A stretch of 34,901 nt of DNA, from contig JACSRE010000119.1 of NCBI GenBank assembly GCA_014879945.1, positions 1 to 34,901 of the forward strand, read 5' to 3'. The number at the start of each line of letters is the position of its first letter. Position 1 is the first letter of the stretch. The position numbers and the translations under genes are program-made. Below the pieces are notes generated by a model that ran no database searches, was not told the origin of the DNA, and saw only the letters and a list, made by a program, of their open reading frames with translations. Source of the DNA: Myxococcus sp. (lineage in GTDB: Bacteria > Myxococcota > Myxococcia > Myxococcales > Myxococcaceae). Of this stretch, positions 1-34,901 are shown one piece after another.

Positions 1-383
1 CATCCTGGGGCTGGAGCAGGTCCCAAGGGTTTGGCTGTTCGCCAATTAAAGCGGTACGCGAGCTGGGTTCAAAACGTCGTGAGACAGTTTGGTCCCTATC
101 TTCCGTGGGCGTAGGAGGCTTGAGAGGATCTGACCTTAGTACGAGAGGACCGGGTTGGACGCACCTCTGGTGTACCAGTTGTCACGCCAGTGGCATCGCT
201 GGGTAGCCATGTGCGGATTGGATAACCGCTGAAAGCATCTAAGCGGGAAACCGACCTCAAGATTTGGCCTCCCGGGGGCAACCCCCTGAAGACCCGATGG
301 AGACTACGTCGTTGATAGGCCGGATGTGTAAGCGCGGCAACGCGTTCAGCTAACCGGTACTAATCGGTCGTGAGGCTTACATT
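1..383 (+). rRNA. rrl: 23S ribosomal RNA, 3' end (partial)
   Basis: This is the 3'-terminal part of 23S rRNA, cut by the window edge. The sequence follows bacterial domain VI closely. It contains the sarcin-ricin loop core AGTACGAGAGGACC at 138-151, where elongation factors contact the ribosome, and the conserved block AACGTCGTGAGACAGTT just upstream. The terminal helix strand CGTGAGGCTTA lies near 369-379. The exact mature 3' end is estimated from the usual end of this helix and may be off by a few bases. Short reading frames in this stretch should be ignored. Confidence 0.97.
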
Positions 384-448
384 ATCTCTTTCTCGATGGC
401 GCGAGAGCCCCACAGTGGCTCCGCGATTCAAGGTCGAGGTCGAGGCCC

Positions 449-488
449 CTGCAGTCAAGCACTGCAGTTCGTAGAGCGCTCAGCGCTC
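449..488 (+). other. Two hairpins in the 23S-5S spacer (probable rRNA processing signals)
   Basis: The 23S-5S spacer (about 384-520) holds no tRNA. Two perfect hairpins lie close together: CTGCAGT (449-455) pairs with ACTGCAG (461-467), and GAGCGC (474-479) pairs with GCGCTC (483-488). Stable stems in this spacer usually take part in RNase processing of the rRNA precursor, which is the role inferred here. The pairing is seen directly; the role is inferred. Confidence 0.5.
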
Positions 489-520
489 GTTCAATTCTGC
501 CTTCGTATGCACCAAGTTTT

Positions 521-636
<116 letters not shown>

Positions 637-645
637 TCTTTTTTT

Positions 646-683
646 GACCCCACACTGGGAAACCGGTGTGGGGTCTTTTTTTT
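646..683 (+). terminator. Intrinsic terminator of the rRNA operon
   Basis: GACCCCACAC (646-655) is perfectly complementary to GTGTGGGGTC (666-675), with a 10-nt loop, and eight T residues (676-683) follow directly. This is a textbook factor-independent terminator ten bases after the 5S gene. Confidence 0.96.
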
Positions 684-746
684 GCCTCGCGGCCGGCATT
701 TGGCAACGGAATCAACCGTTTGCCCCGGTTTCGGCCGGTTCGATGA

Positions 747-775
747 TTGACGGTTCGGGGTTGTGCGACTATCGT
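747..775 (+). promoter_or_regulatory. Candidate sigma-70 promoter for the Ser/Thr kinase gene
   Basis: TTGACG (747-752) is followed after exactly 17 bp by TATCGT (770-775). This fits a housekeeping -35/-10 pair and would start transcription near 782. It lies after the rRNA terminator and before the kinase ATG at 838. It also argues against the upstream ATG at 763, which would fall between the two boxes. The match is by eye only. Confidence 0.5.
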
Positions 776-837
776 CGCGCTCCTGGACGCAGCCGTGCTG
801 CATCCTTTCGCTGGTCCTCCCGCGTCACACGAGTCGG

Positions 838-3822
838 ATGAAGAAGCCCACCGTTTTCGGCAAGTACCTGCTCATGGAACGGCTCAACGTGGGCGGCATG
901 GCCGAGGTGTTTACGGCCAAGGCCTTCGGCGTCGAGGGGTTTGAGCGCATCCTGGCGATCAAGAAGATCCTCCCCACGATGGCGGAGGATGAAGAGTTCA
1001 TCACGATGTTCATCGATGAGGCGCGGATCAGCGTTCAGCTGAACCACGCCAACGTCGTGCACATCCACGAGCTCGGCAAGCACGACGAGGCCTATTACAT
1101 CGCGATGGAGTACGTCTCAGGCAAAGACCTGCGGGCGTTGCTCGAGCGGTTTCGGCGACGACGTGAGATCATGCCGACCGCGATGGCGGTCTACGTCGCC
1201 TCGAAGATGTGCGAGGGCCTCGACTACGCGCACCGCAAGAAGGACGCGCGCGGCCAGGATCTCTCGATCATCCACCGCGACGTGTCCCCGCAGAACATCC
1301 TCCTCTCGTACGAAGGAGAGGTGAAGATCATCGACTTCGGCATCGCGAAGGCCGCGAACCGGAGCCAGAAGACCCAGGCGGGCATTCTCAAGGGGAAGTT
1401 CGGCTACATGAGCCCTGAGCAGGTGCGCGGCCAGCCGATCGACCGGCGCAGCGACATCTTCGCGGTGGGCGTCACGCTCTACGAGATGCTCACCGGCGAG
1501 AAGCTCTTCGTGGGCGAGTCGGACTTCTCCACGCTCGAGAAGGTGCGCAACGCCGAGGTGCCGCTCCCGCGGCAGTTCAACCCCAACATTCCCGCCGGCC
1601 TCGAGAAGGTCGTCCTCAAGTCGTTGGCCCGCGAGGTCGAAGATCGGTACCAGTGGGCCAGCGACCTTCAGGAAGACTTGATGCGCTTCCTGCTGGCGGG
1701 CGACGCCATCTACTCCGGCAAGCACCTCTCGGCGTACATGAAGGAGGCCTTCGCCGAGGATCTCTACCGCGAAGCCGAGAAGATGGAGCGCTACGCCTCG
1801 GTATCCAAGCCCGAGGATCTCGAGTCGTCAGGAGTGACGGCCGCCCCGAAGAAGCGACCGCCCGCGCCCGCGCCGCCTCCCCCGGCGCCGGCCCCACCTC
1901 GGAGCCGCAGCTCGCAGGCCGTCTCGGCCGCCGGCGGCGCTGGCGCCCTGGCCACCGGCCCCCAGAACGCGACCGTCAACATTCCTCCGCCGACGGCTGA
2001 AGAGCTCGCCGAGATGGATGGCTCGGCCGATCGGACCATCATCATGCCGGCGGGGTCGGCGGTGGTGATCCCTGCTCCCGCTGCCGCGGGGGTCGAGGTC
2101 GATCTCAAGACGGCGATCGGGCTGCCCTCACCCTTCAAACAGCCCGCTGACTCGGGTGGGCCTGCCCGCCAGCAGCTGCGGCCCGCGAAGGCGCCCACCG
2201 GCGCCGGCACGTCGACCACCCACGACAACCTCAACCCCTCGGCGCTCAGCGCGCTGGCGCCTGGAGCCTCGAACGCGACCGTGCCGCCCAGAGGGCCGGT
2301 CAACGACGATGACACCGGCAACGATCTCAAGCCGATCGAGATGACCGGCTTCCGACCGGCGCTCGACGTCGACGACGACGGCAACGAGCTTGCGCCCGAA
2401 GGCGGCAACGAGACCGTGCCTCCCGCGCGGAACAGCCGGCCGAAGGTCGTCATCGGCGACGCGCCGGTCAACGGTGCGACCACCGTCGGGCCTTCGCCGC
2501 TCTCGGCAGGCCTCAACGAGACCATCGCGCCGTCGAGCACGCGCGCGTTCGAGGGCCAAGAAGACGCGGAGCCGCTGGAGGACGAACCGCTCGAAGAAGA
2601 CGAGCAGCCGGCGGAAGACGAGGAGTTCGCGCCAGCCGAGCATACGGCGGAGCGGCCGGCGGTCAGCAGGCGCCGCGCGACGCCGGCGCCGCGCCCGCAG
2701 AGCAAGCGGCAGCAGCCGGCGGTGCGGTCGAAGCAGGGCCAGACCCGCAAGAAGCCCGGCGTGATGATCGCCATCGGCGCGCTCGCCGTCGTCGCGGTGC
2801 TGGTCGTGGCCGCCGCGGCGGTGAAGCTGACCACCGCCAACAACACGCGCCTCCTCATTCTGGTGAAGCCGAAGATCCCCTTCACGGCCACCATCGGAGG
2901 GAAGACCTACGACGGCTCTCAGGCGATCGAGATCGAGCCGGGCAAGCACATCGTCACGCTCAAGCCCGCGAAGAACGGCTACGGCCGACAGCAGATCCCA
3001 GTCGACATCGTCGCCGGCAAGATCAACCAGTTCGAAGTGCCCCTCGTGGCCGATGAGCGACCGGTTGACCCGCCGGTCGAGCCGAAGCCCCCCGTGCCGA
3101 CCGTCGCCGGGAACGACCCGAAGGCGACGCCCGACCCGAAGGTGACCCCGGACCCGAAGGCGACCCCGGACCCGAAGGCGACCCCGGACCCGAAGGTGGA
3201 GCCGCCGAAGCCGGCCCCCTGGGCTGCCGTCGTCACCTCCGAAGAGCAGGGGGTGGAGATCAGCCTCGACGGCAAGGTGCGAGGGACGACGCCCAACGTG
3301 AAGATCGCCGACCTCGTGCCCGGCAAGACCTACCGGGGCCTGGGCAAGAAGCAGGGCTTCATCACCGAGACCTTCACGATCGAGAACGGCGCCAACGAGC
3401 CGGTGGTGACGCTCTCGTTGTCGATGAAGCCGGCGCTCGAGAAGGACCCGCCGCCGGTCGAGAAGAAGGACCCGCCGGTTGTGGTGAAGAAGGACCCGCC
3501 GCCGGTCGAGAAGAAGGATCCGCCCCCGGTGGTGGTGAAGAAAGATCCACCGCCGCCGCCGCCACCGAAGAATGACCCGCCGCCGGTGAAGAACCTCGCC
3601 AAGGGCCGGCTGAAGATCGCCTCGAACCCGACCCAGGCCGAGGTGATCATCGACGGGAAGCCCACCGGTCGAAAGACGCCCGTGCTGCCGACGAGCCCCC
3701 TCGAGGTGCCGGTGGGCAAGCACAAGATCCAGTTCAAGCTGAACGGGAAGATGTCGGCGCCGATGGAGGTCAACGTCGTCGAGGGCGACAACCCCGTCAT
3801 CAAGGGTGAGATCCCCCAGTAG
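838..3822 (+). CDS. Membrane-anchored eukaryotic-type Ser/Thr protein kinase with C-terminal PEGA domain
   Basis: Product of 994 aa. An N-terminal Hanks-type kinase domain covers about residues 8-290: a glycine loop around L16-V24 (LNVGGMAEV), the ATP-anchoring lysine K42 in AIKK, the paired glutamate E61, the catalytic HRD at 146-148 and DFG at 166-168. All catalytic residues are present, so it should be active. A long Pro/Ala-rich and then acidic linker follows, then one membrane helix at about 642-664. The outer part has five DPKATP-like hexapeptides (DNA 3115-3204), a KDPP-rich stretch (DNA 3442-3590) and a PEGA domain at about 922-994, a fold found in surface proteins. The topology suggests a receptor kinase with its sensor in the periplasm; the signal and targets are unknown. 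The start at 838 was chosen because the kinase domain begins at once and a promoter candidate lies at 747-775. A clear Shine-Dalgarno is lacking. Confidence 0.93.
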   Translation: MKKPTVFGKYLLMERLNVGGMAEVFTAKAFGVEGFERILAIKKILPTMAEDEEFITMFIDEARISVQLNHANVVHIHELGKHDEAYYIAMEYVSGKDLRALLERFRRRREIMPTAMAVYVASKMCEGLDYAHRKKDARGQDLSIIHRDVSPQNILLSYEGEVKIIDFGIAKAANRSQKTQAGILKGKFGYMSPEQVRGQPIDRRSDIFAVGVTLYEMLTGEKLFVGESDFSTLEKVRNAEVPLPRQFNPNIPAGLEKVVLKSLAREVEDRYQWASDLQEDLMRFLLAGDAIYSGKHLSAYMKEAFAEDLYREAEKMERYASVSKPEDLESSGVTAAPKKRPPAPAPPPPAPAPPRSRSSQAVSAAGGAGALATGPQNATVNIPPPTAEELAEMDGSADRTIIMPAGSAVVIPAPAAAGVEVDLKTAIGLPSPFKQPADSGGPARQQLRPAKAPTGAGTSTTHDNLNPSALSALAPGASNATVPPRGPVNDDDTGNDLKPIEMTGFRPALDVDDDGNELAPEGGNETVPPARNSRPKVVIGDAPVNGATTVGPSPLSAGLNETIAPSSTRAFEGQEDAEPLEDEPLEEDEQPAEDEEFAPAEHTAERPAVSRRRATPAPRPQSKRQQPAVRSKQGQTRKKPGVMIAIGALAVVAVLVVAAAAVKLTTANNTRLLILVKPKIPFTATIGGKTYDGSQAIEIEPGKHIVTLKPAKNGYGRQQIPVDIVAGKINQFEVPLVADERPVDPPVEPKPPVPTVAGNDPKATPDPKVTPDPKATPDPKATPDPKVEPPKPAPWAAVVTSEEQGVEISLDGKVRGTTPNVKIADLVPGKTYRGLGKKQGFITETFTIENGANEPVVTLSLSMKPALEKDPPPVEKKDPPVVVKKDPPPVEKKDPPPVVVKKDPPPPPPPKNDPPPVKNLAKGRLKIASNPTQAEVIIDGKPTGRKTPVLPTSPLEVPVGKHKIQFKLNGKMSAPMEVNVVEGDNPVIKGEIPQ
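3115..3204 (+). repeat. Five tandem 18-bp coding repeats in the kinase gene
   Basis: Five consecutive 18-bp units of the form GACCCGAAGGCGACCCCG encode DPK(A/V)(T/E)P hexapeptides in the extracytoplasmic linker of the kinase. The units differ at one to a few positions. Such near-identical arrays can change copy number by slippage, so linker length may vary between strains. Confidence 0.85.
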
Positions 3823-3863
3823 CGGCTGACGCGGCGCTCCGCTCCGCCGTCTTCCCGACGCGT

Positions 3864-3885
3864 GCCCGGCGTGGCATAGCCGGGC
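3864..3885 (+). promoter_or_regulatory. Perfect hairpin directly before the first aminomutase-family start codon
   Basis: GCCCGGC (3864-3870) pairs with GCCGGGC (3879-3885) around an 8-nt loop, and the ATG begins two bases later. No T-run follows. It may end or attenuate kinase transcripts, or hold the start codon of the next gene in structure. No Shine-Dalgarno is visible between the hairpin and the ATG. Confidence 0.4.
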
Positions 3886-3886
3886 C

Positions 3887-5287
3887 ATGCAGACCGTCAC
3901 CACCCCCGAGACCCCGAAGGCTCCGGCGCCCGCCGCGGTGCAGCCGTTCAAGTACCCGCTCGAGCGCCAGTTCGTCGAACCCGACTGGACGCGCATTCCC
4001 GGGTACCGAGACGTCTCGAAGTCCGACTGGGAGAGCGCCCTCTGGCAGCGCCGGCACACCATCAAGAACCTCAAGGAGCTCAGGGCCGCCCTCGGCGCGC
4101 TGCTGCCCGAGGCGCTGGCGACGTCGATCGAGCGCGATCAGCGTGAGAAGGCGACGATGTCGATCCTGATCACGCCGCACATGGTGAACACCATGAACAC
4201 CGACGATCTGTGGGGCGACCCGCTGCGTCGGTACATGCTCCCGGCGTTCGACGATCGGCACCCCGTCTACTCGAACCACCCGCGGGCCTCGCGCGACTCG
4301 CTCCACGAGGCCGAGATGTGGAAGGTCGAGGGCCTCACCCACCGCTACCCCACCAAGGTGCTCGCCGAGCTGCTCTCGACGTGCCCCCAGTACTGCGGCC
4401 ACTGCACCCGCATGGACCTGGTGGGCAACGACGTGCCGCAGGTGGACAAGCTGAAGTTCACCGTGGCGCAGCCCGAGCGCTGGACGCAGATGCTCGACTA
4501 CCTCCGCAAGACGCCGACGGTGCGCGACGTGGTCGTCTCAGGCGGCGACGTGGCGAACGTGCCCATCGCGCAGCTCGAGAGCTTCGTCAGCCAGCTGCTC
4601 GACATTCCCAACGTGCGCGATATTCGGCTCGCGTCGAAGGGGCTGATGGGCATTCCCCAGCACTACCTGCAGGACAACGTGATGGCGGCGATGGAGCGCC
4701 TGGCCAGGAAGGCCTTCGAGCGCAACGTCGACCTCGCGCTCCACACCCACGTCAACAACGCCAACCAGGTGACGCCGCTGCTGGGCAAGGCCGCCAGGCG
4801 GCTGCTCGAGATGGGCTTCCGCGACGTGCGCAACCAGGGCGTCTTGCTGCGCGGCGTGAACGCGACCTCGAGAGACCTGCTCGAGCTCTCGTTCATGCTG
4901 CTCGATCACGCGCGCATCCTCCCGTACTACTTCTACATGTGCGACATGATCCCCAACTCGGAGCACTGGCGGGTCGCGGTGTGGGAGGCGCAGAAGCTCC
5001 AGCACGACATCATGGGGTACATGCCGGGCTTCGCGACGCCGCGCATCGTCTGTGACGTGCCGTACGTCGGCAAGCGCTGGGTGCACCAGGTGGCCGAGTA
5101 CGACCGCGAGAAGGGCATCTCGTACTGGACGAAGAACTACCGCACCGGCATCGAGCTGCAGGACCCCGAGGCGCTGAACAAGCGCTACGAGTTCTTCGAC
5201 CCGCTCTACACGCTGCCCGAGTCAGGCCAGCAGTGGTGGCGCGCCAACGCGAACACCGAGCAGCTCGCGCACTCGATTCACGCCTGA
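3887..5287 (+). CDS. KamA-family radical SAM protein (lysine 2,3-aminomutase-like, divergent)
   Basis: Product of 466 aa. The 4Fe-4S/SAM motif is C166-x3-C170-x2-C173 (CPQYCGHC), the spacing used by radical SAM enzymes. The family's PLP-binding lysine seems to be kept as K396 in DVPYVGKRW. However, the usual glycine run of true lysine 2,3-aminomutases (PGGGGK) is replaced by PYVGK. Acidic residues that bind substrate in that enzyme have likely counterparts at D353 and D390. It is therefore probably a PLP- and SAM-dependent amino-acid aminomutase with a different substrate from its neighbour. About 50 residues longer than typical lysine 2,3-aminomutase, mainly in the N-terminal part. The next gene, 53 bp downstream on the same strand, is a second family member, so the two are probably co-transcribed. 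Family assignment is firm; substrate is unknown. Confidence 0.88.
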   Translation: MQTVTTPETPKAPAPAAVQPFKYPLERQFVEPDWTRIPGYRDVSKSDWESALWQRRHTIKNLKELRAALGALLPEALATSIERDQREKATMSILITPHMVNTMNTDDLWGDPLRRYMLPAFDDRHPVYSNHPRASRDSLHEAEMWKVEGLTHRYPTKVLAELLSTCPQYCGHCTRMDLVGNDVPQVDKLKFTVAQPERWTQMLDYLRKTPTVRDVVVSGGDVANVPIAQLESFVSQLLDIPNVRDIRLASKGLMGIPQHYLQDNVMAAMERLARKAFERNVDLALHTHVNNANQVTPLLGKAARRLLEMGFRDVRNQGVLLRGVNATSRDLLELSFMLLDHARILPYYFYMCDMIPNSEHWRVAVWEAQKLQHDIMGYMPGFATPRIVCDVPYVGKRWVHQVAEYDREKGISYWTKNYRTGIELQDPEALNKRYEFFDPLYTLPESGQQWWRANANTEQLAHSIHA

Positions 5288-5340
5288 GCGGGCAGGCGGC
5301 GCTTTGCGGCGGCCGCGACCCTTGAGCTAAGCGCGCGCCC

Positions 5341-6549
5341 GTGAGCTTCGACGAGCTGAACAGCGAAGGTGGTTCTGCGCCCAGGGGCCCGGCGGTGCGA
5401 GCGCGTCGCGCCGAGCTGTTCCCCGACGCCACCGACGCGCAGTGGAACGACTGGCGCTGGCAGATGCGCCACGCGGTTCGCGACGGGGCCAGGCTGGCGA
5501 AGGCCCTCTCGCTCACCCTGGCCGAGCGCGCTGGCATCGAAGAGACGGCGAAGATCTTTCGCCTCGGCATCTCGCCCTACTACCTGTCGCTGATCGACCC
5601 CGAGCACCCGTTCTGCCCGGTGCGGATGCAGGCGGTGCCGGTGCAGGCCGAGGCGCGCGTTCGCCCCGGCGAGCTGAGAGACCCTCTCGGTGAAGACCCG
5701 AAGCGCCCCGTCGAGGCGATCGTGCACAAGTACCCCGACCGGGTGCTGTTCCTCGCGCTCGACGCCTGCTCGGTCTACTGCCGGCACTGCACGCGGCGCC
5801 GCATCACCAAGGGCGGCGAGGCGGAGCTGAACAAGGCCGAGCTCGAGAAGGGGCTCGAGTACGTGCGCACGCACCCGCAGGTGCGCGACGTGCTGCTGTC
5901 GGGCGGCGACCCGCTCTTGCTGTCGGAGGAGCGGCTCGAGCAGATCCTCACGCCGCTGCGCGCGATTCCCCACGTCGAGATGATCCGCATCGGCACGCGC
6001 ATTCCGGTGTGTCTGCCGATGCGCGTGACCGAGGCCCTGGCGAAGCTGCTGCGTCGGCACGCGCCGCTCTTCGTGGTGACGCACTTCAACCACCCCAAAG
6101 AGATCACCCCCGAGGCCCGGCGCGCCTGCGAGCTGCTGGTCGACCACGGCGTGCCGGTCGAGAACCAGGCGGTGCTGATGCGCCGGCTCAACTCCGATGC
6201 GCGCATCATCACCGAGCTCAGCCACGAGTGCCTGAAGATGCGGGTGCGGCCGTACTACCTGCACCAGATGGACGTCGCCGAAGGCCTGGAGCACCTGCGC
6301 ACGCCGATGGCCGCCGGGGTGCAGATCATCGAGCAGATGCGTGGGTGGACGACGGGGCTGGCGGTGCCGCACCTGGCGGTCGATCTGCCCGGGGGCGGCG
6401 GCAAGGTGACGGTGCAGCCGGACTACGTGGTGGAGCGCAAGGCGACCGAGACCGTCTTCCGCAACTACCGGGGCGAGTCGTACGCGTACCCCGAGCCCGA
6501 AGAGACCGACTGCACGTGCCCGTACGACGAGGTCTGGCGCGCGCGCTGA
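5341..6549 (+). CDS. kamA: L-lysine 2,3-aminomutase (radical SAM, PLP-dependent)
   Basis: Product of 402 aa, close to the roughly 416 aa of the clostridial enzyme. Known members interconvert L-lysine and L-beta-lysine using a 4Fe-4S cluster, S-adenosylmethionine and PLP. The cluster motif is C143-x3-C147-x2-C150 within CSVYCRHCTRRR, the lysine aminomutase version. The PLP lysine is K355 in DLPGGGGK, and the two aspartates that bind the substrate side chain are D311 (HQMD) and D348. All expected catalytic positions are thus present. A GTG start at 5341 is used because the frame has no earlier good start after the stop of the preceding gene. The beta-lysine could be a solute precursor, an antibiotic building block or a modification of elongation factor P; no partner gene for any of these is nearby. 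A related EF-P-specific isomerase (EpmB) is the main alternative. Confidence 0.85.
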   Translation: MSFDELNSEGGSAPRGPAVRARRAELFPDATDAQWNDWRWQMRHAVRDGARLAKALSLTLAERAGIEETAKIFRLGISPYYLSLIDPEHPFCPVRMQAVPVQAEARVRPGELRDPLGEDPKRPVEAIVHKYPDRVLFLALDACSVYCRHCTRRRITKGGEAELNKAELEKGLEYVRTHPQVRDVLLSGGDPLLLSEERLEQILTPLRAIPHVEMIRIGTRIPVCLPMRVTEALAKLLRRHAPLFVVTHFNHPKEITPEARRACELLVDHGVPVENQAVLMRRLNSDARIITELSHECLKMRVRPYYLHQMDVAEGLEHLRTPMAAGVQIIEQMRGWTTGLAVPHLAVDLPGGGGKVTVQPDYVVERKATETVFRNYRGESYAYPEPEETDCTCPYDEVWRAR

Positions 6550-6561
6550 GGCGGTCGCGCG

Positions 6562-7119
6562 CTACTTCTTCCCGCCCTTGCCCTTCGGCGCGGGCCCCGC
6601 TTCGGTCTTGTTCACCGCGTCGGAGTCGGCCGCGGCGCTCTGATCGCGCTCGTAGTCGCTGGGGAGCCCCTTCTCGACGGCGGGCGTCTCGCCTTGGCGC
6701 TCCTCGAGGGTGACCGGGTTGTCTTCAGAGATGCCCTTCTGAATCACGATCTCCTTCGGCTCCGAGGCGCTCTCGGCCCTGGCCTTCTGGGCGGCGGCCT
6801 GCTCCCGCGCCTCGAGCGCCCTGGCGGCCTGCTTGACCTGCTCGACCTGCTCGCGAGAGCGGTTCATCTGCGCGCGGCCCCACTCCTTGGCCGAGATGCC
6901 GTACTTCTCGAGCACCTGGTTCTGGGCGGCGGCCTGATCGCGGATCATCTGCGCGCGCTCTTCGCGGGTGAGCTCGGTCGACTTCTTGTTGCCGTACTTC
7001 GCCTCGACGGCGGCGGTCTGCTTCGCCTGCTCGCGCTCGATGGCCGCGGCACGCTCCGCGTCGAAGTCATCGGGGGCGAGGGCCAGCGCGACCGCGACGG
7101 TGAACGAGAATGCACCCAT
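6562..7119 (-). CDS. Secreted Gln/Ala/Glu-rich coiled-coil protein, unknown function
   Basis: Product of 185 aa that I do not recognise. The start ATG at 7119 has a strong Shine-Dalgarno (GGAGGT, 6 nt spacing), which excludes the longer upstream frame. The first 15 residues (MGAFSFTVAVALALA) look like a signal peptide, so the protein is probably periplasmic. The middle part (about 20-140) is rich in Ala, Gln, Glu, Lys and Arg with heptad-like spacing, suggesting a long helix or coiled coil. The tail is charged and ends in KGKGGKK. It converges on kamA with a 12-bp gap and is the third of three minus-strand genes for small envelope proteins. Confidence 0.75.
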   Translation of the reverse strand: MGAFSFTVAVALALAPDDFDAERAAAIEREQAKQTAAVEAKYGNKKSTELTREERAQMIRDQAAAQNQVLEKYGISAKEWGRAQMNRSREQVEQVKQAARALEAREQAAAQKARAESASEPKEIVIQKGISEDNPVTLEERQGETPAVEKGLPSDYERDQSAAADSDAVNKTEAGPAPKGKGGKK

Positions 7120-7251
7120 GAAGTGACCTCCGGCGAGACGAGCGGAGCCTAGCAGGCCGCGGAAGAACTCCCGTCGTCCGCATCGACCCCGGGAGTGGCC
7201 CAGGCCCTCATCGACAGCGCACGGGAGGGCGACGGGCACGGGGGCCGGGCG

Positions 7252-7572
7252 TCACTTCGCGCAGGAGGCGCAGGACTCGCCGAACTTCGCGCAGTCCTCC
7301 TGGGAGGTGACACACTTCTGCTGAAAGTCGTTGCGGTCGGGGGCCTTGGCCGCGATGTCGCAGGTCTGCTTCGACAGCGCGCAGGCCTTGGCCTTCACCG
7401 AGCAGAAGTCCTTGCAGGTGAGATCGGTGCGGGTGCGGAGCTCTTCGAGCTGGGCGCTGAGCTGATCGACCATCTCGTCGTCGGTGCCGGCGACGGTGGT
7501 GGTGGTCTGCCTGGGGCAGCCGGTCAGCGTCGCGATGGAGACGAGGAAGGCGAAGAGCGCGAGTCGGTTCAT
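7252..7572 (-). CDS. Small Cys-rich lipoprotein, unknown function
   Basis: Product of 106 aa. It starts with a typical lipoprotein signal ending in TLTGC, making Cys19 the likely lipid-modified residue. Eight more cysteines follow, in short-spaced pairs (for example CKDFC, and ESCASC at the end), consistent with disulfide bonds in the periplasm or outer membrane. A short helical stretch at about 38-50 precedes the Cys-rich part. No catalytic motif is visible. It is the middle gene of the minus-strand trio, 40 bp after the preceding gene. Confidence 0.75.
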   Translation of the reverse strand: MNRLALFAFLVSIATLTGCPRQTTTTVAGTDDEMVDQLSAQLEELRTRTDLTCKDFCSVKAKACALSKQTCDIAAKAPDRNDFQQKCVTSQEDCAKFGESCASCAK

Positions 7573-7612
7573 TGGTCGTGTGTAAACGCCTCGCGCGGCG
7601 GCGACAAGAACT

Positions 7613-8170
7613 TCACCGCCCGGCGTCACGCGGGCCCTCGAGCGCGCTGCTCCGGTCGGCCCACCAGCGGGCGAGATCGGCCCTCCAGTAGAACCAGGCC
7701 GAGACGGCGAGCACGACGACGATGGCGACCCGGCGCAGCCACGTCTCGCGCGTGTACTCGGGCGACGAGAGCTCGGCGCGCTCAGCCTCGGCCAGGCGCT
7801 CGCGGAGCGCGGCGGCGTGGAGGGAGAGGCCCCGCAGCGCCTCGACGACCCGGCCCAGGGCCTGAGACGACGGCGGGAGCGGGCCCTCGAGCGCCTCGTG
7901 CAGGGCCTGGGCGCGCCGTCGTTCTTCTTCGAAGGGCAGGGGCCCCGGCGCGTCGGCTCGAGAGCGCGCGGCCATGAACGCCTCGGCGGCCCGCCACAGC
8001 AGCACCTGCGCCGCCTCGGGGGGCACGCCGTAGAAGGCGGCGAACGCCTCGGGCGAGCGCCCGTCACCCGAGTCGGTCCGGGCGACGAAGCGGGCGACGA
8101 GCACCTGGAGCGCGCGCGGGTGCACGCGGGTCAGCGCGAGGTACGCAGAGTCGAGATCCGCCACGGTCAT
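7613..8170 (-). CDS. Helical protein with C-terminal membrane anchor, unknown function
   Basis: Product of 185 aa. The start ATG at 8170 gives MTVADLDSAYLALTRVHP and lies 49 bp from the divergent SpoIID-domain gene. Residues 1-70 are helical and include a conserved-looking segment (FAAFYGVPPEAAQVLLWRA) that might be a DNA- or protein-binding helical bundle. A charged middle region with leucine-rich heptads follows, then one hydrophobic helix near 145-165 (VAIVVVLAVSAWFYW). Without a signal peptide the N-terminal part should stay in the cytoplasm, as in tail-anchored or anti-sigma-like proteins. That comparison is only topological; no family was recognised. Confidence 0.65.
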   Translation of the reverse strand: MTVADLDSAYLALTRVHPRALQVLVARFVARTDSGDGRSPEAFAAFYGVPPEAAQVLLWRAAEAFMAARSRADAPGPLPFEEERRRAQALHEALEGPLPPSSQALGRVVEALRGLSLHAAALRERLAEAERAELSSPEYTRETWLRRVAIVVVLAVSAWFYWRADLARWWADRSSALEGPRDAGR

Positions 8171-8219
8171 CGAGGGCCAAATACTTGAGGTGAGCGCCGC
8201 GTGCCGTACCATGTGCGAC

Positions 8220-9293
8220 ATGCGTGTGGCAGCGTTGATGGCCGGGGTGGCCCTGACGGCGCAGGCCGCCGAGACGATGCGCATCGCGGTCGGGCCCGAG
8301 GTGAACGAGGTGCTGGTCGCAGGGCGCGCGCTCTCGTGCGGCGACGACGTGGACGACGCCGAGTTCGTCTCGCTCGGCAGAGACGCCCTGACGCTCACCA
8401 AGAGAGGGCAGGCGCTGTGGCTCGACGGCGCGGCGCTCCCGGTCGACGCCATTCGCTGCCGCGCCGCCAACGACGGGCCGCTGCGGGTCAACGGGGTGCA
8501 GGTGCAGGGCGACGTGGTGGTGCTGCCGGGCAAGGCGAGGCTGGCGGTGGTGAACGTGCTGCCGCTCGAGGCCTACCTGCAGGGCGTGCTGGGCAGCGAG
8601 ATGCCGAAGACGTTTCCGCTCGAGGCGCTCAAGGCCCAGGCGGTGGCGGCGCGCACCTACGCCCTCAACAAGAAGCTCGAGCAGTACGGCCAGCCGTTTC
8701 ACCTCGGCAGCTCGGTCATCAGCCAGGTCTACAAGGGGCTCGAGGCCGACGACCCGCGCACCCGCGAGGCCATCGAGGCGACGCGGGGGCAGATCGTCAC
8801 CTGGCAGCTGCAGCCCATCGAGGCCTACTTCCACGCCTCGTGCGGCGGGCACACCGAGAGCGGGCTCGACGCGCTCGGCCGAGATCTGCCCTACCTCAGG
8901 AGCGTCGCCTGCCCCTGCGTGAAGCTGCCCACCAGCCACTGGACCCTCAAGGTGGCGCCCAAGGAGCTGCAGCCGGTGTCAGGCGGCAAGGCCTCGGGCC
9001 TGCAGGTGCAGGGGCGCTCACCCACCGGGCGCGTCAGGCGGGTGCAGGTCGGCGCGCGCTCGGTCGACGCGGTCAGCTTTCGCGAGCGCCTCGGGTACAT
9101 GCGGCTCAAGTCGCTCGACTTCGAGGTGGCCAGCCAGGCGAAAGACGGCTGGGTGCTCAAGGGCCACGGGTTCGGGCACGGCGCGGGGCTCTGTCAGTGG
9201 GGCTCGCGGATGCTGGCCGACGCCGGGAAGGACTACCGGCAGATCCTCGAGCACTACTACCCGGGCACGGAGCTGCAGGCGCTCTACGAGTAG
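8220..9293 (+). CDS. SpoIID/LytB-domain protein (putative peptidoglycan lytic transglycosylase)
   Basis: Product of 357 aa. A signal peptide (MRVAALMAGVALTAQA) precedes a SpoIID/LytB domain. The family's hallmark LGSEMP is present with the likely catalytic glutamate E127, followed by the EALKAQAVAARTY block. The C-terminal signature GHGFGHGAGLCQWGS and HYYPGT is also kept. Known SpoIID proteins cleave glycan strands lacking stem peptides. In Gram-negative bacteria, related proteins act in cell-wall remodelling or division, and that is the inferred role. An ATG at 8211 and a GTG upstream in the same frame are alternatives; 8220 gives the cleanest signal peptide. It lies 56 bp before queA. Confidence 0.87.
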   Translation: MRVAALMAGVALTAQAAETMRIAVGPEVNEVLVAGRALSCGDDVDDAEFVSLGRDALTLTKRGQALWLDGAALPVDAIRCRAANDGPLRVNGVQVQGDVVVLPGKARLAVVNVLPLEAYLQGVLGSEMPKTFPLEALKAQAVAARTYALNKKLEQYGQPFHLGSSVISQVYKGLEADDPRTREAIEATRGQIVTWQLQPIEAYFHASCGGHTESGLDALGRDLPYLRSVACPCVKLPTSHWTLKVAPKELQPVSGGKASGLQVQGRSPTGRVRRVQVGARSVDAVSFRERLGYMRLKSLDFEVASQAKDGWVLKGHGFGHGAGLCQWGSRMLADAGKDYRQILEHYYPGTELQALYE

Positions 9294-9349
9294 GCCGCCG
9301 CGCGCGCCGCTTGTGCTCGAGGGCCGCGGTCGATAACCGGCGCCTGCCG

Positions 9350-10426
9350 ATGCACACGGACGACTTCGACTTTCAGCTCCCCGAGGCCCTCATCGCCCAG
9401 GCCCCGCTCGAGCGCCGTGACGCCAGCCGGCTGTTCCACGTGCAGCGCGCGACCGGCGCGTGGGCGCACCGGGCCTTCGCCGAGCTGCCCTCGATCTTGC
9501 GGCGGGGCGATCTGCTGGTGCTCAACGACTCCCGGGTGATCCCCGCGCGGCTCTTGGGCAAGAAGACCGACACCGGCGGGAAGGTGGAGCTGCTGCTGGT
9601 GCGCCCCGCGGCCGACGTGTCGTCGGCGGCCTCGCTGCAGGCCGAAGCGAACGGCACCGCGTGGACGTGCCTGGGGCAGGCGTCGAAGCCCATTCGCGTC
9701 GGCGCCAGGCTCTCGTTCGACGGCGGGCTGACGGCCGAGGTCGAGGCGGCGAGGGGCGGGGGGGAGTTCGTGGTGCGCTTCACCTCGTCGATGGCCTCGC
9801 TCGAGGCGGCGATCGCGCGCGCCGGGCAGCTCCCGCTCCCGCCGTACATCCACCGCGCGCCGTCGGCCGACGACGCCGAGCGCTACCAGACCATCTACGC
9901 GAAGACGGTGGGCTCGGTGGCGGCGCCGACCGCGGGCCTGCACTTCACCCCCGAGGTGTTCGCGGGCCTCGACGCCGCGGGGGTTCGGCGCGCGCACGTC
10001 ACCCTCGACGTGGGCCCCGGCACCTTCCTGCCCGTGCGCGAAGGCGACGTCGCGCACCACACCATGCACGCGGAGCGCTTCTCGGTGCCCGAGGCCACGG
10101 CCCTGGCCATCGCTGAGACGAAGCGCGCTGGCGGCCGGGTGATCGCGGTGGGCACCACGGTGACCCGCACCCTCGAGTCGCTGGCCACCGAGGGCGGGGT
10201 GGCGGCGGGCACCGGAGAGACGGCCATCTTCATCACGCCCGGGTTCCGGTTTCGCGTCATCGACGGGCTCGTCACCAACTTCCACCTGCCGAAGTCGACC
10301 CTGGTGATGCTGGTGAGCGCGCTCCTGGGGCGGGAGCAGACGCTGGCCGCGTACGCCGAGGCGGTGCGTGAGCGCTACCGGTTCTTCAGCTACGGAGACT
10401 CCATGTTCATCGACGGTGGCGCGTGA
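9350..10426 (+). CDS. queA: S-adenosylmethionine:tRNA ribosyltransferase-isomerase
   Basis: Product of 358 aa, the normal size. QueA transfers and isomerises the ribosyl part of S-adenosylmethionine onto preQ1 in tRNA, forming epoxyqueuosine. Family signatures are clear: the N-terminal FDFQLPEALIAQAPLERRDAS, LLVLNDSRVIPARLLG, then SVAAPTAGLHFT, HVTLDVGPGTFLPVR and the C-terminal TNFHLPKSTLVMLVSALLG. The stop codon overlaps the GTG start of tgt by 4 nt (GTGA), so the two queuosine genes are translationally coupled. QueA acts after Tgt in the pathway. Confidence 0.97.
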   Translation: MHTDDFDFQLPEALIAQAPLERRDASRLFHVQRATGAWAHRAFAELPSILRRGDLLVLNDSRVIPARLLGKKTDTGGKVELLLVRPAADVSSAASLQAEANGTAWTCLGQASKPIRVGARLSFDGGLTAEVEAARGGGEFVVRFTSSMASLEAAIARAGQLPLPPYIHRAPSADDAERYQTIYAKTVGSVAAPTAGLHFTPEVFAGLDAAGVRRAHVTLDVGPGTFLPVREGDVAHHTMHAERFSVPEATALAIAETKRAGGRVIAVGTTVTRTLESLATEGGVAAGTGETAIFITPGFRFRVIDGLVTNFHLPKSTLVMLVSALLGREQTLAAYAEAVRERYRFFSYGDSMFIDGGA

Positions 10427-11595
10427 GCCTTCCCCCCGAACGACGCGGCGACCAGTCGGTGGCGCCGTCGCTGGTGCGGTACGAGCTGCTGCACGAAGAC
10501 GCGACGACCGGCGCGCGGCGGGGGCGCCTGCACACCCCGCACGGCACCATCGAGACGCCCGTCTTCATGCCGGTGGGCACCGCCGGGAGCGTGAAGGCGG
10601 TGGCGCCCGACGATCTGCGCGCCCTCGAGACGCAGATCATCCTCGGGAACACGTACCACCTGATGTTGAGGCCCGGAGAGGCGCTGATCGGCGAGCTGGG
10701 CGGGCTGCACCGCTTCATCTCGTGGGAGCGGCCGATGCTGACCGACTCCGGCGGCTTCCAGGTCTACAGCCTCGCTGAGAAGCGGAAGATCACCGAAGAG
10801 GGCGCCACCTTTCAGTCGCACCTCGACGGCGCGAAGCACCTGCTCAGCCCGGAGCGCAGCATCGAGATCCAGGAGACGCTGGGCGCCGACGTCATCATGG
10901 CCTTCGACGAGTGCCCGCCGGCGCTGAGCGAGCGCGGCTACCTCGAGCCGTCGCTGGCGCGCACCACCCGCTGGCTCAGCCGCTGCGTCGCCGCCTGGAG
11001 CCGCCAGCGCAGCTCGCTGTTCGGCATCGTGCAGGGTGGGCTCCACGAAGATCTGCGCAAGCGGCACGCCGAGGAGATCTGCGCCATCGAGCTGCCGGGC
11101 TACGCGCTGGGTGGCTACGCGGTGGGCGAGGCGCCCGCGCAGATGCACGCGGGCGTGGCGTTCTCGGCGCCGCTGCTGCCCCGGCACAAGCCCCGCTACC
11201 TGATGGGCGTGGGCACGCCGCTCGATCTGGTGACCTGCGTCGGTTCGGGCGTGGACATGTTCGACTGCGTGATGCCGACGCGGAACGCGCGCAACGGCTT
11301 CCTCTTCACCAGCCAGGGCAAGCTGGTCATCAAGCACGCGCGCTACGCCCGAGACGAGCGCCCGCTCGACCCCGCCTGCGCCTGCTACACCTGCAAGACG
11401 TTCTCGCGCGCCTACCTGCGGCACCTGTTCATCGCGGGCGAGCTGGTCGCGATGCGGCTGAACACCCTGCACAACCTGCACTTCTACGCGTCGCTGATGG
11501 CCGGGGCGCGCGCGGCGATCGAGCTCGATCGCTACGCCGACTTCATGAAGGCCTTCGAGGCGCGGCCGGCGACGGTGGCCGACGCCGGGGGGTAG
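10423..11595 (+). CDS. tgt: tRNA-guanine transglycosylase (queuosine biosynthesis)
   Basis: Product of 390 aa. Tgt exchanges guanine at the wobble position of GUN anticodons for preQ1. The acid/base aspartate is D108 in TDSGGFQ and the probable nucleophile is D281 in GVDMFDCVMPTR. The structural zinc site is complete: C319, C321 and C324 (CACYTC) plus H350, with the same spacing as in the structurally studied enzymes. The start is the GTG overlapping the queA stop. The first 20 residues extend beyond most homologues and may be a loose leader. It ends 2 bp from a convergent lipoprotein gene. Confidence 0.97.
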   Translation: MSLPPERRGDQSVAPSLVRYELLHEDATTGARRGRLHTPHGTIETPVFMPVGTAGSVKAVAPDDLRALETQIILGNTYHLMLRPGEALIGELGGLHRFISWERPMLTDSGGFQVYSLAEKRKITEEGATFQSHLDGAKHLLSPERSIEIQETLGADVIMAFDECPPALSERGYLEPSLARTTRWLSRCVAAWSRQRSSLFGIVQGGLHEDLRKRHAEEICAIELPGYALGGYAVGEAPAQMHAGVAFSAPLLPRHKPRYLMGVGTPLDLVTCVGSGVDMFDCVMPTRNARNGFLFTSQGKLVIKHARYARDERPLDPACACYTCKTFSRAYLRHLFIAGELVAMRLNTLHNLHFYASLMAGARAAIELDRYADFMKAFEARPATVADAGG

Positions 11596-11597
11596 GG

Positions 11598-11993
11598 CTA
11601 CGGCTTGACGCCGACGGGGCGGCAGGTCTTCTTGGCGCCGCCCTGGTTGCCGACGGCGGTGCTGCCCATGGCGACGTCAGCGCACTCGTAGCCGTCGCGG
11701 CACTGGGCGTTGGCGGTGCACTCCGGGGAGCAGACGAGGTTGCCGCCGCCGAAGACGGTGCACACCGTGCCGCCCGGGCACTCGCGGGTGTCGGCCTCGG
11801 CGATGCAGCCGCGCGAGCAGAACCCACCGGGGATCTCGGTGGTGTCACCGGCCTGCTTCTGGAAGCAGCTGTAGCTCGGCGGGCAGTCGCTGCGGGTGGT
11901 GCAGGCCTGGCCGGCGGTCACCAGAGGCCCACAGGCCGGGAGAACGGCCGCGAAGGCCAGAAACGTGGTTGCCACCAGGAAGGAACGGATCAT
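11598..11993 (-). CDS. Cys-rich lipoprotein with three disulfide-type repeats
   Basis: Product of 131 aa. A signal peptide ends in the lipobox LPAC, with Cys21 as the lipid anchor. Twelve more cysteines follow, arranged in three similar blocks: CTTRSDCPPSYSC, CIAEADTRECPGGTVC and CTANAQCRDGYEC. This resembles small EGF-like or other disulfide-rich modules common on myxobacterial surface proteins. Function is unknown; a structural or binding role on the outer membrane is possible. It is convergent with tgt and divergent from yajC (65 bp between starts), and its orientation breaks the otherwise conserved queA-tgt-yajC-secDF block. Confidence 0.75.
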   Translation of the reverse strand: MIRSFLVATTFLAFAAVLPACGPLVTAGQACTTRSDCPPSYSCFQKQAGDTTEIPGGFCSRGCIAEADTRECPGGTVCTVFGGGNLVCSPECTANAQCRDGYECADVAMGSTAVGNQGGAKKTCRPVGVKP

Positions 11994-12058
11994 GGGCGCA
12001 GGGCCCTAGCACACCTTGCTGGACCCATGTGTGCCTGATAGAGGCCCGCGTCTCACAC

Positions 12059-12412
12059 ATGACGCCCGCAGCCATACCCCTGATGCTCGCCGCCGAGTCT
12101 GCCTTTGGCGGCCCGATGGCTTTCTACCTGGTGGCCATGGCGGCCATCGTCTACTTCCTCATCATCCGCCCGCAGCGTCAGCAGCAGAAGGAGCACGACG
12201 GTGTGCTGACTTCGCTGAAGAAGGGCGACGACGTGGTGCTGCAGTCCGGCATCCTGGGGAAGATCGCCGCGGTCACCGACAAGACCGTCTCGCTCGAGAT
12301 CGCCAACGGCGTGAAGGTGCGGGTCCTGAAGACCAGCGTGCAGGCGAAGGTCACGGTCGTCGACGAGCCCGCGAAGGTTGACGAGGCTGCTGCCAAGAAA
12401 GAGGAGAAGTGA
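12059..12412 (+). CDS. yajC: Preprotein translocase subunit YajC
   Basis: Product of 117 aa, the usual size. YajC is a small single-pass membrane protein that associates with SecDF and supports export through SecYEG. One helix (MAFYLVAMAAIVYFLIIRPQ) is followed by the family signature RPQRQQQKEHDGVLTSLKKG and a small beta-rich domain. The ATG at 12059 was chosen because the longer frame adds a tail not found in the family. Its stop overlaps the secD start by one base (TGATG). Confidence 0.95.
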   Translation: MTPAAIPLMLAAESAFGGPMAFYLVAMAAIVYFLIIRPQRQQQKEHDGVLTSLKKGDDVVLQSGILGKIAAVTDKTVSLEIANGVKVRVLKTSVQAKVTVVDEPAKVDEAAAKKEEK

Positions 12413-14190
12413 TGGACCGGAATTGGTGGACTCGTTTCGCCCTGGTGGTGCTGGTCGCGGTGGGGAGCCTCTGGTTCCTCACGCCGACCTACTACTCGAT
12501 GTTCGTGCTCTCCCGCGCCGATCGCAATGACGTGGCGAAGCTCGAGCAGGCGCTCCCGAAGTGGTCAGCGCCCGCGAAGTACCGGCTGTCGCTCGGCCTC
12601 GATCTCCAGGGAGGCATTCACCTCGTCTTGCGCGTCGACACCAAGACCGCCCTCGGCAAGCGCGCCCAGCGCCTGGCCCAGCAGATGGTCTCGTACATCG
12701 ACGGCAAGAAGCTCGGGAAGCTCACCGAGTCGACGAACACCGAGACCTACGAGGTGACGCTCACCGCCGAAGACCCGGCGACGATGGACGCCATCGAGAA
12801 GGAGCTCGTCTCGTCCTTCAAGGACTTCTCGAAGGTCTCGCGCAACGCGGGCGTGCTGGTGATGAAGCTCGAGAGCGCCCAGGTGGACTACATGATGAGC
12901 GAGGCGGTCGACCAGGCCATGCTGGTGGTGCGCAAGCGCATCGACAAGTGGGGCGTGGCCGAGGTCGACGTGCGCAAGCTCGGCACCGACTCGATTCAGA
13001 TCTCGCTGCCCGGTGAGAAGGACCCCGAGCGCGCCAAGGAGCTGATCGGCACCACCGCGCAGCTCGAGTTCCGCATCGTCGAGGAGCACGGCGACCTCTT
13101 CAAGGACCTGTACTCGAACACGCCGCCAGACCCGAACGCGGGCATCAGCCTCGTCACCGCGCGCCAGGACAGCGAAGGCAACGAGCCCTCGCCGCCGTAC
13201 CTGTCGGGCACCGACAAGAACAAGCTGCTGGCCTACGTCGACGGCAAGGGCGGCGAGGGCAAGCAGGTGCTGCTCCACTGCGTCGAGGCCGCCAACGGCA
13301 AGAGCTGCCTGCGCTACACGACGTACCTGGTGCAGGCCAACGGGCTGTCGGGTGAGAACCTGACCGGCGCCGACGCCCGCAAGGATCAGACGACCAACGA
13401 CATCGTGGTGGACTACCAGTTCAACGCGCAGGGCGGAAAGCTGTCGGAGGAGCTGACGGGTAAGAACGTCAACCGCCAGATGGGCATCGTGCTCGACGAC
13501 AACCTCATCTCGGCGCCGGTGATTCGCGAGAAGATCGGCAACAACGGCCGCATCACCCTCGGCAAGGGCCGCAGCGACGAGCGCCTCAAAGAGGCCCAGA
13601 TGCTGTCGTTGGCGCTGAAGTCGGGCGCGCTCCCGGCGCCGGTCACCATCGGCGAGACGCGGCAGGTCGGCGCGGCGCTGGGCGACGAGCTGATCAAGAA
13701 GGGCACCACCGCGGCCGTCATCGGGCTGGCGCTGGTCGTCGTCTTCATGGCCATCTACTACAAGGTGGCCGGCCTGGTGGCCGACGTCGCCCTGGTGCTC
13801 AACGGCCTGCTGATCCTCGCGGGCCTGGCGCTCTTCAAGGCGACGCTGACGCTGCCTGGCATCGCGGGCTTCGTGCTGACGCTCGGCATCGCGGTCGACG
13901 CCAACGTGCTGATCAACGAGCGCGTGCGTGAAGAGCTCGCCGCGGGCAAGTCGGCGCGGGTGGCGGTCGATCAGGGCTACGACCGCGCCTTCTGGACCAT
14001 CTTCGACGCGCACATCACGACGCTCATCGCGAGCATCATCCTGCAGCAGACGGGCACCGGGCCGGTTCAGGGCTTCGCGACCACGCTGATCATCGGCATC
14101 ATCGCCTCGCTGTTCACGTCGATTGTCGTGACCCGCGTCCTCACCACCTACCTCGTGCACGGTCGCAACGCGCAGACCGTCTCGATCTAA
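12412..14190 (+). CDS. secD: Protein translocase subunit SecD
   Basis: Product of 592 aa. SecD with SecF uses the proton gradient to help pull exported proteins into the periplasm. An N-terminal helix (about 8-25) precedes a large periplasmic P1 domain, which contains the signature LGLDLQGGIHLVLRV and the block around RIDKWGVAE. Then comes the C-terminal membrane part with five helices, including GIAGFVLTLGIAVDANVLINERVREE with its conserved aspartate. The ATG at 12412 has a good Shine-Dalgarno (AGGAG at about 12402-12406) inside yajC and gives a 1-nt overlap; a GTG one codon earlier is less likely. Confidence 0.97.
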   Translation: MDRNWWTRFALVVLVAVGSLWFLTPTYYSMFVLSRADRNDVAKLEQALPKWSAPAKYRLSLGLDLQGGIHLVLRVDTKTALGKRAQRLAQQMVSYIDGKKLGKLTESTNTETYEVTLTAEDPATMDAIEKELVSSFKDFSKVSRNAGVLVMKLESAQVDYMMSEAVDQAMLVVRKRIDKWGVAEVDVRKLGTDSIQISLPGEKDPERAKELIGTTAQLEFRIVEEHGDLFKDLYSNTPPDPNAGISLVTARQDSEGNEPSPPYLSGTDKNKLLAYVDGKGGEGKQVLLHCVEAANGKSCLRYTTYLVQANGLSGENLTGADARKDQTTNDIVVDYQFNAQGGKLSEELTGKNVNRQMGIVLDDNLISAPVIREKIGNNGRITLGKGRSDERLKEAQMLSLALKSGALPAPVTIGETRQVGAALGDELIKKGTTAAVIGLALVVVFMAIYYKVAGLVADVALVLNGLLILAGLALFKATLTLPGIAGFVLTLGIAVDANVLINERVREELAAGKSARVAVDQGYDRAFWTIFDAHITTLIASIILQQTGTGPVQGFATTLIIGIIASLFTSIVVTRVLTTYLVHGRNAQTVSI

Positions 14191-14201
14191 GGCCAACGAC
14201 C

Positions 14202-15374
14202 ATGCAGATCATCAAGGGCAAGACGAACTTCGACTTCATCGGCAAGCGCAAGATGGCGCTCCTGCTGTCGTCGGCCGCGAACATCGCCATCATCGTGGGC
14301 ATCGCCGCCTTCGGGTTCAACTGGGGCGTCGACTTCGCCGGCGGCACGCTGATCGAGGTGAAGTTCAACGAGGCGATGACGGCCCAGAAGGTGCGCGAAG
14401 GCGCGGTCGCGGGCGGGCTGCACGAGCCGCAGGTGCAGAGCATCGGCTCGGCCGACGAGAACACCTTCATCCTCCGCATGGGCGGCGTCACCCAGCTGAC
14501 CGAGCAGAACGAGAAGCTGGCCGAGGCGGCGCTGCGGGCGCTCCCCGGCGTCGAGATCACCGCGCTGAACAAGGACCTCGACAACGGCCTCATCAACGTT
14601 CGCACCCGGGCCGAGGTGAAGCTCGAGGACCTCAAGCAGGCGGTGGTGAGCAGCGGCACCGGGGTGCAGAGCGTCACCCTCTTGCCGGGCAGCAGCGCCG
14701 AGAGCGGCTTCCAGTACCAGATCACCTCGGCGGGCATGTCGGACAAGGTGAAGGAGTCGCTCACCAAGGGCATTCCCGGTGGCACCTTCGAGGTGCGCCG
14801 CACCGACTACGTCGGCCCCCAGGTCGGCGAGCAGCTGCGCAACAAGGGCGCCGCGGCGCTGCTGTTGGCGCTGCTGTCGATCCTCGTCTACGTGGCCTTC
14901 CGCTTCGACCTGAAGTTCGCGCCGGGCGCGCTGGTGGCGTCACTGCACGACGTCATCATGGTGTCGGGCTACTTCCTGGTGACGCGGCGTGAGTTCAACC
15001 TCACCTCGATCGCCGTGCTGCTGACGATTCTCGGCTACTCGATCAACGACACCATCGTCATCTACGACCGCATTCGCGAAGAGATGGTGCGGTACAAGGG
15101 CAAGCCGCTGGCCGAGATCATCAACATCGCGATCAACGACACGCTGGCGCGCACCATCTTGACCGGCGGCGTGACGTCGCTCTCGCTGGTGGGCCTGCTC
15201 TTCTACGGCGTGGGCGAGATCTTCGACTTCGCCGCGGCCATGATCTGGGGAATCATCGTCGGCACCTACTCGTCCTGGTACATCGCCAGCCCGCTCACCA
15301 TCTGGCTCGACGAGCGTGAGGCGGCCAAGGCGGCGGGCGGCAGCTCGAACCCGATGAAGGCCAAGCCGGCCTGA
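14202..15374 (+). CDS. secF: Protein translocase subunit SecF, with enlarged periplasmic region
   Basis: Product of 390 aa. SecF is the partner of SecD. Signatures are the FNWGVDFAGGTLIEVKF start of the periplasmic domain and, in the membrane part, SLHDVIMVSGYFLV and GYSINDTIVIYDRIRE. The first helix is at about 18-40 and the next begins near 218, so the periplasmic part is about 175 residues, longer than in E. coli SecF (whole protein about 323 aa). The extra segment has two halves of similar type (around 85-130 and 135-200), perhaps an extended or duplicated domain. It lies 11 bp after secD, so yajC, secD and secF form one operon. Confidence 0.96.
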   Translation: MQIIKGKTNFDFIGKRKMALLLSSAANIAIIVGIAAFGFNWGVDFAGGTLIEVKFNEAMTAQKVREGAVAGGLHEPQVQSIGSADENTFILRMGGVTQLTEQNEKLAEAALRALPGVEITALNKDLDNGLINVRTRAEVKLEDLKQAVVSSGTGVQSVTLLPGSSAESGFQYQITSAGMSDKVKESLTKGIPGGTFEVRRTDYVGPQVGEQLRNKGAAALLLALLSILVYVAFRFDLKFAPGALVASLHDVIMVSGYFLVTRREFNLTSIAVLLTILGYSINDTIVIYDRIREEMVRYKGKPLAEIINIAINDTLARTILTGGVTSLSLVGLLFYGVGEIFDFAAAMIWGIIVGTYSSWYIASPLTIWLDEREAAKAAGGSSNPMKAKPA

Positions 15375-15404
15375 GCGGGGCGTACAGTCCTTGAGGCACC
15401 CGGT

Positions 15405-15439
15405 GGCGGGCTCTTCGCGAGGCCCGCCATCGTCGTTTT
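15405..15439 (+). terminator. Probable terminator after secF
   Basis: GGCGGGCTC (15405-15413) pairs with GAGGCCCGCC (15419-15428) with one bulged base and a 5-nt loop. A short T-rich stretch ending in TTTT follows at 15436-15439. It sits 30 bp after the secF stop and separates secF from the convergent bufferin operon. The T-run is weak. Confidence 0.55.
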
Positions 15440-15459
15440 GGGGGCGAGGCCCTGGGCCG

Positions 15460-16230
15460 CTACACCTCGACCCGCGCGACCATCGCCTCGTTGACCCAGC
15501 TGGCGATGGCCTGAAAGGCGCGAGGCGCGGCCTCGTCGCCGAACGCCGCGAAGGCCTCGCAGACGGCGGGCAGGGTGGCGCCGTCGCGGGCCAGCTCGAG
15601 CGCCTGCGCCTCGGCGTCGCTCACGGCGTCGTGGAACACGGCGAAGCCCTGGCGGAAGACCACCAGGGCCGTGGGCGTCGCTCCCAGCCGCGCCTCGCGC
15701 CACGGCTGGCCTTCGGCGATGGCGCGGAAGACGGGCCGCACGTCGACGGGGTGGCGCAGCACGCGCACCGAGGGCGTGAGGGTGAAGCGGGCCGTCTCGG
15801 CGGTCTCTGGCGTCACGAGGCCGAGCGCCTCGGCGGTAGCGACGGGGCTGGCTTCGGCGATGAAGGCCTGGCTGCGGGCCCACTCGAGCTCCGCGAGCGC
15901 CCACAGCCACGGCGCCCCTTCGACGGGGTTCGCCCGGAGGAAGGTGGGCAGGTGCTGCCCGAGCCAGTTGAGCGAGAAGTGCGTCGAGGGCTGCGCCTTG
16001 ACGTACTTCGCGGCCAGCACCTCGAAGTCCTCGTCGCCCAGCACCGCCAGCACCTGCTCGAACTCGCTGCGCAGCACGTCGCGCAGCCGCAGCCAGTACA
16101 TCTCGGCGTAGACGTTGACGCGCTCATCGGGCGAGAGCGCGCCGCCCTTGACGAGCACGGCGGTGTCTCGCACGGGCGCGTCGCCGACCAGCCAGTCCCA
16201 CAGCTGGGCCTGCTGGGCCTGAAGGCTCAT
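15460..16230 (-). CDS. bufC: DUF2063 family protein, bufferin maturation partner (HvfC/BufC-like)
   Basis: Product of 256 aa. The N-terminal half (about 10-95) matches the DUF2063 domain, with the block RVNVYAEMYWLRLRDVL and later HFSLNWLGQHLPTFL. In RiPP systems of the bufferin and HvfA type this protein is the partner that brings the precursor to the DUF692 enzyme; it has no known catalysis of its own. The rest (about 100-256) is the helical C-terminal extension usual in this group. Its ATG overlaps the DUF692 stop by 4 nt (ATGA), so the pair is coupled. It is the last gene of the operon and converges on secF. Symbol given by context with the DUF692 gene and precursor. Confidence 0.88.
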   Translation of the reverse strand: MSLQAQQAQLWDWLVGDAPVRDTAVLVKGGALSPDERVNVYAEMYWLRLRDVLRSEFEQVLAVLGDEDFEVLAAKYVKAQPSTHFSLNWLGQHLPTFLRANPVEGAPWLWALAELEWARSQAFIAEASPVATAEALGLVTPETAETARFTLTPSVRVLRHPVDVRPVFRAIAEGQPWREARLGATPTALVVFRQGFAVFHDAVSDAEAQALELARDGATLPAVCEAFAAFGDEAAPRAFQAIASWVNEAMVARVEV

Positions 16231-17084
16231 CGGGCCTCCAGCGTCGGGGCGCGCGCAGGAGGCGGCGCCGCGCGCTCCTCGGCGGCGATGGCGCGGGCCT
16301 TTTGGGCCTCGGCCAGCAGCACGGGCAGCGCGGGCACGCCCTCGTCCCACTCGATGAGGCACGAGACGTCACCGAAGCGCCGCACGGCGTAGCGGTACAG
16401 GCTCCACACGGCGTCGCAGACGTGGCCCTCGTGGGTGTCGATGACGAGGTGGCCGCGGTCCTGGTGGCCGGCCAGGTGGAGCTGGCCGACCCGGTCGAGG
16501 GGGATGGCGTCGAGGTAGGTCTGCGCGTCGAAGCCGTGGTTGCGCGCAGAGACGTAGACGTTGTTGACGTCGAGCAGCAGGCCGCAGTCGGCGCGGCGGG
16601 CCACCTCGGCCAGGAAGTCCCACTCGGTCAGCTCGCTGGCGCGGAACTCGAGGTAGCTGGAGACGTTCTCGAGCAGCAGCCGCCGGCCCAGCACGTCCTG
16701 CACGCGCGCGACGCGGTCGACGACGTGGGCGAGGCACTCCTCGGTGTACGGCACCGGCCACAGATCGTGGCTGTAGTGCCCGTGGGCGCGGCCCCAGCAC
16801 AGGTGATCTGACACCAGCGCCGGCTGCACCTCGTCGACGAGGGCCTTCCACTGCTTCAGGTAGGCCTGGTCGAGCGGCTCGACGCTCCCGATGCCCAGGG
16901 AGACGCCGTGGAGCGCGACCGGGCGATCGCGGCGGGCCTGCTCGAGCACGGCGCGCGGCCGGCCGCCGAGGCCCATGAAGTTCTCGCTGATGGCCTCGAC
17001 GAAGTCGACGCGCGGCGACTGCTCGAGGAAGGCCGCGTAGTGCTGGGTGCGCAGGCCGACGCCGTGACCGAGTGCGGGGAACAT
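16227..17084 (-). CDS. bufB: DUF692 family multinuclear iron enzyme, bufferin maturation (HvfB/BufB-like)
   Basis: Product of 285 aa. DUF692 enzymes of the MbnB type have a TIM-barrel with two or three iron ions and oxidise cysteines in a precursor peptide to heterocycles. Likely metal ligands are visible: H59 (ALHG), D93 and H94 (SDHLCWG), E139 (LLENVSS), D172 and N174 (LLDVNNVYV), H183, H203 and H207 (QLHLAGH), D216 and H218 (IDTHEG) and E245 (IEWD). All signature blocks of the family are intact. The ATG at 17084 has an AAGGAG ribosome-binding site; the longer frame upstream lacks family similarity. It lies 97 bp after the precursor gene with a strong hairpin between, and overlaps bufC. Confidence 0.93.
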   Translation of the reverse strand: MFPALGHGVGLRTQHYAAFLEQSPRVDFVEAISENFMGLGGRPRAVLEQARRDRPVALHGVSLGIGSVEPLDQAYLKQWKALVDEVQPALVSDHLCWGRAHGHYSHDLWPVPYTEECLAHVVDRVARVQDVLGRRLLLENVSSYLEFRASELTEWDFLAEVARRADCGLLLDVNNVYVSARNHGFDAQTYLDAIPLDRVGQLHLAGHQDRGHLVIDTHEGHVCDAVWSLYRYAVRRFGDVSCLIEWDEGVPALPVLLAEAQKARAIAAEERAAPPPARAPTLEAR

Positions 17085-17110
17085 GCAGGGCTCCTTCCAG
17101 AAAAGACGAC

Positions 17111-17160
17111 GGGCGGCGGCGTGATGGGCGGGGAAGCCCCGCGTCACCTCGCCGTCGCCC
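17111..17160 (-). promoter_or_regulatory. Large hairpin between bufferin precursor and enzyme genes
   Basis: On the minus strand the 97-bp gap between bufA and bufB can fold into one long stem. The outer arms (17150-17160 and 17111-17121) pair at 10 of 11 positions, and an inner GCGGGG/CCCCGC stem (17128-17133 with 17137-17142) has a 3-nt loop. A short TCTTTT tract follows at about 17101-17106. It could act as a partial terminator or protect the 3' end of the precursor mRNA, giving more precursor than enzyme. The structure is seen; the function is inferred. Confidence 0.55.
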
Positions 17161-17181
17161 GGAGGCAGCGACCGCGTCGAG

Positions 17182-17457
17182 CTACTTCGCGTCGGCGACG
17201 ACCGTGCCGCCCTTGGCCTTGCAGTCCTTCTCGGCGAGGGTGATCCACCCCTTGCCCTTGCACTCGTTGTGGCCGGCGCAGTCGTGGGTCGCGCCACCGC
17301 ACGCGCCCTTGCCCTTGCACTCGTTCACGCCCGTACACTTCACCTGCGCGGCGTCCTTGGTGTCCTTCTTGGGCATGTCCTTGGGGCCCGCGTAGGCGGC
17401 GCCAGCGAACAGCGACGCGACGGCGGCAGCGACGAGGGCGTTCTTCGAGCTCTTCAT
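17182..17457 (-). CDS. bufA2: Bufferin-type RiPP metallophore precursor (BufA2-like)
   Basis: Product of 91 aa. A Sec signal peptide ends at AYA-G after residue 23, so the mature product is periplasmic and about 68 aa long. It has six cysteines and a repeated motif: CTGVNECKGKG and CAGHNECKGKG, with CGGATHDC between them and a final KDCKAKGG. This is the pattern of BufA2-type bufferins, ribosomal peptides that bind copper after some cysteines are turned into thiooxazoles by DUF692/DUF2063 proteins. The two partner genes follow directly, which supports the call strongly. It has a good ribosome-binding site (GGAG, about 8 nt before ATG). Which cysteines are modified cannot be told from sequence. 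Unlike BufA1/HvfA types it lacks the EGKCG motif. Confidence 0.88.
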   Translation of the reverse strand: MKSSKNALVAAAVASLFAGAAYAGPKDMPKKDTKDAAQVKCTGVNECKGKGACGGATHDCAGHNECKGKGWITLAEKDCKAKGGTVVADAK

Positions 17458-17515
17458 GGTCTTCTCCGGGGGTTGAACGTGCGCGCCGGCATGGCGTGAC
17501 GAGGTTCGCGCACAC

Positions 17516-17541
17516 TACGCCGACCTCCAGAGACTGGTTTC
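17516..17541 (-). promoter_or_regulatory. Candidate ECF-sigma promoter for the bufferin operon
   Basis: On the minus strand, GAAACC (17541-17536) is followed after 16 bp by CGTA (17519-17516). This has the form of ECF sigma factor promoters, whose -35 box typically contains AAC and whose -10 box is often CGT or CGA. It would give a leader of about 50 nt before the bufA2 ATG. Bufferin operons are controlled by an ECF factor in some other bacteria. Match by eye; the sigma gene is not in the window. Confidence 0.4.
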
Positions 17542-17587
17542 AGCCTTTGCACGGGCCGCGCTGACGTGTGTCGTCGACCGCGGAAAC

Positions 17588-17846
17588 CGACGACGCTCCT
17601 CCGCCAGGGGGGACGGCAGCAACGAGGGCCGCGCCGACGGCTCCCCTGCGCTGGTGAGGGCGTCTGCGCGCGACATGCCGTGCCCGTCGTCGATGATGGT
17701 GATGCCGCCGCAGCCGCTGCGGGAAGACGACGACGCCCCGCCACCGGGGGAGTGACGGCTTCAAGGGGGCCGCGCCGACGCGATCGCTCCCGTGCAAACG
17801 ACGACGCCCCGCCACCAGGAGTGACAGGGCGCGGGGGCCGTCGACG
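17588..17846 (+). repeat. Degenerate repeats of about 70 bp in the non-coding stretch before bufA2
   Basis: Three related copies begin with CGACGACGC at 17588, 17728 and 17799. The latter two share CGACGACGCCCCGCCACC, then a GAGTGAC block and a GGGGGCCG..GACG block. The first shares the start and AGGGCCGCGCCGACGG. Spacings are 140 and 71 bp, so a fourth, decayed copy may sit near 17658. They fill most of the 402-bp gap (17458-17859) between the YceI gene and bufA2. Apart from the promoter candidate, I see no gene in this gap. Strand is arbitrary. Confidence 0.6.
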
Positions 17847-17859
17847 GTCTGTCAGGCGC

Positions 17860-18462
17860 TCAGGGCTTGGCGTCGGGCGCCGCGGCCGGGCGCTGCACCA
17901 GCTCCACCTCGATGGAGATCTTCACCTCATCGCCCACCACCTGCACCGCCTCGGCGGGCGCCTGCCACTTCAGGCCCCAGTCCTGCCGAGTCAGCTTGCC
18001 AGTGGCGGTCACCGCGCGCGTCATGTTGCCGCTGAAGGGGTTCTTCACCGGAGGCGAGATCTCGGCGTCGAGCGTCACCGGCTTGGTGATGCCGTGCATG
18101 GTGAGGTCGCCGGTCACCTTGAGGTTCGTCTTCGACACCTTCTTCACGCTGGTCGAGGTGAAGGTGAGGGTCGGGTACTTCTCGACGTCGAAGAAGTCAG
18201 GGCTGCGCAGGTGGTCGTCGCGCTTGGCCCACTTGGTGTCGATGCCCTTCACGTCGATGGTGACGGCAATCATCTTGGTGGGATCGGCCGCGTCGAGATC
18301 GACGGTGCCGGACACCAGGCCGAGGGTGCCCTTCACGTTGGTGACGCCGAAGTGCTTGACCGAGAAGTTGGCAGAGGCGTGAGACGAGTCGATCTCCCAG
18401 GGGGCGGCTGCAGCGGGGAGCGCGAGCGCGAGCACGGCGGACAGGAAGAGGGTCTGCATCAT
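17860..18462 (-). CDS. YceI-family periplasmic protein
   Basis: Product of 200 aa. A signal peptide (about 1-20, ending AAAA-PWEID) is followed by a YceI lipocalin-like domain. Family blocks are WEIDSSHASANFSVKH at the start, KRDDHLRSPDFFDVEKYP in the middle and LTMHGITKPVTLDAE later. YceI proteins bind isoprenoid or other amphipathic ligands in the periplasm; the ligand here is unknown. The ATG at 18462 has an AAGGAG ribosome-binding site; a second ATG follows directly and would also work. A GTAACC box lies about 65-70 bp upstream. It is one of two adjacent YceI paralogues and lies 402 bp upstream of the bufferin precursor. Confidence 0.93.
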   Translation of the reverse strand: MMQTLFLSAVLALALPAAAAPWEIDSSHASANFSVKHFGVTNVKGTLGLVSGTVDLDAADPTKMIAVTIDVKGIDTKWAKRDDHLRSPDFFDVEKYPTLTFTSTSVKKVSKTNLKVTGDLTMHGITKPVTLDAEISPPVKNPFSGNMTRAVTATGKLTRQDWGLKWQAPAEAVQVVGDEVKISIEVELVQRPAAAPDAKP

Positions 18463-18526
18463 GAAAGGCTCCTTGCGTGGAGGCTCGTGGGGCGAGCCTT
18501 GACGGATAGGCGCCGGCGGGGGCGTC

Positions 18527-18532
18527 GGTTAC
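18527..18532 (-). promoter_or_regulatory. GTAACC box upstream of the first YceI gene (possible ECF -35)
   Basis: On the minus strand GTAACC is followed after 16-17 bp by a CCTAT sequence. GTAACC is a known form of the -35 box of ECF sigma factors, and it resembles the GAAACC box before bufA2. The -10 match is poor, so this is tentative. The box sits just after the terminator of the second YceI gene, where a new promoter would be expected. Confidence 0.3.
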
Positions 18533-18577
18533 GAGAAGAAACGAAAACTCCGGCGGTCCCGTGAGGGCCACCGGAGT
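18533..18577 (-). terminator. Intrinsic terminator of the second YceI gene
   Basis: On the minus strand ACTCCGG (18577-18571) pairs with CCGGAGT (18553-18547); the stem extends through an imperfect GC-rich part to a short loop. A T-rich tract (TTTCGTTTCTTC) follows. It lies 22 bp after the stop of the YceI gene at 18600, so that gene and the YceI gene at 17860-18462 are probably separate transcripts. Confidence 0.75.
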
Positions 18578-18599
18578 CAGGACCTGCAAGAGACGCTCC

Positions 18600-19217
18600 C
18601 TACTTCTTGGCAGGGGCTGCCTTGGCGGCGGGGGCGCCCATCTTCACCAGCTCGACGTTGAGGTCGACCTTCACCTCACGGCCGACGACGAAGTAGCTGT
18701 CGGTGGCCTTCGACTGCCAGTTCAGGCCGAAGTCGTCGCGGTTGACGGTGAACGACGCGGTGGCCGCGCGGGCCTTCGCGTTGGGGATCATCGGGTGATC
18801 GACCTCGCCCGAGAGCTCGGCTTCGAACGAGACGGGCTTGGTCACGCCGTGCATCGTCAAGTTGCCCTCGACCTTCAGCTTGTTGGGCGCGCCCGCGGCG
18901 ATCTTCGTCGAGGTGAAGGTCGCGGTGGGGTGCTTGGCGACGTCGAAGAAGTCAGGGCTCTTGAGGTGATCGTCGCGCTTGGGGTTGCCCGTGTAGAGGT
19001 CCTTCACCTCGATGCTGGCGGTGAGGGTGGACTTGTCGACGTTCTTCTCGTCGTAGCTGAGCTTGCCGGTGACGCTGCCGAGGGTGCCGGTGACGCTGGT
19101 GACGGTGAGGTGCTTGACGGTGAAGCCCGCGGTGGCGTGGTTGGTCTCGATGGTCCACTCGGCCGCGGAGGCGAAGCTCGAGAGGGCCAGGACCGCGACG
19201 GCGATGAGGTTCTTCAT
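18600..19217 (-). CDS. YceI-family periplasmic protein (second paralogue)
   Basis: Product of 205 aa. A signal peptide (MKNLIAVAVLALSSFASA) is followed by a complete YceI domain: WTIETNHATAGFTVKH, KRDDHLKSPDFFDVAKHP and LTMHGVTKPVSFEAEL. It is clearly a paralogue of the neighbouring gene, with the same blocks at the same spacing, but differs in many other positions, so the duplication is not recent. The C-terminal tail is Ala/Lys-rich. The ATG at 19217 starts the signal peptide directly; the frame extends upstream without signal-like sequence. It has its own terminator. Confidence 0.93.
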   Translation of the reverse strand: MKNLIAVAVLALSSFASAAEWTIETNHATAGFTVKHLTVTSVTGTLGSVTGKLSYDEKNVDKSTLTASIEVKDLYTGNPKRDDHLKSPDFFDVAKHPTATFTSTKIAAGAPNKLKVEGNLTMHGVTKPVSFEAELSGEVDHPMIPNAKARAATASFTVNRDDFGLNWQSKATDSYFVVGREVKVDLNVELVKMGAPAAKAAPAKK

Positions 19218-19335
19218 GAGGGTAATCCCTTGTTGAGGTGGAATGGTGGGCAGGCACGCTGCCTGCGCGAGCCAGATACCGCCTCGCCACGCGCCGTGCT
19301 CGTCCCACTCCTGCAACGAAGCGTCCCGACGCTCG

Positions 19336-21687
19336 CTACCGCTTTTTGCTCTTCTTCTTCTCGTCGCGCCGTTCTGGCGTCGAGGGCCCCTCGGCCGTGG
19401 CGGGGGCGCGCGCCGCGAGCTTGAAGACGCCGAACAGCACGCCCGCGATGACGATCCACACCTTGAAGCCGAAGGCCGGATCTCCGATGGGGGCGCCCCA
19501 GGTCTTCTGGACGGCGGAGTAGAGGACGAAGAACGACATCGCGGCGAGGCCGACGAGCACCCAGCGGTTGTGCCACGGGCCCGCGTCGGGTTCGGGCGGC
19601 TGGGCGCCCTGCTCGCCCCACTTCGTGAAGCTCCACCACACCAGCGGCACCGCGAGCACCGAGGCGAACGACATGGCGGTGTACTGCTGATCGAGCTCGT
19701 GTGACTGGAACTGCAGCCACCCGAAGTTGATGAAGAGCGTCACCGCCGAGAGCCCCGCCAGCAAGAGGCCGACCTCGCGCTTCTCGGCGTAGAGCGCGGC
19801 CATGCAGAGGAGGAAGCAGTAGTAGTAGTTGGTCAGCTCGGCGCCGAGCACGATCATGCCCACGCCGAGACACGCCCCCAGGTACAGCTTCGGTCCCGAG
19901 TGCCGCAGCGCGAGGTAGAGCAGGGCGATCGCGCCGAGCACCAGCAGCGCGAAGACGGGCTTCATCTGCTTCCACAGCTCGAGCTTCATGTCCTTCCACG
20001 GCTTCCACGCGTCGATGAGGAGCCGGTCGGTCATCTGGTTCCCCACGGTCGAGGGGCGCCAGGTGAGCACGGTGCGCAGCCCCATCAGGTTCGTCAGAGG
20101 CGTGCTGGCGTGCTTGACGGTGTTGGCGGCGAAGCGCTTCCACATGGCGACGCCGGAGCCGTCGGCGTCACGCGCGGCCTTGGCCTCGAACGCCTCTTTG
20201 ACGCGCGCGGCGATGGTGGCGGCGGTGTCTCCGACGGCGAGGGGCACCTGCAGCGTCTCGTCACCGCCGATGCGCACCGAGAAGAACGAGGCCTCGGTGG
20301 TGGGGCTCTCGGGCGCGGTCGCGGCGCCGCCGATGAAGAAGCCCGAGGCGCCCTCGATGGGGGTCGTCGCGAGGCCGGGCAGGCTGCTGGTCGGGTAGAG
20401 CGCGGGGCCCTTGAGCCAGGTGGTGGGCGCGCGCGTCTTCGTGTCGACGCGGGTCACGAGCACCTTCGTCGCGCCGGAGTCGGCCGGCGAGAGCTCGACG
20501 GTCAACGTGTTCGGCGGCGCGCCCGTCAGGAGCGCGAACGAGAGGCCCACCAGCACCAGCGTGCCCACGGCGCCGCCGGCCAGGTACTTGAGGAACGCGG
20601 GCTCGAGCTTCTTGTTGCGTCGGAAGTACTCGACGGCCGCGAGCGCGGGGCCGATGGCGGCCAGCCCGGGGAACAGGCGCAGCAGCACGGTGTACGAGAA
20701 CGAGAGCCCGCCGAGGAACGGCTTGTCCTTCTTCAAGAGGCAGACGCTCGCCACCATGAAGAAGAGCCAGTCGTGGCGGAGGAAGGCGCCGCCCGTCCAG
20801 TAGTACCGGTTGGGGAAGTTGCAGCCCAGCACGATGCCGGCGAGCGCGAAGCCCCGCGCCCCGAAGGCCCACCAGATCATCAGCATCGAGAGGAAGATGT
20901 AGATGGGGTCGAGCAGGTTGACCTTGATGAGGCCGTCGCTCGTCGCGGGCACCAGGTTCGAGAAGAACTGGCCGGCCAGCGTCCACACCGGGGTGGCGTT
21001 GTAGCCGTGGTCGATGTGGATCTCTTTCCACCGGTTCTCGTTCACCATCGCGCGGATGGAGTTGATGTCCTTCGTGTAGACGGCCCAGCGCTCGGGGGTG
21101 AAGTACTGCTTGCAGATCTGATCGGCGTTCGAGATCACCTCATCGGTCTTGGTGATGAGGTTGGTGCGCAGGTCGGTGTGGTTGCGGCGCTGCACCTCGG
21201 CGAGGCGGCCGTTCTCGGCGTCGACCACCGCGGCGCAGTCGTACATGCGCTCGTACCCGAGCTCGGGGAAGAACTTCGCGCCGACGTAGTAGTGGTACGT
21301 GTCCCAGACGTGCACGAAGCCGCCGAAGTGCAGGTGGCCGAAGTTGAAGTAGGCGAACACGCCCGCCATGCCGAGCGTCACCATGGTGCGATCGCGCAGG
21401 CGCTGAAACGCCAGCGGGCGGCCTTCGTCGGCCAGCTTCATGCCCCAGCCGACGATCAGCATCGCCGCGATGGCGACCCCGAAGCCCACCGTCTGCACCG
21501 AGCCGTCGTTGTCGAGGCGGAAGGTGTCGCTGGCCCACTTCGAGGCCACGAAGAACCGCGCGAGCAGGCCGACCACCACCAGCACGCCCGCCGGCACCAG
21601 CACGTCCCACTGGCTGGTCGCCTCGGTGTGCTTCTTCTCGGCGGGCGGGGGGGCCTTGCCGGGCTTCTCGGTCGAGGTGGCACTCAT
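19336..21687 (-). CDS. Large polytopic membrane protein, GT-C glycosyltransferase-like
   Basis: Product of 783 aa with about a dozen hydrophobic helices, so it lies in the inner membrane. After the second or third helix comes VWDTYHYYVGAKFF (about 127-140) with YERMYDC nearby. An acidic residue in the first outer loop followed by YY and a G-x-x-x-Y stretch is typical of GT-C fold enzymes that use polyprenyl-phosphate sugars (GT87-like). A hydrophilic section of about 150 residues (about 400-550), rich in Thr, Ser, Pro and Ala, is inserted between the helix groups and is probably periplasmic. The tail ends in a very basic stretch (KKKSKKR). A glycosyltransferase role is an inference from topology; substrate unknown. 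It is divergent from the VIT/vWA gene (106 bp). Confidence 0.6.
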   Translation of the reverse strand: MSATSTEKPGKAPPPAEKKHTEATSQWDVLVPAGVLVVVGLLARFFVASKWASDTFRLDNDGSVQTVGFGVAIAAMLIVGWGMKLADEGRPLAFQRLRDRTMVTLGMAGVFAYFNFGHLHFGGFVHVWDTYHYYVGAKFFPELGYERMYDCAAVVDAENGRLAEVQRRNHTDLRTNLITKTDEVISNADQICKQYFTPERWAVYTKDINSIRAMVNENRWKEIHIDHGYNATPVWTLAGQFFSNLVPATSDGLIKVNLLDPIYIFLSMLMIWWAFGARGFALAGIVLGCNFPNRYYWTGGAFLRHDWLFFMVASVCLLKKDKPFLGGLSFSYTVLLRLFPGLAAIGPALAAVEYFRRNKKLEPAFLKYLAGGAVGTLVLVGLSFALLTGAPPNTLTVELSPADSGATKVLVTRVDTKTRAPTTWLKGPALYPTSSLPGLATTPIEGASGFFIGGAATAPESPTTEASFFSVRIGGDETLQVPLAVGDTAATIAARVKEAFEAKAARDADGSGVAMWKRFAANTVKHASTPLTNLMGLRTVLTWRPSTVGNQMTDRLLIDAWKPWKDMKLELWKQMKPVFALLVLGAIALLYLALRHSGPKLYLGACLGVGMIVLGAELTNYYYCFLLCMAALYAEKREVGLLLAGLSAVTLFINFGWLQFQSHELDQQYTAMSFASVLAVPLVWWSFTKWGEQGAQPPEPDAGPWHNRWVLVGLAAMSFFVLYSAVQKTWGAPIGDPAFGFKVWIVIAGVLFGVFKLAARAPATAEGPSTPERRDEKKKSKKR

Positions 21688-21793
21688 GCGGGGCGCTCAA
21701 TAGCACGCGCTCCAAGAGAGAAAGAAACGAGGAATTCTCGCGACTTCCGTTGTTCGAAAGATCCACAATCGCGCCCACACGTTCGGAGGGGTC

Positions 21794-24151
21794 ATGAACC
21801 GACTTTTGCTGCTGGCCGCTGTGTTCGCCGGGTCGACGTCGCTGGCGCAGGGCATGTTGATTCCAACCGATCTCTCGATGGGCCCGCTGGGCATCAAGTA
21901 CCAGCGCGTCTCGGCCGAGATCGTCGACGGCACCGCGGTGACGAAGGTCGAGCAGGTGTTCGTCAACAGCTCGCCGCGGCAGCTCGAGGCGCACTTCGTC
22001 TTCCCGCTGCCCAAAGGCGCCGCGCTCCAGGACTTCTACCTGTGGATCAACGGCAAGCGCACCAAGGGTGAGGTGCTCGAGAAGCAGAAGGCCACCGACA
22101 TCTACGAGGGCATCGTGCGGCGCCTGCAGGACCCCGGCCTGCTCGAGTACATCGACACCGACGCCTTCCGCGCGCGGGTGTTCCCGGTGCCGGCCAACGG
22201 AGAGCAGAAGATCGAGCTGAGCTTCAGCCAGGTGCTCGACTTCCAGTCGGGCATCTACCAGTACCACTACCCGCTGGGCGCCTCGTCACGGGGCGCGCCG
22301 CGGCTGGCCGTGCGCCAGGACTTCGTGTTCTCGGCCCACATCACCTCGAAGACGCCGATTCGCAGCGTCTACTCGCCCACGCACAAGATGGGGGTGAACA
22401 AGAAGAGCGACTCCGACGCGGTCGCCGGCCTCGAGCTGGGCGCGGGCACCGACATCTCGAAGGACCTCGATCTCTTCTATACGGTGTCTGACAAGGCCAT
22501 CGGCTTCAGCTTCCTGCCGTACCGGCCCAACAGCGAAGAGCCGGGCTTCTTCATGGCGCTGCTGTCGCCGAAGACCGAGCTGAAGGCCGACGAGGTGATG
22601 CCCAAGCGCATCACCTTCGTGATGGACACCTCGGGCTCGATGATGGGCGAGCGCATCAAGCTGGCGCGCGACTCGATGAAGTACGGCGTGCAGCGCCTCA
22701 ACGCGAGAGACGAGTTCAACGTGGTGCGCTTCTCGACCGACGTCGAGGCGCTCTTCGAGAAGCCCCAGGTGGCCACCGAGGCGAACGTGAAGAAGGCGCT
22801 CGCGTTCGTCGACTCGTTCGAGGCCATCGGTGGTACCGCCATCGACGAGGGGCTCCAGCGCGCGCTCAAAGACGCCGAGGGCCGCGGCGCGATGCAGCAC
22901 ATCGTCTTGTTCGTCACCGACGGCCACCCGACGGTGGGCGTGACCGAGGAGCCCGACATCTCGAGCCGCGCGCGCTCCGGCAACAAGGGCAGCCGCGTCT
23001 TCACCTTCGGCGTCGGGGAAGACCTCAACGCCCGCCTGCTCGACCGCATCGCCGAAGACGGCCGGGGCACCTCTGACTTCGCCCGCGACGGGAAGGACTT
23101 CGAGGTGCGGGTGTCGGGCCTCTTCGACAAGGTGGCCAACCCGGTGCTGGCCGACCTCTCGCTCGAGCTCGCCGCCTTCGGGGCCTACGACGTCTACCCG
23201 AAGAAGCTGCCCGACCTCTTCAAAGGCACGCAGCTCGTCGTCACCGGCCGCTACCGCACCCCGAAGGACGCGACGGTGGTGTTGAGCGGCTCGATGAACG
23301 GCAAGAAGCAGGTGTACGAGTACCGCGCCGACGCCGCGAAAGAGGCGAAGGCCTATGACTTCGTTCCCCGGCTGTGGGCCATTCGCAAGGTGGGCTACGT
23401 GCTCGACGAGATCCGCCTGCACGGCGAGAAGCCCGAGCTGAAGGACGAGATCGTCGCGCTCGGGAAGAAGTACGGCATCGTGACGCCCTACACCTCGTAC
23501 CTGGTCGTCGAAGACACGCCGATGCCGGTGGCGAACAACGTGCGTCCGCCGCCGCCGCCCCGCCCGTGGCGTGAAGAAGAGGCGCGGCGCGACGTGCCCT
23601 GGAGCGCGCGCGGCATCGGCCGAGGCAGCGGCGGGAGCGCGGGTCCGGGGCAGGCGTCGGCGCCGTCGTCGCCCGCGGCCGATCGGCTCCGTGACGAAGA
23701 CGACGTCTTCTCGGGCGCCAAGGCCGAAGAGAAGGCCATGAACAAGCCCAAGGGCTCGGTCTCGCCCGAGCCGTCGCCAGAGCCCGCGAAGGCGCTCGAG
23801 TCGTCGGATGGGCGCACGGGCATCGCGGTCGCCAAGAAGGTGCGCTCCATGAAGGACCAGGAGGTGGCCTCCAAAGAGTCGGAGCCGGTGCGCGTCGCGT
23901 CGGGCCGCACCTTCCTCTTCCGCATGGGCGGGTGGATCGACTCCGAGGCCGTCAACGGCACGGCGAAGCAGCTCAAGGTGAAGTACCTGTCCGAGGCGTA
24001 CTTCGCGATCCTCAAGGCGAAGCCCGACCTCAAGGCGGCCCTGTCGCTCGGCAACCGCGTGGTGATCGTCGTCGGCAAGGACAAGAGCCTGGTCATCACC
24101 CCGGACGACGGCGAGACCAAGGCCGACAAGGTGACCGACTTCTTGAAGTGA
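21794..24151 (+). CDS. Secreted VIT and von Willebrand A domain protein
   Basis: Product of 785 aa. A signal peptide (MNRLLLLAAVFAGSTSLAQ) precedes a VIT domain (about 25-160, with VEQVFVNSSPRQLEAHFVFP). Next is a von Willebrand A domain from about 272, whose metal site DTSGSM starts at D278. After it come a beta-rich region to about 590, a Pro/Arg/Gly/Ser-rich linker (about 578-640) and a C-terminal part resembling the end of such proteins. This layout is that of animal inter-alpha-trypsin inhibitor heavy chains and of many uncharacterised bacterial surface proteins; in bacteria the role is unclear, perhaps metal-dependent adhesion or envelope assembly. Ribosome-binding site GGAGG, 5 nt before the ATG. 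It is followed by a strong hairpin terminator. Confidence 0.9.
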   Translation: MNRLLLLAAVFAGSTSLAQGMLIPTDLSMGPLGIKYQRVSAEIVDGTAVTKVEQVFVNSSPRQLEAHFVFPLPKGAALQDFYLWINGKRTKGEVLEKQKATDIYEGIVRRLQDPGLLEYIDTDAFRARVFPVPANGEQKIELSFSQVLDFQSGIYQYHYPLGASSRGAPRLAVRQDFVFSAHITSKTPIRSVYSPTHKMGVNKKSDSDAVAGLELGAGTDISKDLDLFYTVSDKAIGFSFLPYRPNSEEPGFFMALLSPKTELKADEVMPKRITFVMDTSGSMMGERIKLARDSMKYGVQRLNARDEFNVVRFSTDVEALFEKPQVATEANVKKALAFVDSFEAIGGTAIDEGLQRALKDAEGRGAMQHIVLFVTDGHPTVGVTEEPDISSRARSGNKGSRVFTFGVGEDLNARLLDRIAEDGRGTSDFARDGKDFEVRVSGLFDKVANPVLADLSLELAAFGAYDVYPKKLPDLFKGTQLVVTGRYRTPKDATVVLSGSMNGKKQVYEYRADAAKEAKAYDFVPRLWAIRKVGYVLDEIRLHGEKPELKDEIVALGKKYGIVTPYTSYLVVEDTPMPVANNVRPPPPPRPWREEEARRDVPWSARGIGRGSGGSAGPGQASAPSSPAADRLRDEDDVFSGAKAEEKAMNKPKGSVSPEPSPEPAKALESSDGRTGIAVAKKVRSMKDQEVASKESEPVRVASGRTFLFRMGGWIDSEAVNGTAKQLKVKYLSEAYFAILKAKPDLKAALSLGNRVVIVVGKDKSLVITPDDGETKADKVTDFLK

Positions 24152-24166
24152 CGCCTCGCTGACGTG

Positions 24167-24216
24167 GACGCGACGGCCCGGCCTCCTTGGAACGGAGCGC
24201 CGGGCCTCGTCGCGTC
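24167..24216 (+). terminator. Long GC-rich terminator hairpin after the VIT/vWA gene
   Basis: GACGCGACG plus GCCCGGC (24167-24182) pairs with GCCGGGC and CGTCGCGTC (24199-24216), giving 16 base pairs with a 2-nt bulge and a loop of 16 nt. It begins 16 bp after the stop codon. No T-run follows, as is common for terminators in high-GC genomes. Confidence 0.65.
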
Positions 24217-24291
24217 AAAGCGGCGCGAGGCGTTCGCCAGCGGGCGCCCGAAGGGTTGCGTGGCTCGCCGTGGCGGCGCTACGACGGCACC

Positions 24292-24693
24292 ATGATCCGC
24301 ACGCGCTCTCTCCTGCTCGCCCTCGTCGTCGTCGGCGGCTGCACGCGCGAGGCGGCGCCGGTGAAAGACGTGACGGTCGCCGAGGCGGCGGCGCAGTTCG
24401 AGGCTGGCACCGCGACGCCGGTCGACGCCAACACCCAGGAGTACCGCGACGCCGTGGGCTGGGTGCCGGGCGCGGTGCGGCTGGCCGACTACGCCAACTA
24501 CCCGCTCACCGACCTGCCCGAGGACAAGGGCCGCGCGCTCGTCTTCTACTGCACCAGTCGAATGTGAACGGCCTCTCATGAAGCTGCCGGTCGGGCAGCG
24601 AAGAGCGGGTGGAAGAACGTCGGCGTGATGAGCGAGGGCATGAAGGGCTGGCGGGCCGCGGGGCATCCGCTCGAGAAGGCGGCCGCTCAGTAG
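24292..24693 (+). CDS. Rhodanese-like lipoprotein with in-frame TGA, probable selenoprotein (Sec92)
   Basis: Read through one TGA, the frame gives 133 aa. A lipoprotein signal ends in VVVGGC (Cys17), followed by a rhodanese domain: an N-terminal VDANTQEYRDAVGWVPGAVRL block, the active-site segment VFYC(87)TSRM, then TGA at 24565-24567 (codon 92), then TASHEAAGRAAKSGWKNVGV, MSEGMKGWRAAGHPL and a TAG at 24691. The second half is in the same frame and fits a rhodanese C-terminal half exactly, so no frameshift is involved. Periplasmic rhodaneses of this type usually carry a second cysteine here (C-x4-C), so TGA replaces a Cys codon, giving C-x4-U. A hairpin with a GGUC loop follows within 22 nt (separate entry). 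Without readthrough the product would be a 91-aa truncated protein. A nonsense mutation or sequencing error is the alternative, but selenocysteine explains all the facts. Confidence 0.75.
24565..24606 (+). promoter_or_regulatory. Probable bacterial SECIS element after the rhodanese TGA
   Basis: Directly after the TGA, GCTGCC (24583-24588) pairs perfectly with GGCAGC (24594-24599) around the loop GGTCG. A short lower stem CTCT (24573-24576) with AGAG (24602-24605) is possible across an internal loop. The loop starts 22 nt after the TGA, inside the range used by bacterial SECIS elements, and GGUC is the apical sequence of the E. coli fdhF element recognised by SelB. The fold is drawn by hand; no energy calculation was made. 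Confidence 0.65.
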
Positions 24694-24779
24694 CGCTGGG
24701 AACCTGTCGGGCGAGGCGGTGTCAGGAGCGGTCGAGCCCGCCTCGAGCGCGGGTGACCCACCTCACTGGAGATGCCCCG

Positions 24780-26525
24780 ATGCGAGTGCTCGCCCTGGTT
24801 GTCGTGTGTTCCTGGTGTGCCTGCAGCCGCCCCTCGCCTCAGGTCGAGGTCGAAGCGCCTGCGCCGGTGGTGAAGGCCGGCTCGGTCGCGGTGGAGAAGA
24901 AGCTCCTGCCAGCTCCGACCGAAGATGTCCTGGTGGCCCCCGACCCCGCGCTCAGCCGGGCCAGGGTGGCCGACCGCGGCGTCCTCAAGGCGATCGGCGA
25001 CTCCACGGCGGAAGGTTCCCCCAGGGCGTTCAAGGGCGGCGGCGCCGGAATGGGCGTGGGCGTCGCCAACGGCGTCGGCGGGCTGGGCTTGCGAGGCGTC
25101 GGCAGCGGCGGCGGCGGAAGGGGCCACCTGATGGGCGGCTTCGCGCTCTCGGGTGAGGTCGAGTCGGGTGAGGCGTACGGCGACTACGGCGTCAACGCGT
25201 GGACCGACGCCGCGAAGGACCACCTCTCGACCTTCGCCGCCGACGTCGACACCGCCTCGTACACCATCGCGCGAAGGAAGATCGTCGAGGGCCGCATGCC
25301 GCCGCCCGAGTCGGTGCGCGTCGAGGAGTTCCTCAACTACTTCAAGTACCGCTACCCGCAGCCCGAAGGCGGCGCGCTGGGCGTGACGATGGACTCCGCG
25401 CCCTCGCCCTTCTCGAGCGGGCGGCACCTGCTGCGCGTCGGGGTGCAGGGGCGACGGCTGTCGGTGTCGGAGCGCAAGCCCGCGCACCTCACCTTCCTCG
25501 TCGACGTCTCGGGCTCGATGCAGTCGCCCGACAAGCTGCCCCTGGCCCAGCGCGCGCTCCGGCTGCTCGTCGACAACCTGCGCGACGGCGACACCGTGGC
25601 GCTCGTCACCTACGCGGGCAACGTGCGGGTGGTGCTGCCCCACACGGGCATGGAGAAGAAGGCCCTCATTCACGAGGCGATCGCGGGGCTGACGGCGGGC
25701 GGCTCGACGGCGATGGCCTCGGGCATCGAGCTGGCCTACCAGCAGGCGACCAAGGTGCTCGACGGCGAGTCGATCTCTCGCGTCGTCATCCTCTCTGACG
25801 GCGACGCCAACGTCGGCCGCACCTCGCCCGAGGCCATTCGCGCGCTGATCGCCGGCCACGTCAAAGAGGGCATCACCGTCACCACCGTCGGCTTCGGCAT
25901 GGGCAACTACAAAGACGACCTGATGGAGCAGTTCGCCAACAAGGGAAACGGCAACCACTACTACGTGGACTCGCTGTTCGAGGCGAAGCGGGTGTTCCAG
26001 ACCGAGCTTGGCGGCACGCTCGAGGTCATCGCCCAGGACGTGAAGCTGCAGGTGGACTTCGACCCGGCGCAGGTGAAGCGCTACCGCCTCGTCGGCTACG
26101 AGAACCGCGCCATCGCCGACGTCGACTTCCGCAACGACCGGGTCGACGCCGGCGAGATCGGCTCGGGCCACACCGTCACGGCGCTGTACGAGCTCGAGCT
26201 CCAGCCGGGCGCGGGCGAGAGGCTCTGCACGGTGCGGGTGCGCGCGAAGAAGCCCCGCGGCACCGAGGCGGCCGAGCAGGCCTTCCCGTTCCCTGCCGCC
26301 GCGCTGGCCGCGCGCTTCGACGGCGCTCCCAGAGATCTGCGCTTCGCGACGGCGGTGATGGGGGCGGCCGAGCTGCTGCGCCAGAGCCCCGAGGCCCGCG
26401 GCTGGAGCTTCGACGCCGTTCGCGAGATCGCCCGCAGCGCCGCCGGTGACGACGCCGACCGTCGGGAGTTCGTCGCGTTGTTGGACGCGGCGGGCCCGGT
26501 GCTCAAGGCCGTCGCGTCACGGTGA
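24780..26525 (+). CDS. YfbK-like von Willebrand A domain lipoprotein
   Basis: Product of 581 aa. A short hydrophobic start (MRVLALVVVCSWCACS) suggests a lipoprotein with Cys15 as anchor, though the box is not canonical. A low-complexity part and a Gly-rich stretch (about 90-120) follow, then the YfbK-type N-terminal block DTASYTIARRKIVEGRMPPPESVRVEEFLNYF in two parts. The vWA domain starts near 235 with the metal site DVSGSM at D242, and VVILSDGDANVG further on. The C-terminal part (about 410-580) fits the conserved YfbK tail. Such proteins are widespread in bacterial envelopes but their function is not settled. Ribosome-binding site GGAGA, 7 nt before the ATG at 24780; the longer upstream frame runs through the rhodanese gene and is not real. 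Confidence 0.9.
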   Translation: MRVLALVVVCSWCACSRPSPQVEVEAPAPVVKAGSVAVEKKLLPAPTEDVLVAPDPALSRARVADRGVLKAIGDSTAEGSPRAFKGGGAGMGVGVANGVGGLGLRGVGSGGGGRGHLMGGFALSGEVESGEAYGDYGVNAWTDAAKDHLSTFAADVDTASYTIARRKIVEGRMPPPESVRVEEFLNYFKYRYPQPEGGALGVTMDSAPSPFSSGRHLLRVGVQGRRLSVSERKPAHLTFLVDVSGSMQSPDKLPLAQRALRLLVDNLRDGDTVALVTYAGNVRVVLPHTGMEKKALIHEAIAGLTAGGSTAMASGIELAYQQATKVLDGESISRVVILSDGDANVGRTSPEAIRALIAGHVKEGITVTTVGFGMGNYKDDLMEQFANKGNGNHYYVDSLFEAKRVFQTELGGTLEVIAQDVKLQVDFDPAQVKRYRLVGYENRAIADVDFRNDRVDAGEIGSGHTVTALYELELQPGAGERLCTVRVRAKKPRGTEAAEQAFPFPAAALAARFDGAPRDLRFATAVMGAAELLRQSPEARGWSFDAVREIARSAAGDDADRREFVALLDAAGPVLKAVASR

Positions 26526-26539
26526 CCGGAGCGCGCGCG

Positions 26540-27277
26540 CTATGCGGGCGACCGGACCCCGACCGTGAGGTCCGGGAGCGACTGCCAGTGGTGCGTCAGG
26601 TCTCGCATCACGATGGCGTGGTCGAAGGTCGCCGTGCCTGCGGGAAACCGCGCGAGGTCGTCGAAGAACGACGAGCGCACCGCCTTGACGTCGAGCGGGT
26701 CCACCTTCCATCCGTCGGTCACCAGGTGCATGCCGTCGAGTCGCGTCGGGTCGTCGGTCACCGAGTAGCCCGCCGAGCCCGTCTCGAAGAAGCGCGAGGC
26801 CTCATCGACGCTCTGAAAGACCGAGCTCGTGGGCCACGCCTGCGTCGCCTCGGCCCGAAGCGAGATGGCGACGTCGGCCCCCTTCATCTCGAACGAGATG
26901 CGCGTGCGGTCGTCCTCGACGTCGAACGTCGCCGCGCCGTGAACTCCGGGGAAGAGCCGGCCGCCTGCGAGCTGGTTCAAGAAGGAGCTGCTGTCGCGCC
27001 GCCAGATGAAGACGCCCTCTTTGCGCACGCCTTCGTCGGTCCACTCCACCGCGATGCGATGGGCTGCGTTCTCGCTGTCGATGCCGAGCGGCAGCGCCTT
27101 GACGAGCTCGGGCCTGATGTCCTCGAGGCGAATCAGACAGACGCCCGCGATGGCCTTGCCCGCCTGGAGCTTCGGCTTGAGCGGCGACGGGAGCAGCGCC
27201 TGCGCCGTCTCAGCGTGGACGCGCCAGTTGGCGAGAATGCGCCGGCGAATGGTGCCGTGAAGAACGGGGAGTTTCAT
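26540..27277 (-). CDS. DUF2071 family protein (YqjF-like)
   Basis: Product of 245 aa. It matches the DUF2071 family, whose fold resembles acetoacetate decarboxylase: an N-terminal block with ILANWRVHAETAQALLP, a middle with AGVCLIRLEDIRP and the conserved pair IAVEWTDEGVRKEGVFIWRR. Some relatives take part in small-molecule metabolism but no reaction is established. The ATG at 27277 starts at the normal family N-terminus; the frame upstream (to 27373) lacks similarity. No signal peptide, so it is cytoplasmic. It converges on the YfbK-like gene with a 14-bp gap. Confidence 0.85.
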   Translation of the reverse strand: MKLPVLHGTIRRRILANWRVHAETAQALLPSPLKPKLQAGKAIAGVCLIRLEDIRPELVKALPLGIDSENAAHRIAVEWTDEGVRKEGVFIWRRDSSSFLNQLAGGRLFPGVHGAATFDVEDDRTRISFEMKGADVAISLRAEATQAWPTSSVFQSVDEASRFFETGSAGYSVTDDPTRLDGMHLVTDGWKVDPLDVKAVRSSFFDDLARFPAGTATFDHAIVMRDLTHHWQSLPDLTVGVRSPA

Positions 27278-27374
27278 GGGGCCCTCATACCCCTCTCCCT
27301 CGACGTCGCGCCAACCGCCGAGGCGACCGCCTGTGTTGCGATTTTGCGTGAAGCTCCTGCGCGCCCGGAGCACT

Positions 27375-27533
27375 TCAGCGGCGGAGCCGCGCGCTCAGCG
27401 GGGTGAACCCGGCCGGGTAGCTGAGCAACCCCAGCCACACCAGCCAGCCCCGGCTCAGCAGCTCCGCCACCCAAGGGGAGGCTGTGCGGGCCGTCGAGGC
27501 GAGCTCGCGCGGGGCCCAGGGCGACGACACCAT
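27375..27533 (-). CDS. Possible small membrane protein or gene remnant after the ccm operon
   Basis: A 52-aa frame from ATG 27533 (MVSSPWAPRELAS) ends at TGA 27375. It contains one hydrophobic stretch (GWLVWLGLLSYPAGF). The same frame stays open back to the TAG of the TPR gene, and that extra part (LTLLLNLLGLSTQAASA) looks like a signal peptide but has no ATG or GTG start. This could be a small membrane protein using an unusual start, or the decayed end of a larger gene. Codon use is compatible with coding. No ribosome-binding site is clear and no family was recognised. The rest of the 325-bp gap (27278-27602) shows nothing else. Confidence 0.3.
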   Translation of the reverse strand: MVSSPWAPRELASTARTASPWVAELLSRGWLVWLGLLSYPAGFTPLSARLRR

Positions 27534-27602
27534 GGCCGGGGCCGAGGCCGCCTGCGTCGAGAGGCCAAGCAGGTTCAGCAGCAGGGTGAGGGCTGCAGGG
27601 GG

Positions 27603-28547
27603 CTACGGCTGGGGCGCGTTCCCCGCCGCCAGCTGCTGCCGGAGCTGCATGATGGCGCCGCGCATCATCGGCGGCACCTCACCCGGAGGCGCGACGGCCA
27701 CGTACTGCTCGAAGTTCTTCACCGCCCGGGCCGGGTCGTTCTGATCCATCGCGATCATGCCCGCGTACAGGTGGCCGGGGTACGCGTCGGGGTACAGGGT
27801 GCCGAGGCGCTCGAGCTCGTCGAGCGCGCTCCCCACCTCGCCGTCGACGGCCTGCATGATGGCGCGGCCCACGCGCGTCTTCACGTGGAAGGGGTCGAGC
27901 ATGGTGGCGCGCTGGAGGAAGGGCCTGGACTCGTCGAAGCCCTGCTTGCTGATGAGGTACAGCCCCGCCTCGGCGAGCGCGTCGATGTCGTCAGGCGCCT
28001 TCTGCACCGCGCCCAGCACCGCCTCGAGCTTCGGGTCTGACTGGGGCTCCTGTGGCGCTTCGGGGCCGCCGCCGCCAGGCATCATGCCCGTCACGCCCAT
28101 GCCGTCTTCGCGCGGCCGGGTGGCGCTGTTCATCGAGAACCACAGCACGGCGAAGAAGAGCACCACCGCGCCGCCGATGAAGGCGCCCTTCAGGGTGGGG
28201 TTCTTCGCCAGCAGCCCGGTCTCGGCGGCCTGCGCGCGCTTCTCGGCGCGGGCCTCGGCCTTGAGCGCCTCGTGCTTGTGCGCGTCGCGCGCCTTCAGCA
28301 ACTGCACCGCGAGGCCCTCGAGGCGCTTCTTCTCGGCCTCCCACTGCTCGGGCGGCAGCAGGTGCTTGTTGGCGGTGTGCTCTTTGAGCTCGCCGATCAC
28401 CGTCTGGTAGCGGGCGTTCAGGTCATCGGGCGGCGCGTCGTTGGCGGGCGCGGCGCGCTTGGCGACGAAGAGGTAGGCCAGCGAGCCCACCACGCCGGCG
28501 GCGGTCACCAGAATGCCAGGCAGCCAGTTCGTCTCGGGCGCAGCCAT
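27603..28547 (-). CDS. ccmI: CcmI-like TPR protein of cytochrome c maturation
   Basis: Product of 314 aa. Two membrane helices (about 9-30 and 121-139) flank a coiled-coil loop (about 60-110) rich in Lys, Glu and Ala. A C-terminal periplasmic part (about 165-314) has TPR-like repeats, such as DALAEAGLYLISKQGFDESRPF and the next at YPGHLYAGMIAMDQNDPARAV. CcmI holds apocytochrome c for haem attachment. The topology of two helices, a helical loop and a TPR domain is that of CcmI, though sequence divergence leaves some doubt. Start ATG at 28547 overlaps the ccmH stop by one base (TGATG), with GGAG as ribosome-binding site. Confidence 0.75.
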   Translation of the reverse strand: MAAPETNWLPGILVTAAGVVGSLAYLFVAKRAAPANDAPPDDLNARYQTVIGELKEHTANKHLLPPEQWEAEKKRLEGLAVQLLKARDAHKHEALKAEARAEKRAQAAETGLLAKNPTLKGAFIGGAVVLFFAVLWFSMNSATRPREDGMGVTGMMPGGGGPEAPQEPQSDPKLEAVLGAVQKAPDDIDALAEAGLYLISKQGFDESRPFLQRATMLDPFHVKTRVGRAIMQAVDGEVGSALDELERLGTLYPDAYPGHLYAGMIAMDQNDPARAVKNFEQYVAVAPPGEVPPMMRGAIMQLRQQLAAGNAPQP

Positions 28548-29029
28548 CACTGCTCCAGGTCGGCACGCACCTGCGCGAGCAGGGCGTCGTCAGAGGTCGG
28601 GGCCGGGCCGGCCGGCGTGGTGGCCGGGGCGCCAGCGGCGGCGCTCGCGGCCGCGCGTCGCTTCGACTGCATCACGATGATGATCAGGCCGACGCCCAGC
28701 AACGCCACCGGGCCCAGCCACAGCACCGAGTTGAGCCCGCCGGTGGTGGGCTGGAGCAGCACCCACTCGCCGTAGCGCTCGATGAAGTACGCGTAGATCT
28801 CTTCATCGCTCTTGTTCTCGGCGACGAGCTCGCGCACCTTGTCGAGCTGCGCGCGGGCCATCGAGGCCGGAGAGTCGGCGATCGACACGCCCTGACACAC
28901 GGCGCACCGCAGCTGCTTGCCCAGCCGCATCACGCGGGCTTCCTTCTCGGCCTCGAGCGGGTCGAGGCCCTGGCGCTGCGGCGCGTAGCCCTGGCCCAAC
29001 AGCAGTGACACCAGCAGGGCGAACGTCAC
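28547..29029 (-). CDS. ccmH: Cytochrome c maturation protein CcmH
   Basis: Product of 160 aa. CcmH keeps the cysteines of the apocytochrome CXXCH motif reduced for haem attachment. The hallmark LRCAVCQ is present with C42 and C45, followed by the family block SIADSPASMARAQLDKVREL and YAYFIERYGEWVLLQP. A signal peptide starts at the GTG (TFALLVSLLLGQG), and a C-terminal helix lies at about 112-130 (VLWLGPVALLGVGLIIIV). The GTG start at 29029 overlaps the stop of the upstream gene by 4 nt. A longer frame upstream lies inside the ccmG gene and is not real. Confidence 0.95.
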   Translation of the reverse strand: MTFALLVSLLLGQGYAPQRQGLDPLEAEKEARVMRLGKQLRCAVCQGVSIADSPASMARAQLDKVRELVAENKSDEEIYAYFIERYGEWVLLQPTTGGLNSVLWLGPVALLGVGLIIIVMQSKRRAAASAAAGAPATTPAGPAPTSDDALLAQVRADLEQ

Positions 29030-29547
29030 TGGAGGATCCCCTTCATGCGGGCGTCGATCTGCATCGGGTGGCTGAAGGGCGCGGCGACCTTGCCCTGAAT
29101 GATGCCCTCTCGGGTGATGAAGTACGTCTCGGGTACGCCCGACACGCCGTAGTCCACCGCCACCGTCGACTTCGGGTCGAACAGCTGGGGAAACGTCCAC
29201 CCGTTCTCGGCGAGGAAGCGCTTGGTGTTCTGCTCGTTGTCTTCGAAGACGATGCCGAGAAACACCGCGTCCTTCTCGTACTTCTTCCACGCGTACTCGA
29301 GCACCGGGTGCTCGGCTTTGCAGGGCCCGCACCACGTCGCCCAGAAGTTGAGGACGATGGGCCGGCCCTTGAACTGGTCGAGGGTGACCTCTTGATCGTT
29401 GTCGAGGCGCTTGATCTTGAAGTTCGGCGCCGCCTTCCCATTGAGGAGGAAGGGCACCTCGTGCGGGTCGGTGCCGAAGGCCTTGAACAAGACGAAGATC
29501 AGCAGGCCGATGACGGCGAGCGCGATGATCGGTCCGAGGCGTTTCAT
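29026..29547 (-). CDS. ccmG: Thiol-disulfide oxidoreductase CcmG/ResA (DsbE family)
   Basis: Product of 173 aa. One N-terminal helix (about 5-22) anchors a periplasmic thioredoxin-fold domain with the active site WCGPC (C73, C76) in VLNFWATWCGPCKAEHP. The cis-proline segment is GVPETYFI. Members pass electrons to apocytochrome c or CcmH. Its ATG overlaps the ccmF stop (ATGA) and its stop overlaps the ccmH start (GTGA), so all are translationally coupled. Confidence 0.94.
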   Translation of the reverse strand: MKRLGPIIALAVIGLLIFVLFKAFGTDPHEVPFLLNGKAAPNFKIKRLDNDQEVTLDQFKGRPIVLNFWATWCGPCKAEHPVLEYAWKKYEKDAVFLGIVFEDNEQNTKRFLAENGWTFPQLFDPKSTVAVDYGVSGVPETYFITREGIIQGKVAAPFSHPMQIDARMKGILQ

Positions 29548-31622
29548 GTCGTCCCCGTGGCGGCGTTGGGGGCCGGCGCTTCGGCCTTCACCGCGGCGGC
29601 CGTCTTGCGCTGCGGCCACAGCGCGATGAGCGTGCCCAGCACCAGCAGCGGAATCGCGTACCAGATCCACCCCACCAGCGGGAACACCCAGGCGTTGAAG
29701 GTCGCCGTCTGGGCCTTGCCGTCGTAGGTGCGCAGCGAGACGTAGACGTCGCGCCACACCATCTCCTGCACCAGGGGAGAGCCGATGGGGTCGTTGGAGC
29801 GCTCGTAGTAGTTCATGCGCGGCGCGTCGGCGCCGATGTGGCGTCGCTCCTCGCCGCCGGGGCCGATGACGGTGATGTTGGCGGCCACCCACTCACGGTG
29901 CGGCTCCTTGCCGTTGGCCAGCCCGTCGAAGCGCACCGAGTAGTCGCCCACCTTCATCGCCTCGCCGGCCTTGAGCGTGCGCTCGGCGGCGACCTTGTAC
30001 GCAGACGACGCGGCGACGGCGAGGATGATGGCCACGATGCCCAGGTGCACCACGTAGCCGCCGAAGCGCCGGCGCGCGCGGCTGGCCGAGGCCACGAAGG
30101 CGGTGAAGAGCGACTCCTTCGACTCGGCCATGCGCTGCTGCGCGGGCAGGAACATCTCTCGCAGGGTGACGACGGTGACGAAGGTGCCCACCCCGAAGGT
30201 GATGGCCGCCATCACGTCGCCGCTGCGCATCGCCGAGGCGAAGCCGCCGAAGGTCTTCTCGCCGCCGCCCAGCGGCTCCCACGCGCCGTAGCGCCACAGC
30301 ACCACCGGCAGCAGCGTCAGCACGCCCAGCCCGCCGGGGATGAGGAACTGCTGCTTGAGCACCTTCGGGTCGGCCTTGCCCCACGGCAGCATCGGCCCCA
30401 CGCCCATGAGGAAGAGCATCAACAGGCCCAGCGGCAGCGCCATGGTGTTGAAGTACGGCTCGCCCACGCTGATCTTCTTGTTCTGCAGCGCCTCGGTGAC
30501 GAGCGGGAAGAGGGTGCCCAGCAGCACCGTGAAGGTGAGCGCCACGAAGACGAGGTTGTTCACCAGGATCGAGCCCTCGCGCGACACCACCGTCTCGAGG
30601 TGGCTCTCGGCCACCAGCAGGTGCCCGCGCACCGTCAGCAGCAGCACGCAGAACACCAGCACCACCGCGATGAAGACCAGGAACGTCGGCCCGATGTCCG
30701 ACTGGGTGAAGGAGTGCACCGAGTTGAAGACGCCCGAGCGCGTCATGAAGGTGCCGATGATGGTCAGCACGAAGCTGCCGAGGGCCAGCGCGATGGTCCA
30801 CAGCTTGAGCGACTTCTTGCGCTCCAGCACCATGGTGGAGTGCATGAAGGCCGTCGCCGTCAGCCACGGCATGAACGACGCGTTCTCGACCGGGTCCCAC
30901 GCCCAGTAGCCGCCCCAGCCCAGCACCGCGTAGGCCCACCAGGAGCCGAGGATGATGCCGACCGACAGGAACAGCCAGGGCACCAGCGTCCACTTGCGCA
31001 GCGGCACCAACCACGCGTCGCCCAGCTCGCCGCGCAGCAGCGCGCCGGCCGCGATGCCGAACGGCACCGTCATGCCCACGTACCCGAGGTACAGCATGGG
31101 CGGGTGGATGATCATCAGCACGTGGTTCTGCAGGAGCGGGTTGGGGCCCGGGCCATCGGAGAGCGGGTTGGGCACCACGCCCCACGGGTTGGCAGGCCCC
31201 GCGATGAGGAAGGCGAAGAAGGTGGCCACCGCCGCCATCACGCCGAGCGACAGCTGCATGTAGCGGCCGTGCTCCCGGCGGTAGGTGAGGGTGAAGGCCA
31301 GCAGGTACGCGCCCATGATGGCGCCCCAGAAGAGAATCGAGCCCTCGAGCGCGCTCCACAGCGAGACGATGGTGAAGATGGTGGGCGTCGCCTTGCTGCC
31401 GACCTGCGAGACGTACTTCACCGAGAAGTCGTGCTCGAGCAGCGCCTTCACCATCACCAGGTTCGACAGAATCATCGAGCCGGCGAAGCCGTAGACGGCC
31501 CGCTGCACCCAGGGCAGGGCGTTCTCGCGGCGCGTCATGCCCGTCACCAGGCCCACCACCGCGGCGAAGGCCGCGAAGCCCAGGCCCAACAAGACCAGCC
31601 CATATCCAAGGGTCGAATTCAC
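29544..31622 (-). CDS. ccmF: Haem lyase subunit CcmF (cytochrome c maturation system I)
   Basis: Product of 692 aa, many membrane helices. CcmF is the central haem transfer subunit of the system I machinery. The WWD domain, which binds haem, is clear: GSWWAYAVLGWGGYWAWDP around 226-243, continuing to VENASFMPW. Conserved histidines H167 and H173 (NHVLMIIHPP) precede it, as expected of haem ligands. A long periplasmic part follows near residues 560-640 before the last helix. It starts at a GTG (31622) with a weak ribosome-binding site; the frame has no better start nearby. ccmABCDE are not in the window and must lie elsewhere if the system is complete. The divergent TPR gene starts 187 bp away. 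Confidence 0.95.
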   Translation of the reverse strand: MNSTLGYGLVLLGLGFAAFAAVVGLVTGMTRRENALPWVQRAVYGFAGSMILSNLVMVKALLEHDFSVKYVSQVGSKATPTIFTIVSLWSALEGSILFWGAIMGAYLLAFTLTYRREHGRYMQLSLGVMAAVATFFAFLIAGPANPWGVVPNPLSDGPGPNPLLQNHVLMIIHPPMLYLGYVGMTVPFGIAAGALLRGELGDAWLVPLRKWTLVPWLFLSVGIILGSWWAYAVLGWGGYWAWDPVENASFMPWLTATAFMHSTMVLERKKSLKLWTIALALGSFVLTIIGTFMTRSGVFNSVHSFTQSDIGPTFLVFIAVVLVFCVLLLTVRGHLLVAESHLETVVSREGSILVNNLVFVALTFTVLLGTLFPLVTEALQNKKISVGEPYFNTMALPLGLLMLFLMGVGPMLPWGKADPKVLKQQFLIPGGLGVLTLLPVVLWRYGAWEPLGGGEKTFGGFASAMRSGDVMAAITFGVGTFVTVVTLREMFLPAQQRMAESKESLFTAFVASASRARRRFGGYVVHLGIVAIILAVAASSAYKVAAERTLKAGEAMKVGDYSVRFDGLANGKEPHREWVAANITVIGPGGEERRHIGADAPRMNYYERSNDPIGSPLVQEMVWRDVYVSLRTYDGKAQTATFNAWVFPLVGWIWYAIPLLVLGTLIALWPQRKTAAAVKAEAPAPNAATGTT

Positions 31623-31809
31623 GAGGGCCTTGTAACGGGTTTAGGGGCCCCCGACGAGGCTCACCGTCCCCCCCCGATGAGTCGTGGTGATGGGCCCGTG
31701 CACGCCCCGAGCCGCCGGCGCAGCTACCCGTCAACTGCCCGATAGCGCCCACAGGGAACGGGGAGGAGGATGCTGGTGTCTTCCCGGTCGCCCACCCGCA
31801 GGAGGCCTC

Positions 31810-32427
31810 ATGAGAGTCGTCGCCGCGCTGTGCTCCGTCGCCATCGCCTTCGCCGCGCCGTCGGCCCTCGCCTGCTACAACGGCATGCGGCTCAACCAGC
31901 TCGAGCGCACCGAGAACCTCGTCGCCAAGGCCTCGGCTGCCTACCGCGACGGCAAGTACGGTGAGGCCGTCAAGCTGACGGAGTCGACGCTCAAGCTCGA
32001 CGGCCTCAGCGCGACCGATCGCCGGGCCCTGCTGCGCACCCACGGGCTGGCGAGCCTCAAGTTGGGCCACTTCCAGCAGTCAGTCACCTCCTTCGGCGCG
32101 CTCAACGCCGAGAAGAAGGAGCCCTTCGTGCAGGCCAAGCTCGCCGAGGCCCAGCTGCGCGGCGGGTTGGTGGCAGGCGACGGCGACGGCGCCGCGAAGG
32201 CTGCGCTCGAGAAGCTCGCGGCCGACGGGCTGCTGGCCGACGCCGACGCGTGGACGGCCCTGGCCCTCGGGCGCCTGAAGGACGGCGACCCGGCGGGCGC
32301 GAAGGCGGCCTGTGACGAGGCCCTCAAGGTGCAGCCCGAGCACCCCGAGGCCACCCAGGTGCTGGCAGGGCTGATGCCGAAGGTGAAGCCGTCGGCCGGC
32401 CCCACCGCCCAGTCGCCGAAGAGCTGA
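31810..32427 (+). CDS. Secreted TPR-type helical repeat protein
   Basis: Product of 205 aa. A signal peptide (MRVVAALCSVAIAFAAPSALA) precedes a mature part with TPR-like helical repeats: AYRDGKYGEAVKLTESTLKL, HGLASLKLGHFQQSVTSF and LGRLKDGDPAGAKAACDEAL. The mature protein starts with CYNG, so the first cysteine could be exposed. A very strong ribosome-binding site (AGGAGG) lies 4-5 nt before the ATG at 31810. It is divergent from ccmF and 3 bp upstream of the four-haem protein gene, so it is probably part of that operon and may help assemble or hold that protein. Function not established. Confidence 0.8.
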   Translation: MRVVAALCSVAIAFAAPSALACYNGMRLNQLERTENLVAKASAAYRDGKYGEAVKLTESTLKLDGLSATDRRALLRTHGLASLKLGHFQQSVTSFGALNAEKKEPFVQAKLAEAQLRGGLVAGDGDGAAKAALEKLAADGLLADADAWTALALGRLKDGDPAGAKAACDEALKVQPEHPEATQVLAGLMPKVKPSAGPTAQSPKS

Positions 32428-32430
32428 CGG

Positions 32431-33672
32431 GTGCTGGGGGCGCTGGTGGCGCTGTGCCTGGGGGCGAGCCCGGGCGCGAAGGCGGTGATGGCGCGGTTCG
32501 AGTGTCATCGCTGCCACGAGGTCGAGGGGCTCGCGCCGCCGCCGACGGTGAAGCACTGCGCCGGCTGCCACCGTGAGCTGGCGGGCTCGGCGAACGACGC
32601 CGCGAAGCTCGAGCAGGGCCGAAAGACCTACGGCGACGCGTTCGACCGCTTCGTGCGTCGCACCGCCACCCACTACGTCGACGTGCCCCCGCTGGTGTCG
32701 ATGCGCCGCTTCCGCGCGTCGTGGCTGCGCAGCTTCCTCGCCGACCCGCTCGATCTGCGGCCGCACCTGACCGAGTCGATGCCGCGGCTGCCGCTGACGC
32801 CGGCCGATCTCGACGCCCTCACCAGCGGCCTCCCGGCCGACGCGCCGGCTCCGGCAGCCTCACCCGAGCAGCTGGCGCTCGGCGCGCGGCTGTTCGAGGC
32901 GAAGGCCTGCACCAGCTGCCACCTCTTCGGCACCCGGCGGTTCCCGTCGCAGCCCGCCGCGCTCTTCGAGGTGAAGGCCCCGGCGATCAGCGTGCTCGCG
33001 CGCGCCCCCGACCTGCGTCACGTGCGCGACCGCCTCAACCGCGACGTGGTGGTGAAGCTGCTGCGCTCGCCGCGGGCCGTGAACGCCCGCGCGCAGATGC
33101 CCAACCCCGGGCTGTCACGGGCCGAGGCCGAGGCGCTCGCCGACTTCCTGCTGCAGGGGGCGCTGGGCCCCCCGGTCGAGCCCGAGGCGGTGCCCGTCGC
33201 CCAACACGTCGGGCCCGCGCGGTACGAAGACGTCGAGGCGCGCGTGTTCCGCAAGGTGTGCTGGCACTGCCACTCGAACCCCGACTTCGTGGACGGCGAA
33301 GGCGGGCCCGGGAACACGGGCGGGTTCGGCTTCAAGGGCGCTGGCCTGTCCCTGGCCACCTACGAAGAGGTGATGAACGGCTCGCTCGGCCCCGACGGAG
33401 AGTACCGCTCGCTCTTCCGCAAGGGCCCGTCGGGTGAGCCCGTCTTGCTCGAGGTGCTCAGGCGCCGGGTCGAGGAGAACGCGCGTGACTTCGTGCGCCC
33501 CGGGCACGAGGCCTCGCGCGCGCCGCTGGCGAGCGCTGGACCGCTGGGCATGCCGCTGGGGCTGCCGGCCCTCGCGCCCGACGACCTGGCGCTGGTCGAG
33601 GCGTGGATCGCCGCCGGCAAGCCCCGGCCCGCGACCCCGCCCGGCCTGCAGCTGACTCCCATGGGGCGGTGA
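32431..33672 (+). CDS. Four-haem-motif c-type cytochrome
   Basis: Product of 413 aa, with four CXXCH haem motifs: C25-H29 (CHRCH), C43-H47 (CAGCH), C160-H164 (CTSCH) and C277-H281 (CWHCH). A short hydrophobic start after GTG (LGALVALCLGASPGAKA) can act as a signal peptide. The first two motifs are 18 residues apart, suggesting a small diheme unit, whereas the others sit in larger cytochrome-c-like domains with a MPNP-type methionine ligand stretch near 230. It was probably built from fused cytochrome modules. It lies next to ccmFGHI genes, whose products would attach its haems. Electron donor and acceptor are unknown. The stop overlaps the start of the next gene (GTGA). Confidence 0.88.
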   Translation: MLGALVALCLGASPGAKAVMARFECHRCHEVEGLAPPPTVKHCAGCHRELAGSANDAAKLEQGRKTYGDAFDRFVRRTATHYVDVPPLVSMRRFRASWLRSFLADPLDLRPHLTESMPRLPLTPADLDALTSGLPADAPAPAASPEQLALGARLFEAKACTSCHLFGTRRFPSQPAALFEVKAPAISVLARAPDLRHVRDRLNRDVVVKLLRSPRAVNARAQMPNPGLSRAEAEALADFLLQGALGPPVEPEAVPVAQHVGPARYEDVEARVFRKVCWHCHSNPDFVDGEGGPGNTGGFGFKGAGLSLATYEEVMNGSLGPDGEYRSLFRKGPSGEPVLLEVLRRRVEENARDFVRPGHEASRAPLASAGPLGMPLGLPALAPDDLALVEAWIAAGKPRPATPPGLQLTPMGR

Positions 33673-34835
33673 GCCCGGGTGTCTCGCCGCGATCGGTGCT
33701 CAAGTCAGGGCGTCGTCGTCGCTCCGGGAGTTCGCCGACCGTGAAGCACCTCCGCTGGCACATCGCGATCGCCGTGGTCTCGGTGGGCCTGCTGGCGTTC
33801 TCGGTCTTCGCGGTGACGCTCCTGGTCGACGTTCGGGGCGCGCGCGCCTCGCTCGATCACGACGTGCGGTGGTTGGTGGCGGTGCAGCGGCTCGATCAGG
33901 CCGCAGGCCAGGGCGCCGCGCTCGAGCCGGGGATGCGCGCGGTCGCGCAGCTCTCCGCTGACGCCACGCCGTCGGCCAGAACCGCCCAGGCCCTCGCCGT
34001 GCTCGAGCGGGCGGTCGCGGCGAACGACGCCGTGGCGACGCGCGAAGCGTGTGCCGAGCTGACGAAGGCCCTGCGGGGCCAGACCGCCGAGCTCTCGGAG
34101 CGCCTCGGCTCCGCCTGGGCCCGCCTGTCCATCCTCGTCGGCGCCTCACTGGCCCTCGCCCTCGCGACGCTCGTGCTGCTGGTGGCCTTCGCAAGGGTCA
34201 CGGCCCGGCTGGTGGCCCGCACGGCGCGGGAGCGTCAGGACGCGGTGGACGAGTCTTCGAGGCTCGCGGAGTCGCTCCAGGCGCTCGCCGGCCAGGTGAC
34301 CCACGACATCGCCAACCCGCTCGCCTTCATCGCCAGCAACTACCGCTTCCTCGAGGGCCGGGCCGACGAGCTGGGCCTCTCGGCCGACGTGCGCGAGGCG
34401 CTGCGTGACTCGGGTGAGGGGCTCAAGCGGCTCGAGCGGCTGGTGCGCGGCCTCCAGGCGGCCACCGCGCTGAGCCGCTCGGGGGAGCGGGCCCGCGCCG
34501 TCGACGCCCTCAACGCGGTGCTGGTGTTGGTGGAGCCGCGGGTGCTCAAGACCTCGACGCTGGTGCGCGCCTTCGAGCGCCTCGATGGCTGCACCGTGCG
34601 GCCGGTGCCCTTCATGCGGCTGATGAACTCGCTGCTGGTCGAGGCCGCCGAGCTCTGCGGGCCAGGGGGCGGGGCCTGCGTCACCGTCGGCGGAGAAGGC
34701 GCTCAGGTGCGGGTGCAGGTGGACGGGCCGCTGGCGCGGAGCTGGGCGCCGTCGCTCAAGGTGGTCGCCGCCGAGCTGGCCTTCGAGCTCTCGCTCAGCG
34801 ATCGGCCCGCCATCGCGACCGTCACCCTGCGTTGA
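33669..34835 (+). CDS. Histidine-kinase-like membrane protein with degenerate ATP-binding region
   Basis: Product of 388 aa. Two membrane helices (about 31-53 and 153-175) enclose a helical periplasmic sensor of about 100 residues. A cytoplasmic dimerisation/phosphoacceptor helix follows, with the H-box VTHDIANPLAF and H212 as the phosphate-accepting histidine. The C-terminal part (about 310-388) lies where the ATPase domain belongs, but I find no N, G1 or G2 boxes (LMNSLLVEAAEL replaces the N box and no GxG run follows). It may therefore only receive or pass phosphate, or bind another kinase. The GTG at 33669 overlaps the cytochrome stop by 4 nt; a GTG at 33741 is an alternative. No response regulator gene follows within the 66 bp left in the window. 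Confidence 0.8.
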   Translation: MSPGVSPRSVLKSGRRRRSGSSPTVKHLRWHIAIAVVSVGLLAFSVFAVTLLVDVRGARASLDHDVRWLVAVQRLDQAAGQGAALEPGMRAVAQLSADATPSARTAQALAVLERAVAANDAVATREACAELTKALRGQTAELSERLGSAWARLSILVGASLALALATLVLLVAFARVTARLVARTARERQDAVDESSRLAESLQALAGQVTHDIANPLAFIASNYRFLEGRADELGLSADVREALRDSGEGLKRLERLVRGLQAATALSRSGERARAVDALNAVLVLVEPRVLKTSTLVRAFERLDGCTVRPVPFMRLMNSLLVEAAELCGPGGGACVTVGGEGAQVRVQVDGPLARSWAPSLKVVAAELAFELSLSDRPAIATVTLR

Positions 34836-34901
34836 CTGCTATGAAACGACCCGTGTCAAGGCACGGCGTTGGTTGTTCGTCCTGACCACTCCTTCGTTCG
34901 T

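Follow-up and report, generated by a model that had tools for sequence, protein, structure and literature searches.

A rhodanese gene with an in-frame TGA

The window analysed here is a stretch of 34,901 nucleotides from Myxococcus sp. (contig JACSRE010000119.1), part of a draft genome (G000) of 7.72 Mb in 448 contigs. On the plus strand, positions 24292-24693 form a single frame from ATG to TAG that contains one TGA (24565-24567, residue 92), and translation of this codon as selenocysteine (Sec, U) gives a protein of 133 residues, from MIRTR to KAAAQ and then the TAG; orthologues start at the corresponding signal peptide. The Pfam Rhodanese model (PF00581) matches residues 28-122, spanning the TGA, with 39.4 bits against a cut-off of 22.2, in agreement with the original prediction that one frame runs across the TGA and that a rhodanese C-terminal half follows it up to the TAG. 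Standard gene calling ends at the TGA and yields 91 aa from the ATG at 24292, as had been anticipated.

The 5′ end of the gene (24292-24342) encodes a signal peptide with a lipobox, MIRTRSLLLALVVVGG followed by Cys17 (24340-24342), which was predicted from sequence, the lipobox itself (VVGGC, residues 13-17) being judged by eye. Of the 10 Sec orthologues in the Myxococcaceae clade, 8 have a cysteine at this position, the end of the signal peptide, which supports the lipid anchor proposed earlier, and the protein is probably an exported, single-domain rhodanese with a lipid anchor. The rhodanese active-site loop opens with Cys87 (TGC, 24550-24552), and the motif FYC-TSRM-U-TAS places the TGA at Cys+5 (C-x4-U). 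The C-terminal half of the rhodanese domain is translated after the TGA, from 24568 to 24690.

Conservation of the TGA and of a downstream hairpin

In all, 36 sequences, drawn from 35 Myxococcota genomes and including the window, have a TGA at Cys+5, after FYC or YC. The remaining relatives have Cys in this column, and neither TAA nor TAG was found there among the TGA-bearing sequences and their relatives, which bears out the suggestion that the TGA lies five residues after the catalytic Cys where relatives have a second one. Within the same family (96 genomes), the TGA was present in all six orthologue-bearing genomes of the genus and in four of other genera, with the Cys form in about twenty others, and a survey of 195 genomes of the phylum added further TGA forms in families f2, f3 and f7. 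Several TGA forms lie on single-contig assemblies (including G126, G127, G128, G131 and G137). A contig scan also recovered relatives in an Archangiaceae MAG and a Myxococcaceae MAG, as well as a relative with Cys in a Nitrospiraceae MAG.

Cys87 is invariant in the 27 aligned rows, each of which has either Cys or Sec at the second loop position, and A98, A99, G106, G116 and W120, all downstream of the TGA, are likewise kept in 27/27. Counted over all pairs, codons downstream of the hairpin show 178, 169 and 292 substitutions at their first, second and third positions, so that third positions are favoured, and no decay was seen when it was looked for in the relatives' sequence after the TGA column.

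The window's own genome carries a Cys paralogue (L117, G000:C86:15258-15608) that reads FYCANESCGAS, with C-x4-C and 40% identity. In a quick, midpoint-rooted tree of 116 columns, the ten Myxococcaceae Sec forms cluster (SH-aLRT 96) within a group of Cys forms, the f2 and f3 Sec forms fall outside that group, and the Sec/Cys label requires two changes. In family f2 and in G155, the sequences L087, L089, L090, L092, L093 and L096-L101 read FYCANxHUMACH or similar; this variant is Cys-x4-Sec-x2-Cys, with a Cys at Sec+3 that creates a UxxC redox motif within the rhodanese loop. A second Sec rhodanese subfamily (L047 and L104-L107, e.g. YCRGGGUTLS and YCNGPTUGKS) stands apart in the tree. One further rhodanese relative (L126, G012:C55), near a contig end, is interrupted by a TAG immediately ahead of its active-site Cys (LIF*CANEMC) and looks decayed.

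Downstream of the TGA, positions 24583-24599 (plus strand) form a bacterial SECIS apical hairpin, with a 6-bp stem (GCUGCC/GGCAGC, 24583-24588 with 24594-24599) and the loop GGUCG (24589-24593), 21 nt separating the TGA from the loop. Bacterial SECIS elements are described as having a loop of 3-9 nt, a stem of 4-16 bp, a G in the first two loop positions and a spacing of 16-37 nt (PMC13188914), and the 5-nt loop, 6-bp stem and 21-nt spacing of the window hairpin fall within this model, in line with the GGUC hairpin originally proposed from this region. Folded from the window sequence alone, the hairpin is only slightly better than chance (z = -2.0 relative to shuffled sequences) and 33% of synonymous recodings are equally stable, which is unremarkable for such GC-rich codons. 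Its significance comes instead from comparison, through the occurrence of TGA and hairpin together in 36 sequences from 35 genomes.

With the T of the TGA as column 1, columns 19-24 pair with 30-35, and every stem cell (100%) is paired in the 32 distinct aligned sequences. Double changes were seen in the same sequences at pair 20/34 (C-G to G-C) and at pair 21/33 (C-G to U-A). None of 500 shuffles reached as high a covariation score, and shifting the partner abolished the covariation. RNAalifold returned the same stem plus pair 18/36, which changes from G-C to C-G and is A-G in five sequences, so that compensatory changes were found at two to three stem pairs overall. The Myxococcaceae clade has the loop GGUCG; in f2 and f3 it is mostly CGUGC, CGUGA or a similar sequence. 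In two members of the second Sec subfamily (L047 and L107) the loop is GGUC, four bases long and shifted towards the TGA by one base.

The hairpin is absent from the Cys homologues that were folded: mean minimum free energy was -14.8 kcal/mol for the Sec genes (recodings -10.7) compared to -6.0 kcal/mol for the Cys homologues (recodings -7.8). Where the Myxococcaceae Sec clade has Gly (AAGRA), most of the Cys homologues carry a different residue, such as Lys or Gln (AAKRA, AAQRA), although AAGRA does occur in one of them, L118. From this we infer that the RNA loop may dictate the Gly of AAGRA in the Sec clade.

Selenocysteine machinery and alternative readings of the TGA

All four genes of the selenocysteine pathway were found in the same genome, the absence of which had been named beforehand as grounds for abandoning the prediction: tRNA-Sec (selC, 72.9 bits, anticodon TCA), selA (568.7 bits), selB (316.2 bits) and selD (383.1 bits), each above its curated cut-off. 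Across the phylum, selA was detected in 34 of the 35 genomes with the TGA form compared to 16 of the 32 genomes with only a non-TGA form (Fisher p = 8e-6, on counts that treat related genomes as independent). The one TGA-form genome without a detected selA (G115) is 61% complete, and another (G083), in which selB was not above its cut-off, is a draft with 82% completeness. In family f2, which is rich in TGA forms, the selA-less genomes G121 and G122 have TGC in the Sec column and the sequence of the hairpin loop is destroyed; the TGC form L123 reads FYCGGEMCMACHEAA compared to FYCANTHUMACHQAA in its Sec relatives.

The machinery, the conserved TGA and the covarying hairpin all support the proposal that this is a selenoprotein gene, and from these comparisons we put the probability that 24292-24693 encodes a selenoprotein at about 0.97. 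SelB with Sec-tRNA(Sec) would decode the UGA at 24565-24567 as Sec, directed by the hairpin at 24583-24599. That the product is both a genuine selenoprotein and an envelope rhodanese is very likely.

Ordinary gene calling ends at the TGA, as expected if the codon were a true stop and the gene either a pseudogene or the source of a truncated 91-residue protein. This reading is highly improbable, being refuted by comparison with the relatives, in which the TGA is conserved across genomes and is never replaced by another stop codon, the rhodanese residues downstream are kept and the hairpin covaries. The alignment thus answers the concern, raised at the outset, that homologues might show random stops and decay after this codon. 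A sequencing or assembly error, by which TGC or TGT was misread as TGA, would need only a single-base difference in a draft genome, but the same TGA recurs: five other species of the genus have it, as do about 30 additional genomes, single-contig assemblies among them. This recurrence excludes the error for practical purposes. Decoding of the UGA as some other amino acid, by a reassigned code or by readthrough independent of a SECIS element, has nothing in its favour except the open frame and is about as negligible, as tRNA-Sec and selABD are present, TGA terminates the neighbouring gene normally (24149-24151), and the recoded site lies in a Cys column and is followed by a SECIS element.

Predicted fold, possible mechanism and relation to known rhodanese selenoproteins

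AlphaFold2 models of four sequences (mean pLDDT 83) place a strand at residues 82-86, a loop beginning with Cys87 and a helix at 92-104 that starts with Sec92, and the Foldseek matches of the predicted model are rhodaneses. The plain rhodanese 6mxv lacks the second Cys, and its loop is shorter than this one by two residues. The occurrence of Cys or Sec at the second loop position in every aligned relative is what would be expected of a redox pair. From the positions of these residues, Cys87 could take up sulfane sulfur or react with an oxidised thiol, after which Sec92 would attack, releasing the product and forming a Cys87-Sec92 selenenylsulfide that a periplasmic thioredoxin-like reductant might then reduce. 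The predicted role would be that of an envelope persulfide/thiol oxidoreductase, not of a plain thiosulfate:cyanide sulfurtransferase. Taken alone, the mechanism with Sec92 as the resolving residue is the likeliest of those considered, at slightly less than even odds.

A selenoprotein could also act as a plain sulfurtransferase, with Cys87 alone bearing the persulfide and Sec92 tuning the pKa or affinity of the loop. In the predicted model Cys87 follows the strand, as the catalytic residue of a classical rhodanese does, and the fold resembles those of sulfurtransferases, both of which fit such a role. The strict retention of Cys or Sec at the second position argues against it, as does the loop of 6mxv-type rhodaneses, two residues shorter and missing the second Cys, and we regard a plain sulfurtransferase as rather unlikely. 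Returning to the resolving Sec92, the broader proposal of a separate, Myxococcota-wide family of envelope selenoenzymes, in which a Cys-x4-Sec redox pair acts through a selenenylsulfide as a persulfide reductase and not as a sulfurtransferase, is more tentative than the mechanism itself.

Rhodanese-domain selenoproteins are already known in five forms, with the motifs UxxS, UxxG, CxU, UxxG and UxxxxU (2026 review, PMC13188914). The original description of a selenocysteine rhodanese as unusual was therefore overstated, although the lipid anchor that formed part of it is predicted here as well. No NCBIfam model scored above its cut-off for this protein. The lowest E-value of any NCBIfam family was that of TsoB (NF045694, a rhodanese/DsbD fusion-like protein, form 5), with 36.3 bits over residues 75-132 against a cut-off of 805; TsoB likewise has a pair of redox residues in the loop with four residues between them, but they read UxxxxU rather than CxxxxU, and it is a fusion of 572 positions with two Sec, whereas the protein here is a single domain of 133 aa with Cys and then Sec. 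The rhodanese-related (seleno)protein NF041203 (form 3) is likewise small and its loop also has a Cys ahead of a Sec, but the spacing is CxU instead of Cx4U, and the score of 29.7 bits lies under its cut-off of 115. Form 1 (UxxS, WP_010941598.1, PMC13188914) was compared by motif only, and since U-T-A-S in the window protein also reads as UxxS, form 1 could share the Sec position. The PQQ-dependent catabolism-associated CXXCW protein (TIGR03865), which is not described as a selenoprotein, is weakly similar over the C-terminal half, with 36.4 bits where its cut-off requires 128. The Cys paralogues, such as that of the window's own genome, have the same domain with Cys in place of Sec.

The CxxxxU motif is not among the forms in the review (PMC13188914), and neither CxxxxU nor CX4U was found in the literature searched. 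The protein also falls far short of the NF045694 and NF041203 cut-offs, and both findings set it apart as a new member: rhodanese selenoproteins are known, and what is new is an unannotated, probably lipid-anchored Cys-x4-Sec member, with form 1 compared by motif only. Given that standard callers read a 91-residue stump, a conserved selenoprotein subfamily has probably been missed across the Myxococcota. Its recognition would extend selenium use in myxobacteria to the sulfur chemistry of the envelope. With Sec and Cys paralogues in one genome and Cys in selA-less lineages, it also offers a clean system for Sec/Cys exchange.

Genes for a VIT/VWA protein (21794-24151) and a YfbK-like VWA protein (24777-26525) flank the rhodanese gene and are kept nearby in several species of the genus. 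In other lineages, judged by eye outside the window, the rhodanese lies beside enolase-like and ThiC-like genes, a transporter-like gene or cytochrome c maturation genes; no stable partner and no conserved operon was found across lineages, and the neighbourhood was rejected as a clue to function because it varies between them. Cytochrome c maturation genes (CcmF, CcmH, thioredoxin-like and TPR) lie 3 kb downstream in the window (27603-31622, minus strand), and such genes are also close to the Sec rhodanese L112 in G053. Elsewhere in the window, the 23S rRNA 3′ end (1-384) and the 5S rRNA (521-637) occupy the contig start, and an Rfam scan of the window at the gathering threshold returned rRNA only. 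An MbnB/TglH/ChrH-family enzyme (369.8 bits) is encoded with a 91-aa, Cys-rich exported peptide without a Pfam match at 16227-17457 on the minus strand, a pair that looks like a metal-related RiPP (bufferin-like) system. Judged by sequence, two tandem radical-SAM proteins at 3887-6549 appear to resemble lysine 2,3-aminomutases.
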